Of a stretch of DNA of 64,000 bases, positions 1-64,000 are shown in pieces. Where the stretch lies: NCBI GenBank assembly GCA_019359695.1, contig JAHHGV010000045.1, positions 1-64,000 of the forward strand, read 5' to 3'. A program made the translations under genes and the position numbers. The notes beneath the pieces are model-generated. The model did not search any database. It worked only from the letters and a program-made list of their open reading frames with translations, and had not been told where the DNA came from. This stretch comes from Brasilonema angustatum HA4187-MV1 (GTDB lineage Bacteria; Cyanobacteriota; Cyanobacteriia; Cyanobacteriales; Nostocaceae). Positions within the stretch are counted from its first letter, which is position 1. Every line of letters begins with the position of its first letter.

Positions 1-34
1 AATTAAAGTGCCAATTAAATTTACTACAAAAAGG

Positions 35-69
35 GGAAGGAGAAGCAGCCATCGGCTGCTTCTCCTTCC
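35..69. terminator. Perfect 16-bp hairpin, terminator-like
   Basis: Arms 35-50 and 54-69 are perfectly complementary around a 3-nt loop (ATC). There is no T-tract after it, so it may end an upstream gene outside the window or be a dispersed palindrome. Confidence 0.5.
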
Positions 70-91
70 TGACTCCAAATGATTATCATTC

Positions 92-697
92 TTGCTTTGG
101 GTGATTTTATTGCTTGGAAGTCCCTTACCTATTACTCTTTTAAACGGCAAGCAAACCTTGCCTATTATTGAAGCTTATTTTGAGTTTAATCATCTTAAAC
201 ATCTCTATCGTCAGGGTTGGCTAAACCACGGTATTGAACCAAAGTCTTGTGAGAGTGTTGCAGAACACTCATTTTGTGTTGCACTATTAGCTTTATTTTT
301 GGCTGATGAATATCATCTGAAATTAGACACAACCAAGGTCATTCGTATGGCTTTAATCCATGATTTAGGAGAAGTATATGCTGGGGACTTTACTCCAAAA
401 GATGCTATAGAACAAAATCAAAAATATCAACTAGAAAAGGAGTCTATTCTTCAAGTACTGAACAAACTTCCTCATGGATTAGAGTGGATTGCTTTATGGG
501 AAGATTACGAAAAGGGGGAATCTCCTGAATCACAGTTTGTTCATCAGCTTGACCGATTAGAAATGGCTTTACAAGCTAGTGTATACGAACACCTGGGGCT
601 AGCAAATTTATCAGTATTTTTTGAAAGTGCTAATCAAGCTTTGTCCGCACAGCAACTAAAATCTATATTTATATCACTAAAAGATTTAAGGGATTAA
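92..697 (+). CDS. HD-domain phosphohydrolase (YfbR/5'-nucleotidase-like)
   Basis: Small HD-superfamily metal-dependent phosphohydrolase of about 200 residues. Metal-ligand residues are visible as His59 (in AEHSF), the His90-Asp91 doublet (HDLGE) and Asp154 (HQLDR), the pattern of YfbR-like proteins that dephosphorylate deoxynucleotides or related small phosphates. The substrate cannot be read from sequence. The open frame begins with TTG at 92, but family members usually begin close to the segment equivalent to residues 24-40, so the first 20 or so residues may not be translated and the true start is uncertain. It stands alone and converges on the response regulator that follows. Confidence 0.8.
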   Translation: MLWVILLLGSPLPITLLNGKQTLPIIEAYFEFNHLKHLYRQGWLNHGIEPKSCESVAEHSFCVALLALFLADEYHLKLDTTKVIRMALIHDLGEVYAGDFTPKDAIEQNQKYQLEKESILQVLNKLPHGLEWIALWEDYEKGESPESQFVHQLDRLEMALQASVYEHLGLANLSVFFESANQALSAQQLKSIFISLKDLRD

Positions 698-995
698 ACT
701 CAAATCAGCCAGCAAAACACGAAAAAATATACATTAATTAATATATCAATCCTAAATTATTTATAAACAATTCCTGTTAAGATCCCTCATGGGAGAATTT
801 ACAATCTCATTTAGGACTGCTATATACACACTAAGAAATATAGCAGAAGTCACCAAGTCAGAAGTAAAAATGCCTTTTTGCCTAGCTTTTAGACAAGAGC
901 GTTGTACCTCAATTACTTAATTGTCTGTATTCTCAAAAATGTTTTTTTACATCCTAATTGCTCGATTTTATTTTTAATAATTAAGAGCTGAATCA

Positions 996-2414
996 CTAAG
1001 CCAAATATGTAAACACAATTTTGAGTAAATCTGCACGAGTAAAAGGTTTAGTTAAATATCCAGAAGCTCCTACCAATCTTGCTTTAACTCGGTCTACAAG
1101 TCCTTTATTTCCCGTTACCATAATTATGGGAGTTTTTTTGAACATTGAATTATTTCGGACAATTCGGCATAATTCATAACCATCCATCCCGTCCATATTC
1201 AAATCCAGTAATATTAAGTCTGGTTTGTACCTAATAACGGACATAACGGCTTTGAGTGGATCATTGATTGTCACGACAGAAAAATTTTCATCTTCTAAAA
1301 AGCGGCTAATTTCTTTAAGCATGGTGGGACTATCATCTACAGAAATAACTTTGTAGACTTTTCGTGGGGTGAGAGTAGCGGAAGTTCCTACTTCATGTTT
1401 AAGATTGTTGTTATTGGATATTGTTGATTTCTGAATTTGTTCCTTCTCAGGAGAAACTGGAGTTTGTCGCTGTTGAGTAGCGGCATAACTTGCAGAAATA
1501 GCAGAGTTATCCTTTGAGATAGTGCGACTTGATGCTACTTCTGAATCAAGCAGTTTAGTATGAGTTGATTCGGTAATAGAACTAGAAGGTTGTATGAAAT
1601 CTGTAAAAGTCTTTGGTAATTTATCAAAGGGTGGGTCTGGTTCATGTAATAGTATTGTGCCATTTAAAATATAAGGGTATAATATTTTGGCGAGTTGGAC
1701 TTCGTCTTGATTCATTATCACTGACAAATGTCGCAAACTAAAACCTTTCATCCACTCAGTTAACTGAGGATCTATTCCTGATAATTTATTTGGAATATCT
1801 GTGGTTTTAATTAACAAATATGGACGTTGATAGGGAGAAGAAATTTGGGGTCCCAATGAATGCCAATTCTGCAACTTTTGTTGGCAACGTTCCGCAATTT
1901 TTTCCACATCAAGTTTGCAAATAGTTGGAACTCGACAATCAGAATCTTTTAATGTAAAAGTTGCTTGTTTGGTTAAAATAAATGATTCCAGCACTTCTTT
2001 TACCAATTCTTGGATCAGGACTGCTGCTTGTGTAGAATGTAAATACCGTTCGCTTACCAACCAGCAAATAGCTTGATATTCAGGAGGTAGTGGGGGAGGA
2101 ATCAATTCATCTTGAGTATCACTGTCATGGACGATTGATTGACTTTTGGTGTCTGGTTCAAACATTAAACGTAATTGAACACGAACCTCACCAACGATGC
2201 TAGGAACATGATGGCTTAAGCGACGCAAATGACGTTCCAAGCGATCAAACGGTTCAACAGAATGAGTAGCATATGTTATTTTTCCCTGTTCTAGATATAT
2301 TGACCAGGAAACAGAACTGCCAAGCACTTGTAAACAAGTACTCTCAGAACAATTAGATAAATGTCTTAATAAGCTTAGAGGACGTAGTTTGGTAAATGTG
2401 CCAAAATTATTCAT
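996..2414 (-). CDS. PatA-like response regulator (PATAN/DUF4388 + receiver)
   Basis: Two-part regulator of 472 residues. The N-terminal half (about 1-250) fits the PATAN/DUF4388 domain of cyanobacterial PatA-type proteins. A Ser/Thr/Gln-rich linker (about 270-350) leads to a C-terminal CheY-like receiver (about 353-472). The receiver keeps the acidic pair in VDDSP, phospho-acceptor Asp404 (LLDLNMDG) and Lys456 (LTKPF). PATAN proteins act in heterocyst patterning and in pilus-based motility or phototaxis. This one has no adjacent CheW, MCP or kinase gene, so its partner is elsewhere. There is no DNA-binding output domain, which points to signalling by protein contact. Not called patA, because cyanobacteria carry several paralogues. 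Confidence 0.88.
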   Translation of the reverse strand: MNNFGTFTKLRPLSLLRHLSNCSESTCLQVLGSSVSWSIYLEQGKITYATHSVEPFDRLERHLRRLSHHVPSIVGEVRVQLRLMFEPDTKSQSIVHDSDTQDELIPPPLPPEYQAICWLVSERYLHSTQAAVLIQELVKEVLESFILTKQATFTLKDSDCRVPTICKLDVEKIAERCQQKLQNWHSLGPQISSPYQRPYLLIKTTDIPNKLSGIDPQLTEWMKGFSLRHLSVIMNQDEVQLAKILYPYILNGTILLHEPDPPFDKLPKTFTDFIQPSSSITESTHTKLLDSEVASSRTISKDNSAISASYAATQQRQTPVSPEKEQIQKSTISNNNNLKHEVGTSATLTPRKVYKVISVDDSPTMLKEISRFLEDENFSVVTINDPLKAVMSVIRYKPDLILLDLNMDGMDGYELCRIVRNNSMFKKTPIIMVTGNKGLVDRVKARLVGASGYLTKPFTRADLLKIVFTYLA

Positions 2415-3281
2415 TTCTCTAGAGATTTTCTGTAAAAGGAGACCGATTGTTTGAATTTTCGAGTGCTCGGTAATAAATAATAGTATCTCTCTAACTTTGA
2501 GATTTCTTTATACAGAAATTTTCTCGTGATTTGGGTTCTATACATATATTACAAGCTATAAAGGGATATTATAGCTAGTATGTTACATTTTTTCGTAACA
2601 TGAATAACAAAGGAAATTTTTCAAGTTTTTTAACAAAAAACAACTGAGTATGAGTTCTATGCGAGTGGGTGGAGAGTCAGGTGTTGGGTTTCCAACCAAA
2701 TCTTTGAAAAAGTGGTTGCGCTCTCAGCGGTAGAACATGAGGGTCCTTTTACAGTCAAGTTAGCCGATATAACCGAACTAGCAATCGTGGGGCTTGACAA
2801 ATAACCGAGTCAAGGCTTACTTGACTCCAGACAAAATGCGTCCCAATCTCCCACTTATTGCATTCTGAGTTGTAGTTGCTGAATTTTGCATTATCCTTGT
2901 TCAATTTTAGTTAGTTAATTAAGGTAACAGAGGAGTTGTGATCTGAGTCGTTTGATAAACTTTAATTAGTTATTTTCATCTTTAATCCTACCTTTCTACA
3001 TCGAATCTTTAAATTTCTACGTCAGCAAAGGTACTGAGATACTGTATCGTATACGTATTACGTATAAAACTCGTTTTTCTTGCACATAAGATCATGCTGA
3101 CTAACTTGTTGGCTCAGTTTTACTTAAATTATGTCTGAGATAAAATTCAACCAAGAATTTGTCATGAATTTAGCGGCGGAATTTTGTTAAAGAGATAGTA
3201 AGCTATCTGAACCAAAATAAATTAGATATGGTTTTGTCAGTGCTATAAACTATATACTTTGAGGAAAAGGAAAGCTAAGCT
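2415..3281. other. Intergenic region with a possible coding remnant
   Basis: This 867-bp divergent region upstream of both flanking genes contains no convincing gene. Bases 2643-2804 form a 53-codon open stretch ending in TAA, without a good start; its translation looks protein-like (it contains VVALSAVEHEG and VKLADITELAIVGLDK). It may be a decayed gene fragment, family unknown. Around 3046-3067 there is an AT-rich run with overlapping TACGTA palindromes that could lie in a promoter for the downstream operon. The rest is AT-rich and featureless to me. Confidence 0.35.
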
Positions 3282-3983
3282 TTGGACTATAACATAACAC
3301 GAAAAGTTATGCATGATACATTAAAACTTGATGAAGTAGTGGAGTTTGCGGAAAATCCAGAACCTCGTTGTCCTTGTGTACTTCTTCTAGATACATCTGG
3401 CTCAATGCAAGGTGTAGCATTAGATTCATTAAATCAGGGTTTACAGAGTTTCAGGGAAGAATTAACAAAAAATGCCTTAGCGGCAAGGAGGGTTGAAGTA
3501 GCAATAGTTACTTTTGATAGTCATGTCAATGTAGTACAGGACTTTGTGACTGCTGACCAATTCAGTCCGCCGCTACTTACAGCACAGGGACTGACGAGTA
3601 TGGGTATTGGAATTCATAAAACCTTGGACATGATTCAAGAACGAAAAGCTCAATATCGTGCCAATGGTATTGCTTACTATCGTCCTTGGGTATTCATGAT
3701 TACTGATGGTGAGCCACAAGGCGAGTCTGAAGATGTTGTAGAGCAAGCAGCGCGGCGTCTACAAGAGGATGAATCAAGAAAACGTGTAGCATTCTTTACT
3801 GTAGGCGTAGACAATGCGAATATGACGCGGCTAAGTCAAATAGCTGTACGTACACCCTTAAAACTCCAAGGACTCAATTTTGTTGAAATGTTTGTTTGGC
3901 TATCAGCCAGTATGTCAGCTGTTTCTCATTCCAAAGTAGACGAACAAGTGGCACTACCACCTATTGGCTGGGGTTCTGTTTAG
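3282..3983 (+). CDS. VWA-domain protein, TerY-like
   Basis: Single von Willebrand A domain of about 230 residues, in the size range of TerY. The MIDAS metal site is visible: D-T-S-G-S in the first strand, a conserved Thr in GLTSMG, and Asp in MITDGEP. The start is unsettled. TTG at 3282 has a purine-rich stretch (GAGGAAAAGG) 10-20 nt upstream, while ATG at 3309 has none, so TTG is kept. First gene of a three-gene operon with a PP2C phosphatase and a kinase. In TerY-P triads the VWA protein is thought to scaffold or be a target of the kinase and phosphatase. Cytoplasmic, with no signal peptide or membrane segment. Confidence 0.85.
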   Translation: MDYNITRKVMHDTLKLDEVVEFAENPEPRCPCVLLLDTSGSMQGVALDSLNQGLQSFREELTKNALAARRVEVAIVTFDSHVNVVQDFVTADQFSPPLLTAQGLTSMGIGIHKTLDMIQERKAQYRANGIAYYRPWVFMITDGEPQGESEDVVEQAARRLQEDESRKRVAFFTVGVDNANMTRLSQIAVRTPLKLQGLNFVEMFVWLSASMSAVSHSKVDEQVALPPIGWGSV

Positions 3984-4033
3984 TAGAAGATGTGACAAAA
4001 TGCTCAAAAAAGAGCAGTAACCAAAGATCATCT

Positions 4034-4813
4034 ATGAACACTTCTAAACAAAGACCTCATTGGCGGGTAGTAGCTGCATCGGTATGTGGAACAAGTCATT
4101 TGAAGAACAAACAATTGTGTCAGGATGCTCACCATTGGCAGATTTTGCCAGATAATATCTTAGTGGTTGCGGCAGCGGATGGAGCAGGTAGTGCAAGCAT
4201 GGGTAAGGTGGGAGCAATGATTGCTGTGGAAACAGCGATAGAAAACATCTCTATCAAAGAATTTTCTCGACGAACATTAGTCGATGATAGTGCTGTGCGC
4301 TCACTTTTGACCGAGGCAATAATTGCTGCCAAGAAAGCGGTCGAGGAAGAGGCCGTAGCTTCCCAGAAGCAGTCCTTGGATTTGGCAAGTACGCTGATTA
4401 TTGCGTTGGCAACACCAGAATTTGTGGCAGTGGCACAAATCGGGGATGGTGTAGCAGTGGTAAGAGATTTTCAGGATAACCTGATCGCGCTGACCATGCC
4501 TGACAGTGGTGAATATATCAACGAGACAGTTTTTTTGACCTCACCGACAGCCCTAGATGCTGTGCAACTAAGATTATGGCGTCAGGCAGTAGCCAATGTT
4601 GGTGTCCTCACAGATGGACTACAAATGCTTGCCTTAAATATGGCAGTGGGAGTTCCTCATAAACCATTCTTTATCCCACTATTTGAGTTCGCAGCTAATG
4701 CAGATGACAAAACAGTGGCAAAAGAGCAATTAGTGAGGTTTTTGCGTTCCGAGCGAATCACGCAACGTACAGATGATGACTTGACACTCATAATTGCTGC
4801 TTTGAGTGATTAA
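4034..4813 (+). CDS. PP2C-family serine/threonine phosphatase
   Basis: Metal-dependent protein phosphatase of 259 residues. PPM/PP2C motifs in order are DGAGSASMG (metal-binding Asp and Gly), QIGDGVAVV and the C-terminal DDDLTLIIA (metal-binding Asp pair). The open frame extends to 3896, but that part overlaps the VWA gene and does not look like the family. ATG 4034 puts the first beta strand (WRVVAASVCGTSH) at the expected place, 50 bp after the VWA stop. It probably opposes the kinase encoded 67 bp downstream. Divergent PP2Cs of this kind, close to PP2C_2, are typical of TerY-P triads. Confidence 0.85.
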   Translation: MNTSKQRPHWRVVAASVCGTSHLKNKQLCQDAHHWQILPDNILVVAAADGAGSASMGKVGAMIAVETAIENISIKEFSRRTLVDDSAVRSLLTEAIIAAKKAVEEEAVASQKQSLDLASTLIIALATPEFVAVAQIGDGVAVVRDFQDNLIALTMPDSGEYINETVFLTSPTALDAVQLRLWRQAVANVGVLTDGLQMLALNMAVGVPHKPFFIPLFEFAANADDKTVAKEQLVRFLRSERITQRTDDDLTLIIAALSD

Positions 4814-4880
4814 TAAACAGGTGTGCGAATTCGTTTGTCTGGAAGTGTATAAATTCATAGGGTATCTATAAAAATATATC

Positions 4881-7076
4881 ATGCAGGTACTACGTTGTCT
4901 TCCCAACCAACAAATCAGTAATGTCAGCCTGACCGTAAGTTTAGGACGAGGCGGTGAGGCATGCATATACACAGTACCAACAGATGCTGGTTTAGTGGCG
5001 AAGGTTTACCACAAACCAACACCTGCCCAAGCTCGCAAATTGGAGGTCATGCTTGCCCACCCGCCAGACAACCCAACCGCGAGCTTGGGGCATATTTCCA
5101 TAGCTTGGCCGATTGAATTGTTGCGATCGTCGAACCCAAGCCGTGAGGTGATAGGCTTTTTGATGCCGCGCATTCAGGGAATGCGTCCAATCATCGACTT
5201 TTACAATCCTAGAACTCGCCGCCAGCAATGTCCTTTGTTCAACTATCAGTATTTAATCCGCACTGCTCGCAATCTCGCTTCGGCTTTTGCTGCGTTACAC
5301 GATCGCGGATACTGTGTTGGCGATGTAAATGAATCTAATATCCTCGTCAGTGACATGGCATTGGTGACAATAGTAGACACCGATTCATTCCAGGTAAAAG
5401 ATCCAGAAAATGGAGTCATTTATCGCTGTCATGTAGGGAAAGCAGAATTTACCCCACCAGAACTTCACAACAAAACCTTTGCTCAGTGCGATCGCAATTT
5501 CAGTCATGACTTGTTTGGGTTAGCGGTACTGATATTTCAACTTTTAATGGAAGGGACACACCCATTTTCCGGGATTTATCAAGGAGCGGGTGAACCTCCA
5601 CCATATGAAGGACGTATTGTAGCCGGACATTTTACCTACAGTCAAAAGCGTCGCGTACCTTACGTTCCAACACCCATCGCACCTCGTTGGGAAATTCTTC
5701 CTCCGGGTTTACAGGAACTATTTATACGTTGTTTTGAGGATGGTCACAACAACCCGCAGATACGCCCCAATGCTCAAACTTGGCTCACAGCACTAGCTGA
5801 TGCTGAAAACTCGCTCATCAGCTGCACTGTTAACCCCCAACATCGCTATAGCAACCACTTGGACAAATGTCCTTGGTGCGAACGTACATTGCGATTAGGT
5901 GGACGTGATCCATTCCCATCTTTAAAGGCGATCGCAAATAAAGAACATTTACAACCGCGAGTACCAAAGAAAAAACGCCAAGCTCAAGTTCCTCGTACAA
6001 AGCAACCAACCATTCCATTCACCAACACTGCATATCGTAGTTCTGTCTTTACCCAAAAAATTCCTTACTATAAACCTCAGAAAAAGCAGAATTTATACCC
6101 TGTTGTTTTCTGCTTGCTTGGTCTTGTTGGTGCCTTGGGGTATTTGGATTTAATGGTCAAATTCACAAATCGCCCCTTTCTTGCTGAAAATTCTTACGCT
6201 CGGCAAAATGTGATTTCTTTGCAACAAAAGAAAACCCACAACAATCAACAAAATTTTGCTGATTACTACAAGCAGGGCCATGCTTCATACAAAGTGAAAG
6301 ATTACCAACAAGCAATTGAGAATTTCACTCAAGCAATACAAAAAGATCCAAAATACGCAAAAGCTTATGTAAACCGTGGCAATGCTCACTATAACCTCAA
6401 AGAGTATGAAGCGGCACTTGCAGACTACAGTCAAGCAATTGGAATCAATCCCTTGGAAATAAAAGCGTATGTCAATCGAGGAAATTCCCGCTATATGCTT
6501 GCTGAATATAGCAGCGATCCAGACAAAGAGTATAATCTAGCAATTGCAGACTATAACAATGCCCTGCGTCTTAATCCGAATGAAGTAGAAGCATACATCA
6601 GACGAGGTGTTGTTCGTTCACAAGTTGCTAAATACAGTGGCGATTCTCAAAATGAGTATAAGAAAGCAATTGCTGACTTCAATCAGGCACTTAGCTTGAA
6701 TTCCTCAAAAGCCGAAGCCTTCTTTCAGCGAGGTTTGGTACGTTATCAAGTAGCACAATATAGCAGTGATTTTGAGCAAGAATATAAACAGGCAATTGCT
6801 GACTTTGATCAGGCATTAAATATCAATCCCAAACTGTCAAAAGTCTATTTAAAACGAGGTGTTGTCCGCTACGAACTTGCACAATATGGAGGTGGCAAAT
6901 CTAGTCAGTATAATAAGCAAGCAGTTGATGATTTGCAGAAGGCTGCTAAAATATCTTTGGAACAAGAGGATATGGATAATTACCAGCAAGCATTAAGCAG
7001 CATCTGTGTTGTTGTTGAAAATAAATGCGATACTTTTTTGCAAACCACCACGAATACATCCTCAAAAAGCAACTAA
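4881..7076 (+). CDS. Protein kinase-like + zinc knuckle + TM + TPR protein
   Basis: Multidomain protein of 731 residues. Residues about 15-300 form a divergent kinase fold: glycine loop LGRGGEA, Lys in VAKVYHK, catalytic loop with Asp148 (GDVNESNIL) and metal-binding D-T-D-S-F at 166-170 in place of DFG. A CPWC motif (about residue 332) resembles one half of a zinc ribbon. A hydrophobic segment at about 406-428 predicts one membrane pass. The C-terminal third carries about five TPR-like repeats (from about 455), several with inserted Y-S-x-D segments. It closes the VWA-PP2C-kinase operon. The TPR part presumably lies across the membrane from the kinase domain; no signal peptide is seen. Confidence 0.85.
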   Translation: MQVLRCLPNQQISNVSLTVSLGRGGEACIYTVPTDAGLVAKVYHKPTPAQARKLEVMLAHPPDNPTASLGHISIAWPIELLRSSNPSREVIGFLMPRIQGMRPIIDFYNPRTRRQQCPLFNYQYLIRTARNLASAFAALHDRGYCVGDVNESNILVSDMALVTIVDTDSFQVKDPENGVIYRCHVGKAEFTPPELHNKTFAQCDRNFSHDLFGLAVLIFQLLMEGTHPFSGIYQGAGEPPPYEGRIVAGHFTYSQKRRVPYVPTPIAPRWEILPPGLQELFIRCFEDGHNNPQIRPNAQTWLTALADAENSLISCTVNPQHRYSNHLDKCPWCERTLRLGGRDPFPSLKAIANKEHLQPRVPKKKRQAQVPRTKQPTIPFTNTAYRSSVFTQKIPYYKPQKKQNLYPVVFCLLGLVGALGYLDLMVKFTNRPFLAENSYARQNVISLQQKKTHNNQQNFADYYKQGHASYKVKDYQQAIENFTQAIQKDPKYAKAYVNRGNAHYNLKEYEAALADYSQAIGINPLEIKAYVNRGNSRYMLAEYSSDPDKEYNLAIADYNNALRLNPNEVEAYIRRGVVRSQVAKYSGDSQNEYKKAIADFNQALSLNSSKAEAFFQRGLVRYQVAQYSSDFEQEYKQAIADFDQALNINPKLSKVYLKRGVVRYELAQYGGGKSSQYNKQAVDDLQKAAKISLEQEDMDNYQQALSSICVVVENKCDTFLQTTTNTSSKSN

Positions 7077-7100
7077 GTACGGCACTACCCCTCCAAAATT

Positions 7101-7125
7101 CTGATCTGAGGAAACCTCGGATCAG
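7101..7125 (+). terminator. Hairpin after the triad operon
   Basis: An 11-bp stem with one G-U pair and a 3-nt loop lies 25 bp after the kinase stop. No clear T-tract follows, so termination strength is uncertain. Confidence 0.5.
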
Positions 7126-7335
7126 ATCTGTCTAAAAATTCAAAGCTAGGTTTGCGCCAACATGCGTTGTTAGTATTGATTATTTTGTGTGTTCGCAATT
7201 CTGTAACAAGTTATTTTTTACTATTATCAAAAACAGCAAGACTTGGTTATTTTCTCTGTCTTATCTTGCATTTTTTAAACCTTATTTAATGCTCTTATCT
7301 GTAGATTTAAGATAGTTACAAAGCTTGTTCATTTT

Positions 7336-7379
7336 TTCATACTTAAGATAGATTTATTTATATTGTCTTCATACTTAAG
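7336..7379 (+). promoter_or_regulatory. Direct repeat TTCATACTTAAG x2 upstream of rfbF
   Basis: The 12-mer TTCATACTTAAG occurs at 7336-7347 and again at 7368-7379, 32 bp apart (about three helical turns), in the AT-rich 411-bp region before the first gene of the polysaccharide island. The spacing would suit binding of one regulator on the same DNA face. No known cyanobacterial consensus was recognised. Confidence 0.3.
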
Positions 7380-7487
7380 CGTAAATTTACGGCTAAATTA
7401 TATACTGAGAAAATTAAAAACAACTTTTCTCCACTTAGCGCATGAAAAGTTGATAACTCATCTACCTAGAAACCTAGAGATAAGTTT

Positions 7488-8261
7488 ATGAAAGCAGTAA
7501 TTCTGGCTGGAGGTCTTGGTACACGTATCAGTGAAGAAACGAGCATCAAACCCAAGCCTATGGTGGAAATTGGTGGTAAGCCTGTATTATGGCATATTAT
7601 GAAAATTTATTCCACCTACGGCATTAATGATTTTATTATCTGCTGTGGTTACAAAGGTTACGTCATAAAGGAGTATTTTGCCAACTACTTCCTACATATG
7701 TCAGACGTAACCTTTGACATGCGATTTAACCAGATGAACGTGCATGCAGGTAAAGCAGAACCCTGGCGTGTCACCTTAGTAGATACAGGTGACAACACAA
7801 TGACGGGTGGACGGTTGAAGCGAGTCAGAGAGCATATTGGTAATGAAACTTTTTGCTTCACCTACGGTGATGGCGTTAGTGATGTCAATGTTGAAGAATT
7901 AATTAATTTTCACAAAAAACAAAATAATTTAGCAACAATGACAGCAGTTCAACCACCCGGACGTTTTGGTGCTATTGTCTTAGGACAAGAACAAACAAAA
8001 ATCACTAGTTTTCGGGAAAAGCCAGAGGGAGATGGAGCTTGGATTAATGGTGGTTATTTTGTGTTAGAGCCAGAAGTCATCAATTTCGTTAATGATGATT
8101 CTACTATTTGGGAGCAGACACCATTAGAAAAGCTGGCAGAAATGGAACAGCTATCTGCTTACAAACATACTGGCTTTTGGCAACCAATGGATACTTTGCG
8201 AGATAAAAATTATCTTGAGGATTTGTGGAAGAATAATAAGGCTCCTTGGAAGGTATGGTGA
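7488..8261 (+). CDS. rfbF: Glucose-1-phosphate cytidylyltransferase
   Basis: Makes CDP-glucose from glucose-1-phosphate and CTP. The 257-residue length is exactly that of the family. Visible motifs are LAGGLGTR (residues 6-13), KPKPM (21-25), the metal-binding YGDGVSDV and [18 protein letters not shown] 7488 follows a weak purine-rich site (GAGATAAG). It is the first gene of the envelope polysaccharide island. From memory, the Anabaena PCC 7120 HEP island also opens with such a gene. No CDP-glucose 4,6-dehydratase follows, so the next step on CDP-glucose is unclear. Confidence 0.95.
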
Positions 8262-8360
8262 GATAAAAAAAGAAGGTACATTCATTCTTCACTCATCGTT
8301 CTTGATTTTTTACAATTCATTCTTGATTCATACTTCTATATTCCGGGAGCTAGAATACTC

Positions 8361-9578
8361 ATGTATGACTTCGCGATTATAGGTGGGGGTATTGTTGGTC
8401 TTTCCACCGCTATGGCTTTAGGTAAACGCTATCCCAATGCTCGCATTCTAGTTTTAGAAAAAGAGAGCAATTGGGCTTTTCACCAAACTGGTAATAATAG
8501 TGGCGTCATTCATTCTGGTATTTACTACAAGCCGGGTAGTTTCAAAGCTAAATTTTGCCGTGACGGTTGTCGTTCAATGGTGGAATTTTGCCAAGAACAT
8601 GGAATTGAGCATGAAATTTGCGGTAAGGTCATAGTTGCTACTAATGAAACAGAGTTACCTCGCCTAGAAAATCTTTACACGCGAGGTTTAGAAAATGGCA
8701 TAGACGTAAAAAGAATAACTCCAGAGGAAGTCAGAGAAATTGAACCTCATGTGACTAGCGTTGGGGGAATTTTAGTTTCTTCAACTGGTATTGCGAATTA
8801 CAAGCAAGTTTGCTACAAATATGCCGAAATTATTAGACAGCAGGGAGGAGAACTTCGTCTCAATACCAAGGTTGAAAAAATAGTTATCAGTGGAAAACAT
8901 CAGGTATTAGAAACGAACGGTGGTACTTTTGAAACTCGCTTTGTGATCAATTGTGCTGGATTACATAGCGATCGCGTTGCCAAAATGGGCAAAACTGATC
9001 CCAAAGCAAAAATTGTTCCTTTCCGGGGAGAGTATTACGAACTGACACCAGAAAAACGCTACTTGGTGAAAGGTTTAATTTACCCAGTTCCTAATCCAGA
9101 CTTTCCCTTCTTGGGTGTCCATTTTACACGCATGATTGATAGTAGCGTACACGCCGGACCAAACGCAGTCTTAAGTCTTAAGCGCGAAGGCTATAAAAAA
9201 ACAGACGTTGACTTGCGTGATTTTGCGGAAGTGATGACTTTTCCTGGTTTTTGGAAACTCGCAGCAAAACACGCAGATGAAGGAATTCAAGAAATTATTC
9301 GCTCCTTTAGTAAAGCAGCTTTCACCAGAAGTTTGCAAAAACTCATTCCTGAAGTTCAACAAGAGGATTTAGTCCCCACCCACGCGGGTGTTCGCGCCCA
9401 AGCACTGATGAATGATGGCAAACTGGTAGATGACTTTTTGATTGTTCAAGGTCAAAACTCTGTTCATGTTTGTAACGCCCCTTCCCCAGCAGCAACATCT
9501 TCCATAGAAATAGGCAAAGCAATTGTTGCCAAAATTCCCCAACAGCCGCATCTCAAGGCTGTAGTCACTCAAGTCTAA
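8361..9578 (+). CDS. lhgO: L-2-hydroxyglutarate oxidase-like FAD protein
   Basis: FAD-dependent oxidoreductase of the DAO family, 405 residues. The N-terminal Rossmann motif is IIGGGIVGLSTAMALG (residues 6-21). The segments TGNNSGVIHSGIYY and HAGVRAQ resemble LhgO, which oxidises L-2-hydroxyglutarate to 2-oxoglutarate and passes electrons to the membrane quinone pool. It lies between rfbF and a glycosyltransferase, so it could supply 2-oxoglutarate or act on a hydroxy-acid or sugar substituent. The family assignment is strong; its role in a polysaccharide island is inference. Confidence 0.88.
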   Translation: MYDFAIIGGGIVGLSTAMALGKRYPNARILVLEKESNWAFHQTGNNSGVIHSGIYYKPGSFKAKFCRDGCRSMVEFCQEHGIEHEICGKVIVATNETELPRLENLYTRGLENGIDVKRITPEEVREIEPHVTSVGGILVSSTGIANYKQVCYKYAEIIRQQGGELRLNTKVEKIVISGKHQVLETNGGTFETRFVINCAGLHSDRVAKMGKTDPKAKIVPFRGEYYELTPEKRYLVKGLIYPVPNPDFPFLGVHFTRMIDSSVHAGPNAVLSLKREGYKKTDVDLRDFAEVMTFPGFWKLAAKHADEGIQEIIRSFSKAAFTRSLQKLIPEVQQEDLVPTHAGVRAQALMNDGKLVDDFLIVQGQNSVHVCNAPSPAATSSIEIGKAIVAKIPQQPHLKAVVTQV

Positions 9579-9702
9579 AATATTTCGCTTGCCTGTACTT
9601 GCTTAAGTTCATAGTGTTAAGAAAAAGCACAGGCATTGTGGCATCCTTCAATTTGCGAGAACATCTAATTTAAGGTTGTAATTAGTGATCAGGGGAAAAC
9701 TA

Positions 9703-10644
9703 ATGTTCCTTAACTCGGATGTTCAGCCAATCGTTCTTGTTTGTGCTGCTGATAATAACTATGCCATGCCGCTTGCTGTTACAGTTCGTTCCGCAGTTGC
9801 CAACCTTAGAAAGAATCATCACATAGCATTATATGTTCTTGATGGAGGTATTACCGAAGTTAACAAACGCAGAATTAGTAAATCATTTAACAAAGAACAG
9901 ATCAGTATTTCATGGATACAGCCAGACAATGCAGTCTTTGAAAACTTAGTATTGACTAGACATTTAACACCGACTTGCTATTATCGGCTTCTAATTACCG
10001 AATTTTTACCAAAAGAATTTCACAAGGCTATTTACTTAGACACCGACATGGTAGTCACGGGAGACTTGGCAGAGTTATGGGCGATTGACATGGGAGATAA
10101 CTATGCATTAGCAGTTCAAGACGATGTTGAATTGTACGTAGGAATGTCTGAAGGTTTAAGAAACTATCATGAGGTGGGAATTAGTCCGGATGAGAAATAT
10201 TTCAACTCCGGACTTTTAGTGATAAATCTTGACAAGTGGCGAACAGAGAATATTGGCAGAAAAGTCCTTGAATACATAAAACAAAATAGAGAGTATGTAC
10301 GCAATGATCAGGATGGTCTAAACGCAGTTCTTGCAGGGAAATGGGGAGAACTTCACCCAAAATGGAATCAAATGCCCAAAATACATGAATATTCATCCTG
10401 GAAAGACAGCCCCTTCACGGAAGATATTTATCACGAACTGCAGGACAACCCTTGTGTTATTCACTTTACAAATTCTCCCAAACCCTGGTATGCAGGATTG
10501 CGAGAAGAATGTAAACATCCGAAAAAACATTTGTTCTTCCAATATCTTGACATGACCCAGTGGTCAGGATGGCGAGACACCATTTGGAGACGGCTTTGGA
10601 GAAAATTTATGAAAGTAACATCGTTGACTACTTCAAAACTTTAA
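9703..10644 (+). CDS. Glycosyltransferase family 8 (LgtC-like)
   Basis: Retaining GT-A glycosyltransferase of about 313 residues. It shows the metal-binding D-T-D in YLDTDMVV, then FNSGLLVINLDKW and the C-terminal HFTNSPKPW, all typical of GT8 galactosyl/glucosyltransferases. An in-frame GTG exists at 9685, but ATG 9703 has AGGGGA at a 6-nt spacing and is preferred. Cytoplasmic, likely membrane-associated through a basic C-terminus. Probably adds one hexose to the envelope polysaccharide repeat. Confidence 0.9.
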   Translation: MFLNSDVQPIVLVCAADNNYAMPLAVTVRSAVANLRKNHHIALYVLDGGITEVNKRRISKSFNKEQISISWIQPDNAVFENLVLTRHLTPTCYYRLLITEFLPKEFHKAIYLDTDMVVTGDLAELWAIDMGDNYALAVQDDVELYVGMSEGLRNYHEVGISPDEKYFNSGLLVINLDKWRTENIGRKVLEYIKQNREYVRNDQDGLNAVLAGKWGELHPKWNQMPKIHEYSSWKDSPFTEDIYHELQDNPCVIHFTNSPKPWYAGLREECKHPKKHLFFQYLDMTQWSGWRDTIWRRLWRKFMKVTSLTTSKL

Positions 10645-10823
10645 ACATGGTGTGTTACCGTGCATAACATATACACAAAAGGTGAGTAAAGGCAAGAATT
10701 TCTGTAGTCATAAACCCATTATGATGAAACTGCCTAAACCATCCTACACAGAATCATGCACCGTACTTCACCAAGGTAATTTGTTTACGACGTGAAACTA
10801 AACTTGAACAGGAACGAAAAACA

Positions 10824-11852
10824 ATGAGAATTCTAGTCACTGGTACTGAAGGTTATCTTGGCAGTTTATTACCTCCGTTGTTAATTGAACGGGGACATGA
10901 AGTCATCGGAGTAGATACTGGTTATTACAAAGTAGGTTGGTTGTACAATGGTACTGAGATAACAGCCAAAACTCTCAATAAAGATATTCGCAATATCACC
11001 GTAGAAGATTTGCAAGGTGTTGATGCGATCGTTCACATGGCTGAACTATCAAATGATCCCACTGGACAGCTTGCACCACACATTACTTACGAAATTAACC
11101 ATAAAGGCTCACTTCGTCTTGCCAAATTGGCAAAAGAAGCGGGTGTACGTCGCTTCGTGTACATGTCCTCATGCAGTGTTTATGGTGTTGCTACTGAGGG
11201 TGATGTCACAGAAGAATCTCCTGTCAATCCCCAAACCGCCTATGCAGAATGTAAAACATTAGTAGAGCGAGATGTCAAGCCATTAGCAGATGATGACTTT
11301 TCTCCAACTTTTATGCGGAACGCCACTGCTTTTGGTGCTTCCCCCAGAATGCGCTTTGATATTGTTTTAAATAATTTGTCAGGTTTGGCATGGACAACCA
11401 AAGAAATTAAGATGACTAGTGATGGTACGCCTTGGCGTCCATTAGTTCACGCACTGGATATTTGCAAAGCAATTGTTTGCACAGTAGAAGCACCTCGTGA
11501 TATCGTACACAACCAAGTTTTTAACGTAGGAGATACAGCAAATAATTATCGAGTCAAAGAAGTTGCCGAAATTATTGCTCAAGTTTTCCCAGATTGTAAA
11601 TTGAGCTTTGGCACTCAAGGTGCAGACAATCGCAGTTATCGCGTATCTTTTGAGAAAATCAATACTGTTTTACCTGGCTTTAAGTGTGATTGGAATGCTC
11701 AACGAGGAGCACAACAGTTGCATGATTTGTTCTCGCAAATTGATATGAATGAAGAAGTTTTCTTATCTAGAGGCTTCACTCGCTTGAAGCAATTAGAATA
11801 CCTCATCCGTACACAACAAATTGACAAAGATTTCTTCTGGAGTCAGAAGTAA
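10824..11852 (+). CDS. NAD-dependent epimerase/dehydratase (extended SDR)
   Basis: Extended short-chain dehydrogenase of 342 residues acting on a nucleotide sugar. It shows nucleotide-binding TGTEGYLGS (residues 6-14), MSSCSVYG, and catalytic Tyr140-x3-Lys144 (YAECK). The N-terminal motif lacks the GHTGFKG of CDP-glucose 4,6-dehydratase, so it is not simply RfbG. The C-terminus has the usual substrate domain (FNVGDTANNYRVKEV). With rfbF, rfbC and the SAF-domain dehydrogenase it likely forms a deoxy- or branched-sugar route. It corresponds in context to the epimerase of the Anabaena HEP island. Confidence 0.88.
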   Translation: MRILVTGTEGYLGSLLPPLLIERGHEVIGVDTGYYKVGWLYNGTEITAKTLNKDIRNITVEDLQGVDAIVHMAELSNDPTGQLAPHITYEINHKGSLRLAKLAKEAGVRRFVYMSSCSVYGVATEGDVTEESPVNPQTAYAECKTLVERDVKPLADDDFSPTFMRNATAFGASPRMRFDIVLNNLSGLAWTTKEIKMTSDGTPWRPLVHALDICKAIVCTVEAPRDIVHNQVFNVGDTANNYRVKEVAEIIAQVFPDCKLSFGTQGADNRSYRVSFEKINTVLPGFKCDWNAQRGAQQLHDLFSQIDMNEEVFLSRGFTRLKQLEYLIRTQQIDKDFFWSQK

Positions 11853-11881
11853 TTATCTTGTCGAAGTTATAGACAAAAAAG

Positions 11882-11932
11882 TGATTTCAACAATTCCGAC
11901 TCAATTATATTTTTTCGGAATTGTTGAAATCA
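11882..11932 (+). terminator. Perfect 18-bp hairpin after the SDR gene
   Basis: Arms 11882-11899 and 11915-11932 are perfect complements around a 15-nt AT-rich loop, 29 bp after the SDR stop. No T-tract follows, so it may instead be a transcript-stabilising hairpin or a repeat. Confidence 0.5.
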
Positions 11933-11970
11933 TCAATGTATCATAGTCTGGTAATTTTACCGTGCAAAAT

Positions 11971-12136
11971 AATATAGCTGTCGCCAACTCTATTAGGACA
12001 TATAGCAGGGAACGCTTAACAGGCAACGCCAAGGTGAGCGTCAGCCGAACGGGAACTCTTAACAGGCGTGTGATTGTCTGGTGGTGTCCGTATTTTCTCA
12101 TTAGTTCATGTCCTAATCTACCTGACAACCGCTATT
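11971..12136. repeat. MITE-like element with TATAGC ends (copy 1)
   Basis: The left end (about 11971-12001) and the right end (about 12109-12136) are imperfect inverted repeats sharing ATTAGGACAT/ATGTCCTAAT and TATAGC/GCTAT. The right half (about 12060-12136) matches the reverse complement of about 21026-21105 at roughly 85% by eye. A further TATAGCAGGGAAC occurs inside at 12001. No coding capacity. It occupies most of the 541-bp gap between the SDR and GT2 genes. Confidence 0.6.
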
Positions 12137-12393
12137 TAACCTAAATAATTCAAATTTAAAAAAAATATGTATCTTTTTAAATGTTGTTTAGGTGAAGAGT
12201 TTTGAGAAGATAAGATGACCTGCTATAGCGTAGTATTATTTTAAAACCTGAGTTGTGTGTCTTCTTGCAGTCTTAAGTCTTCATCTCATTTTCTTGTCAC
12301 ACCTTCGCTTATTCAAATCAAAAGTCATAATGAGATATGCAAAATCCACATTGACTCAATTTACATCAAACACAACCTTATGTACAGTCCACC

Positions 12394-13386
12394 ATGAAAA
12401 AACTACTTACTATTGCGATACCGACTTACAATCGCGCCCAACTACTTGATAAGCAACTGGCATGGGTTGCTCAAGTGCTCGTTGGTTTGGAATCGGAATG
12501 TGAAATTTTTGTTTCAGATAATTGTTCAACGGATAATACTCAAGAGGTGATTAAAAAGTGGCAAACAAATCTCACTCATATTACATTTAAGTCCAGCCGA
12601 AATGCTGAAAACATTGGTGTCATGCGGAATATTATTCATTGCTTAAAGTCCGCAACGACCAAATATGTTTGGACAATTGGTGATGATGATCCCATTCAGG
12701 ATAGAACAGTCACTTATGTCATTAACAAACTCAAAAAATATAATGAAGATTTATCATTATTGTTCCTTAATTTTTCTGGTCGTAACCAAATTACCGGGGA
12801 ACCTGTACATCCACCCACAATAGTAGGTAACCGTTGGTTTGATATTGATAATGAAGATGGAAGCGGTGATGGAAAAGCTATCTTTGAACACTGTTTTTCA
12901 AAAAGTGTTGGCGCAGTCATCTTTCTGACTGCTTCAGTATATCGTACTGACTTAGTACAACGCGCTCTTCAAATTTGGTCAGAAGCTGAGAATAACTGGA
13001 TATCTTTAGCATACTTAGCTGGATATTGCGCTGCTAACGGCAAGATAATTGTTACTAAAGATATTTATATGGAATGTATTGTTGGTGTGAGTTATTGGCA
13101 AAAAGATCCACAATCAGCACTGTTAATGCAATACAAGCACTTACCGGAAGTTGTCACGAAATTGGAGGAGAACGGATACTCTAAGCAATTTTACCGCCGG
13201 ATGATGTTCCAGAGTTTAAAAGAAGCTAATTTGAAAGTTTTCTTAGGTGCTTTGAGAAGATGGCCTATGTTCGCTATTAAAACAATAGTTCCCTTTTTGA
13301 CTTTAGTAGGTCTGTCTGTTTTTGACGCAGTTCCTACTAAAGAATTTAAAATGGCACAAACAACAGAACCATTCACTCAAAACTGA
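12394..13386 (+). CDS. Glycosyltransferase family 2
   Basis: GT-A fold glycosyltransferase of 330 residues. N-terminal IAIPTYNRAQLL, then FVSDNCSTDNT and the metal-binding triple Asp in WTIGDDDPIQD are textbook GT2. No membrane segments are clear apart from a mildly hydrophobic C-terminus (about 290-315). Likely one of the repeat-unit transferases of the island; donor and acceptor unknown. Confidence 0.9.
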   Translation: MKKLLTIAIPTYNRAQLLDKQLAWVAQVLVGLESECEIFVSDNCSTDNTQEVIKKWQTNLTHITFKSSRNAENIGVMRNIIHCLKSATTKYVWTIGDDDPIQDRTVTYVINKLKKYNEDLSLLFLNFSGRNQITGEPVHPPTIVGNRWFDIDNEDGSGDGKAIFEHCFSKSVGAVIFLTASVYRTDLVQRALQIWSEAENNWISLAYLAGYCAANGKIIVTKDIYMECIVGVSYWQKDPQSALLMQYKHLPEVVTKLEENGYSKQFYRRMMFQSLKEANLKVFLGALRRWPMFAIKTIVPFLTLVGLSVFDAVPTKEFKMAQTTEPFTQN

Positions 13387-13404
13387 CGAAAATAAGACTT
13401 GTGA

Positions 13405-13457
13405 GCCAGCGCGGTCTTGGGGTTTCCCCCATGAGCGACTGGCGAACCCCGAAGGGG
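13405..13457. repeat. Dispersed GC-rich palindrome
   Basis: GCCAG...CTGGC ends (13405 and 13443) enclose GGGGTTTCCCCC, followed by the ACCCCGAAGGGGT palindrome. It is much more GC-rich than its surroundings, as in the dispersed palindromes common in Nostocales intergenic DNA. It lies between the GT2 stop and the oxygenase gene. Confidence 0.5.
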
Positions 13458-13488
13458 TAATGAATCAAACGAACAAGGTAGTTATTCT

Positions 13489-14340
13489 ATGTTTAACAGT
13501 ACTATCAACAAATTATCTCAGTTGACATCTGAGTTAGGTTATAGAGCAGCACTCCTAAACCATACAAGAAAATTGCCTGCTCTGGAAGAAAGCGATCGCG
13601 TGATTGTCGATACCGTCAAACGCGATGGAGTTTATGTGACAACACTCGAAAAGTTGGGACTTGGCTCTACATCTAATCTTCTCAAAGCATCTTACAATCA
13701 ACTATCTAGAATGACAGATGCAGGCAATAGCCACCTAACAAAAAGACTGCCACAAATTTATACCGTTACAGATTTACCAGAATTTTCTCAGTGGGGACGG
13801 GAACAAAAGCTACTTAATATCATCGAGAATTACATCGGTCTTCCTGTTGCTTTTCAGGGCGTACATTTACGTAAAGATTTTCCTAACGAAGATCAGTTTG
13901 GTACACTGTTATGGCATAAAGACTCAGAAGACCGTCGGATGCTCAAAATGATCATTTATTTGTCCGATGTAGAAGAAAAACACGGTCCTTTTGAATACGT
14001 TCCGGTATCTTTGACTTCTTTATACAGTCTCAATTATTACCGGATTTACTACAAGCTTTGGCAGTCAGGTTACTTAGGAATCACTGATGAACAGCTTAAG
14101 GAAGTCATCCCGGAACACCAGTGGAAATCATGTCCAGGTCCAGCAGGTACTGTGATTTTTACAGATCCAAAAATTGCTTTACACCACGGAACACTACGGA
14201 CAGAAGAAAGACCAGCACTATTTTTTACTTACACTGCAAACCCACCGAAGCGACCTGAACTTTGTACCCAGTACTGGGATGATACTTTTGCAAAACCAGA
14301 GTCCTATCAAGAACCATCATCTGTCACAGCTCTAAGATAG
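13489..14340 (+). CDS. 2OG-Fe(II) oxygenase (phytanoyl-CoA dioxygenase-like)
   Basis: Predicted non-haem iron, 2-oxoglutarate-dependent oxygenase of 283 residues. The facial triad is readable as His143-x-Asp145 (LWHKDSED) and distal His232 or His233 (ALHHGTLR), with Arg241 placed to bind 2-oxoglutarate. The pattern MIIYLSDV...GPFEYVP...PGPAGTVIF is typical of the PhyH fold. Position in the island suggests hydroxylation or another oxidation of a sugar or lipid intermediate; substrate unknown. The neighbouring LhgO-like oxidase can make 2-oxoglutarate, a possible but unproven link. Confidence 0.82.
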   Translation: MFNSTINKLSQLTSELGYRAALLNHTRKLPALEESDRVIVDTVKRDGVYVTTLEKLGLGSTSNLLKASYNQLSRMTDAGNSHLTKRLPQIYTVTDLPEFSQWGREQKLLNIIENYIGLPVAFQGVHLRKDFPNEDQFGTLLWHKDSEDRRMLKMIIYLSDVEEKHGPFEYVPVSLTSLYSLNYYRIYYKLWQSGYLGITDEQLKEVIPEHQWKSCPGPAGTVIFTDPKIALHHGTLRTEERPALFFTYTANPPKRPELCTQYWDDTFAKPESYQEPSSVTALR

Positions 14341-14382
14341 TGCGATTCTTCAGTTGAAGAATTTCTTTGTGTTCTACTCCTA

Positions 14383-14475
14383 TTGAAGCCCTTTTGGTGA
14401 ACTGTTGTCTGTCTTCGGGTTACCCTCGGTGCATAACGACCGCCGCTTCACCCCTACACCTCTACAGGGCTTCAA
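14383..14475. repeat. 93-bp element with 10-bp terminal inverted repeats
   Basis: TTGAAGCCCT at 14383-14392 is perfectly inverted as AGGGCTTCAA at 14466-14475. The interior is GC-richer than the flanks and has no ORF. MITE-like or a dispersed palindrome, in the 215-bp gap before rfbC. Confidence 0.55.
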
Positions 14476-14555
14476 AATAAGTTGCAAAAAACACGAAGAA
14501 AAATCTGAAATGACCGAGTGCCACTGTGTAGTTAAGATTTCAAGCGAGGTTACCC

Positions 14556-15107
14556 ATGATTTTTGTAGAAACTGAACTGAAAGACGCGTACATCATTGAG
14601 CTAGAACAAAAGCAGGATCATCGTGGTTTCTTTGCCCGTACTTTCTGCGCTCAAGAATTTGAGGCACATGGTTTAAAGCCAACGGTTGCCCAATGCAATC
14701 TATCTTTTAACTACAAAAAAGGGACGCTGCGGGGAATGCATTATCAAACTCTACCAGCAGCGGAAACGAAATTAGTCCGCTGTACCCAAGGCGCTATCTA
14801 TGACGTGATTATTGATATGCGTCCGGAGTCTCCGAGTTACCTTCAATATATCGGTGTGGAATTAACTGCAGAAAACCATCGCGCCTTATATGTTCCAGAA
14901 ATGTTCGCCCACGGCTATCAAACACTAACAGACTCTGCTGAGGTCGCGTATCAGGTAGGAGAGTTTTACACACCTGGATATGAGCAGGGGTTGCGCTATG
15001 ATGATCCATTTTTCAATATTCAATGGCCATTGGAAGTAACTGACATTTCCGAGAAAGATAAGAATTGGCCTTTGATGAAAATGATGAGCGTTGGAGGAAA
15101 TGTTTAG
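14556..15107 (+). CDS. rfbC: dTDP-4-dehydrorhamnose 3,5-epimerase
   Basis: Cupin-fold epimerase of 183 residues, the usual RmlC length. Visible motifs are DHRGFFARTF, QCNLSFN, GTLRGMHYQ with catalytic His62, and PEMFAHGYQTL. Epimerises C3 and C5 of a 4-keto-6-deoxy nucleotide sugar. No RmlA, RmlB or RmlD lies beside it, so it either draws dTDP-sugar from elsewhere or acts on a CDP-linked 4-keto sugar started by RfbF. It sits 95 bp before the SAF-domain dehydrogenase, probably in the same transcript. Confidence 0.92.
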   Translation: MIFVETELKDAYIIELEQKQDHRGFFARTFCAQEFEAHGLKPTVAQCNLSFNYKKGTLRGMHYQTLPAAETKLVRCTQGAIYDVIIDMRPESPSYLQYIGVELTAENHRALYVPEMFAHGYQTLTDSAEVAYQVGEFYTPGYEQGLRYDDPFFNIQWPLEVTDISEKDKNWPLMKMMSVGGNV

Positions 15108-15202
15108 TTGTTAGTGGTTGGCCAGTGCGGTGATAGGAAAAACGACTCATTAACAATCAACAACTAAGCAATTCGCAAATATTATTCATAGGAGTTTAAC
15201 GA

Positions 15203-16513
15203 ATGATAATCGTAGATCGCGCCTTACAAGCTCGTGCTGAAGCAGGTAACCCCATCAAGGTTGGGATGATCGGTGCTGGCTTTATGGGACGGGGAATTGC
15301 CAATCAAATTAAAAATTCTGTTCCTGGTATGGAGTTGGTTGCTATCTCCAACCGAAGTGTTGATGCAGCTGTGCGAGCATATTCGGAAGCAGGTATTGAA
15401 GATAGCAAAGTCGTTTCCACCGTCACCGAATTAGAAGAGGCGATCGCCCGCAATCAATACGCAGTCACTGAAGATCCAATGTTACTGTGTCGTGCCGAGG
15501 GTATCGATGCTCTGATTGAAGTGACAGGCGCAGTAGAATTTGGCGCTCATGTTGTGATGGAGGCGATCGCCCATCACAAGCACATCATTATGATGAACGC
15601 CGAATTAGATGGTACCATCGGTCCTATTCTCAAAGTTTACGCTGACAAAGCAGGAGTTATCCTCACCGCTTGTGATGGGGATCAGCCAGGAGTGCAAATG
15701 AATCTCTACCGCTTCGTCAAGAGTATCGGCTTAACTCCACTGTTGTGTGGTAATATCAAAGGCTTGCAAGACCCCTATCGCAATCCCACCACACAAGAAG
15801 CTTTTGCCAAACGTTGGGGTCAAAAAGCTCACATGGTCACCAGCTTTGCCGATGGAACAAAGATATCCTTTGAGCAAGCAATAGTTGCTAATGCCACAGG
15901 TATGACAGTTGCCAAGCGAGGAATGCTGGGATATGACTTTAACGGTCATGTCGATGAAATGACCAAAATGTACGATGTCGAACAACTCAAAGAACTGGGT
16001 GGTATCGTTGATTACGTCGTTGGTGCAAAACCAGGTCCAGGGGTCTTTGTCTTTGGAACCCACGACGATCCCAAGCAACGTCACTACCTCAACTTGTACA
16101 AGTTAGGTGAAGGTCCGCTCTACAGCTTTTACACTCCTTATCACCTCTGTCACTTTGAGGTGCCGTTGTCTGTTGCTCGCGCTGTCCTCTTCCAAGATTA
16201 CGTCTTAAGTCCTTTAGGTGCTCCTCTGGTAGATGTAATCACCACTGCCAAAATCGACCTCAAGGCTGGAGAAACCTTGGATGGCATTGGCTACTACATG
16301 ACATACGGGCAATGTGAAAATTCCAACATTGTTCAACAGCAAAACCTCTTACCAATAGGTCTAGCGGAAGGATGTCGCCTGAAGCGAGATATTTCAAAAG
16401 ATCAAGTCTTGACCTACGACGATGTAGAACTCCCTGAAGGCAGACTATGCGACAAACTGCGATCTGAGCAAAACGCTTATTTCACCAAATCCAAAACTTT
16501 AGCAGCAGTTTAA
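15203..16513 (+). CDS. NAD(P)-dependent oxidoreductase with C-terminal SAF domain
   Basis: Protein of 436 residues. The N-terminal Rossmann fold (GMIGAGFMGRGIANQI, about residues 21-36) resembles homoserine dehydrogenase. The C-terminal part (about 340-420, LKAGETLDGIGYYMTYG) fits a SAF domain as in sialic acid synthase and antifreeze proteins. Such proteins are often linked to rfbF and rfbC in polysaccharide islands and are assumed to reduce or rearrange a sugar intermediate, but the reaction is not established to my knowledge. ATG 15203 has AGGAG at a good spacing. Confidence 0.82.
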   Translation: MIIVDRALQARAEAGNPIKVGMIGAGFMGRGIANQIKNSVPGMELVAISNRSVDAAVRAYSEAGIEDSKVVSTVTELEEAIARNQYAVTEDPMLLCRAEGIDALIEVTGAVEFGAHVVMEAIAHHKHIIMMNAELDGTIGPILKVYADKAGVILTACDGDQPGVQMNLYRFVKSIGLTPLLCGNIKGLQDPYRNPTTQEAFAKRWGQKAHMVTSFADGTKISFEQAIVANATGMTVAKRGMLGYDFNGHVDEMTKMYDVEQLKELGGIVDYVVGAKPGPGVFVFGTHDDPKQRHYLNLYKLGEGPLYSFYTPYHLCHFEVPLSVARAVLFQDYVLSPLGAPLVDVITTAKIDLKAGETLDGIGYYMTYGQCENSNIVQQQNLLPIGLAEGCRLKRDISKDQVLTYDDVELPEGRLCDKLRSEQNAYFTKSKTLAAV

Positions 16514-16526
16514 ATCATTTTTTCAT

Positions 16527-16567
16527 CCGAAGTTAACTAATACTTCATGTTATGAGGTTGACTTCGG
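16527..16567 (+). terminator. Hairpin after the SAF-domain gene
   Basis: Arms CCGAAGTTAAC (16527-16537) and GTTGACTTCGG (16557-16567) pair with one G-U; 14 bp after the stop. An A-rich rather than T-rich run follows, so termination is possible but not certain. Confidence 0.4.
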
Positions 16568-17306
16568 TAGCGAAAAAAGCATAGGTTGAGTAGTAAAGAA
16601 TCTCTGGTCTTATGCAAAGGCTATGAGGTTCTTCTTTCGATTTGATGTCATTCCAAACATAATAAATCTTGAATTACTCTTCCAACTCAGCACACTTATG
16701 GGATTTCAGTTAGTTCAGCGTACAGTTAGCATCGATAATTTATTATCACACAAAATTCCAGTTCGTCAACAAATGCGCCGAAAGGTTTCACTTCGCACTG
16801 CTGAAATCCTTTCAAACAAGAGAAGTTTATGTACTCCACCGCAAGACTGTTCCCCCAGATTATGAGGTGATTTATGAATTAGTTAGCTTGGCAATGGCGA
16901 TCTGCCGCTATGCTGCGCGCGAAGCTATCGCCCAATCCAGAATTCTCTTAGAGTTATTGCAATACTTTATTTGGATATTATGGTATAAGCTATTAGCATT
17001 TAAGTTCTTTTTGCAATACTCCGCTCAGGCTCACCGACTGTGTATCAGTTCTGTTCAAGTAGCCAATACAAATCTCAAGTTCCCAATTTACCCAATAGGT
17101 TACTAACTTCTTTCTTCTCTCCTTACAAAATATTTATTAAAAATTAACACTAAAAAAATCACGTTTTAGTATCTTGAGAACAAGTAGGGGGGTTGAATCA
17201 GATTTGCATTTAGAGTCTGTGAACTGTTAAGTGTCGGTGCAGTATTCGGAGCAAACCGATCACCACTTGTAAATAGTTGTATTGAGTCAATACATTAAGG
17301 AATCAT
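16568..17306. other. 739-bp intergenic region, no convincing gene
   Basis: Open frames of 79-80 codons at 16623-16865 and 17 kb lack start signals and recognisable motifs. About 16893-16934 holds a GCGATC...GCTATCGC palindrome-like repeat built from HIP1-type sequence and a GCTGCGCGCGAAGC core. The last 150 bp should contain the promoter for the next operon, but no clear -10/-35 or NtcA (GTA-N8-TAC) site was found. Confidence 0.3.
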
Positions 17307-18407
17307 ATGAAAATTGCCTTGGTGCATGATTATTTAACCCAGAAAGGAGGGGCAGAGCGCGTTTTCGAGTTACTCTGTAAGCGCTACCCCGAAGCAGACG
17401 TTTTTACTTCCTTATACGACCCTGAAAAAACCATTGACATTGGTGAGCGCATTGTCAACACAACCTTTCTACAAAATATTCCAGGAGCAGCGAAGTATTT
17501 TAGGTTGATGGCTCCCTTATATTTTCCAGCCTTTCGCGCCTTAGATTTGCAAGACTACGATCTTATTATCAGCAGTAGCACAAGCTTTGCCAAAGCAGTG
17601 CGAAAGAACAGCCAAGGTCGCCATATTTGCTTTTGCCATAACATTACCCGGTTTTTGTGGGACACAGAAACTTATTTACGTGAGTACGGAGATTATCGAT
17701 ATTTTGCCCCATTAATCGAACAAGTTTTTGAAATGATGAGAAAGGTAGACCTTGTCTATGCACAGGAACCTGACCTTTACATTGCTAACTCCAGTATTGT
17801 AGCTAGTCGGATTAAAAGTACTTACCGCAAAGAAGCCATTGTTATTAACTATCCGATTGACACCAGTAAATTTGTTTTTTCAGATACAAAAGAAGATTTT
17901 TATCTTGCCTCGGCTCGGATGATCAGCTACAAGCGTCTTGATATAATAGTCGAAGCTTTTAACTGGCTGGGATGGCGGTTGCTGATATCAGGAAGTGGTC
18001 CAGAAAAGGAGAGGTTAAAATCTAAAGCATTATCCAATATTGAGTTTTTAGGACACGTAACTGATATACAACGCACTCAGTTGTTTTCTAAAGCAAAGTC
18101 TGTTATAGTTGCAGCCCTAGAAGATTATGGTTTAGTTCCAGTAGAGGCCAATGCTAGTGGAACACCTGTCATCGCTTTTGGAGCGGGTGGGGTATTAGAT
18201 ACTCAAATACCTGGTAAAACAGGAGTCTTTTTTAAGAGACAAACACCCGAATCACTCCAAGCTGCACTACTAGAAGCCAGGGAAATCTATTGGGATTACA
18301 ACTACATCCGTAGTCATGCAGTGGCAAACTTTTCCGAGGAAGCTTTCTTTAACAAAGTTGAGCAAGTCATTGAGCAAGCTTGTACTGTAAATACATTATT
18401 CATTTAA
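17307..18407 (+). CDS. Glycosyltransferase family 4
   Basis: GT-B retaining glycosyltransferase of 366 residues. The N-terminal acceptor domain starts with ALVHDYLTQKGGAERVFE. The C-terminal nucleotide-sugar domain has SARMISYKRLDIIVEAF, LISGSGPE, and the EDYGLVPVEANASGTPVIAFGAGG block with the E-x7-E pattern. It resembles WbaZ/mannosyltransferase-type GT4s. AAGGAATCAT precedes ATG 17307. The stop is 24 bp before the Wzc-like gene, so the two are co-transcribed. Confidence 0.9.
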   Translation: MKIALVHDYLTQKGGAERVFELLCKRYPEADVFTSLYDPEKTIDIGERIVNTTFLQNIPGAAKYFRLMAPLYFPAFRALDLQDYDLIISSSTSFAKAVRKNSQGRHICFCHNITRFLWDTETYLREYGDYRYFAPLIEQVFEMMRKVDLVYAQEPDLYIANSSIVASRIKSTYRKEAIVINYPIDTSKFVFSDTKEDFYLASARMISYKRLDIIVEAFNWLGWRLLISGSGPEKERLKSKALSNIEFLGHVTDIQRTQLFSKAKSVIVAALEDYGLVPVEANASGTPVIAFGAGGVLDTQIPGKTGVFFKRQTPESLQAALLEAREIYWDYNYIRSHAVANFSEEAFFNKVEQVIEQACTVNTLFI

Positions 18408-18431
18408 TTTGTTAGCTGAGGGATAGTAAAA

Positions 18432-20666
18432 GTGGTTCAGAGCAGTCTTAGTCCATACGGGAATCCAGTTACTGAGTCAGAACCGGGTTACGGACAACTG
18501 TTTGCGGTTTTAATACGCAGATTTCCTTGGTTTTTGGCAGCATTTGTGGCTTCTGTTGCTATTGCAGGTGTGATCACAAAAAGAACAGCTCCTACCTATA
18601 GAAGCTCAATGCAGCTGTTGGTAGAACCTAACTATCAAGGAACGAAAGAAGGTAGTGCTGGCGGTGTAGACAGTCAGTTTACTGACCCTACTGTTCAGGT
18701 AGACGCAGCAACCCAACTGAGCTTGATGCAAAGTTCTCCTCTGCTTAAAAAAGCAGTGGCTGAACTCAAGCGCGAATATCCAGACATGAACGTAGGTCAG
18801 TTAAAAAGTTCTTTGATTGTAAGTCAAATAAAAAACAAAGACGATAATGTAACTACTAAAATATTTGACGTGCAATATACGGGGAAAGACCCAATAAAAA
18901 CACATAAAGTTCTGCAAGCAATTCAGAAAGTTTATCTAGCTTACAATATCCAGCAGCAGAATGAGCGTTTAAGAAAAGGGCTTAAAGTTATTCAAGAACA
19001 GTTAAGTACAGTAAGAAAAGAGGTGACTGGGGCTGAAACTCAATTGCAAAGATTTCGCACAAACCAGGAACTTATAGATCCAGAGACACAGGCAAAAGCT
19101 ATACAGGACGAATTGAGCAGGATTTCGCAAGAGCGCGGCACAACTCGTTCTCTGTATCAAGAAGCCAATGCTACGTATAAAAATATACAAAAACAACTTC
19201 AAAGTACACCACAGACTGCTCTTGTCGAAGCTCGTCTGAGTCAGTCTACTCGCTATCAAGGACTACTGAACGAAATTCAAAAAACAGAACTGGCTTTAGC
19301 ACAAGAACGCTTACGCTTTACAGAGGAAGCTCCAAGCGTGCAAAAGTTGGTAGCTCAACTTCAAAGTCAAAAGGCACTATTGCAAGAAGAGCAAAAACGA
19401 ACCTTAGGGGGAGAGTCTACTCAAGCAACTACCCAAGCAGGACCTTTGCTAGAGCAAGGACAGAAGAGCGCAATTGACCTCAACCTTGCTGGGAAGTTAG
19501 TGGACACACAAACAACAATAGTGTCTTTAAGCGCAAAAGACCAAGTTCTGGCGAAGAAAGAGCAAGATTTACGTACGCAACTCACACATTACCCCAAGCT
19601 GTTAGCTGATTATGGTCGCTTACAGCCGCAAGTACAACTTAGCCGCGAAAGATTGCAGGAACTTTTGAAAGCAGAAAACCGATTACGGCAAGAAATTGCC
19701 AAGGGAGGATTTAACTGGGAAATGGTGGAAGAACCCCAAGAAGGTACACAGTTGGGTCCTAACCTCCAGCAAAATCTCATGCTAGGTGCAGTAGTTGGGT
19801 TGATGTTAGGAGGTATTGCTGCCTTTATCCGTGAAGCAGCTGATGATTCTGTTCATACCACAGCTGAGTTGGAGAGGCAAATGTCTTTACCTATACTGGG
19901 AACAACTCCCAAGTTACCACCTGCTAAAACCAGAGAATCAGTTATCAAGTTACCATTTGGTAAACCAGATGTCCCTGCTCCTTGGACAATTCAGGTATTG
20001 CAATCTTCACCACGTTGGGAATCGCTAGATCTGATTTATAAAAACATTGAACTTTTGAACTCTGTTGCTTCGTTCAAATCTTTGATGATTACCTCAGCTT
20101 TATCAGATGACGGTAAGTCAGGTCTGGCATTGGGCTTAGCAATGAGTGCTGCTCGTTTACATAAACGGGTACTCCTGATTGATGCCAACCTACGTGAACC
20201 CAGTTTGCACAAACAGCTAAATCTCCCTAACGAACAGGGGCTTTCAACCCTATTAGCAAGTGAGGTCACAATACCCAATCAGATTAGTATCCAATCCTCA
20301 GGCTCATCCTATATTGACATTTTGACAGCAGGACCAACACCTGCTGATCCAGCTAATCTGTTAAGTTCCCCTCGGATGCAGCAATTAATGGCAACATTTG
20401 AGAAGAACTATGATTTGGTACTTGTAGATTCAACCCCAGTTCTTGGCTTAGTTGATGCGATGCTTACGGCATCATCTTGTCGTGGCGTGGTTATGGTAGC
20501 TAGCATAGGTAGAGTGACTCGAACTCAACTCACACAAGCTACAGCCATGTTGAGCCGGTTAAACTTACTTGGAGTTGTGGCAAATGGGGTCTCAAACTCT
20601 AGTAGTACATTTGTGCCATATACACATCAACAACGATTTGCACTACAACAAGCTGTGGAGAAATAA
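18432..20666 (+). CDS. Wzc-like polysaccharide copolymerase with BY-kinase-type ATPase
   Basis: Inner-membrane protein of 744 residues controlling chain length and export. Residues about 20-55 carry the first membrane helix and a Wzz domain, followed by a long coiled-coil periplasmic region (about 170-420). A second helix lies near 445-465. The cytoplasmic ATPase has Walker A DDGKSGLALG (Lys562), Walker A' LLIDANLREP and Walker B LVDSTPVL (Asp666). GTG 18432 is the start. Unlike canonical BY-kinases, the C-terminal tail has only one Tyr in VPYTHQQ and no Tyr cluster, and Walker A' reads D-A-N. ATPase activity is plausible; autophosphorylation on a Tyr tail is doubtful. Confidence 0.9.
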   Translation: MVQSSLSPYGNPVTESEPGYGQLFAVLIRRFPWFLAAFVASVAIAGVITKRTAPTYRSSMQLLVEPNYQGTKEGSAGGVDSQFTDPTVQVDAATQLSLMQSSPLLKKAVAELKREYPDMNVGQLKSSLIVSQIKNKDDNVTTKIFDVQYTGKDPIKTHKVLQAIQKVYLAYNIQQQNERLRKGLKVIQEQLSTVRKEVTGAETQLQRFRTNQELIDPETQAKAIQDELSRISQERGTTRSLYQEANATYKNIQKQLQSTPQTALVEARLSQSTRYQGLLNEIQKTELALAQERLRFTEEAPSVQKLVAQLQSQKALLQEEQKRTLGGESTQATTQAGPLLEQGQKSAIDLNLAGKLVDTQTTIVSLSAKDQVLAKKEQDLRTQLTHYPKLLADYGRLQPQVQLSRERLQELLKAENRLRQEIAKGGFNWEMVEEPQEGTQLGPNLQQNLMLGAVVGLMLGGIAAFIREAADDSVHTTAELERQMSLPILGTTPKLPPAKTRESVIKLPFGKPDVPAPWTIQVLQSSPRWESLDLIYKNIELLNSVASFKSLMITSALSDDGKSGLALGLAMSAARLHKRVLLIDANLREPSLHKQLNLPNEQGLSTLLASEVTIPNQISIQSSGSSYIDILTAGPTPADPANLLSSPRMQQLMATFEKNYDLVLVDSTPVLGLVDAMLTASSCRGVVMVASIGRVTRTQLTQATAMLSRLNLLGVVANGVSNSSSTFVPYTHQQRFALQQAVEK

Positions 20667-20759
20667 AACTACGGCACAGTAAGTGCAAGGTGTACACTAC
20701 AAAGAACATGGGTCGCTTGACAAACGAGAACCAACGCACGACGAAAAATATAAATAAAG

Positions 20760-20797
20760 CGGCACATGCCACGTAGAAAAGCATATGCCGTTTTTTT
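20760..20797 (+). terminator. Rho-independent terminator after the wzc-like gene
   Basis: Stem arms CGGCACATGC (20760-20769) and GCATATGCCG (20781-20790) with one mismatch, followed directly by seven T residues. It ends the GT4-wzc transcript. Confidence 0.75.
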
Positions 20798-21025
20798 ATT
20801 AGTAGAGGTGGGAGTTTCACGCTTATACTTCTCGCCATAGCGATGGTATGACGAGGTTTTATTTTCTCTTCCCACAACAACAGCATAGCTTCTGGTGCAT
20901 TGTGGCAGCGCGAGTTACCAACTGCCTGGTGCCTTCAGATCCCCCTTCCTTCTTTAAGGTAAGTAATTAAGCAGATTTGGTATTTATAAAAAGACAAAAT
21001 CTTAATTGTTTATTTTGTCTTCTGA

Positions 21026-21125
21026 TATAGCAGTTGCTAGGTAGATTAGGACATCAACGAATGAGAAAATACGGAAACCACGCGACAATCACACGCCTGC
21101 TCCCTGCTCAGAGATCCCTGCTATA
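21026..21125. repeat. MITE-like element with TATAGCAG ends (copy 2)
   Basis: TATAGCAG at 21026-21033 is perfectly inverted as CTGCTATA at 21118-21125. The first 80 bp are about 85% identical, in reverse complement, to the right half of the copy at 11971-12136. 100 bp long and non-coding. Confidence 0.65.
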
Positions 21126-22093
21126 TTTGAAGGCAGAGCATATAACTATCTATTTCCAAGAAGCACAATCAAAGTGTATCAGACATCAAATTACTTACGG
21201 GCAAGAAAAATAACCTTGTATTCATACGTCTTTTTAGATTGATTAAAAAAAACTTAATAAATCATATATATTGTTTTTTTGCTAACAAATTTATGAAAAT
21301 GGAACTCAAATATTAGGACAAATATGATTCGTTACTAAAGATGTCAAAAACAGAGAAAATCATGGGTTTAAAAGCCGAACTTACGGCTTTTAGCTGTATA
21401 TCCACGAATATAATTCGCCTCACAAAGTAAAAAATCAGGCTTCAAGAAACATTTTTTATAAGCAAGCGCACTACAATGGCGCACCACTCGCTACGAATGG
21501 AACAAACAAGTCAAATCCTTTTCCCTTCAGTTCCCGCTGCCCTCAGATCCCGCTCCCTTGTTTATTGAAAGTATTTGAACCACAAAAATTTATATCAGCG
21601 TATAAAGTTCGTGCAGATGACTAAAATTACTGATTTTGTCTGTTTTTATTAGTTATGATAGCTATACTTTTTTTTAAAAACGATTTAAAATCACGTAGGG
21701 TAACAAGAAAGAGTCTTATTTCGTAATTACGCAAGTTCTGTTATTCATAAGATCTTAATAATTATCGGAAAAACGTCCTTGATGTTTAAAGACTAAATAA
21801 AGAATCTCCATATGTAACCGTTATTCCTACAGCGTCTTATATCCTAGATATTAAATCCCCCTAAAAAAGACAAGAGTGGAGTTTCTGAGATTTATCCGAA
21901 AACTACTATTGTTGTATGATATACATTTTTGGCAAATAAAAATTAACCAAGATGTGCAATTGCTAATAGGGATAATTGTGTTATCTTTTTTCCACTCGAT
22001 TACCTCCAGTTTGAGAGTAAAGAGTAAGATCCAGCTTGGACTGTTTGGCTTTAGCAGCCTTTAATATTAGGTCAGCAATCTACCATACTATGA
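21126..22093. other. Long AT-rich region upstream of hepC
   Basis: About 970 bp without a supportable gene. A 62-codon frame at 21876-22064 has no ribosome site or family motif. The length and AT-richness suit a developmentally regulated promoter region for hepC, but I could not assign an NtcA, DevH or sigma-factor site by eye. Confidence 0.35.
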
Positions 22094-22105
22094 GTGAAAA
22101 TACAT

Positions 22106-22942
22106 ATGACAACCTCAATAATACCAACATTACAGAGTAACTATACAGTGAAGCAGCAGCAACAAGATAATCTCTCTCAATACTGCAGACTTCAATGGCG
22201 TCGGGGTCAGTTGCTGGTCATCCCTCCAGGAGGGATAACACAACCCTATATGCCTTCACTGCATAGAAAAGAATCGTTAGTGGAGTGTCTGAAGCGTTCT
22301 CCTGCAAATTTGGTACGCATAGATCCAATACTTGGTGAAACAAGGTTAAGATTTTGGGCAGATGCGTGCGCTCAAGCCAACAAACCCATATTCCTGCGCA
22401 TACCCTCGATTGATAAACAGCCGAAACCACTAGACTCAACATTGTGGTGGTTGAAGCGTTTTACCGACTGGGTCACTGCGTTGATTTTTCTGCTTGCTGT
22501 AAGTCCAATCATGTTGGGATTGGTTTTGTTCATGCGCATTTCCTCCCCAGAACCGAGACTACTTTTTTCTTGCCAATGGCATGTTGGAGAACGAGGAAAA
22601 CTCTTCAAGGTTTTCAAGTTTCGCACAACTACAGCCAGCAAAAGAGCAATTGGGGATATGGCGATCGCATATCAAGATGATTTGTGCGATTCTGAAGATA
22701 GTCAAAATTCGACTAAACTGGGACGATGGATGCGTAAGTACGGACTAGACCATCTGCCACAGTTATTGAATGTACTACGTGGTGAAATGAGTTTGACTGG
22801 ACCACGTTGCCGCACTTTGGAAGATGCAGTACGGCTCACTCCAGAAGCACAACGACAGCTCAACAGATTACCAGGAATGATGAGGTCATGGGAGGTTGAA
22901 GCAAAGTCAAATCTGTTACATCTGGATAGCTCAACTCTGTGA
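22106..22942 (+). CDS. hepC: Heterocyst polysaccharide sugar transferase HepC
   Basis: Bacterial sugar transferase (PF02397-type) likely to start the repeat unit by moving a sugar-phosphate to undecaprenyl phosphate. The N-terminal half (about 1-115) is the extra region seen in HepC-like proteins (LQWRRGQLLVIPP). One membrane segment, VTALIFLLAVSPIMLGLVLF, is followed by the catalytic part: GKLFKVFKFRTT, KLGRWMRKYGLDHLPQLLNVLRG and MSLTGPR. Starts are GTG 22094 or ATG 22106; neither has a good ribosome site and ATG is preferred. In Anabaena hepC lies directly before hepA, as here, and is needed for the heterocyst polysaccharide layer. Confidence 0.85.
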   Translation: MTTSIIPTLQSNYTVKQQQQDNLSQYCRLQWRRGQLLVIPPGGITQPYMPSLHRKESLVECLKRSPANLVRIDPILGETRLRFWADACAQANKPIFLRIPSIDKQPKPLDSTLWWLKRFTDWVTALIFLLAVSPIMLGLVLFMRISSPEPRLLFSCQWHVGERGKLFKVFKFRTTTASKRAIGDMAIAYQDDLCDSEDSQNSTKLGRWMRKYGLDHLPQLLNVLRGEMSLTGPRCRTLEDAVRLTPEAQRQLNRLPGMMRSWEVEAKSNLLHLDSSTL

Positions 22943-23071
22943 TTTGTGATTCGTTACCTCATGGCTTGAACACCCTTGAGGTATAAATATTGGTTCCACC
23001 CTTGGAAAGTGACTTTCGCTCTATTTCTGATGACAAAACAACTACTGGAACTTACAGTAGTAAGTAAAATT

Positions 23072-23103
23072 GCCGCACGTCAGTCAACGCGTTGCGGCTT
23101 TTT
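23072..23103 (+). terminator. Rho-independent terminator after hepC
   Basis: A GCCGCA(CG)/(CG)TTGCGGC stem is followed by five T residues. It separates hepC from hepA, which therefore probably has its own promoter in the 60 bp after it or depends on read-through. Confidence 0.65.
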
Positions 23104-23164
23104 GTAAGATTATAGTATTTAGAGCGCTTTATCTTCCCTGCAAAACTACGGTTGAATCTCACTC

Positions 23165-25015
23165 ATGCATGTCAAAGTATCCAAACCAGTCCAAAATTTA
23201 CTTAAGAATTTAGTCAAGACTACTAAGTTCTGGCAGGACAACTACCTTATACTGCGAGAATTTAAACACTTTCCCAAAATTACCGTTATTGCACTGTCCT
23301 TTTCATTTATAGCGGCAATTTTTGAGGGCTTTAATGTTACTCTTTTAGCTGCCTTTCTACAAAATTTAACGACTCCCAACGTCCCGTTTCAGACAAAATT
23401 TGAGTTGTTGAATACTTTGTTAGGATCAGACGATCCATCACCTCTCAATCGTCTGTATCGCGTTTCGTTATTGCTTTTTTTGAGCGCTTGGATACGTTCA
23501 GGGTTAAATTACTTAGCACTGCTTTACACTGAAATAACTCAGCTTACTTTAGTGGATAGGCTCCGCAAACAAATATTTGAAAAACTACAGTCTGTAAAAA
23601 TTGATTATTTTAATACTACTAAATCTGGTGAACTGATAAATACTATAACAACCGAGCTAGAAAAACTCAAACAAGCTTTTGGTGATGCAGCATTCTTGTT
23701 TTCAAGAACATTAAATGCTGCAGTTTACCTAATATCAATGTTCTGGATATCTTGGCAGTTATCTATGATTTCATTGATGCTTTTCAGTTTGCTAGCAGTG
23801 GGCTTGTCTACATTGAATCGTCGCGTGCGGGAGGCAAGTTTTGATGTAACGAAAGCTAACAATAAATTTACTTCTATCGCCATAGAATTTATAAATGGAA
23901 TTCGTACCGTTCACGCGTTTTCTACGGAAGACTTTGAGCGTAAACGTTATTATAATGCCAGCTTGAATTTGGTCAATCATTCAAAGAAAATTGCCTCGGT
24001 ATGGATGATAGTCAAGCCACTTGCAGAGGCGTTGGCGACCACAATACTTGTGGCAATGATTGTCCTGGCATTTACAGTTTTTGTCACTAAAGGTTTACTA
24101 CAAACAGCTTTTCTATTGACGTTTTTCTTCGTTCTCTTCCGCCTGGTACCAATCATTCAAGATATTAATGGTGTCGCGACGCATATCAGTACAATGTACG
24201 GCTCGTCGGAAGTCGTGAAAAAACTTTTAGAGATTGATGAGCGACAGTATTTCCACAATGGACATATCGAATTTCCTGGCTTAAAACGTTCAATAGAGTT
24301 TGTGTCTGTTGATTTTGGCTACGACTCCGAAAGTTTGGTGCTTAGTAACATTAGGCTGATGATTGAACGAGGCAGGATGACTGCACTAGTGGGTGCTTCC
24401 GGCGCTGGTAAAACAACATTGGCAGATTTGATTCCGCGATTTTACGATCCAACGCGGGGTCATGTTTTTATTGATGGCGTTGATTTACGGGATCTTGAAA
24501 TCAAGTCGCTGCGCCGAAAAATTGCTGTGGTCAGCCAAGACACCTTTATTTTCAACACTTCTGTCCTTAACAATATTGCCTATGGATCGGAAGGAGCAAC
24601 AGATGAGGAAGTTTACAAAGCGGCTCAACTAGCAAATGCTTTGGAATTTATCCAAGAAATGCCTGAAGGTTTCAACACTCAACTTGGAGATAGAGGTGTG
24701 AGGCTTTCTGGCGGTCAGCGTCAGCGAATTGCAATTGCTCGCGCTTTGCTGCGGAATCCAGAAATTCTGATTTTGGATGAAGCAACAAGTGCTCTCGATA
24801 CTGTGTCGGAAAAGTTGATTCAAGAGTCTATAGAAAAGCTTTCTGTAGGACGAACGGTGATTGTGATTGCTCACCGCTTATCGACAATAGTCCGGGCAGA
24901 TAAAGTTGTTGTACTAGAACAGGGACAGGTTGTAGAACAGGGCGGATATCAAGAGTTGCTTGAACAAAAAGGTAAGCTTTGGAAATATCACCAAATGCAG
25001 CATCAACTAAATTAA
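23165..25015 (+). CDS. hepA: Heterocyst envelope ABC exporter HepA
   Basis: Half-size ABC exporter of 616 residues with fused domains. Residues about 40-340 are the six-helix transmembrane domain. The C-terminal ATPase has Walker A GASGAGKTT (Lys416), signature LSGGQRQRIAIARALL, Walker B EILILDEATSALD and H-loop IAHRLST. It would act as a homodimer in the inner membrane. Its order directly after the hepC-like gene and the length (about 610 residues in Anabaena HepA) support HepA, which is required for the heterocyst envelope polysaccharide layer. MsbA-like lipid flippases share the architecture, so the call leans on context. Confidence 0.85.
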   Translation: MHVKVSKPVQNLLKNLVKTTKFWQDNYLILREFKHFPKITVIALSFSFIAAIFEGFNVTLLAAFLQNLTTPNVPFQTKFELLNTLLGSDDPSPLNRLYRVSLLLFLSAWIRSGLNYLALLYTEITQLTLVDRLRKQIFEKLQSVKIDYFNTTKSGELINTITTELEKLKQAFGDAAFLFSRTLNAAVYLISMFWISWQLSMISLMLFSLLAVGLSTLNRRVREASFDVTKANNKFTSIAIEFINGIRTVHAFSTEDFERKRYYNASLNLVNHSKKIASVWMIVKPLAEALATTILVAMIVLAFTVFVTKGLLQTAFLLTFFFVLFRLVPIIQDINGVATHISTMYGSSEVVKKLLEIDERQYFHNGHIEFPGLKRSIEFVSVDFGYDSESLVLSNIRLMIERGRMTALVGASGAGKTTLADLIPRFYDPTRGHVFIDGVDLRDLEIKSLRRKIAVVSQDTFIFNTSVLNNIAYGSEGATDEEVYKAAQLANALEFIQEMPEGFNTQLGDRGVRLSGGQRQRIAIARALLRNPEILILDEATSALDTVSEKLIQESIEKLSVGRTVIVIAHRLSTIVRADKVVVLEQGQVVEQGGYQELLEQKGKLWKYHQMQHQLN

Positions 25016-25103
25016 CGATTAATAGCAATATCTAATAAAGCCCAAACCTAAACGAAACTATGAAAAGTATGGCTTGAGAAAATTACCTTAGATAGTGAGT
25101 CCT

Positions 25104-25411
25104 ATGAAAGTTATTTTCACATGCAATACTCAATGAGATATTGGTATAGCAGTCCTGTTTCATTTGTGAAAATAAAGTACACTTGTACATCCTTCTTTCC
25201 TGTTAAGCGTTGCCTGCCTCAACGAGTAATTTCACAACTCCTACAGGGATTGCTATAGAAGGTGGCGTCAATGGATTTATAGTACCACCTAGAGACGAAA
25301 CAGCTATTGCTGAAAAATTATATTTTTTAGCTGTTAACGAATCGATGCACTAAGCAAAAAATGGGTAAAGCAGCTAAAAAGATTGCAAGAACGAATAGTC
25401 AGCTACTCTAG
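25104..25411 (+). pseudogene. Remnant of a GT4 glycosyltransferase interrupted by a repeat
   Basis: ATG 25104 opens MKVIFTCNTQ and then stops. After the repeat at 25145-25257, codons 25255-25353 read IEGGVNGFIVPPRDETAIAE... and end at a stop. A shift of frame then gives KKMGKAAKKIAR to about 25411. This is the typical C-terminal end of a GT4 enzyme (GVNGFLVPP-D--A-A). The catalytic middle is missing. Probably an island gene lost by deletion at or around the element. Confidence 0.65.
25145..25257. repeat. MITE-like element with TATAGCA ends (copy 3)
   Basis: TATAGCAGTCCTGT at the left end and ACAGGGATTGCTATA at the right end are imperfect inverted repeats. An inner pair TTGTGAAA/TTTCACAA is also inverted. 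113 bp, non-coding, directly abutting the GT4 remnant. Confidence 0.6.
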
Positions 25412-25520
25412 AAACAGCCACTAGAACAAATATGGAGAAATTAAGAGTTAGCAAAAAAATTATCAATTATTTGTGGTTAAAAATAAACATGTGCGAATTT
25501 AAAACTAAAATGGAGGAGCA

Positions 25521-26696
25521 ATGCCCGACCTAATAACAGATGCACAAGAGGGAGCAGAAAAATTGAACCAACCTGAGTATGATGATAATTTGATATATCA
25601 CTGCTCTAGTTTCAGAGTTCATGGAAACGGAGGGGCAGAAACTTATTTAACTTCTCTGATTCAATCTCCCCAATCTGGTGTGAGTGACTTTGTTATTAAA
25701 TCTCTCAAAGAACTTAACCAGAGTCGGTTTAAATTGCTGCACATTCACAGTCCAGATTTACTAGAGCAAGTCAAAGGAGAATGTCCCACTGTCTTCACCG
25801 TTCACAATCACTCATTGTACTGTGCTAGTGGTACAAAATATTTAGCAGCACAAGATGTCATTTGCGATCGCAATTTCTCTTATTTAGGATGCCTCTGGGG
25901 CAAGATAATAGATGGCTGTGGAAGCCGCAAACCCGCAAGAGTGATTCAGGAATTACAAAGTACTCATCACCTCAACAATTTTATCAGAAATCTGAAAGTT
26001 ACTTTTCTGGCAAATAGCGACTATGTTCGCAAACAGTTGATTAAAAATGGCTTACCACCTCAACAAACTGTAACACTACGCTGTGGGATCTCCGTACCGC
26101 AAATAGCGACTGCGCCTCTAAGTTTAGAAACATACAAAATAGGGCGGATTTTATTTGTAGGGCGAATAGTTCCTGATAAAGGACTAGAATGGCTGCTCAA
26201 AACCTTAGTACACACAGATTCGCAAATTCATCTTGATATTGCAGGTGAAGGTTGGGAACGACCACGGTTGGAAAAGTTAGCTCAAAAACTAGGGTTAAAC
26301 AACCGTATCACTTGGCATGGCTGGTGTGATAGTAACAAATTAAATCAACTTTACGAACAGTGTTTTGCTGTTATCTTCCCCAGTGTTTGGCCTGAACCAG
26401 CTGGTCTTGTCACTCTGGAAGCTTATGCTCATTACCGACCTGTCATTGCCAGCGCAGTCGGAGGTATTCCAGAATATTTACAAGATGGAGAAACAGGTGT
26501 TCTTGTACCAGCTAATAATATTAAGATGCTGGCACAAGCGATAACTCATTTATCTTCTGATTATCAGAAATGCCGACAGATGGGCGAACAAGGTCATGCT
26601 TTGCTCATGCAAGAATTTACAATGGATGTCCACGTCAAATATTTACAGAAAATTTATGAAAACACAATATCAGAGTTTGTCAGTCAAAAAAATTAA
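25521..26696 (+). CDS. Glycosyltransferase family 4
   Basis: GT-B enzyme of 391 residues. N-terminal GNGGAETYL, FTVHNHSLYC (with several Cys in the following YCASG...CDRN...LGC segment), then FVGRIVPDKGLEWLL, DIAGEGWERPRL and the donor-site block SVWPEPAGLVTLEAYAHYRPVIASAVGG. AGGAG before ATG 25521 gives a good ribosome site. The Cys-rich loop is typical of a subgroup of GT4s that may bind zinc. Likely adds a sugar to the envelope repeat. Confidence 0.9.
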   Translation: MPDLITDAQEGAEKLNQPEYDDNLIYHCSSFRVHGNGGAETYLTSLIQSPQSGVSDFVIKSLKELNQSRFKLLHIHSPDLLEQVKGECPTVFTVHNHSLYCASGTKYLAAQDVICDRNFSYLGCLWGKIIDGCGSRKPARVIQELQSTHHLNNFIRNLKVTFLANSDYVRKQLIKNGLPPQQTVTLRCGISVPQIATAPLSLETYKIGRILFVGRIVPDKGLEWLLKTLVHTDSQIHLDIAGEGWERPRLEKLAQKLGLNNRITWHGWCDSNKLNQLYEQCFAVIFPSVWPEPAGLVTLEAYAHYRPVIASAVGGIPEYLQDGETGVLVPANNIKMLAQAITHLSSDYQKCRQMGEQGHALLMQEFTMDVHVKYLQKIYENTISEFVSQKN

Positions 26697-26789
26697 TTAG
26701 ATAATATATGAAAGCTAAATAGGCTGCCTTAATGCAAAATCAAGATATAAAGTACTAATTTTATAGTAACATGGAAGGATTTTTAGAAA

Positions 26790-27824
26790 ATGTTACAGGT
26801 GAATAGCTCCCAAGAGCCTTTAGTAAGCGTTATTATTCCAACTTATGATAGACCAAAGTATCTCATCCAAGCAATAGAGAGCGCGGTTAAACAAACATAT
26901 CGAAATCTTGAAATTATTGTTTCAGATAATTGCAGTCCAGAAAGCCCCAAATCATTAGTTGAATCTTTCGGTGACTCACGCATCCGATTTTTCAGACAAC
27001 CAGACAATGTTGGTATGTTTGCCAATCAGATGAATGCCTTCAAGATGGCGCAAGGCAAATACGTTGCCAGTCTGCATGATGATGATATGTGGAATAAGGA
27101 CTTTCTGGAAAAACTGGTTCCAGCCTTGGAAGAAAACCCAGATGTGATCCTTGCTTTCTGTGACCAATATATCATAGATGCACAGGGCAGAATTGATGAT
27201 ATTGGTACTGAGGAAAATTCCAAAGCATACAAACGAACTATTTTAAAAAAAGGAGTTCATCAACCTTTTTTTGAAATTGCAGTCATAGATAAGTCTGTAC
27301 CAACAGCCGGAGCTTGTGTGATTCGCAAAGAATTTGTTGACTGGGATAAGATTCCACAGGAAGTAGGCGGTATGTGGGATTTATATTTATCATATTTATG
27401 TTCTCGTTCGGACCATGGAGCATACTATTATCCAGAAAAATTGACACGGTATCGCGCCCATGAACAAACAGATACAACTCTCAGTGGTAGTGTGGATGCT
27501 CAGGCAAAAATTCGCAAAGGAACAGCAGAAATATTTTGCTACGAGCAATTTATGAAAGATGAAATACTCAAGAAATACAAACTGTATTTTAAGCAAAAAT
27601 GGTTAGAATCTCATACAACTTTAGCTATAGGTTTGCTGCGCTCTGAAGAGACAACCCAAGCACGTCCTTATCTTTGGCGGGCGCTTTCTGAACAAAAGTT
27701 TAATTTAAGAACTATAGCAGCATTGACTTTGAGTTTCATTCCACGACCAATAGCAAATCAATTTAAAAGCCTCAAGGCAACTAAAAATAGAATTTTTAAG
27801 TCAGAAATATTAAGTCAAAAATGA
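26790..27824 (+). CDS. Glycosyltransferase family 2
   Basis: GT-A enzyme of 344 residues: VSVIIPTYDRPKYL, IIVSDNCSPE and the metal-binding SLHDDDMWNKDF. A basic C-terminus (from about 300) may associate with the membrane. AAGGA precedes ATG 26790. Its stop overlaps the ATG of the next frame in an ATGA arrangement, indicating translational coupling or simple operon packing. Confidence 0.9.
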   Translation: MLQVNSSQEPLVSVIIPTYDRPKYLIQAIESAVKQTYRNLEIIVSDNCSPESPKSLVESFGDSRIRFFRQPDNVGMFANQMNAFKMAQGKYVASLHDDDMWNKDFLEKLVPALEENPDVILAFCDQYIIDAQGRIDDIGTEENSKAYKRTILKKGVHQPFFEIAVIDKSVPTAGACVIRKEFVDWDKIPQEVGGMWDLYLSYLCSRSDHGAYYYPEKLTRYRAHEQTDTTLSGSVDAQAKIRKGTAEIFCYEQFMKDEILKKYKLYFKQKWLESHTTLAIGLLRSEETTQARPYLWRALSEQKFNLRTIAALTLSFIPRPIANQFKSLKATKNRIFKSEILSQK

Positions 27825-27844
27825 ACAGAGAAGGAAGGTGGTGT

Positions 27845-29068
27845 GTGAAACTATGTATTGTGACTCACAAACTAAAAAAGGGTGATGGACAGGGACGAGT
27901 AAATTATGAGGTTGCAAAAGAAGCCATTCGTCGGGGTCATCACCTGACCTTATTGGCAAGTGAAATAGCACCAGAATTACAACAAAGTAGCCAAGTCAAC
28001 TGGATTCCTATTTCAGTCAACGGGTTGCCAACTGAATTTATTCGTAATTTCATATTCTCTCAAAAAAGTGCAGATTGGTTGCGCAAACACCGCCCCCAAG
28101 TCGATTTGGTGAAAGTGAACGGAGCTATAACATCATCAGCATCTGATGTGAATGCTGTACACTTTGTCCACAGTTCTTGGCTGCGATCGCCTGTACATAT
28201 TTCCCGTCTCCGCCAAGATTTGTACGGTTTGTACCAAAAGCTGTATACAGCATTCAATGCCCGTTGGGAAAAACAGGCTTTCCAAAAAGCAAAGATTGTG
28301 GTGGCGGTATCCGAAAAAGTAGCCCAAGAATTGGAAAGTATTGGTGTACCTCGTTCTCGAATTCGGGTGATTGTCAATGGAGTCGATTTAGAAGAGTTTT
28401 CTCCTGGTACGGTATCTCGTCAAACACTCGGTTTGCCGGAAAACGTCACTTTAGCGCTGTTTGCAGGGGACATTCGCACACCCAGGAAAAACTTAGATAC
28501 TGTACTGCGTGCCTTGGTGAAAGTACCAAATTTACATCTTGCAGTTGTGGGAAGTCCTGAAGGTAGCCCCTTCCCAGAAATGGCAGAATCCTTAGGGTTG
28601 AATGAACGAGTGCATTTTTTGGGATATCGGCGTGATATACCCCAGATAATGCGTGCTGTAGATTTATTCGTGTTTCCTTCGCGTTACGAAGCATGTACCC
28701 TAGTTTTATTAGAAGCCCTCGCTTGTGGACTTCCCGTTATTACCGCAACGGCAACAGGAGGTGCAGAATTAGTCACACCAGAATGCGGGGTTGTCTTGTC
28801 TGACTCCGACGACGTTGAGGCTTTGGCAGAGGTATTGTTGTCTTTGGTGGGCGATACGCCTTCTGGCGTCTGCGCGGAGCGCAATCGCAACAGAATGCAG
28901 CAGATGGGTCAAGCTGCACGCACTGTCGCAGAACAGCACAGCTGGGCTACTATGGCAAAAACTTATGTGGATCTGTTTGAGGAGTTAAGCAAGAATGAGG
29001 AACACGGTTCTCATACCGACTTATCGCCGTCCTCAAGACCTATTACGCTGCCTTCAGGCGTTAGTTGA
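27845..29068 (+). CDS. Glycosyltransferase family 4
   Basis: GT-B enzyme of about 407 residues: LCIVTHKLKKGDGQGRVNYEV, RVIVNGVDLEEFSPG, FAGDIRTPRKNLDTVLRAL, and PSRYEACTLVLLEALACGLPVITATATGG. ATG 27821 overlaps the previous stop, but GTG 27845 has AAGGAAGG just upstream and places the first beta strand correctly, so it is preferred. The last 24 codons overlap the next gene by 74 bp. C-terminal residues after about 385 look non-conserved and are probably a tail created by that overlap. Confidence 0.88.
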   Translation: MKLCIVTHKLKKGDGQGRVNYEVAKEAIRRGHHLTLLASEIAPELQQSSQVNWIPISVNGLPTEFIRNFIFSQKSADWLRKHRPQVDLVKVNGAITSSASDVNAVHFVHSSWLRSPVHISRLRQDLYGLYQKLYTAFNARWEKQAFQKAKIVVAVSEKVAQELESIGVPRSRIRVIVNGVDLEEFSPGTVSRQTLGLPENVTLALFAGDIRTPRKNLDTVLRALVKVPNLHLAVVGSPEGSPFPEMAESLGLNERVHFLGYRRDIPQIMRAVDLFVFPSRYEACTLVLLEALACGLPVITATATGGAELVTPECGVVLSDSDDVEALAEVLLSLVGDTPSGVCAERNRNRMQQMGQAARTVAEQHSWATMAKTYVDLFEELSKNEEHGSHTDLSPSSRPITLPSGVS

Positions 29069-29939
29069 GCAAACTAAACCACCTTTTCAGGTGATAGTGG
29101 TTGTACGGGATATAGATACTGATACTTGGCAATTTCTAGAAGGATTCAAAGAAACTACACTGCCACTGGATATTGTAAAAGTTACAGTTGGGGGAGTGGT
29201 CGCAGCTCTTAATGCCGGACTGGAAGCGGTTAAAGGAGATACGGTTTCAATTACTGATGATGATGCAGCACCTCGCCCTGATTGGTTAGAACGCATCAGT
29301 GCTCATTTCACCTCAGACAGTCGCATCGGTGGAGTCGGCGGACGCGATTGGATACACGAAGGTGAAAAGCTGTTAGATGACTCGTGCGAAGTCGTAGGTC
29401 AACTACAGTGGTTTGGGCGAGTCATTGGTAATCATCACTTGGGAATGGGAGAACCCCGCGAAGTCGATGTCCTCAAGGGTGTTAACATGAGTTTTCGTAC
29501 CAGCGCGATCGCCGGATTGCGCTTTGATCAGCGGATGCGAGGTACGGGAGCACAGGTACACTTTGAAATGGCATTTACCCTAGCCTTAAAGCGGGCGGGT
29601 TGGAAGATGATTTATGATCCCGCTGTAGCCGTTGACCATTATCCAGCACAACGTTTTGATGAAGACCAGCGCAATAGTTTTAATGAAATAGCTTGGATAA
29701 ATCTAGTTCATAATGAAACGCTTGTGTTACTTGAGCATCTGCCACCTACACGCCGTGCAGTGTTTTTACTTTGGGCTATATTAGTGGGAACACGAGATAG
29801 TTTGGGTTTTGTCCAATGGCTTAGGCTTTTGCCGAAGGGCGGCAAACTGGCAGCGCAAAAATGGCTAGCTTCCATTCGTGGACGTTGGCAGGGATGGCAA
29901 ACCTGGCAAAAGCACCACAGTTTTTTAATAAATAACTAA
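28995..29939 (+). CDS. Glycosyltransferase family 2
   Basis: GT-A enzyme of 314 residues: VLIPTYRRPQDLLRCL, ITDDDAAPRPDWL (metal site) and GVNMSFRTSAI. ATG 28995 has GAGGAG upstream inside the preceding gene, so a 74-bp overlap with the GT4 is supported by both the ribosome site and the conserved first strand. Codon use is GC-richer than in the neighbouring GT2 genes. Confidence 0.9.
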   Translation: MRNTVLIPTYRRPQDLLRCLQALVEQTKPPFQVIVVVRDIDTDTWQFLEGFKETTLPLDIVKVTVGGVVAALNAGLEAVKGDTVSITDDDAAPRPDWLERISAHFTSDSRIGGVGGRDWIHEGEKLLDDSCEVVGQLQWFGRVIGNHHLGMGEPREVDVLKGVNMSFRTSAIAGLRFDQRMRGTGAQVHFEMAFTLALKRAGWKMIYDPAVAVDHYPAQRFDEDQRNSFNEIAWINLVHNETLVLLEHLPPTRRAVFLLWAILVGTRDSLGFVQWLRLLPKGGKLAAQKWLASIRGRWQGWQTWQKHHSFLINN

Positions 29940-30051
29940 CTGTTGTAGTAGATAGCTAAAAAACCTTATTCTCGTGAACAGCACTGCCTAATCATGACCT
30001 TAGAAATAGGGCATAGCTTACTCTACGAAATCTTTAACTTGGAGAAACCAA

Positions 30052-31542
30052 GTGAATTCTAAACAGCCACATTTTCATCCTTTATTTAAACAGCATTATT
30101 TCCCTGACGAGCGTTCATTCGTGAGCTGGATAGTCATTTCCGGCTTCGTGTTGCTGAATGTCGCCTTTTATTTTGCGGGTGCAGCCAAGCTCCGCCTGAT
30201 ATTCCCCGTATCATCTTTTGTTGTAGCTATATTCTTATACTTACGGCATCCCATTCTCTACTTGGGCTTTACCTGGTGGATGTGGTTTCTATCAGCATTG
30301 ATTGCTCGCTTGGTTGATTTTCGTGCTGGTTGGGATCCAACACGTCAGATCCTCATAGCGCCCTATTTAGTCACATTTGTAACATTAGCGACGACCTTAA
30401 AATACCTTCCCAGTGCTTCTCGTCAAGGAGGTTTACCTTTTGTTTTTGCTCTTGTAGGTGTGTTTTATGGCTTTCTTGTAGGACTCGTTTACAACTCACC
30501 GATCGCCATAGCACGAAGTCTTCTAGATTGGTTATCTCCTGTGATTTTTGGATTCCATTTATTCATGTGCTGGCGCGATTATCCCAGCTATCGTCAGAAC
30601 CTTCAACGCACATTCTTTTGGTGCGTGTTTCTGACAGGAATATACGGTGTGTATCAATTCGCGGTAGCACCTGAGTGGGACAAATACTGGCTCATACAAT
30701 CAAAAATGAATACCAGTTCTGGAAACCCAGCACCCTTCCAGATGCGAGTGTGGAGCACAATGCACTCAGTCGGTCCCTATGCAGCTGTGATGCAAGCAGG
30801 GTTGTTGTTATTGTTTAGTGGTAGCTCGTCAGGACCTTTAAACTTTCCCGCTTCTGCATTCGGCTACTTATCATTCCTACTAACTCAGGCACGTACTAAC
30901 TGGGGGGGGTGGTTAATGGGGCTGGTTATGATTTTTGGTTCTGTCAAAGCGCAAACTCAAATGCGGTTGATTGCTATCATTTTGGCAATGGGATTGTGTG
31001 TCGTCCCATTAGCAACCATAGAACCATTTTCTAGTGTTGTTGGCAGTCGTTTTAATAGTTTTTCTAATCTTGAAAACGATGGTAGCTTGAAAGATAGATC
31101 CGGGAGCTATGACAGAAACCTGAGTGTTGCCTTGTCTAATGTCTTCGGCAATGGATTTGGAAATACCTGGAAACTTAATGAAAAAACAGGTCAACTAGAA
31201 GTATTTGTTATTGATAGTGGCGTTTTAGATATGTTCTTCACGCTGGGCTGGTTGGGAGCCATTCCTTATATCAGTGGACTTATAATGGTTATCACTACTG
31301 TATTTAAATATACTGAATCTCGTTTCGATAGTTTTGTCAGTGCTTCTCGTGCAATTGGTGTAAGTGCCTGTGCTCAGCTTGTTATTGGTAGCGGAATGCT
31401 AAGTGTGGCAGGCATGATTCTTTGGGGATTTTTTGGTATTAGCATGGCAGCACATAAATACTATCAGCATCAAGAAATAAGTGCATCCAGGTATCAGCAG
31501 CATCCAGAAATAATTGTATCTCAACAAAGGTCTACGATATGA
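30052..31542 (+). CDS. O-antigen polymerase/ligase-like membrane protein (Wzy-like)
   Basis: Integral membrane protein of 496 residues with about ten hydrophobic segments and a larger loop (about 330-390) containing SSVVGSRF and RSGSYDRN, the pattern of Wzy/WaaL proteins. Likely polymerises lipid-linked repeat units on the periplasmic side. GTG 30052 with GGAG 7 nt upstream is the start. The C-terminal tail carries a short internal repeat (YQHQEI and YQQHPEI). Its stop overlaps the next GT4 start by 4 bp (ATGA). Confidence 0.8.
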   Translation: MNSKQPHFHPLFKQHYFPDERSFVSWIVISGFVLLNVAFYFAGAAKLRLIFPVSSFVVAIFLYLRHPILYLGFTWWMWFLSALIARLVDFRAGWDPTRQILIAPYLVTFVTLATTLKYLPSASRQGGLPFVFALVGVFYGFLVGLVYNSPIAIARSLLDWLSPVIFGFHLFMCWRDYPSYRQNLQRTFFWCVFLTGIYGVYQFAVAPEWDKYWLIQSKMNTSSGNPAPFQMRVWSTMHSVGPYAAVMQAGLLLLFSGSSSGPLNFPASAFGYLSFLLTQARTNWGGWLMGLVMIFGSVKAQTQMRLIAIILAMGLCVVPLATIEPFSSVVGSRFNSFSNLENDGSLKDRSGSYDRNLSVALSNVFGNGFGNTWKLNEKTGQLEVFVIDSGVLDMFFTLGWLGAIPYISGLIMVITTVFKYTESRFDSFVSASRAIGVSACAQLVIGSGMLSVAGMILWGFFGISMAAHKYYQHQEISASRYQQHPEIIVSQQRSTI

Positions 31543-32648
31543 AAGTAATTATAATTATGCCCCTAGCAGAACAACGTGGGGGTGGTGAAATGATGCTTTG
31601 GGATTTGATGCAGCAAGGACGCAACGCAGGAGTCGAATGGCTGGTCATATTCCTTGAAGATGGTCCGATGGTTGAGCAGTTTCAGAAATTGGGTATTGAT
31701 GCACGAGTTATGCGGGGTGGTCGCGTGCGCGAAGTACATCGTTGGCTGACAAGTGCGATCGCCATAGCTTCCATTGCTCGACGCGAACGTGCAAATGTCA
31801 TCATCAGTTGGATGTGGTTATCCCACCTTACTGGAGGACTAGCAGCGTTTTTGGCGGGCATACCTGCACTGTGGTATCAACTGGAACTTGCAAATAATAA
31901 AGACTTCCTCAAACGTTTAGTTAATCTCGTCCCAGCTCGTGGTGTCCTCACACTCAGCAAAGAAATTCAAGAAACCCAATCCCAAATTATACCAAAGCGA
32001 CCTGTTTACTTAGTCACCCCTGGCGTAGCACTAGACCGCTTTAATCCTTCTGATTTGCCTTCTCCTAGTGAAGCACGTTCCAAGCTAGGTTTACCATTAC
32101 ATGGTCCTTTAATTGGCATTGTTGGACGAATGCAGCGTTGGAAGGGAATACACGTTCTTGTCGAGGCAATGCCTAAAGTGTTGCAGAAGTATCCCAACGC
32201 CCATTGTGTCGTCGTTGGGGGTAAGCATGATTTGGAGCCGGATTATGAGGACTTTTTGCACGAGAAAATAGCAACTTTGGCTCTTGAGGAGAAGGTACTC
32301 CTGGCTGGACTACAGCGCAACATTCCAGAGTGGGTGCAAGCAATGGATGTTTTTGTTCATGCTTCAGATAACGAGCCGTTTGGTATTGTGATTATTGAGG
32401 CGATGGCATTAGGTAAACCGGTTATTGCTGGCAATGCTGGGGGACCAACAGAAATCATCACAAACGGGGTAAACGGGTTGCTCACACCCTATGGAGATCC
32501 AAACGCACTGGCAGATGCAATTCTTCGGTACCTTAACGACCAAGAATTTGCTTGCACTGCTGCACAAGCAGCACGGCAACGCGCCCTTGATTTCTCCACG
32601 CAGCATTACGCTCAAAACTTTATTAATACCCTCCGTTCTGCTGTATGA
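31539..32648 (+). CDS. Glycosyltransferase family 4
   Basis: GT-B enzyme of 369 residues: MPLAEQRGGGEMMLWDL, GIVGRMQRWKGIHVLVEA, VVVGGKHDLEPDY and the donor block DNEPFGIVIIEAMALGKPVIAGNAGG. Translationally coupled to the polymerase gene by a 4-bp overlap. Last plus-strand gene of the 25.5-32.6 kb operon. No membrane segment. Confidence 0.9.
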   Translation: MKVIIIMPLAEQRGGGEMMLWDLMQQGRNAGVEWLVIFLEDGPMVEQFQKLGIDARVMRGGRVREVHRWLTSAIAIASIARRERANVIISWMWLSHLTGGLAAFLAGIPALWYQLELANNKDFLKRLVNLVPARGVLTLSKEIQETQSQIIPKRPVYLVTPGVALDRFNPSDLPSPSEARSKLGLPLHGPLIGIVGRMQRWKGIHVLVEAMPKVLQKYPNAHCVVVGGKHDLEPDYEDFLHEKIATLALEEKVLLAGLQRNIPEWVQAMDVFVHASDNEPFGIVIIEAMALGKPVIAGNAGGPTEIITNGVNGLLTPYGDPNALADAILRYLNDQEFACTAAQAARQRALDFSTQHYAQNFINTLRSAV

Positions 32649-32883
32649 AAGCAGGGAGTACCCGAGCAAGGAGGGAGGATTTTACAATTTTCGCACAGAT
32701 GTTCCAAACAATAACTAATTAAATGGACTTGATGTAATTCTCCATAAACATGGGCTTAATATTTTGCAATGTTCTTGGCTGGAAAGCTTATTGGGCACAA
32801 CTATAATTATTGTCAACTATTAAGCTCAAGTTTACGGAGAATTGATGTTAGACTGAATCATTATCAATGTCAACAACTTGATA

Positions 32884-33963
32884 TCAAACTACACTCATTG
32901 CACTATAGTTGGTTAATAATTCACGATATGTAGCCAGTGTTTCCTCATTAACTCGCGCAGCACTAAACCGTTCTAAGTTTAATTTTGCTTGGCATTTCCA
33001 CTGGTCTAATTCACAAGGATTATTGAGTAATTTCGTCAAAGTCTGTGCCAATGCATGACTATCTTTAGGTGGCACCAGAAGACCAGCCTCTGCATTATCT
33101 AATGTCTCAGGAATACCGTCTACATCACTGGCAACAATGGCGCACCCTGCTTCCCGCGCTTCTGTCAAAACTAAACCGAAAGATTCGCAGTATGAAGCAA
33201 GCACGAAAATGTCACTTGCCAGCATATACCGTTGCGGCTCTGGCTGGAAACCTTCAAAATGAATGCGATCACCAACAGGTGTACTTTGCGCCTTTGCTTC
33301 AAATATTGCGCGATCTGGGCCATCTCCTACCAAATACAGATGAGCATCAGGAAATTCAGTAGCAATTTCTACAAATGCATCAATTAACTCACCAATTCCT
33401 TTGCGTTTATACATCCCTGCCACAGTGGTAATAGCAGGACGGTGTAACGGTAAGGCTTGGTATTCTGTAATGTTGGGATGCCGAGGACTACCCAATGTGC
33501 CGTTGGACACTACTCTTAATTTGTGCTTCGGTATACCACGCTTTACCATTGAATCCGCTACTGCACTACTGACAGCAATGACACGATCAGCTAATCCCAT
33601 CAGTATTGCGCTTCGCTGAAACTCATTATGTACTGTGGACACTAAACCATAGGAGGATATTTTAAAAAGTGCACCGAGCACAACTCCTGTCATCATATGG
33701 GCATGGACGATATTTGGTTGAAACGCTTGTATAATATCCCAGTAAAGCCATGCTGCTTTCGCAAGATTGAGCGGCGTCCTCGACTGATTTAGTTGAAAGT
33801 GCTTAACATTATAACGTTCCAGTAATGTTTCATATTCTCCTCCAGCAGATGCCACAGCGACATCGTAACCAAGTTTGGCTTGCAAACAGGCTAAGTCTAT
33901 GGCAACATTAACGATACCGTTGCCTATTCTTTGGACGTGGTTTGTAATATGTAGTATACGCAT
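32884..33963 (-). CDS. Glycosyltransferase family 4
   Basis: GT-B enzyme of about 359 residues: RILHITNHVQRIGNGIVNV, NIVHAHMM, TTVAGMYKRKGIGELIDAF, YLVGDGPDR and ASYCESFGLVLTEAREAGCAIVASDVDG. Candidate starts are GTG 33978, ATG 33972 and ATG 33963. The last has GGAG 9 nt upstream and places the first strand at the usual distance, so it is used. First of three minus-strand genes within the island; the 88-bp gap to the PIG-L gene suggests co-transcription. Confidence 0.9.
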   Translation of the reverse strand: MRILHITNHVQRIGNGIVNVAIDLACLQAKLGYDVAVASAGGEYETLLERYNVKHFQLNQSRTPLNLAKAAWLYWDIIQAFQPNIVHAHMMTGVVLGALFKISSYGLVSTVHNEFQRSAILMGLADRVIAVSSAVADSMVKRGIPKHKLRVVSNGTLGSPRHPNITEYQALPLHRPAITTVAGMYKRKGIGELIDAFVEIATEFPDAHLYLVGDGPDRAIFEAKAQSTPVGDRIHFEGFQPEPQRYMLASDIFVLASYCESFGLVLTEAREAGCAIVASDVDGIPETLDNAEAGLLVPPKDSHALAQTLTKLLNNPCELDQWKCQAKLNLERFSAARVNEETLATYRELLTNYSAMSVV

Positions 33964-34066
33964 TTCTGCCATCTCCACAGTGGTTGCTTGTTATACATAA
34001 TTCCCTGCTATTTAGAATTATATAAAATTAACATTATGTAAACACGTAGACTCAACGTAATTTATA

Positions 34067-34855
34067 CTACCTTACATCAGGTTTAAAAAAAATTTCATAA
34101 GACCCCAAAAATCGTTTGACAAAGCCACGAGGTAAGCCTTCAAGTTGAGAACAGTAAGAGGCGATCGCCCTGTTTTTTTTGTCTTGAACTGATTCTATTG
34201 AAAGTCGGTAAGCAACCGCGATATCTTGCACCTTAAGCATAATAAATAGGGGTGCTCTCCAGAGTAACCAGATAGGATATTGTAGGAGTTCTACTTTGAT
34301 TCCTACTTGAGCAATTGCTTCTTTAACAAGTTCATATGTCGCCTCATGATCTTTATGACAATCTTTTCTATGAGGAACATAAATTTCTTCTGGTTGAGAA
34401 CATTTTATCAGTTCAGCTAACTGCTGAATTGTTTCTTCCCGTTGCTCTTTTTGTAAATCTTGCAAAGTCCCATCTGGCTTTTCCAAAAAGTGAATTTTTG
34501 AGGTCTCTACTCCCAAAATTTCTAAAGCTTTTATCGCCTCTTCCTTGCGAATTTGGATAATTTTTTCTTTGATTTGAGAATCAGGACCATGGGAACCCTG
34601 TCCATCGGTTAGAAAAGCCACAGTTACTGGTATCCCATGTTCTCGTTTCAGGGCTATCATACCTCCACAACCGAAGGTTTCATCATCTTGATGAGGAGAA
34701 AACACCATCGCGGATTTGTTATTAAACGCTGTAGGCTCACTTCCTCTTAGTAAAATCCACCTAAACAGTATTTGAGAGTGAATATCTTGCAGTAGATAAA
34801 GCAAGTTATTTGGAATTAATTTTTGTACGACTTTAAGAATCTGTTTTATCTTCAT
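34067..34855 (-). CDS. PIG-L family deacetylase
   Basis: Zinc-dependent LmbE/PIG-L hydrolase of 262 residues. The metal site is His55-x-Asp57-Asp58 (SPHQDDETFGCGG), with the second His cluster in PHRKDCHKDHEATYELV. The family removes N-acetyl groups from GlcNAc-type sugars. Beside a GT4 gene it probably deacetylates an amino sugar in the polysaccharide or its lipid intermediate. Basic C-terminus; no signal peptide, so it acts in the cytoplasm. Confidence 0.88.
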   Translation of the reverse strand: MKIKQILKVVQKLIPNNLLYLLQDIHSQILFRWILLRGSEPTAFNNKSAMVFSPHQDDETFGCGGMIALKREHGIPVTVAFLTDGQGSHGPDSQIKEKIIQIRKEEAIKALEILGVETSKIHFLEKPDGTLQDLQKEQREETIQQLAELIKCSQPEEIYVPHRKDCHKDHEATYELVKEAIAQVGIKVELLQYPIWLLWRAPLFIMLKVQDIAVAYRLSIESVQDKKNRAIASYCSQLEGLPRGFVKRFLGSYEIFFKPDVR

Positions 34856-35107
34856 AACAAAATATAGAATTGCTTGATTTTTATTGATTGTTCAAACATG
34901 CTTTGTTGCTATTATCTCTTATGTTTGACTTTTCTTATTCAAGATATTTTCATTTTTGATGAAAACAGTATAAAATTTTGCAAAATATTGTTAAATTAGA
35001 TACAAAAACAGAATTTTCTGACTACTAAATACGCTCAATTTTAAGCAGAACATTTTTTGCCATGCAACTATAGTCTCATGACTTAACGTTAAAAAAATAC
35101 AAGGAAA

Positions 35108-35128
35108 GAAAAAACAGGCTTTGCCTGT
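35108..35128 (-). terminator. Rho-independent terminator of the beta-propeller gene
   Basis: Read on the minus strand, ACAGGC-AAA-GCCTGT is followed by a T6 run, 66 bp after the stop at 35194. A second hairpin of CCCAAACT/AGTTTGGG lies between them (about 35152-35169). Confidence 0.75.
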
Positions 35129-35193
35129 GATAATTGCTTCGTTATTCATTCCCAAACTAAGTTTGGGAAGAAGTGTAAAAAACTATCATAAAC

Positions 35194-37380
35194 TTATCGC
35201 GGTAACTGATACATAATTACCTTTCCTTTCCAATCTTCCTCAACAAACACCAGATACTCTCCATTGGATCGGCGAAAAGCACGGATACCATAAGGTATGT
35301 CAATCCAGCCACTTTCACCAGCTACTTCTGGGCCTGGTTTGAACTTTTGTACTTGTTCTCCTGTCGCTGCTTTGTAAACGTATACCTCTGATGTTCTCCC
35401 TGTTACAGCAAATACATAATCTCCGGCGACACTCATCGCTTCTGTCATCACTTCACGCTTTCCAGTTGTGTCATAAGGAATCACAGTTCGCCATCGGGGA
35501 GTGCGGTTTCCTTTATTCCAGTTGTCATAACGTATAATTTCAGAGCCAACGACTCCAGAATCATCTCCAATCGGAGGGTGCTCTTTAGTAAAGCCTGATA
35601 CATACATGGTGTCTGTATTGGGAAAATACTCAATCCGTCGCAAATCTGTAATTGGACTGGGAGTTTTGTCCTTTTTCATGGAACTGTAAGAGTAGATTGG
35701 GTTACCCTTTTTATCTAGCCCTTGTAAAGGATAATGCCGGATACCTTCTTGAGTTCGCAAAGTTCTCCATAAGTCACCTTTGCTATCTACCCACGATCCC
35801 CCACCATAGGGATAATCTTTATCTCTAATATCATATTCACCCTGATCAAAAGCACCATTGCCGTTGCTATCCCGCCAAATCCAATCTTTTTCTTGCTGCG
35901 GTTGATTGGGTGGCCAACTGTTAACTGGTTTACCATCTTTTACGGCTGTACCAAAAAACATTGCAGATGGGATCGCAATTTTACCGTCTGTGGTTGGATT
36001 GAAACGATAAATTTGCATAAAGCTGTCATACATATCTATGAGATACATAAAGGGTTTCCCCTGGATGCGGCGGAAGAAAACTGAAGTCGGCGATGTATGG
36101 AGCCGTGGATCTTGGGGGTACTTAAAAGGATTTAAGGTGTAAGCCTTGTAACTCCATTGCTTACCGGATGGTTTTTTATAGTCCATCTGGAAGTATTCAT
36201 GCTTGGTGTATACCTCTACACCATCACTTTGAGGGTCTGTATCTGCATTATCCACAAAGTGCAAACCCAGTAACCGCCATTGTAACTTTCCTGACGGCGA
36301 AAATTTTCTTAAGTCGGTTCCTGAATTATTGAAACCATTACTATTTACGTAGATATTACCTGTTGCATCTGTACCCACCCCACTAATCCCGTAAAATTTT
36401 ACATTTGCAACCTCACCAGGAACACCAGCATAAACGCCCCCCTCGACTCCGAAAGTTCCTACTTTTGCTGGCTTACCTGTAATTTTATAAATCAATATTT
36501 GCTGACGAGGTCCATTTTCTGCTACCAAAAGTCTGCCTTGATTGTCGAGTGCGATCGCACTTGGATCAGCAACATCAGCAATAACCTCAGGCAAACGCTT
36601 TCCTTTGCTTGAATAATGTAAAATCTGAGCAGGAGTACTGCCATTCTTGCTTTGTATAATCCACAGATTTCCCTGCTTATCAACTGTCATCTGTTTTGGA
36701 CTAGCAACAGAAAAATTGCGGACTTCCGTCATTGTGTCAGTGTTGTAAACACTAATGCGGTTTGCCTCAGCAATACCGACATATAACTCTTTCCCTACAA
36801 TTGCTAATCCTGTCACTGGGCTTTTTGTACTGACAATCACCATACTCTTATCATAGCCACGCCCTCCAGCAAAACCCGCAGGCTTTCCAGACAAAGTATA
36901 GCGTCTGACACAGTACCAAGCTGTTTTTTCTGGTGGGTAATCTTCTGATGTCTTGCCCATTGATCCCTGCACCATAGCAAGGTAAATATATTTATCATTA
37001 ATTGTTATGGCTTTGCCGCCTACACGACTTTGACCATGAAGCTGAAAGTCAGGACCTATAACATCACCATCCTTATATATTCCTGCTTCTCTTGCAGCTT
37101 CGTCCCAAGTGCTATTAGTGTAAACCGTGCCATCAGAACCGACATACATTCCCTCTACATAATTTTGCACCCATTTCTTACCACCACCATAGGTATTACC
37201 TATCCAAGATGTTGTGTAGGGTTTTGTGGCAGGTATAACTGCGGTTGTAAAGTATAATGTAATACTAAATGCAGTTATGAGACATAGAAAAAACTTGAAA
37301 AATTGTTTCAATTGCAAATAACTACTATTTCGTTGCCTACGATATAGTCCACCCAGATGTGAAATGAATTGATTTTTCAT
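35194..37380 (-). CDS. Secreted or membrane-anchored NHL-like beta-propeller protein
   Basis: About 728 residues. A basic N-terminus and hydrophobic stretch (LKQFFKFFLCLITAFSITLYF, near residues 23-45 from ATG 37380) give an uncleaved anchor or signal peptide. The rest consists of beta-propeller blades with repeated patterns such as G-x-D-x-x-G-N-I/L-Y/W (TVDKQGNLWIIQ, GTDATGNIYVN, ALDNQGRLLVAE). A DSNGNGAFDQGEYD segment looks like a calcium-binding loop. The frame extends to TTG 37410 but ATG 37380 is preferred. Lying in the polysaccharide island, it may bind or process exported glycan; no catalytic motif was recognised. Confidence 0.72.
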   Translation of the reverse strand: MKNQFISHLGGLYRRQRNSSYLQLKQFFKFFLCLITAFSITLYFTTAVIPATKPYTTSWIGNTYGGGKKWVQNYVEGMYVGSDGTVYTNSTWDEAAREAGIYKDGDVIGPDFQLHGQSRVGGKAITINDKYIYLAMVQGSMGKTSEDYPPEKTAWYCVRRYTLSGKPAGFAGGRGYDKSMVIVSTKSPVTGLAIVGKELYVGIAEANRISVYNTDTMTEVRNFSVASPKQMTVDKQGNLWIIQSKNGSTPAQILHYSSKGKRLPEVIADVADPSAIALDNQGRLLVAENGPRQQILIYKITGKPAKVGTFGVEGGVYAGVPGEVANVKFYGISGVGTDATGNIYVNSNGFNNSGTDLRKFSPSGKLQWRLLGLHFVDNADTDPQSDGVEVYTKHEYFQMDYKKPSGKQWSYKAYTLNPFKYPQDPRLHTSPTSVFFRRIQGKPFMYLIDMYDSFMQIYRFNPTTDGKIAIPSAMFFGTAVKDGKPVNSWPPNQPQQEKDWIWRDSNGNGAFDQGEYDIRDKDYPYGGGSWVDSKGDLWRTLRTQEGIRHYPLQGLDKKGNPIYSYSSMKKDKTPSPITDLRRIEYFPNTDTMYVSGFTKEHPPIGDDSGVVGSEIIRYDNWNKGNRTPRWRTVIPYDTTGKREVMTEAMSVAGDYVFAVTGRTSEVYVYKAATGEQVQKFKPGPEVAGESGWIDIPYGIRAFRRSNGEYLVFVEEDWKGKVIMYQLPR

Positions 37381-37797
37381 AAAGTAACAAAATGCTTGAT
37401 GACTTCTCAAATATCATTTAGTATCGTTTTACAATGAAGCTGCGTAGAATAGAAAATCATTGCATCATAATTACCTTTACAGCGGTTTTCTGTCATTATC
37501 TATATTTAAGAGTGTTCCACGTATGGTTTTACAAAAACTTTATCAGAATCACACTATTTTTTTAATTTTCAACTTGTTTAGGGACAATACATGTTTTCAA
37601 TTAGACTTGGAATATCCACAAAAAATATTAAGTAAAAAACAAGACGTATAATATTCAACTGTTTATCTCCCTAAACAAGTATGGATGATTAAGTAGCTAT
37701 CATCAACTACCTACACTCCTGATGATGAAAAATTTTCTCCTCTCTCCCTGCTCCCTTGCTTTTTCAAGTCAGTCATTCATGGGCGATCGCGCCCACA

Positions 37798-37829
37798 AGC
37801 AAGCATGAAAATCTATTTTCATGCTTGCT
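37798..37829. repeat. Perfect 15-bp hairpin beside a HIP1 palindrome
   Basis: AGCAAGCATGAAAAT is perfectly inverted across a 2-nt centre. Immediately upstream (37781-37794) is a GC palindrome containing GCGATCGC. Function unknown. Confidence 0.6.
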
Positions 37830-37871
37830 AATCACGGGAAAATCTCACGAACCTTACATGAAAATATATTT

Positions 37872-37910
37872 CCCCTACACCCCTATACCCTTATACCCTT
37901 ACACCCCTTT
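37872..37910. repeat. 8-bp short tandem repeat (YACCCYTA)
   Basis: About four to five copies of an octamer close to CACCCCTA/TACCCTTA. Same unit as the array at 44634-44677. Comparable STRR sequences are known in filamentous cyanobacteria. Confidence 0.7.
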
Positions 37911-38857
37911 TTCAAACTAGGTGGGCAGGAAAATTTATCCTTAAGACAAGGCAGAGGGAAAAAGGTAGCTATGCTAAAGCGAAGGGAGTTTTAGCCAATT
38001 TGACTTTTAGTTACATGCTTGGTGTTTATTTGCGCCTTTCTAGTTACTCATTCATAATTGAGGCAAACTTCAACCATCTGTCACACTTAAAAGTCAATGG
38101 TGTCAAGAAGTTTTTCAAGGCAACCTAAATAGCAGGGATTTTCCTGATGCTATTTCAAAAAAACGTTTATTATCGTTAATCCTAGAACTTATAAACTTTT
38201 ATTGCAAGATGGATACTTAGTAATGAAAACTTGGAATCAAGAACGAACTTCGTCCCCGACGCTCAAATTTACCTTCATCAGCCAAGACTAACGCTACTCA
38301 TTAATGCACACTGCCTTCTGTTGAGTTTCATCTTCAGTGCGATAAGCCCGCTTGCTGACTTCTTATGCGTATCGCCAATGCTAAGGCTCCGCGCATGAGC
38401 ATCTCCTGTTGTTTTCACCTTAAGTTTATCCTTATTTGTTAGGATTCACTATACTAACTTAAATTCTACGTTATAACCCAACAATCGTATGAACTGTTTT
38501 GCTCTATAAAGAGATGAGAGAAATGAAATAAATTTCTATTAATTATGTAAAATTCGGATTCTATATCCACCAAGAGAATATATTTATTGTCAGCATGAGT
38601 CAGCATACTGAATGAACCCAAAAAAAGGCATTAGTCACGAAAACAGTACCAGATCTAAGCACAGCACTTAAGCGGCGTATGCTGGGGGATTTGCCCCGTC
38701 AATAACGCCTATGCCTGCCTTCGTCTGACGACGAACAGTGCTCAGACGTAGATCGACGCTTACCCAAGCGATGGAATTAATACTGTCGGTAGTTGACAAC
38801 TGAAAAATGTTAAGTAACAAGTAGACACACGCACAACCCGTACTTGGAGAAACATAA

Positions 38858-40024
38858 GTGGAAGATAATACAAAAAATGCTTTAGAATCTAAGTCTATTC
38901 TGTGCATAGGACTAGGCTGGTTTCCTAAAACCCCAGGGGGATTGGAACGATATATCTATGAACTGACTCACAAACTAGCAGCAAATCAAGACAAAGTTGA
39001 ATTATGTGGAGTAGGTTTACCAGAAGCTGAACCAAACTTGCCGATAAAATTGACTAATTTGGCCTCACCAAGTAGTCCTATTTGGAAACGATTGTGGTGT
39101 ATTCGCAATAATTTTCAGAAAACAAGAACTGAAAAACCAGATGTCATTAACTTACATTTTGCACTATATAGTTTCCCGATTTTGGATCTTTTGCCAAAAG
39201 GTGTGCCTGTTACCTTTAACTTTCATGGTCCTTGGGCTTTTGAGAGTCAAGAAGAAGTGGAACAGAGGAAACTAAGTATTCTTATCAAAGCTAAGTTGAT
39301 AGAACAAAGAACATATAACCACTGCGATCGCTTTATTGTTCTTAGCAAAGCATTCGGGAATATATTACACAAAGAGTATCACGTTCCTTGGAACAAAATT
39401 CATGTCATCCCTGGGGGAGTTGATATTACTCAGTTTCAACCTAATTTATCACCTCAAGAGGCTCGATCAAAACTAGACTGGCCGCAAGATCGCCCAATTT
39501 TATTCACCGCCCGCCGCTTGGTGAATCGAGTAGGGCTTGATAAATTGTTGGAAGCCTTGGCTATTATTAAGCCGAGGATTTCAGATGTTATGCTGGCGAT
39601 CGCAGGACGTGGACCACTACAAGCAACACTACAACAGCAGGCTACTGAATTAGGATTGAGCAATCATGTGAAATTTTTAGGGTTCATGCCTGACGAACTC
39701 TTACCTGTTGCTTACCAAGCAGCTGACTTGAGCATCATGCCCAGTCAGTCTTTTGAAGGATTTGGATTGGCAGTAGTAGAATCTTTAGCCTGCGGTACTC
39801 CTGTTGTGTGTACTCCGGTTGGAGGAATGCCAGAAATTTTAGAACCATTTTCACCAGATTTCATTACGTCTTCCACAGAAGTTGCAGCCATTGCAGAAAG
39901 ATTAGAACAGGTGCTATTGGGAAAAGTGCCAACACCTTCACGACAAGCTTGTCGTCAGTACGCTGTCACAAACTTCAACTGGGATAAGATAGCTCAAGAT
40001 GTACGGCAAGTTCTATTGGCTTAG
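38858..40024 (+). CDS. Glycosyltransferase family 4
   Basis: GT-B enzyme of 388 residues: LGWFPKTPGGLERYIYEL, NFHGPWAFE, HVIPGGVDITQFQPN, FTARRLVNRVGLDKLLEAL, AIAGRGPLQ, and SFEGFGLAVVESLACGTPVVCTPVGG. GTG 38858 with TTGGAGA upstream is the start. Separated from the rest of the island by repeat-rich DNA, so it may be its own transcription unit. Confidence 0.9.
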   Translation: MEDNTKNALESKSILCIGLGWFPKTPGGLERYIYELTHKLAANQDKVELCGVGLPEAEPNLPIKLTNLASPSSPIWKRLWCIRNNFQKTRTEKPDVINLHFALYSFPILDLLPKGVPVTFNFHGPWAFESQEEVEQRKLSILIKAKLIEQRTYNHCDRFIVLSKAFGNILHKEYHVPWNKIHVIPGGVDITQFQPNLSPQEARSKLDWPQDRPILFTARRLVNRVGLDKLLEALAIIKPRISDVMLAIAGRGPLQATLQQQATELGLSNHVKFLGFMPDELLPVAYQAADLSIMPSQSFEGFGLAVVESLACGTPVVCTPVGGMPEILEPFSPDFITSSTEVAAIAERLEQVLLGKVPTPSRQACRQYAVTNFNWDKIAQDVRQVLLA

Positions 40025-40139
40025 CTGTAACACAATAAGAAGAAAAAACTAAAATCTCTTGAGGCTGCTTTGGCAACTTTTTCCTTTGCAGTCGTACCAT
40101 ATACAAAACCTCGTGCAAAAATCAATTTGAAGAAAATTA

Positions 40140-40248
40140 AACCACAGATAAACCTTGCGCTTTGTGAGGTGTAGCCATGAGCAAAGCGCGTTTGGTAAGC
40201 TTGGGCAGCAGATACACACAGATAAATTATCTGTGTTAATCTGTGGTT
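40140..40248. repeat. Multi-hairpin dispersed repeat with AACCACAGAT ends
   Basis: AACCACAGAT (40140-40149) is perfectly inverted at 40239-40248. Inside are two more perfect stems: GCGCTTTG/CAAAGCGC (40157-40189) and CACAGATAA/TTATCTGTG (40217-40235). It fills the 307-bp gap between two GT4 genes. The ACCACAGATAAACACAGAT-type ends are a familiar dispersed repeat in cyanobacteria. Confidence 0.65.
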
Positions 40249-40331
40249 CTAAAGATCCATTAATCATACTTCTGCAAGAACAAGAAGTTTACTCTTAATG
40301 GCTGCTACTCACTGAAATTATTAAAGATGAT

Positions 40332-41468
40332 ATGAAAATTCTCTTCCTAGATCAAAGTGGTAAACCAGGTGGGGCTGAACTGTGTTTAATAGATATCGCC
40401 AAACCTTATAAAGATAACTCTTTAGTGGGATTATTTGCTGATGGTTCTTTTAGAAATTTACTAGAACAAAATCACATTTCGGTTCAAGTTCTCACAAATC
40501 AGGTTATACAAGTTCGTAAAGAAAGCAGTTTAGCGCAAGGATTAGGCAGTCTGGCTCAAATTCTGCCTCTGATTTCTAAAGTTGTGCAAAAAGCCAAAGA
40601 ATTTGATTTAATTTACGCGAATACGCAAAAAGCCTTAGTTGTTGGCGCACTAGCAAGTTTTTTCAGCCGTCGTCCTTTGGTCTATCATTTGCATGATATT
40701 CTTTCCCCAGAGCACTTTAGCCAAACCAACCGTCGCATTGCTGTAACTTGCGCCAATCGTTTTGCATCACTCGTCATTGCCAATTCTCAAGCAAGTCAAG
40801 CAGGCTTCGTTGCAGCAGGAGGACGCTCAGATATCACTGAAGTGGTTTACAATGGCTTTGACCCAAAAAATTATCAAACCCACGAGTCCGATGTCAGTCA
40901 AATTAGACAACAACTGGGGTTAGATGGACAATTTGTTGTCGGACACTTTAGCCGTCTCGCACCTTGGAAAGGACAGCATATATTAATAGAAGCACTCGCA
41001 CAATGTCCTGTTGATGTCACAGCAATCTTAGTCGGTGATGCACTGTTTGGAGAACAAGAATATGTCCAGCACTTACACCAACAGGTGACAGCGCTGGGAC
41101 TAGAAAACCGAGTCAAATTTTTAGGATTTCGTTCAGATGTTCCCCTGCTGATGGCGGCTTGTGACTTAGTTGCACATACCTCAACCGCCCCAGAGCCGTT
41201 TGGTAGAGTGATTGTAGAGGCTATGCTCTGTGGAAAACCTATTGTGGCTGCAAAAGCTGGCGGTGCAGTAGAATTAGTAGAGCACGGTGTCAATGGTTTC
41301 TCAGTCACACCAGGAAAGCCTGATGAATTAGCACAAGTGATAACCACCTGTCTAAAACAACCACAGAAGATTGCGACGATCGCTCATCATGCACAAACTA
41401 CAGCCAGCCAGCGTTTTGATGTCACAGCCATTAATCAGCAAATTGCCGTGCTGCTGGATAAGTTATGA
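40332..41468 (+). CDS. Glycosyltransferase family 4
   Basis: GT-B enzyme of 378 residues: FLDQSGKPGGAELCLIDIA, YANTQKALVVGALASFF, LVYHLHDILSPEHF, GHFSRLAPWKGQHILIEAL, LVGDALFGEQEY and APEPFGRVIVEAMLCGKPIVAAKAGG. Complete with no odd residues. It is the last recognisable gene of the polysaccharide island. Confidence 0.9.
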   Translation: MKILFLDQSGKPGGAELCLIDIAKPYKDNSLVGLFADGSFRNLLEQNHISVQVLTNQVIQVRKESSLAQGLGSLAQILPLISKVVQKAKEFDLIYANTQKALVVGALASFFSRRPLVYHLHDILSPEHFSQTNRRIAVTCANRFASLVIANSQASQAGFVAAGGRSDITEVVYNGFDPKNYQTHESDVSQIRQQLGLDGQFVVGHFSRLAPWKGQHILIEALAQCPVDVTAILVGDALFGEQEYVQHLHQQVTALGLENRVKFLGFRSDVPLLMAACDLVAHTSTAPEPFGRVIVEAMLCGKPIVAAKAGGAVELVEHGVNGFSVTPGKPDELAQVITTCLKQPQKIATIAHHAQTTASQRFDVTAINQQIAVLLDKL

Positions 41469-41506
41469 TCCAGATAAACCTGACAGAGCAGCTTCAAAGC
41501 ACGCAA

Positions 41507-41908
41507 CTATAAACCCACTAATTCATGCGATTCAAAATCTGTGAGTTGTTGAGCTATTGTGAGTCTTGCTTGCAGTTTCGCTACGCTAAACAGGTTGCGC
41601 AGATATTCTAAATGGGCAACAGCATTTGCCTTTTCGGTAGTTAATTGTATTAGGGTGTCCATCGCCTTTTGGTATTCTTGATTCACAAGTAACACTTCAA
41701 AACGACGAGATTTGCGTTGAGCATCATTTTTCAAATCCATATCAAAGGCGGCGGCGCGATCGGCATTACCTTCAAACCGATTAATTTGCAGCTGAACTGC
41801 CATTAATTGAGAGTCTACTTTATTTACTCTTTGGGCAGCTTGAGCGATGTCTTCGACAAGGGCTGTGCCCAACGCCGCTGGATAATGATTCAGTTGGTTT
41901 GTTAACAT
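41507..41908 (-). CDS. Conserved-looking hypothetical protein, helical
   Basis: Family not recognised. About 133 residues from ATG 41908 (an upstream ATG at 41941 would add 11). Predominantly alpha-helical, charged and probably coiled-coil: heptad-like AQAAQRVNKVDSQLMAVQLQINRF and LIQLTTEKANAVAHLEYLRN. No membrane segment or signal. It lies 108 bp downstream of the next small gene on the same strand, probably one transcript. Codon use looks normal for the genome. Confidence 0.6.
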   Translation of the reverse strand: MLTNQLNHYPAALGTALVEDIAQAAQRVNKVDSQLMAVQLQINRFEGNADRAAAFDMDLKNDAQRKSRRFEVLLVNQEYQKAMDTLIQLTTEKANAVAHLEYLRNLFSVAKLQARLTIAQQLTDFESHELVGL

Positions 41909-42016
41909 AGATGAATTGTGTTTACGCAATTTTACATACAAAATAGCAAAGACATGGTAATGAGTAGCTACGGTAAACGGGAAAGGTGAGGGAGTATTTT
42001 CTCCCCCGATCTCCCT

Positions 42017-42283
42017 TTATGCTGCTTCCCTCAGTTGAGGCGCTTGGATAGTCACCTCCCCAATATTTAAGGAAAGCTGTTCAGCGTGAGGTACTGCAGC
42101 TTGCTCTAATACTTGAACTTCAATATTTACACTGACTAAATAACTGCCTGTATCAGCACCAACCGCTTCGGCGACTAACTTGGCAATATCTGGGCGTTTA
42201 GCAGTCAATGGGTCACGTAAAATACACCGATCCCATTCATGCTTAGCAGTCGGATTAAGGCTGAGAATATAGTGCTTGATCAT
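42017..42283 (-). CDS. Small hypothetical protein
   Basis: Not recognised. 88 residues from ATG 42283 (ATG 42304 is an alternative). Contains KHEWDRCILRDPLTAKRPDIAKLVAEAVG followed by a probable beta-rich half, SYLVSVNIEVQVLEQ and LSLNIGEVTI. Small soluble protein paired with the helical protein downstream. The pair could be a complex, but there is no evidence for a function. Confidence 0.5.
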   Translation of the reverse strand: MIKHYILSLNPTAKHEWDRCILRDPLTAKRPDIAKLVAEAVGADTGSYLVSVNIEVQVLEQAAVPHAEQLSLNIGEVTIQAPQLREAA

Positions 42284-42455
42284 AGGACAAACCGTCGAAC
42301 CCATCTCATAAGGCTGTCACACACCCGTTTTGTACTTTACTGGGCTTTGTGAACGCTATCTTAATTATAGTATATTTGTACTAAAAAAGCGAGTGAGATG
42401 GGCTTGGTTATTAGTGATTGCACTACTAACCACTAACAACACATCCTATAGTTTG

Positions 42456-44060
42456 TTACGGAAGAAAAATGGAAATTCCGGCTTGGTCAAAGGCGATTTT
42501 AAGGCGACGGCGATACTCTCTTGCTACACTCCATTGCTTGAGGGGTTGTGTTTTAATCCATACACGAATCAAGAAACCTTTCTCAGCAACAGCAAAATTA
42601 TCTATTCCCAAAACTTGAGGTGTTTCCAGAATTTGATGATCCCATAGCGGATCTTCATCCATTTCCACACCAACTTTTTGAATTAATTTTATCGCCTGGT
42701 CAACATCGGTTTGGTATGCAACTGGGATAGTTAAATCGGCTCTTGACCAGCGACTGGAAAGATTGGCAACTACTTTGATTTCACTGTTAGGAATCGTAAT
42801 TAAGCGCCCTTCTCCATCGCGTACTTGGGTCATCCGCAGATTCAAGTTTTCGACCAACCCACTGAAAGTTCCAACTGTAATATAATCACCTAAGGCGTAC
42901 TGGTCTTCTAGAATAATCAAAAAGCCGTTGATCGCATCTTTTATCAGACTTTGGGATGCCAGGGACACTGCAACACCAACTAGACTTGCACCTGCCAGCA
43001 AAGGAACTAGTTCTACACCCAAAAATCCCAAACCTATGAGAGTACCAACTACTATACAGGTAATGGTGGCGATACTTTTGCTAACGCCAGAAATAGTAGA
43101 AACTCGCAATTGTATACGTTCGGGAGCTTCCGGAGTCAATAAGACAGCACTATTGACTAAAGCAGAACTGAAGCGGTCAATCAAGGCATAGCTCAGACGT
43201 ATTACCACATAAGTTCCCAGAGCGACAACACCCACTTTCAAAGGAATTTGCGCCCCAAAGATAATCGATTGCTGAAGCGCTCGTGTGTAGGGAAATAAAC
43301 CCAGTATATAAAGACTTCCACCCCCCCAAATCGTTGCTTGGGCTAGCTGATACAGCCGCCTCTTGACCTCTGTAATATGTTTCTGTTCTTGTTGATTTAG
43401 CTGTATCGTAATCGGTCTAGTTGCTGCTGAAGCCGTGGTAACAGGCTCTGCCTTATATTTTTTGCGACGGTGTTGGTAAGAATAAACCCCCCAACTGAGA
43501 ACAATCATCGCCACTCCAGCAGCTGCAGCAATTTGACCTTGTTGAATTAAAAACTTACTTTGTCGCTCCTGCTTTGCGCGTTTCAAACCTTCTTTCAACT
43601 TTTCAACGATTTGCTTTGCAACTGTATCGACAGTATCCTGTTGTTGCAAACTGGCATCGTAGTCATTGACGGTCATCAGATATTGACCATTAAGAAGAAT
43701 TACTACAGTTTCAGTTACAGTCGTTTTTCCGTTCTTAGTCGTTGATTTCTTTTCTGGTGTAATCTGTACATTAGGTTCTGCATCAGATTTTTGAAAGTAT
43801 TCCTGACTCAGTTGATCCAACCTTTGTTGGATATCTTGTGAACGCTGTGCCAAATTCCCTTTTGGTGCCGCTATCTGAAACAAACGCCTACCATCCAAAA
43901 AAACCCAACGTGTTTGTGGTGCTTTTTCTAATTCATTAATCAAAAAGTTAGGAGTTTGTAGGTTAGGTAATAAGGGAATCTGCTGCGCTGTAGCTTTTGG
44001 CATTGTCCCAACAGTGATCACTATTGAAGAAAAAGCGATCGCCACAAATTGAAAGCGCAA
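42456..44060 (-). CDS. MscS-type mechanosensitive channel
   Basis: 534 residues. Signal peptide MRFQFVAIAFSSIVITVGTM ending near AQQ; a periplasmic domain follows (about 25-160); then four or so membrane helices (about 170-190, 250-275, 285-305, 325-370). The pore helix and beta domain are the conserved MscS part: LLAGASLVGVAVSLASQSLIKD (Gly/Ala-rich TM3), then FLIILEDQYALGDYITVG and VRDGEGRLITIPNSE. Opens under membrane tension to release solutes. Longer than E. coli MscS (286), as is common for cyanobacterial members. Monocistronic. Confidence 0.92.
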   Translation of the reverse strand: MRFQFVAIAFSSIVITVGTMPKATAQQIPLLPNLQTPNFLINELEKAPQTRWVFLDGRRLFQIAAPKGNLAQRSQDIQQRLDQLSQEYFQKSDAEPNVQITPEKKSTTKNGKTTVTETVVILLNGQYLMTVNDYDASLQQQDTVDTVAKQIVEKLKEGLKRAKQERQSKFLIQQGQIAAAAGVAMIVLSWGVYSYQHRRKKYKAEPVTTASAATRPITIQLNQQEQKHITEVKRRLYQLAQATIWGGGSLYILGLFPYTRALQQSIIFGAQIPLKVGVVALGTYVVIRLSYALIDRFSSALVNSAVLLTPEAPERIQLRVSTISGVSKSIATITCIVVGTLIGLGFLGVELVPLLAGASLVGVAVSLASQSLIKDAINGFLIILEDQYALGDYITVGTFSGLVENLNLRMTQVRDGEGRLITIPNSEIKVVANLSSRWSRADLTIPVAYQTDVDQAIKLIQKVGVEMDEDPLWDHQILETPQVLGIDNFAVAEKGFLIRVWIKTQPLKQWSVAREYRRRLKIAFDQAGISIFLP

Positions 44061-44324
44061 TGGGCACCTCCTTTACTATTTCAACCCTGCTAGCTTAGCT
44101 AAAAATTTAGCCCGCCTAATCAGCCCCAGTAATTATACTGTCTGTAGTTAGATATTTATCAATTTGATGTTAATAAAAATTTATATGATTATATATTTTG
44201 TAAAAAAATAATTATGGGATGTTCCGTTGTTAAATTATTGGAATGCCACCACCAGCCACCAATCAATCATAAATAACAGAACTCAAGTTGACCTTTGAAA
44301 GGGGTGTAGGGGAGCCAGTGCCCT

Positions 44325-44560
44325 ATGGCTTACGCCACGCCTTACGCCACGCCTTACGGCTATCGGAGAGAACCTCCGGTCACGCTGCGCTAACGCAGTC
44401 GCCTAGGTCGGGAGAGCCGTCATTCGCGCTGTCTCACCGTGGGCGGGTTTCCCGACTTGAGGAGCCACTGCGTTGCGGAGAGCAGCGCCTTGCGGGGGTT
44501 CCCCCCGTTGTGGCGACTGCGGAGGGTTCCCCCCGTTGTAGCAAGTGGCGTGCACCTGGC
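44325..44560. repeat. Cluster of GC-rich dispersed palindromes
   Basis: A tandem 12-mer TTACGCCACGCC (44334-44360 region) is followed by several palindromic blocks, including two copies of GGTTCCCCCCGTTGT (about 44489 and 44526). GC content is far above the flanks. Same repeat style as 61360-61560. No gene; the 80-100-codon frames here are artefacts. Confidence 0.6.
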
Positions 44561-44633
44561 GTGGAAGAAAGTAAAACACTCTTACCCTAACTTTATTCCA
44601 AAGTTGTCGGAACCAACGAATTAACCATTCACT

Positions 44634-44677
44634 TACACCCCTACACCCCTACACCCTTACACCCTTACACCCCTAAT
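44634..44677. repeat. 8-bp short tandem repeat (CACCCCTA)
   Basis: Five copies of CACCCCTA/CACCCTTA in a row. Same unit as 37872-37910. About 157 bp upstream of ahcY. Confidence 0.75.
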
Positions 44678-44818
44678 TTATTGACATTCGCGCTCTCAAA
44701 CGTCAAGCTAGTGCAAAGAACCATTAACTGGCTTTTTTGTGAGCAAATCTTGTTTCAGATTGCCAGTCTTGGAATACTCTAGTAGAGTGCGTAAGAATTT
44801 ACGCCAATTTCTTTGTAA

Positions 44819-46111
<1,293 letters not shown>

Positions 46112-46135
46112 GCCCAGCTTAGAATTTGAGAGCGT

Positions 46136-46185
46136 CTAAAAGAGCGTACGCGAAGCGTCAAGCCTCCGGCTTATCGCTCTTTTAG
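46136..46185 (+). terminator. Terminator-like hairpin / dispersed repeat after ahcY
   Basis: CTAAAAGAGCG is perfectly inverted as CGCTCTTTTAG around a nested AAGCCTCCGGCTT hairpin, 24 bp after the ahcY stop. Its core recurs inverted at about 46530-46595, so it is also a repeat-family member. Confidence 0.6.
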
Positions 46186-46269
46186 TATGACGAATGGTGG
46201 GATAGGCAACTTGCTTATCCCGCTTTTTTTGCAAGGTAAGCAGCTCAACCTAATTAAACGTGAAATCTG

Positions 46270-46600
46270 AAATGTCATTACGAGCGGAACAGAGTGAAGC
46301 GTAAGCGCAAAGCGCACGCTAAGAGCGTTCGCGCAGCGTGGTCACTGAGCTTTGTCGAAGTGTGTCCTTTTGGGACTCATACCAAATTGCAATCAAAGGT
46401 AGTACCTGTCATTGCGAGTGAAACGAAGTGGAGCGAAGCAATCTCCCCTAAAGCGCTACTACAACAGAACGCAACTTAGTATCAGTAATCGCAAAGATTC
46501 TATTTTACGTTTTTCAATGTTAACCAACAAGAGCGATAAGCCGGAGGACTTCGGCGTGAGCGCTCAGTCGAACGCTTGACGCTTCGCGTACGCCCAGAAG
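46270..46600. repeat. Block of dispersed repeats between ahcY and the NACHT gene
   Basis: Contains GTCATTACGAG...GAA and GTCATTGCGAGTGAAACGAAG (about 46275 and 46410), a 29-bp tail TAATCGCAAAGATTC... (46486-46514) repeated with one mismatch at 60542-60570, and an inverted partner of the ahcY downstream repeat. No gene. It occupies most of the 630-bp gap. Confidence 0.6.
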
Positions 46601-46742
46601 CAATCCAAGCAATCTACGTGCTATTGGCACTGACAAAACACTGAACGCATTGCCCAAACAAAAGGTGTGTGATCCGCACAGGCAAGAAGAGCTAACTTAT
46701 ACAGCTACCTTGGTGGGCGTATAAGTCCTACATGAATAAAAT

Positions 46743-49700
46743 TCAGGAGTTTGATGGATGCATCAACTGCGTCACCTCAACTGCTTCTTCTTGTAAATCC
46801 AACTCTCGATAGATTTGCAAACTTTCAGATAAAAACTGAGTTGCAATTGGCTCTGCATCAGGCTGATTTTGTTGGGCACGTTTTCTGTAAATTTCGCCCA
46901 AGAGCTTGAGTGCTGCGGCTTCCTGTTTGCGGCGGTTATACTCCTGAAAGATTCGCAGAGATTCTTGAGCGATTTCTTCCGCACGATTAAGATTTTGTAA
47001 AACCTCCACCTCTAAATAAGCACGAGCCATATCGAGAGCTTCATCGGCTCTATCCACTGTTTGCCCTAATTCAGTAAGATAAGTTAAGCCAGTGTGGTAG
47101 TATTGCTCGAACAGGACTACTTGTTCTTGTATTGATGAGTCGTCGCTAAGTAAGAAACGTAGGCGTTCTGAGTAGAGTGAACCGAGGATGGTGTAGTCAT
47201 AAGCTAGATTATCCTTATAATCGCCTGTCGTATTAAGTTGAATTGCTTGATGAATATTAGATTCAGCTTGTGTTAATAATGTTAATAAGCTGAGAGCTAC
47301 AACGTTATCTTGATAAGTTTTAGCTAAAAGGGTTTGAGCATAACCAAGTCTCCTAAGAGTCCGAGCTACATTATTATCTCGACCTAACTGTTGATAAACT
47401 TGCTTGCTTTGTTGATAGGAATTGATTGCTTGCTCATATTTCCCCCACTGCCGATAAATCCAACCTAACTGATAGTAAGCATCGGCAATACCGACTTGGT
47501 CATCCAACTGCTGACGAATTGCTAAGTCTTGGTTTTGGCATTCAATGGCTCGCGAATATTTTCCCCATTCTTTGTAAGAATCAGCCATCCAGTACCACTG
47601 ATTAGCTACATTCTGTTCTTGATCTAAGTTTTGGTAAAGCTCTTTGCTTTGTTGATGATAATTGATTGCCTGTTCGTATTTACCCCATTCTTGATAAATT
47701 CTACCTAATTGATAGTAAGCACTGGCAATATTGACTTGGTCATTCAACTGCTGACGAATCGCTAAGTCTTGGTTTTGGCATTCAATGGCTCGCGAATATT
47801 TTCCCCATTCTTTGTAAGAATCAGCCATCCAGTACCACAGGTCAGCTACATTACTATCTCCACCTAACTCCTGATAAACTTCCTTACTTTTTTGATAGGA
47901 ATTGATTGATGGCTCGTATTTACCCCATCCTTGATAAATCCTACCTAATTGATAGTAAGCAAGGGCAATATTTACTTGGTCATCCAACTGCTGACGAATC
48001 GCTAAGTCTTGGTTCTCGCATTCAATGGCTCGCGAATATTTTCCCCATTCTTTGTAAGAATCAGCCATCCAGTACCACTGATTAGCTACATTCTGTTCTT
48101 GACCTAAGTGTTGGTAAAGTTCCTTGCTTTGTTGATGATAATTGATTGCCTGTTCGTATTTTCCCCATTCTTGATAAATTCGACCTAATTGATAGTAAGC
48201 ACTGGCAATATTAACTTGGTCATTCAACTGCTGACGAATCACTAAGTCTTGGTTTTGGCATTTAATTGCTCGCTCATATTTTCCCCATTCTTTGTAACAA
48301 TCAGCTATCCAGTTCCATAGGTCAGCTACATTACTATCTCCACCTAAGTGCTGATAAACTTCCTTACTTGTTTGATAGAAATTGATTGCTCGCTCGTATT
48401 TACCCCACCCTTGATAAATTCGACCTAACTGATAGTAAGCAAAAGCAATATTGACTTGGTCGTTTAACTGCTGACGAATCGCTAAGTCTTGGTTCTCGCA
48501 TTCAACGGCTTGTTCATATTTGCCGCATTCTTTGTAGCAATCAGCGATCCAGTACCACAGGTCAGCTACATTATCTCCACCTAACTGCTGATAAACTTCC
48601 TTACTTTGTTGATAGGAATTGATTGCTTGCTCGTATTTACCCCACCCTTGATAAATCTGACCTAACTGATAGTAAGCAAAAGCAATATTGACTTGGTCAT
48701 CTAACTGCTGACGAATCGCTAAGTCTTGGTTCTCGCATTCAACGGCTTGTTCATATTTGCCGCATTCTTTGTAGCAAACAGCCAAATTGTACCACTGGTT
48801 AGCTACATTATTATCTCGATCTAACTGTTGATAAACTTCTTTGCTTTGCTGATAGGAATTGATTGCTTGCTCGTATTTACTCCACCCTTGATAAATCTGA
48901 CCTAACTGATAGTAAGCATCAGCAATATTGACTTGGTCATCCAACTGCTGACGAATCGCTAAGTCTTGGTTTTCGCATTCAATAGCTCGCTCATATTTTC
49001 CCCATTCTCTGTAGCAAACAGCCAAATTGTACCACTGGTTAGCTACATTATTATCTCGATCTAACTGTTGATAAACTTCTTTGCTTTGCTGATAGGAATT
49101 GATTGCTTGTTCGTATTTACCCCATTCTTGATAAATCTGACCTAACTGATAGTAAGCATCGGCAATACTAACTTGATCATCCAACTGCTGACGAATCACT
49201 AAGTCTTGGTTTTCGCATTCAATGGCTCGCTCATATTTTCCCCATTCTCTGTAGCAATCCGCTATCCAGTTCCACAGATTAGCTACATTATTTTCTCGAC
49301 TTAACTGTTGATAAATTTCCTTGCTTTGTTGATAGGAAGTAATTGCTTGCTCGTATTTTTTTGATTCTTGATATATTCGACCTAACTGATAATAAGCAAG
49401 GGCGACATTGACTTGTTCATCCAACTGCTGACGAATCGCTAAGTCTTGGTTTTCGCATTCAAGTGCTCGCTCATATTTTCCCCATTCTCTGTAGCAAACA
49501 GCCAAATTATACCACAGGTTAGCTACATTATTTTCTCGCTCTAACTGTTGGTAACATTTCTGGCTTTGTTGATAGGAATTAATTGCTTGTTCGTATTTTC
49601 TCCACCCTTGATAAATCCTACCTAATTGAAAGTAAGCACTGGCAATGTTGACTTGGTCATCCAACTGCTGACGAATCGCTAAGTCATGGTTTTCGCATTC

Positions 49701-52700
49701 AAGAGCTTGCTCATATTTTCCCCATTCTCTGTAGCAAACAGCCAAATTGTACCACTGGTTAGCTACATCCTTATCTCGACCTAACTGTTGATAAACTTCC
49801 TTACTTTGTTGATAGGAATTGATTGCTTGCTCGTATTTACCCCACCCTTGATAAATCTGACCTAACTGATAGTAAGCATCAGCAATATTGACTTGGTCAT
49901 CCAACTGCTGACGAATCGCTAAGTCTTGGTTTTGGCATTCAATGGCTCGCTCATATTTTCCCCATTTTCTGTAACAAACAGCCAAATTGTACCACTGGTT
50001 GGCTACATTATTATCTCGAACTAACTGTTGATAAATTTCCTTGCTTTGTTGATAGGAATTGATTGCTTGCTCGTATTTCCCCCATTCTTGATAAATCTGA
50101 CCTAACTGATAGTAACCACTGGCAATACTAACTTGGTCATCCAACTGCTGACGAATCGCTAAGTCTTGGTTTTCGCATTCAATGGCTCGCTCATATTTTC
50201 CCCATTCTCTGTAGCAATCCGCTATCCAGTTCCACTGATTGGCTACATTCTGTTCTTGACCTAAGTGTTGGTAAACCTCCTTGCTTTGTTGATGATAATT
50301 GATTGCCTGTTCGTATTTCCCCCATTCTTGATAAATCCGACCTAATTGATAGTAAGCACTGGCAATATTGACTTGGTCATCCAACTGCTGACGAATCGCT
50401 AAGTTTTGGTTCTCGCATTCAATGGCTCGCTCATATTTTCCCCATTCTCTGTAGCAATCAGCCAACTGGTACCAGTAAGTGGCTACATCCTTTTCTTGAT
50501 ATAAGTGTTGGTAAACTTCGCGGCTTTGTTGATAGTAATTAATTGCCTGTTCGTATTTACCCCATTGTTGATATACACTACCGATAATGTATAGAATAAC
50601 CGCTTCATGTTTTAAGTTTTTGAGTTTTTTAGTAAAAACGAATGCTTTATGATAACAGTCTAGTGATTCTTCATATTTTTTCTCAATAGTTTGGCAGGAA
50701 CCCCAAGATAGCCAAAAAAGGGCACTACTTTCCAAAATTTCGGTATTTTTGGCTTGATTGTAGTAGTTATTAGCTTTTTCATATTCTTCATTTTTTTGAT
50801 GACAAAATGCTAAAGCCCAATTAAGAAATGGTTTGAGATAAGTATTTGATTCTTGGTTAATATCTTCTAAAAGCTCAATAGCTTTATCATATTTGTCTTC
50901 ACGAATATAAGACACTCCTGTCATAAACTTTAATGCTATTTTATACTTCTCATCAGCTACATTACACAGTCGGCTAGCTTCAAGAGCAGGTGATATTTCT
51001 TTACCTAATTTTTCAACTAAATAAATAATATAAATAAATAGTAAAGGTTCTAAAATATTAATAATTTTTGTTACAGACTCAACCAATCCTGCTACTTCGC
51101 CGCAAGCAATATAAAAAACAGCAGTCTTTGCCTGGATACGATTTTCTTCCGATAGTTTTAAATCAGAAGCTAACTGTTTAAGTATGTGTATAACTTCACC
51201 TTTTTGGTTAAACAGTTCAATTTTGCGCAGTAATCTGAGGATTTGCGTTGTTACATCATCTTCTATACCGAGATATGTAATAACTAACTTACGAATTATC
51301 TTCTTACGAAGAGGACTGCTATTAACTTCAACTTCAGCAATAACCTGTCCTGCAAACAATAAATCTTTCAGTTGGAATTCTAATTGTCTCAAATTGTTTG
51401 CTGATTCATCCTCAGCCTTTAACCAGACAAGTTTTATATCATTTGGTGAAAAACTTTTAATTTTTATTTCGCTATATTGCAGCACAGGTTCATAATCTTC
51501 CAACTTGATAATGATAAATAGCTTCTCGATAAGCTTCTTAACTTGGTTGGAGGAATAAATTCCGTAATACCCCAAAGCTAACAAAATCGGCTCATTCCAG
51601 CGTGGCTCATGCAGATGTTCCTGAATCAGACGCAAAATCTCACTTAGCTCATTATCAGCAATATAACGAGCAGCAAAATACTCCTCAAACGTCAGGTGCA
51701 TAAAGCCATAAACCCCAGGCATACGTTCCACAAATAAACCTGTGGTTTCCCGCACCTTCCGCAGAAACTCCGCGACTGCTTGACGGATAGAGTCCGAGTC
51801 CGGTTCAGCATCATTTATTTCCGCCAGTTGGGTTGCTAGTTTCTCTTCCACTTCCGCCTGCGTCACCAAACCGGAAGGTTTTTCCGAATGCATCCAATAC
51901 GCTAGGGGTGCTAAAAGTTGCACAACCTCGCTTTCCTTTAACATCACTCTCGGTGCATCAGGTAATTTCTTACCGAGTTGCCAATCTTCTGTTAATGTTT
52001 GCACCGCCAACTCGTACAGTTTCACCCGACGGTTAGGTAAACGTTCGCCATTGCGGTGAATCAGCGCCAAAATTGTCAACAGCAAAGGGTTGGCCGTCAA
52101 CCGCTTCACACCCTCATTATCTTCTATCGCCCTCAAGATGTCCTGCGCCTGCTCATCTCCTCTTCTTTGCCATTGCTCCTCATCGGCGTCTGGCTGCTGC
52201 TCTTGTTCAATCACTCGACACCAGCGATGCAAAAACCGCTCAACCTGTTCGCCGTCCATGTCCTCAATGGTGAACTCTGCAAACCGACTACTAAGTTGCA
52301 CATCGTGGTAGCCAGCAATCCGGCTGGTAATCACAAATTTGTTAGCGGGGAACTCTTCGACAAACTGATTGATGCGTTCTACAATACGTTTGCGGCTTTT
52401 TTGGTCAAAGACTTCATCTAACCCATCCAGCAGCATCAAGCACTGTCCTTGGCGCATCGCATTTAACAACAGCAGCGCCATTTCAGTTCTCACTTGTTCC
52501 TCTGCTTGAAAATCAGCTTCCCACTGGCGGTAGAACTGGCGCAGATATTCCAGCAAAGTCAACTCTGGTTGTTGTTTCAGTCGCTCTGCATAGTCGGCAA
52601 TACGAAAGAAAATTGGTAACAGAGTTTTACCTAACTCTTTATTCTCTTCATCAACAATCACTGTTTCCTGATTATCTCTTCTTGCTGTTGCAAAATGCAG

Positions 52701-53615
52701 CGCTAAGTAGCGCAGAAGCGTAGTTTTTCCCGCACCAGGAGCACCCAAAATCACACTATAAGAATGCTCCCGTACTGCTTCGGATAAGTCCACCTTTTGT
52801 ATAACAGTTTTAGAACTTGAATGAGCACTTGAAACAGATACAGATTTTCGACTCAATGGTTCATAGTCATAATAACCAGGTTCATCCCAATCATCGAGAC
52901 TGGCATCCATCATCCTCAATTTGTATCTATCCCCAGTCATCGTCTCAAGTTCCCGTTGACTGCGCTCAAAAGTTTCCGTAATTTCTTGTCGCCGTTGCGC
53001 TTGCAGAGAAACATAAATTTGGTCAAGAAAAATATCAACTTGGCGATTGACTTGCATCACGCCGCTCATTTTAAGATAAGAATTCTCGGCAATCAGCCAC
53101 TCTAAATAAGGATAAAGTAAAGGATTACGTGTCTCAAACTGCACAACCTTTTCACGCCAATCCCAAAAATCAGGCGCACGATGACGAAACTCATCTAAAA
53201 ACTGAGCTTTATTTAACCAAAAAATGAGTACTAAGTTTCTACCAAATAGCTCTTCTCTGCCCAAATTCAAGCGCTGCATCTCTACCGCTAAGCGCGGTGT
53301 AGGTAGTAAGTCAAGCCCAAACGCCATCACTAATTTGCGCTCTTCTTGAGAATTTTGCTGTTGACTGTCATCTAAGCTATAAAGAAAATTATGAAACGAG
53401 TTCTGACTATAAAAAAAATTGTCAGACTGAAAATATTCTTCACTGGTTTCTAAACGCTCCTGCAGCTTTTTTACAACTGGATGCTGGGGACTACTCTCTG
53501 GTGCGATGGCGAAAATAATTGTCGTCCCACTGGAAAGTTCCAATACGCTAACTAATTTCTCTAATTCTGCTTTGTCACATTCGCTCAGAGAATAGTTGGA
53601 GTCGTGAGAAATCAT
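46743..53615 (-). CDS. Giant NACHT-type STAND NTPase with TPR array
   Basis: About 2290 residues from ATG 53615. The frame extends to 53690, but that part overlaps a terminal repeat. Residues 1-220 form an N-terminal domain not recognised (ELEKLVSVLELSSGTTIIFAIA at its start). NACHT follows, with Walker A GAPGAGKTT (291-299) and Walker B LMLLDGLDEVFD (about 395), then the helical/winged part with TFEEYFAARYIAD. Residues about 850-1055 hold irregular TPRs; 1056-2094 are 13 units of 80 residues (26 TPRs); the last 200 are degenerate TPR-like helices. STAND proteins oligomerise when the repeat region senses a ligand. Second gene after the ATPase at 53861. Defence or regulated cell death is plausible but unproven. 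Confidence 0.88.
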   Translation of the reverse strand: MISHDSNYSLSECDKAELEKLVSVLELSSGTTIIFAIAPESSPQHPVVKKLQERLETSEEYFQSDNFFYSQNSFHNFLYSLDDSQQQNSQEERKLVMAFGLDLLPTPRLAVEMQRLNLGREELFGRNLVLIFWLNKAQFLDEFRHRAPDFWDWREKVVQFETRNPLLYPYLEWLIAENSYLKMSGVMQVNRQVDIFLDQIYVSLQAQRRQEITETFERSQRELETMTGDRYKLRMMDASLDDWDEPGYYDYEPLSRKSVSVSSAHSSSKTVIQKVDLSEAVREHSYSVILGAPGAGKTTLLRYLALHFATARRDNQETVIVDEENKELGKTLLPIFFRIADYAERLKQQPELTLLEYLRQFYRQWEADFQAEEQVRTEMALLLLNAMRQGQCLMLLDGLDEVFDQKSRKRIVERINQFVEEFPANKFVITSRIAGYHDVQLSSRFAEFTIEDMDGEQVERFLHRWCRVIEQEQQPDADEEQWQRRGDEQAQDILRAIEDNEGVKRLTANPLLLTILALIHRNGERLPNRRVKLYELAVQTLTEDWQLGKKLPDAPRVMLKESEVVQLLAPLAYWMHSEKPSGLVTQAEVEEKLATQLAEINDAEPDSDSIRQAVAEFLRKVRETTGLFVERMPGVYGFMHLTFEEYFAARYIADNELSEILRLIQEHLHEPRWNEPILLALGYYGIYSSNQVKKLIEKLFIIIKLEDYEPVLQYSEIKIKSFSPNDIKLVWLKAEDESANNLRQLEFQLKDLLFAGQVIAEVEVNSSPLRKKIIRKLVITYLGIEDDVTTQILRLLRKIELFNQKGEVIHILKQLASDLKLSEENRIQAKTAVFYIACGEVAGLVESVTKIINILEPLLFIYIIYLVEKLGKEISPALEASRLCNVADEKYKIALKFMTGVSYIREDKYDKAIELLEDINQESNTYLKPFLNWALAFCHQKNEEYEKANNYYNQAKNTEILESSALFWLSWGSCQTIEKKYEESLDCYHKAFVFTKKLKNLKHEAVILYIIGSVYQQWGKYEQAINYYQQSREVYQHLYQEKDVATYWYQLADCYREWGKYERAIECENQNLAIRQQLDDQVNIASAYYQLGRIYQEWGKYEQAINYHQQSKEVYQHLGQEQNVANQWNWIADCYREWGKYERAIECENQDLAIRQQLDDQVSIASGYYQLGQIYQEWGKYEQAINSYQQSKEIYQQLVRDNNVANQWYNLAVCYRKWGKYERAIECQNQDLAIRQQLDDQVNIADAYYQLGQIYQGWGKYEQAINSYQQSKEVYQQLGRDKDVANQWYNLAVCYREWGKYEQALECENHDLAIRQQLDDQVNIASAYFQLGRIYQGWRKYEQAINSYQQSQKCYQQLERENNVANLWYNLAVCYREWGKYERALECENQDLAIRQQLDEQVNVALAYYQLGRIYQESKKYEQAITSYQQSKEIYQQLSRENNVANLWNWIADCYREWGKYERAIECENQDLVIRQQLDDQVSIADAYYQLGQIYQEWGKYEQAINSYQQSKEVYQQLDRDNNVANQWYNLAVCYREWGKYERAIECENQDLAIRQQLDDQVNIADAYYQLGQIYQGWSKYEQAINSYQQSKEVYQQLDRDNNVANQWYNLAVCYKECGKYEQAVECENQDLAIRQQLDDQVNIAFAYYQLGQIYQGWGKYEQAINSYQQSKEVYQQLGGDNVADLWYWIADCYKECGKYEQAVECENQDLAIRQQLNDQVNIAFAYYQLGRIYQGWGKYERAINFYQTSKEVYQHLGGDSNVADLWNWIADCYKEWGKYERAIKCQNQDLVIRQQLNDQVNIASAYYQLGRIYQEWGKYEQAINYHQQSKELYQHLGQEQNVANQWYWMADSYKEWGKYSRAIECENQDLAIRQQLDDQVNIALAYYQLGRIYQGWGKYEPSINSYQKSKEVYQELGGDSNVADLWYWMADSYKEWGKYSRAIECQNQDLAIRQQLNDQVNIASAYYQLGRIYQEWGKYEQAINYHQQSKELYQNLDQEQNVANQWYWMADSYKEWGKYSRAIECQNQDLAIRQQLDDQVGIADAYYQLGWIYRQWGKYEQAINSYQQSKQVYQQLGRDNNVARTLRRLGYAQTLLAKTYQDNVVALSLLTLLTQAESNIHQAIQLNTTGDYKDNLAYDYTILGSLYSERLRFLLSDDSSIQEQVVLFEQYYHTGLTYLTELGQTVDRADEALDMARAYLEVEVLQNLNRAEEIAQESLRIFQEYNRRKQEAAALKLLGEIYRKRAQQNQPDAEPIATQFLSESLQIYRELDLQEEAVEVTQLMHPSNS
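47334..50450 (-). repeat. Thirteen tandem 240-bp repeats inside the NACHT-TPR gene
   Basis: Each unit encodes 80 residues (two TPRs), of the form EWGKYERAIECENQD then IRQQLDDQVNIA. Unit 8 is one codon short. DNA similarity is high across units, and neighbours share variants (units 8-9 carry KECGKYEQAV; units 11-13 carry KEWGKYSRAI), which indicates recent duplication and gene conversion. Confidence 0.9.
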
Positions 53616-53682
53616 ATAGAAAACCAGTGTAAAATTGTTTTTTATTAATGAAAGGACACGTATTTTATATTGATTTATATAG

Positions 53683-53859
53683 GGGAGCATCCCAATTTTG
53701 CAAAAATATGTTTGTCATTCTGAGCGTAACAAAGTGGAGCGAAGAATCTCAAACCTCCTCGAATGATTAAAATGCTACCCTGCGGGAAGCCACTTTGTGT
53801 CTACATTTCGCTTCGCTTCATTCAGCATGACAATAAAATTACACATTTGGGATGCTCCC
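53683..53859. repeat. 177-bp inverted-repeat element between the ATPase and NACHT genes
   Basis: GGGAGCATCCCAA (53683-53695) is perfectly inverted as TTGGGATGCTCCC (53847-53859). Just inside, TTGTCATTCTGA and TTCAGCATGACAA form a second imperfect inverted pair. Non-coding, MITE-like. It ends one base before the ATPase stop codon region at 53861. Confidence 0.7.
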
Positions 53860-53860
53860 T

Positions 53861-55162
53861 TTATATAGTCTTATGAACAGCTTGCCAACGCTGCAAATCC
53901 TCAATTAAGATAGGATTAATATCAAACCAAGGTTCCTGTCTTGAATTGTAATAACCTAAGACTAATTTGTTTTGTAAAAGTTCATCACAAATAATAAATT
54001 CACCTTTGTTCGGTAAGCTATGCGTTTTAGTTGTTAGCTTACCAGTGCAATGTACAGAATCAAGATCCGGATAGTGGTAGTCACTCAAATTATATTCTCG
54101 ACGAACTTCTTGCACTGCCTCTTGAGCAGTTTTTAAATCTACTAAAATCAATTTATTCCGCAACCCAATTTCACAAACAGTACGTGCTAATCTAACTAAA
54201 TCTCGCATCACACCGCCGCTTTTTTCACAAATGAGTTCCTGTGCATCGGGATTAAATAAACCCTTGTAACTATCACCTAAAGTATTAAGACGTTTATTAA
54301 TAACATTATTGAGAATCTTCCTACCACTGGAATTATGATGACTTGTTGGAACTAAATTATCATCACACTCAAAAACAGGAGGATTATGTAAATCCAAACA
54401 TTTTTGAAAGCTTTCCATCGGCTGACGAAAGTTTGGAGAATATCGTAGAGCAATAGGAATCGAATAGATAATATGACAGTTTAATTCTGTCAGTAATGAA
54501 CTAGAAAACATCTCCAAAGCTGTTGCTTGGTCATGTCTATCTAGTCCATCAACAATAATTAGTAATTTTTGTTTTCTTTCTTTTTCAGCTTTGTCGATGA
54601 TGGCATTGACTCGGTCAATAATATTACTTAGTGAAGGACGAACGTTAAGAGTTTTTGTGGATTCTTTAGTTAAACCGCGTTTGAGAATGAGTCCTAATTT
54701 GTCTAGAAAATTTGGTAATCCTAAACCTTCATTGTAGCTATCTTTATCTTGATACACTACAGTTGTTAAACTTTCTTGCAAATCTATTAATAATTTATCT
54801 TTGGTAGATAGCCAATTAGATTTAATAGCTTGATGCGCAATTTCTGACCCAATTAATACTACAACTTCCGCATAGCCAATATTGTAACGGTCAAGAGCCG
54901 TTTGTGTATCTATCCAGATAACTGTATAACTATCATTTAACTTTTGTTGCAATCGCCGCAGTTCTGTAGTTTTCCCCCCACCACGATGTCCAGCCAGTAA
55001 AAATTTTGCTGGCTCATCTTCCATAGCCAATAAGCTAACAAGCTTATCCACTGGACTATTATCTCTCTGGACATAAAACTTTTTCAGTTCTTCAACTGTA
55101 GCCAGAGGTTCCTCTAGCTTGAATAATTGGTAAGCAGTTCTCCAAAAATTGGTATTGCTCAT
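53861..55162 (-). CDS. AAA-like P-loop ATPase, partner of the NACHT-TPR protein
   Basis: 433 residues. N-terminal helical segment, then Walker A GHRGGGKTT (58-66), IWIDTQTALDRYNIGYAEVVVLIG, and Walker B LLIIVDGLDR (200-209) followed by HDQATALEMFSSSL. The C-terminal half includes GGVMRDLVRLARTVCE, a sensor-2-like helical part of AAA/Orc-type ATPases. No nuclease, protease or membrane domain is seen. It precedes the NACHT-TPR gene on the same strand, separated only by the 177-bp element, so the two are probably co-transcribed. I believe related pairs exist in other cyanobacteria, but this is from memory. Its biochemical role is unknown. Confidence 0.75.
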   Translation of the reverse strand: MSNTNFWRTAYQLFKLEEPLATVEELKKFYVQRDNSPVDKLVSLLAMEDEPAKFLLAGHRGGGKTTELRRLQQKLNDSYTVIWIDTQTALDRYNIGYAEVVVLIGSEIAHQAIKSNWLSTKDKLLIDLQESLTTVVYQDKDSYNEGLGLPNFLDKLGLILKRGLTKESTKTLNVRPSLSNIIDRVNAIIDKAEKERKQKLLIIVDGLDRHDQATALEMFSSSLLTELNCHIIYSIPIALRYSPNFRQPMESFQKCLDLHNPPVFECDDNLVPTSHHNSSGRKILNNVINKRLNTLGDSYKGLFNPDAQELICEKSGGVMRDLVRLARTVCEIGLRNKLILVDLKTAQEAVQEVRREYNLSDYHYPDLDSVHCTGKLTTKTHSLPNKGEFIICDELLQNKLVLGYYNSRQEPWFDINPILIEDLQRWQAVHKTI

Positions 55163-55195
55163 GCTGATAAGAAATTGACTACAAGACTATCTTTT

Positions 55196-55282
55196 AGGAG
55201 CATTCCAAATGTTCGCTCTTTATGCCAAATGTAGTGCGAGCAAGATGCTCGCACTACGTTCACACCCATTGGGATGCTCCCT
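55196..55282. repeat. 87-bp inverted-repeat element upstream of the ATPase gene
   Basis: Ends AGGAGCATTCCAAATG and CATTGGGATGCTCCCT are near-perfect inverted repeats and match the GGGAGCATCCCAA ends of the element at 53683-53859. The centre has a perfect TAGTGCGAGCA-AGA-TGCTCGCACTA hairpin. With the other copy it brackets the ATPase gene. Confidence 0.65.
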
Positions 55283-55418
55283 ATCTTTTTAAATAGAATC
55301 ACTGTTTTTCAGTATAACTAATAGCAGCTTGGGCTGAGAACCAGAATATTTAGTATAAAATTTCCTTAAACCTTCTACCCTCAGCCCCTGCTCGATCGCT
55401 GCCTATGTTTGGTTATCG

Positions 55419-57707
55419 TCAATTCTGCTCACCTATTTTGAACACACCAACAGACTTTTGCAATTCCCGCGCTATCTCTAAAGTTTTCTGTAGAGAACCT
55501 GATACATTGTAAGAGAAATCCGAAGTGCGTTCTGAAACTTTGGCAATATCGCTCATCAAAATAGCCACAGTATTAGAAGTCTGAGCTTGAGATACTGTTG
55601 TACTTGAAATCAATTGCAGTAATTGGTCAATCTGGCGAGACACCTGTGAAATCTTTGCAAGGCTAAGTTTGGCATCTTTGACAAGATTTGCTCCCTCCAA
55701 GACTTCGCTTCTTCCAAACTCCATTGCTTTAACCACATCGTTAGTTTCCACTTGGATGTTCTCTAAGATTTGTTGAATTTCTAGTGTTGCTTGGGCAGAC
55801 TGCGCAGCCAATTGACCAATTTCGTCTGCCACCACACTTAACCCCCGATTTTCATTACCTGCTCGTGATATTTCTAAACTAGCGTTGATGGATAACAAGT
55901 TGGTTTGCAAGGCGATTTGGTTAATCAACGACACAACTTTGGAAATTTCTTGGGAAGATTGACCAAGACGGTTTACCTTGTGAGCTGTTTGTGTGACTGT
56001 ATGTTGTAAATTCAAGATACTTTTGACAGTGCGATCCATTGCTACCTCACCCTCTGTAGCTATGTCAGAAGCGATCTCAGCGACTTCTGCCGCTTGATGG
56101 GCGCGATCTGCCACTGCTTGAATTGAGAGGGACATTTGATTAATCTCTGCAACGGTGCGGGTAATCTCTTGAGCTTGTTCGAGGGCTTCATTTGCCAGTT
56201 GCTGGGTGGCATTTGAGTTTTCTCCAACGGAAACATTCACCTCTTCGGCAGCTTTTTTGACAGCAGTGACGATTTGTCGTAAGTTCTCGATGATAGAGTT
56301 AAAAAAATCAGCTATTGTACCAATCTCACCTGCTGTCACCTCAGCCCTGACAGTTAAATCACCATTAGAAGCCGCTTCGATACTATTGAGCATTTGTATC
56401 AATCTTTTCTCAAGTGCTTCTTTTTGTTGACGTTGATCCTGCGAAACAGCCTCAACTTGTTCTAGGAGAGTCGCTTGATCTAGAGCAAATCCAACTTGGA
56501 TTGCTAACTGTGCGAATAAATTGATTTCCCACTCTTGCCAAGCACGAGCTTTTTTACACTCATGAGCAACCAGTAAGCCAATTAGCTGCTTTTCTAGAAA
56601 AATTGGTGCGACTAAACTTGCCTTGACTGCAAATTTTTCTAAAGTTTGTATGTGACAAACTGTAAATCCTGCTTGGTAGATGTTATCAATAGCACGCACG
56701 CGACCATTTTTGTAGTGTTGTATGTAATGCTCACTCAAACAGGGATCATTCATCTGTGTATCGATCATTTTTGACCAACCAGCAGCAACAGATTCTGATA
56801 CGATATTTCCATTCCAATCATCGTTAAAGCGATATACAACTACTCGCTCAGTTGCAAGTAAGTTTCGGATTTCTTCAACTGTTGTCTGGAGGATATCTTG
56901 CTGTTTTAAAAATTGACGAATCCGCAGGGTGATTTGTGTAAAAATTTGTGTTCGCTTGGCTTCAGCTTCTTTGCGAGAGGAGTGTTCTGCTTGTTCGGTG
57001 ACTAGAACCTTGAGTTTATCTGCCATCAAGTTGATTGCAGGACCTAAAGAAGCGAGTTCGTCTTCTTCTGCATCAATTTGGGGTTCTCCTGAACCTGGTT
57101 TTCTGAGCACATTAGTTGTATTCAGGATTGGACTTATGCACCATTGAACTAGGAAAACAGCGATCGCAACTACCAAAGCTCCTATCATTCCAATCCAAAG
57201 TAGCAGGCTTAGGAATGAGTCTTGTTGGTTGGCAGATGCAGTAACTTTATTTACAGCAAAGATCACCTCTGAACTTAAGTTTGGCAAAACTCTTGGTGTT
57301 TTCCAAACCACGTAGTTTGTGAACTGGTATGCACTATCGATTATGTAGCGATTTAAGACTGCTTGCTGTTGTTCAAGAGTATTATGCCGTACCAGAGGAT
57401 TTACCAAAATCAGTAGATAAGCCGCTATTTGAATTTTTTGATCATCCTCAAGGATCGCTTGAGGTACCTCATTCGCTATAGCAGAGGTTTTGGTTTGTTG
57501 AACTTCGGTTATTTCCTGACTAATCGATTGATTCCCAAAGTTATGAGGCGTAGTCCTAACTGTTACTAATGGAAGTGTGCCAATCGTGATAGCTAAAGCT
57601 GTCACTTTTAAGACAACACTTTTTCTAAGAACTTTAACAATACGAGTACAGTCAAGCTTCCGTGAAGGCGCTAGATTTCGCTCGTCGTATCGACGATGAT
57701 TCAACAT
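55419..57707 (-). CDS. Methyl-accepting chemoreceptor with cyanobacteriochrome-like GAF
   Basis: 762 residues. Membrane helices near 34-52 and 168-190 enclose a periplasmic region; a HAMP-like linker, GAF (about 255-410), second HAMP-like stretch (NGDLTVRAEVTAGEIG) and MCP signalling domain follow. The MCP tip region includes INQIALQTNLLSINASLE and GLSVVADEIGQLAAQSAQAT. In the GAF, Cys351 sits in VCHIQTLEKF, the canonical bilin-Cys position with adjacent His, and Cys323 lies in DPCL, close to the DXCF motif. This is the layout of PixJ/TaxD1-type phototaxis receptors. No che genes are adjacent. Chromophore binding is inferred. Confidence 0.88.
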   Translation of the reverse strand: MLNHRRYDERNLAPSRKLDCTRIVKVLRKSVVLKVTALAITIGTLPLVTVRTTPHNFGNQSISQEITEVQQTKTSAIANEVPQAILEDDQKIQIAAYLLILVNPLVRHNTLEQQQAVLNRYIIDSAYQFTNYVVWKTPRVLPNLSSEVIFAVNKVTASANQQDSFLSLLLWIGMIGALVVAIAVFLVQWCISPILNTTNVLRKPGSGEPQIDAEEDELASLGPAINLMADKLKVLVTEQAEHSSRKEAEAKRTQIFTQITLRIRQFLKQQDILQTTVEEIRNLLATERVVVYRFNDDWNGNIVSESVAAGWSKMIDTQMNDPCLSEHYIQHYKNGRVRAIDNIYQAGFTVCHIQTLEKFAVKASLVAPIFLEKQLIGLLVAHECKKARAWQEWEINLFAQLAIQVGFALDQATLLEQVEAVSQDQRQQKEALEKRLIQMLNSIEAASNGDLTVRAEVTAGEIGTIADFFNSIIENLRQIVTAVKKAAEEVNVSVGENSNATQQLANEALEQAQEITRTVAEINQMSLSIQAVADRAHQAAEVAEIASDIATEGEVAMDRTVKSILNLQHTVTQTAHKVNRLGQSSQEISKVVSLINQIALQTNLLSINASLEISRAGNENRGLSVVADEIGQLAAQSAQATLEIQQILENIQVETNDVVKAMEFGRSEVLEGANLVKDAKLSLAKISQVSRQIDQLLQLISSTTVSQAQTSNTVAILMSDIAKVSERTSDFSYNVSGSLQKTLEIARELQKSVGVFKIGEQN

Positions 57708-58042
57708 TATTCTACCTATTTATTATGTAATTTTACTGAAAATATCTCTTTAATTAGTTCGTATCGTAACAATATGGGTGTAGATACGAGTGTGATCATA
57801 ATCACTAAAAAATAGTGACAGACGTACTATTATGAACCACTGTAATTTGCTACTTCCTAAGTCAGTGCAGGCCCGGTTTCTTTCGTCGTTTACATTGTAG
57901 CTGCCTATCACATAACATGCTAGTACACGACTACTTCTTTGACGAAAATTTACTAATATATTTTGTAAAAGAATCCCAATATCTGCTGTAATCTTACTTT
58001 AGCAATCTATACCTTATCAGACGATATACTTAAGAAATTTCC
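57708..58042. promoter_or_regulatory. Divergent promoter region
   Basis: 335 bp between the divergent chemoreceptor and MASE3-like genes. Two small palindromes lie close together near 57790-57820 (GTGAT-CATA-ATCAC and TCACTA-AAAAA-TAGTGA), possible operators. No clear -10/-35 pair was assigned. Confidence 0.3.
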
Positions 58043-58981
58043 ATGAGAAGAAATAGGATTCCTGTTCAATTGGTTTGGGCAGTAGTCGTCATCTGTGTGC
58101 TGCCTAGCTTGCTGAATCTATTGGGAGTAGATTTTGGTTCGCCCTCACAGACTTTTGACGTCTCACTGTCAAATACCACTAAGGACAAAGTGATTGATGT
58201 TATGCACCACACTTTATCTGGTAGTTTTACGCACACTATCTTAGAGTGGAGTGCGTTTTGTACAGCAATCTTCACAGTAATTTTATCTTTGATACACTTC
58301 TATCTTAAGGCTGATGTCGTTACTCCCATCATTGGAGTAGCACTTTTTAGCTCTGGATGCATGGATGCATTTCACACTTTGGCAGCTGATAGATTAATTC
58401 AGGGTGTCGCAGATAACCAGAATCTTATCCCCTTCACTTGGGCAATCTGCCGACTTTTCAATGCTGTGATTATGCTTGGTGGAGCAAGCTTTTTTTTGAT
58501 TGCTCAGCCAGTGAGATGGAAAAGGGGTATCAGTTTGGTGGTACTTTCGAGTCTAGTTTTTGGTGTCATTGCTTTTTGGGTTGTATCTATCTGCGCCCAC
58601 AGCGCAACTCTACCTAAAACTATATTTCCTAACTCTATAGTGACTCGTCCGTGGGACATTGCTCCACTGTTACTGTTTATCTTTGCAGGTTTTGTTGTTT
58701 TCCCTCGCTTTTACAACAAATATCCAAGTTTGTTCTCTCATGCGCTGATTATCAGCGTTATTCCCGAGGTAGCCACTCAACTCCATATGGCTTTTGGTTC
58801 AAAAGAACTGTTTGACAACCATTTCAACATCGCCCATTTTCTCAAGATTATTGCTTACCTAGTGCCGTTTCTCGGATTGATTTTGGACTATATACGAACT
58901 TATCGAGAAGAGGCAGATACAGCTAAGGAGTTAAAACAAGCTATGGGGGTGTTTAGTTCTATTTTGAGTGAGTCGCGGTAA
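58043..58981 (+). CDS. Orphan MASE3-like seven-helix membrane sensor
   Basis: 312 residues with about seven to eight hydrophobic helices. LEWSAFCTAIFTVILSLIHF, TPIIGVALFSSGCMDAFHTLAADRLI, and FTWAICRLFNAVIMLGG fit the MASE3-type sensor domain that normally precedes PAS/histidine-kinase or GGDEF modules. Here the protein stops after the last helix and a short cytoplasmic tail (EEADTAKELKQAMG), with no output domain. It could be a truncated kinase or a stand-alone sensor acting with a partner, perhaps the divergent chemoreceptor. No kinase fragment was seen downstream. Confidence 0.65.
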   Translation: MRRNRIPVQLVWAVVVICVLPSLLNLLGVDFGSPSQTFDVSLSNTTKDKVIDVMHHTLSGSFTHTILEWSAFCTAIFTVILSLIHFYLKADVVTPIIGVALFSSGCMDAFHTLAADRLIQGVADNQNLIPFTWAICRLFNAVIMLGGASFFLIAQPVRWKRGISLVVLSSLVFGVIAFWVVSICAHSATLPKTIFPNSIVTRPWDIAPLLLFIFAGFVVFPRFYNKYPSLFSHALIISVIPEVATQLHMAFGSKELFDNHFNIAHFLKIIAYLVPFLGLILDYIRTYREEADTAKELKQAMGVFSSILSESR

Positions 58982-59068
58982 ACAGGTTCAGTACAAAGAC
59001 TCTGAACAACTACAATCAAAAATCTAAAGATTAGATGTTTACGAAGTTGCCAGAGCCTTCATTTATAC

Positions 59069-59941
59069 TTAAGCAGCACAACAAAGAGGGGCAGGTTTGA
59101 AACCCGCCCCCATGTCTTCCGATATTCTCCGCCCAACAGATGCTGCTACGGGCTTTAAGCTATGAACCAAATTCACCATATCTTCTAAAGACAGTGCTTG
59201 ACGTGCATCCGAAACAGATTTTTCTGGCTCTGGATGACACTCAATAATTAACCCATCTGCCCCACAAGCTATAGCCGCTTTGGCAAGAGGTGCCACGAGT
59301 TCACGTTTACCAACAGCATGAGATGGATCTACAATCACAGGTAAGTGAGTTATCTGCTTGAGAGCTGCCACTGCTCCTAAATCTAGTACGTTGCGGGTGT
59401 AATTGTCGAAGCTGCGGATACCTCGTTCGCACAGTACCACATCAGGATTTCCGTGACTTAAGATGTATTCAGCTGCCATAACAAATTCTTCAATTGTCGC
59501 TGCTAAGCCGCGTTTGAGGAGTATCGGCTTACCTGCTTGTCCTAATGCTTTGAGTAAGTCAAAGTTTTGCATGTTGCGGCTACCCACTTGAAGCATATCA
59601 ACATGGGCGGCGATCGCTTCTATTTGAGAAATTGCCATCACCTCAGTCACGACTGGGATATTGTAGTGCAGTTGCACTTTTGCCAAAATTTCCAGTCCAT
59701 CTTCTGCCATTCCCTGAAAAGCGTAGGGAGAGGTGCGGGGTTTGTAAACACCACCACGTAAAGCCTGTACAGGTGCGGCGGATAGCTTTTGAGCTACCGT
59801 TTCCATTTGTTCGACGCTTTCAACAGTGCAAGGTCCACCGATAATCACCAATTCTGTACCACCAAAGGCGACTTTTTCTGAAAGGTTGACGACTGTTTGA
59901 TGGTCAGGATGAGATTTGGCAGCTAGTTTAGCACTATTCAT
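59069..59941 (-). CDS. aroF: 3-deoxy-7-phosphoheptulonate synthase (DAHP synthase, type I-beta)
   Basis: First enzyme of the shikimate pathway, joining PEP and erythrose-4-phosphate. 290 residues, shorter than members with an N-terminal ferredoxin-like regulatory domain. Motifs: IIGGPCTVES, LRGGVYKPRTSPYAFQG, PILLKRGLAAT, VLCERGIRSF, PVIVDPSHAVGKRE and IIECHPEPEKS. AGGAG lies 9 nt before ATG 59941. The C-terminal tail (DMGAGFKPAPLCCAA) is partly encoded by a dispersed palindrome. The 300-nt leader carries two aromatic leader peptides and two terminators, so expression is probably set by charged Phe/Tyr/Trp tRNA rather than by an allosteric N-terminal domain. Confidence 0.95.
   Translation of the reverse strand: MNSAKLAAKSHPDHQTVVNLSEKVAFGGTELVIIGGPCTVESVEQMETVAQKLSAAPVQALRGGVYKPRTSPYAFQGMAEDGLEILAKVQLHYNIPVVTEVMAISQIEAIAAHVDMLQVGSRNMQNFDLLKALGQAGKPILLKRGLAATIEEFVMAAEYILSHGNPDVVLCERGIRSFDNYTRNVLDLGAVAALKQITHLPVIVDPSHAVGKRELVAPLAKAAIACGADGLIIECHPEPEKSVSDARQALSLEDMVNLVHSLKPVAASVGRRISEDMGAGFKPAPLCCAA
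59088..59110. repeat. Dispersed palindrome encoding the aroF C-terminal tail
   Basis: GGGGCAGGTTT-GA-AACCCGCCCC: arms pair with one mismatch. On the minus strand it is translated as GAGFKPAP, a tail often created by this repeat at gene ends in cyanobacteria. aroF stops 17 bp later. Confidence 0.6.
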
Positions 59942-59983
59942 GGTTGAATTCTCCTAAAAAACAAGAAATCAGAGGTTGACATT

Positions 59984-60015
59984 AAAAAAGCCCAGAACCT
60001 TTGCTGTTCCGGGCT
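59984..60015 (-). terminator. Attenuator 2 terminator, proximal to aroF
   Basis: Minus strand: AGCCCGGAAC, 7-nt loop, GTTCTGGGCT (one G-U), then T6 at 59989-59984. 42 nt before the aroF ATG. The descending arm GTTCTGGG is identical to sequence in the last codons of leader peptide 2 (60045-60052), so the ascending arm can pair with either: the leader copy (antiterminator) or the terminator copy. Confidence 0.85.
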
Positions 60016-60041
60016 TGAAAGATTCATCGACATGATGCTAT

Positions 60042-60104
60042 CTACCCAGAACTTATTGGGGACCAAAAATAAAAGCCATAAAACCAGGTTTTGAGATAGA
60101 TCAT
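60042..60104 (-). CDS. Aromatic leader peptide 2 (aroF attenuator)
   Basis: 20-residue peptide from ATG 60104 to TAG at 60042. It contains three Tyr, three Phe and two Trp: codon 3 Tyr, codons 7-9 Trp-Phe-Tyr and codons 11-14 Phe-Tyr-Phe-Trp. AAGGAG at 60120-60125 is the likely ribosome site (spacing 15 nt to ATG, 12 to an in-frame GTG at 60107). The last codons (18-20) carry the antiterminator sequence AGTTCTGGG. Stalling at the aromatic run leaves this free to pair with 60006-60013; translation to the stop would cover it and let the terminator form. Confidence 0.8.
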   Translation of the reverse strand: MIYLKTWFYGFYFWSPISSG

Positions 60105-60125
60105 CACGATGAAATAGAACTCCTT

Positions 60126-60160
60126 AAAAAAACAAAAACCGCAGAGTGCGCTCTGCGGTT
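60126..60160 (-). terminator. Attenuator 1 terminator
   Basis: Minus strand: AACCGCAGAG-CGCA-CTCTGCGGTT, a perfect 10-bp stem (60137-60160), followed by a T-rich tract T5-G-T7 (60136-60126). It lies between leader peptides 1 and 2. Its first four bases (AACC) are shared with the antiterminator at 60157-60206. Confidence 0.85.
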
Positions 60161-60206
60161 CACCGGGCGGTTTCCATTAGGAAACTGAATTCACCCCCGG
60201 TGAACC
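60157..60206 (-). promoter_or_regulatory. Attenuator 1 antiterminator pairing
   Basis: GGTTCACCGGG at 60196-60206 (end of leader peptide 1) pairs perfectly over 11 bp with CCCGGTGAACC at 60157-60167. This pairing uses the AACC that the terminator at 60137-60160 also needs, so the two folds exclude each other. Confidence 0.75.
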
Positions 60207-60247
60207 ACCCTAAACCAAAAATAAAAATAGGAATGACTGCGATACAT
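60191..60247 (-). CDS. Aromatic leader peptide 1 (aroF attenuator)
   Basis: 18-residue peptide from ATG 60247 to TGA at 60191. Codons 7-12 are Tyr-Phe-Tyr-Phe-Trp-Phe, with a further Tyr at codon 2. Codons 15-18 (Val-His-Arg-Gly) contain the antiterminator arm. No strong ribosome site is seen. It starts about 40-50 nt after a possible promoter. Two aromatic-rich peptides of this type in a row, each with its own terminator, would be improbable by chance. Confidence 0.75.
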   Translation of the reverse strand: MYRSHSYFYFWFRVVHRG

Positions 60248-60294
60248 TTGTTAGGCGCTTTGTTGGATAACTTAATTTTCACTCATACTTTATG

Positions 60295-60323
60295 ACGCTA
60301 GCATAGACAACGAGTTCCGTCAA
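60295..60323 (-). promoter_or_regulatory. Possible sigma-70 promoter of the aroF leader
   Basis: Minus strand: TTGACG (60323-60318), 17-bp spacer, TAGCGT (60300-60295). The -35 is strong and the -10 weak. Transcription would start near 60288, just upstream of leader peptide 1. Confidence 0.4.
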
Positions 60324-60399
60324 GAAAGCCATAACGCATGAAAAAGCGTTAAACTTAGTACAATTGATGCGAATTAAAGCATATTGCTAGTCAACGTAA

Positions 60400-60570
60400 A
60401 ATGTCATTACGGAGCGCGCAGCGGGCAAGGGAGGGTATACGGTATGCAATATAGACGCGTTGCATTCTTCGTGTCCTCTTGGGATAAGCGCAGCTTCCCG
60501 TAGACCCCGTAGGAGGCTTACCGTAGGGTAGTGTAGCGAAGTAATCACAAAGATTCTATTTTACGTTTTT
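60400..60570. repeat. Dispersed repeat block upstream of the zinc-ribbon gene
   Basis: Starts with GTCATTACGGAGCGCGCAGCGGG and ends with TAATCACAAAGATTC... (60542-60570), which matches 46486-46514 with one mismatch over 29 bp. The middle is GC-rich with CCGTAG-type palindromes. The remaining 240 bp up to the next gene is AT-rich without features. Confidence 0.6.
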
Positions 60571-60816
60571 TTCTGTTGACTACTTATCATCTTCTTTACA
60601 GAATTTTAAAAATATATTTTTTTCATTGTTCATAGAGAAATAATAAATGTATGAATCCTGAACGAAGAATTGGATTATTTTCACCTCATTATTAACTCAA
60701 TTAATACTTAAAAACATCCGATTATTAAACTGTAAAAATTTTTCTCTGTATACAACTAGGAACTAGACCAATTGCTAGCAAGTTGTTTTATTCCGGATTA
60801 AACTTTGAATGCATGA

Positions 60817-61320
60817 ATGCGTGAATTGCTTATGATGCCCAGTACCAAAATTTTAACTACATCTTTTCATGATCAAGGAGTTTATCCCTGCCCAGTCTGT
60901 CGTGTGGGTAAGATTAGTCATATGCCACTTATGGAGGCTATGTCTTGTGACTTCTGCCAACAAATTTTTACTGCAAATGTAGAACAGCAACAAATTAAAA
61001 TGCCATCCAGACAACCACCTCTGATTTGGTATTGGAATGGTTTTCATTGGACAGAAGCCCAAATAGAAGGTGTAGAACTTGGATGGGGCTACATGATAGC
61101 AGCAGTTGCTTTTGTACTCCTGCCAACTATTTTAATTGGGATAGTCGCTTATAATTTTCCACCATCACCAGAAACTCCCCTATCTTGGCTACCATATGTC
61201 TGGACAGCATTAACTTTTTTGTTACATTTAGCAATTATTATTTGGCTTTTGATTGAAGTTTATCAAATTCCAGTTGGGGCGTATTGGCGAGCTATACAAC
61301 AGCGTTTCCTTGGTCGGTGA
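60817..61320 (+). CDS. Zinc-ribbon membrane protein of unknown function
   Basis: 167 residues. Two CxxC pairs, CPVC (about residue 25) and CDFC (about residue 44), make an N-terminal zinc ribbon. Two membrane segments follow: LGWGYMIAAVAFVLLPTILIGIVAY and WTALTFLLHLAIIIWLLIEVY. The start could be ATG 60817, 60832 or 60835; no ribosome site separates them. Topology suggests a cytoplasmic zinc ribbon anchored by a hairpin. Role unknown; probably a cyanobacterial family. Confidence 0.7.
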   Translation: MRELLMMPSTKILTTSFHDQGVYPCPVCRVGKISHMPLMEAMSCDFCQQIFTANVEQQQIKMPSRQPPLIWYWNGFHWTEAQIEGVELGWGYMIAAVAFVLLPTILIGIVAYNFPPSPETPLSWLPYVWTALTFLLHLAIIIWLLIEVYQIPVGAYWRAIQQRFLGR

Positions 61321-62017
61321 TGATGAGATATATTTACTGTGCGGACGGGTTTCGCACCGCTCAAGACTTGCTCAGTAAGTTGCCTCACCCCGGTGAAAGC
61401 GGCTCCCTATGCCTACGGCACGGCTGCGCCGAACGGGTATGTCCTCTGGACACGCTACGCGCTCCACCAGTCGCGCCCTAGAGCACCGAAACCCTAGCCG
61501 AGCATTGCCTCACTGCAACGCACTGGCTCCCCGATGCCTTGAGGAGAGTGCGCTTTCTTCGCGGGTGGGGTATCTGTTGCAAACATTTTTTTATTGCTAT
61601 TAACGAAGTTTTATTTTCTGGTATAGAAGCTATATAAGAATGGGAAAAATTATAGCAAGAGGCCTAAAAGTTACGACATAACAAAAAAAGTAAAAAAATA
61701 TTAAGTAATATATTATTTATCATCAAATCAAGAAGCAATTCAAATTTAAATTACGCAAAGCATAAGGTTTGATACTTGTTTGTAGAATGCTTACTATATT
61801 CCCTCATTCCCTCGAAAGACTGTCTTTGTTAGTATGCAGGTATACTGTAGTAAAATAGAAAGTCACAACTACTCAAATGTTGTCTCCAGCTAAGCAAATA
61901 TACTAAAACATATCGGCTTTAGCCAAAATCACCAAACAGCAAAAAAGTTTGACAAAAGATTCAGCCGCTAAACGGTTGCATCACTCATAATTAAGATAAT
62001 TTCCAGCGAAACGTCTT
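61321..62017. other. Intergenic region with GC-rich repeats
   Basis: About 61360-61560 is GC-rich and made of palindromic blocks (GCCTACGGCACGGCTGCGCCG, GTCCTCTGGACACGCTACGCGCTCC pattern) resembling 44325-44560. From 61600 to 62017 it is AT-rich with no gene. Short frames over the repeat are not supported. Confidence 0.5.
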
Positions 62018-62824
62018 ATGAGCGAGTTCGAGCAGTATTATAGAGTTTTGGAATTAGAGCCTGGGGCAACATTTGAGGAAGTGACCCAAGCTTATAAAGA
62101 TTTGGCTTTTGTATGGCATCCTGATCGCCTGCCAAAAGACAATACCCGTTTACAAGAGAAAGCGCAAAAAAAGCTACAAGAAATTAATGAGGCTCGTGAA
62201 CAATTGCGCTTATCAAGCTTGAAGTATCAAACGTTACAATATTCTGCCTCACACTATTCAGCACCATCTGCACAGAAAAATCCAACCGAGAAAACCTATC
62301 AACATTCAGCAGCGTCTGCACAGAAAAATCCAACCGAGAAAACCTATCAACATTCAGCAGCGTCTGCACAGAAAAATCCAACCGAGAAAACCTATCAACA
62401 TTCAGCAGCGTCTGCACAGAGAAAGCCAACCGAGAAAACCTATCAACCACCACACCCAAACCCAGACTTAAGTGGAAAAGACTATAGTCGGGCAAACTTA
62501 CAAAACAAAGATTTATCTGGCAGAAACATGAGTTATGCGAACTTGAGTGGTGCGAATCTCAGTGATACTTTCATGCACAAAGTGAATCTTAGAGGTGCAA
62601 ATTTGTCTGAGGCAAATTTATTTAGAGCTAACCTACTTTTAGCTGATCTGAGGGAAGCCAATTTCCGGGGTGCTAATTTAGTTGGAGCAGATTTGAGTGG
62701 AGCAGATTTGCGGGGAGCGAACTTCATGGGAGCGCGGATGAAATCTGGTGACAGACTTCTTGTTAAACTGGTTGGAGCTAACTTAGCTGGGGCAATTATG
62801 CCTGATGGCAAAATTTATGAATAA
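62018..62824 (+). CDS. DnaJ-domain / pentapeptide-repeat fusion protein
   Basis: 268 residues in three parts. A J-domain (about 5-68) has the HPD motif at 34-36, which stimulates DnaK ATPase. A low-complexity linker (about 84-146) has three full and one partial copies of a 16-residue unit (AQKNPTEKTYQHSAAS). The C-terminal part (about 150-260) is a pentapeptide-repeat right-handed beta-helix of the A(D/N)Lxx type (YANLSGANLSD, LREANFRGANLVGADLSGAD). It probably recruits DnaK to whatever the beta-helix binds. No membrane segment. Ends 9 bp before the SDR gene, likely co-transcribed. Confidence 0.9.
   Translation: MSEFEQYYRVLELEPGATFEEVTQAYKDLAFVWHPDRLPKDNTRLQEKAQKKLQEINEAREQLRLSSLKYQTLQYSASHYSAPSAQKNPTEKTYQHSAASAQKNPTEKTYQHSAASAQKNPTEKTYQHSAASAQRKPTEKTYQPPHPNPDLSGKDYSRANLQNKDLSGRNMSYANLSGANLSDTFMHKVNLRGANLSEANLFRANLLLADLREANFRGANLVGADLSGADLRGANFMGARMKSGDRLLVKLVGANLAGAIMPDGKIYE
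62270..62441 (+). repeat. 48-bp tandem repeat in the DnaJ-pentapeptide gene
   Basis: Units begin at 62270, 62318 and 62366, with a partial, diverged fourth at 62414. The first three are almost identical in DNA, so the copy number probably varies between strains. Confidence 0.9.
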
Positions 62825-62833
62825 GTTAAGACA

Positions 62834-63658
62834 ATGAACGTTGCGATTATTGGTTGCGGATATGTCGGTTGTGCAATTGCTCGATATTGGCAACAAACAA
62901 TGACTTTTGTAGTCACTGCTACTACAACCACTCCTGAACGTGTCCCGGCGCTGCAAGCAGTAGCCCAACGAGTCGAAGTCGTCAAAGGAAATGACCCAGA
63001 AGGTCTAAAATCAGTCTTGAAAAATCAAGATGTTGTGCTTTTGAGTGTCGGTGCAAAGAGTGCCGATGTTTACGAAGATACCTATTTACATACTGCTCAG
63101 ACTTTAGTCTCTGTTCTCAAACAGATTCCTAGTATACAGCAACTGATATACACAGGCAGCTATGCTGTTTATGGTGACAGACAGGGAGCATGGGTGGATG
63201 AAGAATCACCACCAACACCTGTCAATCAAAATGGACAAATTATTAGCGATACCGAGCAACTTTTACTATCAGCATCCAGTGCAAACCTCCGTGTTTGTAT
63301 TTTGCGATTGGGAGGAATTTACGGTCCAGGTCGAGAACTGGTAAAAATCTTTGGTCGATATGCTGACACAACCCGACCTGGCAATGGCAAGGATACAACA
63401 AATTGGATTCACCTGGATGACATTATTGCTGCTATAGAGTTCGCTCGTAACGCTCAACTGCAAGGCATTTATAACTTAGTTGATGATGCCCATCTCACAA
63501 CTGGAGAATTACTTGAAGGTGTGTTTGAAACGCACAATCTACCCAAAGTCACATGGGATTCCTCCCAAGAGAGTAAGCGCCCATATAACGCCAAGGTGTC
63601 TAATCAAAAGATAAAAGATGCGGGATATAAATTAATTCATCCCCAGATAATTTTTTAG
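62834..63658 (+). CDS. SDR-family NAD(P)-binding protein (YeeZ-like)
   Basis: 274 residues. Rossmann motif IIGCGYVGCAIA (5-16) at the N-terminus, then YTGSYAVYGDRQG, RLGGIYGPGRELV and WIHLDDIIAAIEFA of extended or atypical SDRs. The usual Tyr-x3-Lys is not obvious (SDTEQLLL occupies its place), as in YeeZ-type atypical SDRs, so dehydrogenase activity is not certain. Substrate unknown. Close spacing to the DnaJ-pentapeptide gene and to the following hydrolase suggests one operon. Confidence 0.8.
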   Translation: MNVAIIGCGYVGCAIARYWQQTMTFVVTATTTTPERVPALQAVAQRVEVVKGNDPEGLKSVLKNQDVVLLSVGAKSADVYEDTYLHTAQTLVSVLKQIPSIQQLIYTGSYAVYGDRQGAWVDEESPPTPVNQNGQIISDTEQLLLSASSANLRVCILRLGGIYGPGRELVKIFGRYADTTRPGNGKDTTNWIHLDDIIAAIEFARNAQLQGIYNLVDDAHLTTGELLEGVFETHNLPKVTWDSSQESKRPYNAKVSNQKIKDAGYKLIHPQIIF

Positions 63659-63678
63659 CTGTTCTTAGGTGCAGTCCC

Positions 63679-64000
63679 ATGATTTATCAAGAGAAAACAG
63701 TATCTGCTACCCAGTTCTACAATTGGAAAAATTATCGCTGCGCCTATGAGGTTGATAACCCAAGTCAATCAACTCCTGAGGGTATTCCCCTATTATTAAT
63801 ACACCCGATTGGCGTTGGATTATCCCGGCAGTTTTGGCAGCGTTTTTCTAGCGAATGGTATAAACAAGGTCGTCGCAATCCCATTTACAACCCCGATTTA
63901 TTGGGATGCGGTGAAAGCGATATGCCCCATGTGGCTTACACTCCAAGTGATTGGGCAGAACAATTGCAACACTTTTTAAACACGGTGGTGCAAAAACCTG
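63679..64000 (+). CDS. Alpha/beta hydrolase (partial, cut by window end)
   Basis: ATG 63679 opens a frame running off the window end (107 codons visible). PLLLIHPIGVGLSRQFWQRF is the oxyanion-loop strand of alpha/beta hydrolases, and NPDLLGCGESDMP matches the D-x-x-G-x-G-x-S-D region before the nucleophile elbow, which lies beyond the window. 20 bp after the SDR gene; same transcript likely. Confidence 0.8.
   Translation, partial: MIYQEKTVSATQFYNWKNYRCAYEVDNPSQSTPEGIPLLLIHPIGVGLSRQFWQRFSSEWYKQGRRNPIYNPDLLGCGESDMPHVAYTPSDWAEQLQHFLNTVVQKP

Follow-up and report, generated by a model that had tools for sequence, protein, structure and literature searches.

The aroF leader region

The window, that is, the whole 64,000-nt stretch of Brasilonema angustatum HA4187-MV1 DNA analysed here, carries on its minus strand the DAHP synthase gene aroF. 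Read along that strand, the gene is preceded by a promoter-like sequence, leader 1, terminator 1, leader 2 and terminator 2, in this order. The features are as follows.

60323-60295, minus strand: promoter-like sequence TTGACG-N17-TAGCGT (-35 at 60323-60318, -10 at 60300-60295)
60247-60191, minus strand: leader ORF 1, encoding MYRSHSYFYFWFRVVHRG up to its stop codon; present in 158 of 160 loci
60229-60212, minus strand: aromatic codons 7-12 of leader 1 (Y F Y F W F), read from the sequence
60206-60196, minus strand: strand A of antiterminator 1, GGTTCACCGGG, in the last codons of leader 1; pairs with 60167-60157 (covariation)
60167-60157, minus strand: strand B of antiterminator 1, CCCGGTGAACC, with AACC common to the terminator 5' arm (covariation, folds)
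60161-60126, minus strand: intrinsic terminator 1, stem 60161-60136 and T-run (covariation)
60104-60042, minus strand: leader ORF 2, encoding MIYLKTWFYGFYFWSPISSG up to its stop codon; present in 156 of 160 loci; alternative in-frame ATG at 60107
60086-60063, minus strand: aromatic codons 7-9 and 11-14 of leader 2 (W F Y. F Y F W), read from the sequence
60052-60044, minus strand: strand A' of antiterminator 2, GTTCTGGGT, at the end of leader 2; pairs with 60014-60006 (covariation)
60014-60006, minus strand: strand C', GCCCGGAAC, common to antiterminator 2 and terminator 2 (covariation)
60016-59984, minus strand: intrinsic terminator 2, stem 60016-59988 and T-run (covariation)
60104-60094, minus strand: 5' strand of helix P0, in the start-codon region of leader 2 (window fold; swapped-partner test, 81 loci)
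60043-60032, minus strand: 3' strand of helix P0, at and after the leader 2 stop codon (window fold; swapped-partner test)
59941-59069, minus strand: aroF, DAHP synthase, 290 aa

In attenuator 1, GGTTCACCGGG (60206-60196) and CCCGGTGAACC (60167-60157) form 11 bp, and CCCGGTGAACC shares AACC with the terminator 1 arm AACCGCAGAG (60160-60151). In attenuator 2, the leader-end sequence GTTCTGGG (60052-60045) is a copy of part of the terminator 3' arm (59998-59991) and can pair with the terminator 2 5' arm (60014-60006). A first-pass annotation of this DNA had placed two aromatic leader ORFs here, each followed by an intrinsic terminator that the end of the leader could engage (through 11 bp in the first, through a duplication in the second). 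The leader coordinates and aromatic codon positions it gave match on the minus strand, two terminators with a stem and a T-run are found, and the pairings are correct as it described them.

Among 3000 dinucleotide shuffles of 59942-60323, at least one aromatic ORF (a short ORF with at least 6 aromatic residues in 10) arose in 58 and two arose in 1; the real region has two. A single aromatic ORF is not rare, because by the same criterion seven occur across both strands of the 64-kb window, and we regard conservation between loci, not the shuffle count, as the decisive evidence for the leaders.

Two other features were noted by eye. An ORF at 62018-62824 (plus strand) resembles a J-domain protein bearing pentapeptide-like repeats, and within it a 16-residue stretch is repeated four times in frame (SAASAQKNPTEKTYQH-like). 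At 60420-60540, a GC-rich stretch lies inside an AT-rich intergenic region; we take it to resemble the dispersed intergenic repeats of filamentous cyanobacteria.

Conservation of the two leaders

We compared 160 aroF loci with usable upstream DNA, comprising the window, 76 named relatives, 24 loci (L085-L108) and further loci of the class, with some species present in two collections. For the named relatives, one genome per species was scanned and the best 80 loci were taken. Loci with less than 300 nt upstream at contig ends (L034, L040, L041, L047) and one with no anchor (L209) were dropped. The upstream DNA of 60 further loci was taken mostly at one per genus, with proteins 62-79% identical to that of the window. 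The paralogues L002-L004 and the remote homologues L109-L112 stand outside the 160, and 14 leaders in 11 loci were assigned by hand where the automatic rule failed.

The first-pass annotation had proposed aligning the regions upstream of aroF in search of conserved aromatic leader ORFs, and such ORFs are indeed conserved: leader 1 is present in 158 of the 160 loci, leader 2 in 156 and both in 154. All 76 named relatives carry both leaders, those of L009, L021 and L053 being found only on longer or looser inspection; the typical forms among these relatives are M..NSYFYFWFRVVHRE and MTYFSSWFYGFYFWPR.SSG, each ending at the stop codon. Single-attenuator lineages, which amount to natural single-gate controls, have leader 1 only (L105, L216, L217, L218) or leader 2 only (L107, L214).

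Leader 1 contains all three aromatic residues at 153 of 158 loci and leader 2 at 152 of 156, although this content is not independent evidence because the ORF scan demanded it. Across 66 non-redundant leaders 1, aromatic residues make up 70-92% of each of the four columns ahead of the last Trp. The order of the peptide core (YFYFW in leader 1, WFYGFYFW in leader 2) is kept across distant families, while Tyr and Phe interchange and other positions vary. Codon-position tests were uninformative, because Phe/Tyr exchange places changes at codon position 2. In leader 2 of L097 the usual stop is missing and the frame continues for 44 residues; its terminator, missed by the script, is visible by eye.

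Of the 158 loci with leader 1, 151 have a promoter-like TTGACN-N16-18-TANNNT in the 130 nt ahead of it, versus 2 of 158 mononucleotide-shuffled controls. Shine-Dalgarno-like strings precede leader 1 in 3 of 158 loci and leader 2 in 87 of 156.

Distribution across the class

Of 388 genomes sampled evenly across class Cyanobacteriia, 142, in 17 family groups, have an aroF orthologue at E ≤ 1e-100; the orthologue is not universal in the class, as the other 246 lack one at this cut-off. For attenuator 1 we used a covariance model that took no account of coding; run on all 388 genomes, it gave a match 66-362 nt upstream of aroF and on the same strand in 139 of the 142. The genomes with no match are G143 (L107) and G541 (L214), both leader 2 only, and G604, where the contig ends within the attenuator 1 element and terminator 1 and leader 2 are still visible. 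Among matches with no called aroF, L220, L221 and L223 are aroF loci cut by a contig end, and at L222 both leaders are seen and the contig ends before the gene. At L224 (G030:C48, 74049-74122, minus strand), in a same-family genome with no called aroF, an intact leader 1 adjoins a broken aroF-like remnant. Of the matches at 33 bits or less and away from aroF, those inspected (L225-L228, a set that leaves aside G362, G372, G619 and additional matches within some genomes) look like chance or ordinary terminators.

With the model of attenuator 2, the matches listed include one 17-173 nt ahead of aroF in 132 of the 142 genomes. G116, G392, G407 and G432, with no listed match ahead of aroF, are leader-1-only loci, and G442, among the ten with no listed match, belongs to the same family group as three leader-1-only genomes. 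A match is present in G464, G503, G590 and G599 at a place that is not among the matches listed, and L182 (G464) shows leader 2; G601, with no listed match, shows leader 2 by eye (L244). Of 18 listed matches away from a called aroF, three are aroF loci at contig ends and 12 look like ordinary terminators, G239, G396 and G432 (contig C179) falling outside this assessment. A peptide-plus-pairing pattern of leader 1 was found in 21 of 386 genomes of the phylum, and its reversed control in none. In one of the 21, G109, the attenuator architecture is absent by eye.

Judged from these sequences, the double attenuator is a real, widespread feature of this aroF orthologue, and the tandem system is spread well beyond Nostocales.

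The genome that carries the window has three further DAHP synthase homologues (L002, L003, L004; 52-53% identity), and no aromatic leader pair was found upstream of them or of the remote homologues L109-L112 (51-54% identity). A loose aromatic pattern gave 37 matches in the same genome versus 22 in a reversed control, one of the 37 being leader 1. Other aromatic attenuators were sought there in 20 of 36 pattern regions and at 6 chorismate-binding homologues, with no convincing set of leader, terminator and aromatic gene. Three DAHP synthase genes with differing UV responses are described for Chlorogloeopsis fritschii PCC 6912 in the cited part of PMC7693272; L071 is from this strain and holds one of the three.

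Alternative helices and their covariation

A script found a terminator between leader and gene in 158 of 158 loci for leader 1 and 154 of 156 for leader 2 (not in L097 and L103). To count as an antiterminator, a helix had to involve the leader end, span 6 bp or more and share 2 nt or more with the terminator 5' arm. Terminator and antiterminator together were found in 156 of 158 loci for attenuator 1 and 151 of 156 for attenuator 2; when the leader end was shuffled and the terminator kept, such a helix arose in 306 of 1580 (19%) and 258 of 1540 (17%) trials. At 8 bp, the corresponding figures were 150 of 158 and 125 of 156 observed versus 84 of 1580 and 37 of 1540 shuffled. The two leader-1 loci with no such helix are L096 and L215; in L096, leader 1 ends ahead of the antiterminator strand. 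In most loci, the overlap between antiterminator 1 and its terminator is 3-7 nt long.

The helices keep their pairing through changes in sequence. Examples are GGTTCACCGAG with CTCGGTGAACC in L105 (inside 12 bp), GTTCGCCCGGA with TCCGGGCGAAC in L094 and GCCCCGGGT with ACCCGGGGC in L108. In L182 and L205, the leader-2 strand is shifted upstream within the ORF (CCGGGTCAGG with CCTGACCCGG) and the helix is retained; L244 is similar by eye.

Covariation was measured on sequence-based alignments of 66 of 158 leader-1 and 81 of 156 leader-2 segments left after removal of near-duplicates (similarity above 0.88), alignment A3 holding 68 of the 81. Compared with 500 shuffles, whose counts are not probabilities because the shuffles ignore relatedness, cells with two-sided changes numbered 66 in antiterminator 1 (23.8 ± 3.5 in shuffles), 42 in terminator 1 (11.9 ± 2.9), 32 in antiterminator 2 (10.5 ± 2.3) and 55 in terminator 2 (14.9 ± 9.1), and in each case 0 of 500 shuffles reached the observed value. 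Counted by pairs instead of cells, antiterminator 2 has two-sided change in 3, which does not exceed the shuffles (234 of 500). Paired cells made up 88-94% of the observed helices, 84-88% in the shuffles, which are already this high because the columns are conserved, and 14-60% when partners were slid by 1-3 columns, a control that keeps relatedness. In the shared strand, column 79 of A2 pairs with the leader as C-G in 20 sequences and with the terminator arm as G-C in 11 and G-U in 13.

Covarying stems had been called for by the first-pass annotation, and both alternative helices covary in both attenuators. Taken on these pairings, antiterminator and terminator are mutually exclusive in each. 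A local protector hairpin in attenuator 1 was considered and set aside: it is conserved, with 89.3% of cells paired, but shows no covariation above shuffles. The protector helix aside, every hallmark of a leader-peptide attenuator that can be read at the level of sequence is present.

Ribosome position and predicted folding

The last Trp codon and the antiterminator strand are mostly separated by 9-11 nt in leader 1 (136 of 156) and by 12-15 nt in leader 2 (114 of 154). With an assumed ribosome footprint, the geometry of the leaders lets a ribosome at the stop codon mask the antiterminator strand, while one at the regulatory codons leaves it free, save at the last aromatic codons. Using the same assumption, we folded 64 of 66 leader-1 and 79 of 81 leader-2 loci in the state before the terminator 3' arm is made. 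For leader 1, the mean antiterminator probability was 0.96 with no ribosome, 0.96 with the ribosome at the first aromatic codon, 0.44 at the last Trp (63 loci) and 0.00 at the stop. The corresponding values for leader 2 were 0.58, 0.89, 0.72 and 0.00.

In the window, antiterminator 1 had a probability of 1.0 with the ribosome at codons 2-9, 0.78 at F10, 0.38 at W11 and 0.00 from F12 onward. Antiterminator 2 stayed at 0.97-0.99 for codons 2-12 and fell to 0.71 at F13, 0.01 at W14 and 0.00 thereafter. With no ribosome, the probabilities were 1.0 for antiterminator 1 and 0.00 for antiterminator 2.

With the first Trp codon in the A site, the antiterminator probability exceeded 0.5 in 20 of 63 leaders 1 versus 68 of 79 leaders 2. 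In the folding model, part of antiterminator 1 already lies beneath a ribosome that waits at the Trp of leader 1; antiterminator 2 stays clear of a ribosome at the first Trp of leader 2. Trp should thus act mainly via leader 2, because its first Trp leaves the antiterminator free. The idea, put forward in the first-pass annotation, that the operon would sense all three aromatic amino acids is best narrowed for leader 1, whose Trp is poorly placed in the predicted folds.

We also folded the full-length RNA. With no ribosome, antiterminator 1 beats its terminator in 38 of 64 loci, whereas antiterminator 2 is favoured at equilibrium in at most 21 of 79 in any state, a stalled ribosome included. 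Since terminator 2 wins at equilibrium in most loci, attenuator 2 would have to work kinetically, and this predicted dependence on kinetics is the main weakness of the model.

Helix P0

The window fold pairs the start region of leader 2 (60104-60094) with the segment at and after its stop codon (60043-60032). Over 81 loci, this P0 pairing reached -13.5 kcal/mol versus -10.6 kcal/mol for partners swapped between loci (p = 5e-7) and was the stronger in 73%. As an ungapped helix, it ranked in the top 5% of a locus's own shuffles in only 26% of the 81 loci, and the leader 2 start codon fell within the best P0 helix in 37 of 81, versus 30% in shuffles. The same swapped-partner test on the start region and post-stop segment of leader 1, a negative control for P0, gave no signal (p = 0.61). 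Support for P0 in these comparisons is moderate, and it is probably not general. Where present, it should favour termination in the absence of translation, because its position crosses the antiterminator. A closed default does not hold for attenuator 2 in general: at 46 of 79 loci its antiterminator forms even with no ribosome, in the state before the 3' arm is made.

Proposed mechanism and alternative explanations

The sequence and its comparison between loci show that the two ORFs and their terminators exist, that the covarying helices exclude each other, what geometry these parts have and that they are tied to aroF. We hypothesize that the aroF mRNA leader is very probably a pair of ribosome-mediated transcription attenuators in series that sense the charging of aromatic tRNAs. 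A ribosome would trail RNA polymerase along each short ORF rich in Tyr, Phe and Trp. When the aromatic tRNAs are charged, it would come to the stop codon and cover the antiterminator strand; the terminator would then fold and transcription stop. When an aromatic tRNA is scarce, the ribosome would stall in the aromatic run, leaving the last codons free to pair over the terminator 5' arm, with read-through as the outcome. Full expression of aroF would require read-through at both sites. Translation of the leaders, stalling, tRNA sensing and the multiplication of the two gates are steps that we infer. The tandem architecture proposed in the first-pass annotation finds support in the conservation of the ORFs, the covarying helices and the conserved promoter-like sequence.

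The folding model further suggests that the two attenuators are unlike gates. More tentatively, attenuator 1 would be open unless leader 1 is translated to its end, and attenuator 2, at least in this locus, would be closed unless a ribosome stalls, the helix between the leader 2 start region and stop segment competing with the antiterminator. One could extend this to an ancient logic device, kept across much of Cyanobacteriia, whose unlike gates compute a steep two-input response, gate 1 answering to early Tyr/Phe codons and gate 2 to the Trp-first leader 2 together with P0; aroF would then be fully read only when leader 2 is translated and stalled. We consider this extension rather unlikely; the folding counts against it at gate 2, which would stand open with no ribosome at roughly half of the loci (46 of 79).

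Several other readings of the region have to be weighed. In this organism one attenuator alone might matter, the other being a relic or a constitutive terminator; one-leader lineages exist and terminator 2 wins at equilibrium, but 154 of 160 loci retain the two attenuators, their alternative helices covary and the pair in the window is intact, and we hold this to be improbable. The nascent peptides might instead sense free aromatic amino acid in a TnaC-like manner, so that the stall would not come from uncharged tRNA. The peptide core order kept over distant families (YFYFW; WFYGFYFW) would fit such sensing, which is nevertheless highly improbable: Tyr and Phe interchange, the leaders are otherwise variable, the conserved C-termini (VHRE; SSG) are accounted for by RNA pairing, and a stall in excess amino acid would turn a biosynthetic gene on amid plentiful product.

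We give even less credence to a main role in trans for the terminated leader RNAs or the two peptides, with cis attenuation secondary. Terminated RNAs of approximately 160 and 300 nt would be expected from the promoter-like site, and the attenuator leader peptide peTrpL acts in trans in Sinorhizobium according to the cited portion of PMC7298713; against this, the covariation backs a cis switch and the element lies in cis to aroF in 139 of 142 genomes. Least probable of all is an uncharacterised riboswitch, T-box or protein-bound terminator with incidental ORFs. The strong conservation of the region would suit it, but Rfam 15 has no match at threshold in 58900-61200 of the window (best 22.6 bits versus a gathering score of 55) and 0 matches in 18 relatives, and the presence of aromatic ORFs in register with the switch helices at nearly every locus would be left unexplained.

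If it operates as we propose, with two leaders translated in series, the double aroF attenuator offers a concrete mechanism open to reporter fusions and a natural serial pair with overlapping inputs, and it is strong comparative evidence for amino-acid-sensing leader peptides in Cyanobacteria. Control of the first shikimate-pathway enzyme in this phylum bears on aromatic amino acids, on metabolic engineering and on sunscreens such as scytonemin, which the cited section of PMC7997468 describes as made from Trp and p-hydroxyphenylpyruvate. The first-pass annotation knew of no such tandem system for a cyanobacterial aroF; we likewise found no description of one in the open-access literature, most subscription papers lying outside that scope.

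Comparison with known attenuators

Leader-peptide attenuators of the trp/phe/his type in Proteobacteria combine codons for the product amino acid with exclusive helices, and the position of the ribosome decides between them. The aroF leader shares these elements, with ORFs rich in end-product codons, exclusive antiterminator and terminator helices and a predicted decisive role of ribosome position. It differs in having two attenuators in series and all three aromatics in nearly every leader, and in its antiterminator strand, which sits within the end of the ORF, with no covarying protector hairpin in attenuator 1. The trp leader family is RF00513, as given in the cited passage of PMC4046766. 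A 2010 survey states, in the part cited, that such systems were unproven outside Proteobacteria and Actinobacteria until it added Firmicutes (PMC2965389), and the portion of PMC4833913 that deals with leader-gene distances reports no peak in cyanobacteria.

One of the nearest published cases is the aroF gene of Corynebacterium glutamicum, for which the cited passage gives a putative Phe-Tyr-Phe leader peptide (PMC4046766). Likened by that description, it too pairs a DAHP synthase gene with an aromatic leader, but it has one leader and belongs to another phylum. In the uORFC-13-1 motif, a terminator and a uORF that includes one or more phenylalanine codons lie upstream of Acholeplasma aroF (PMC8632094); as described in the cited part, the motif comprises one uORF, one named genus and 24 sequences, none of them cyanobacterial, whereas the cyanobacterial aroF has two leaders. 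Another near case is the mgtCBR leader of Salmonella, whose tandem attenuators respond to ATP and proline and are termed a singular example in the cited passage (PMC3641672). Like the aroF leader, it has two short ORFs in series, each within an attenuator; unlike mgtCBR, which by that account takes two different signals, both aroF leaders are rich in the same three amino acids. The aroF leader stands apart from the known attenuators in that its two attenuators lie in series, would share their inputs, occur in Cyanobacteria and appear to be unlike gates.
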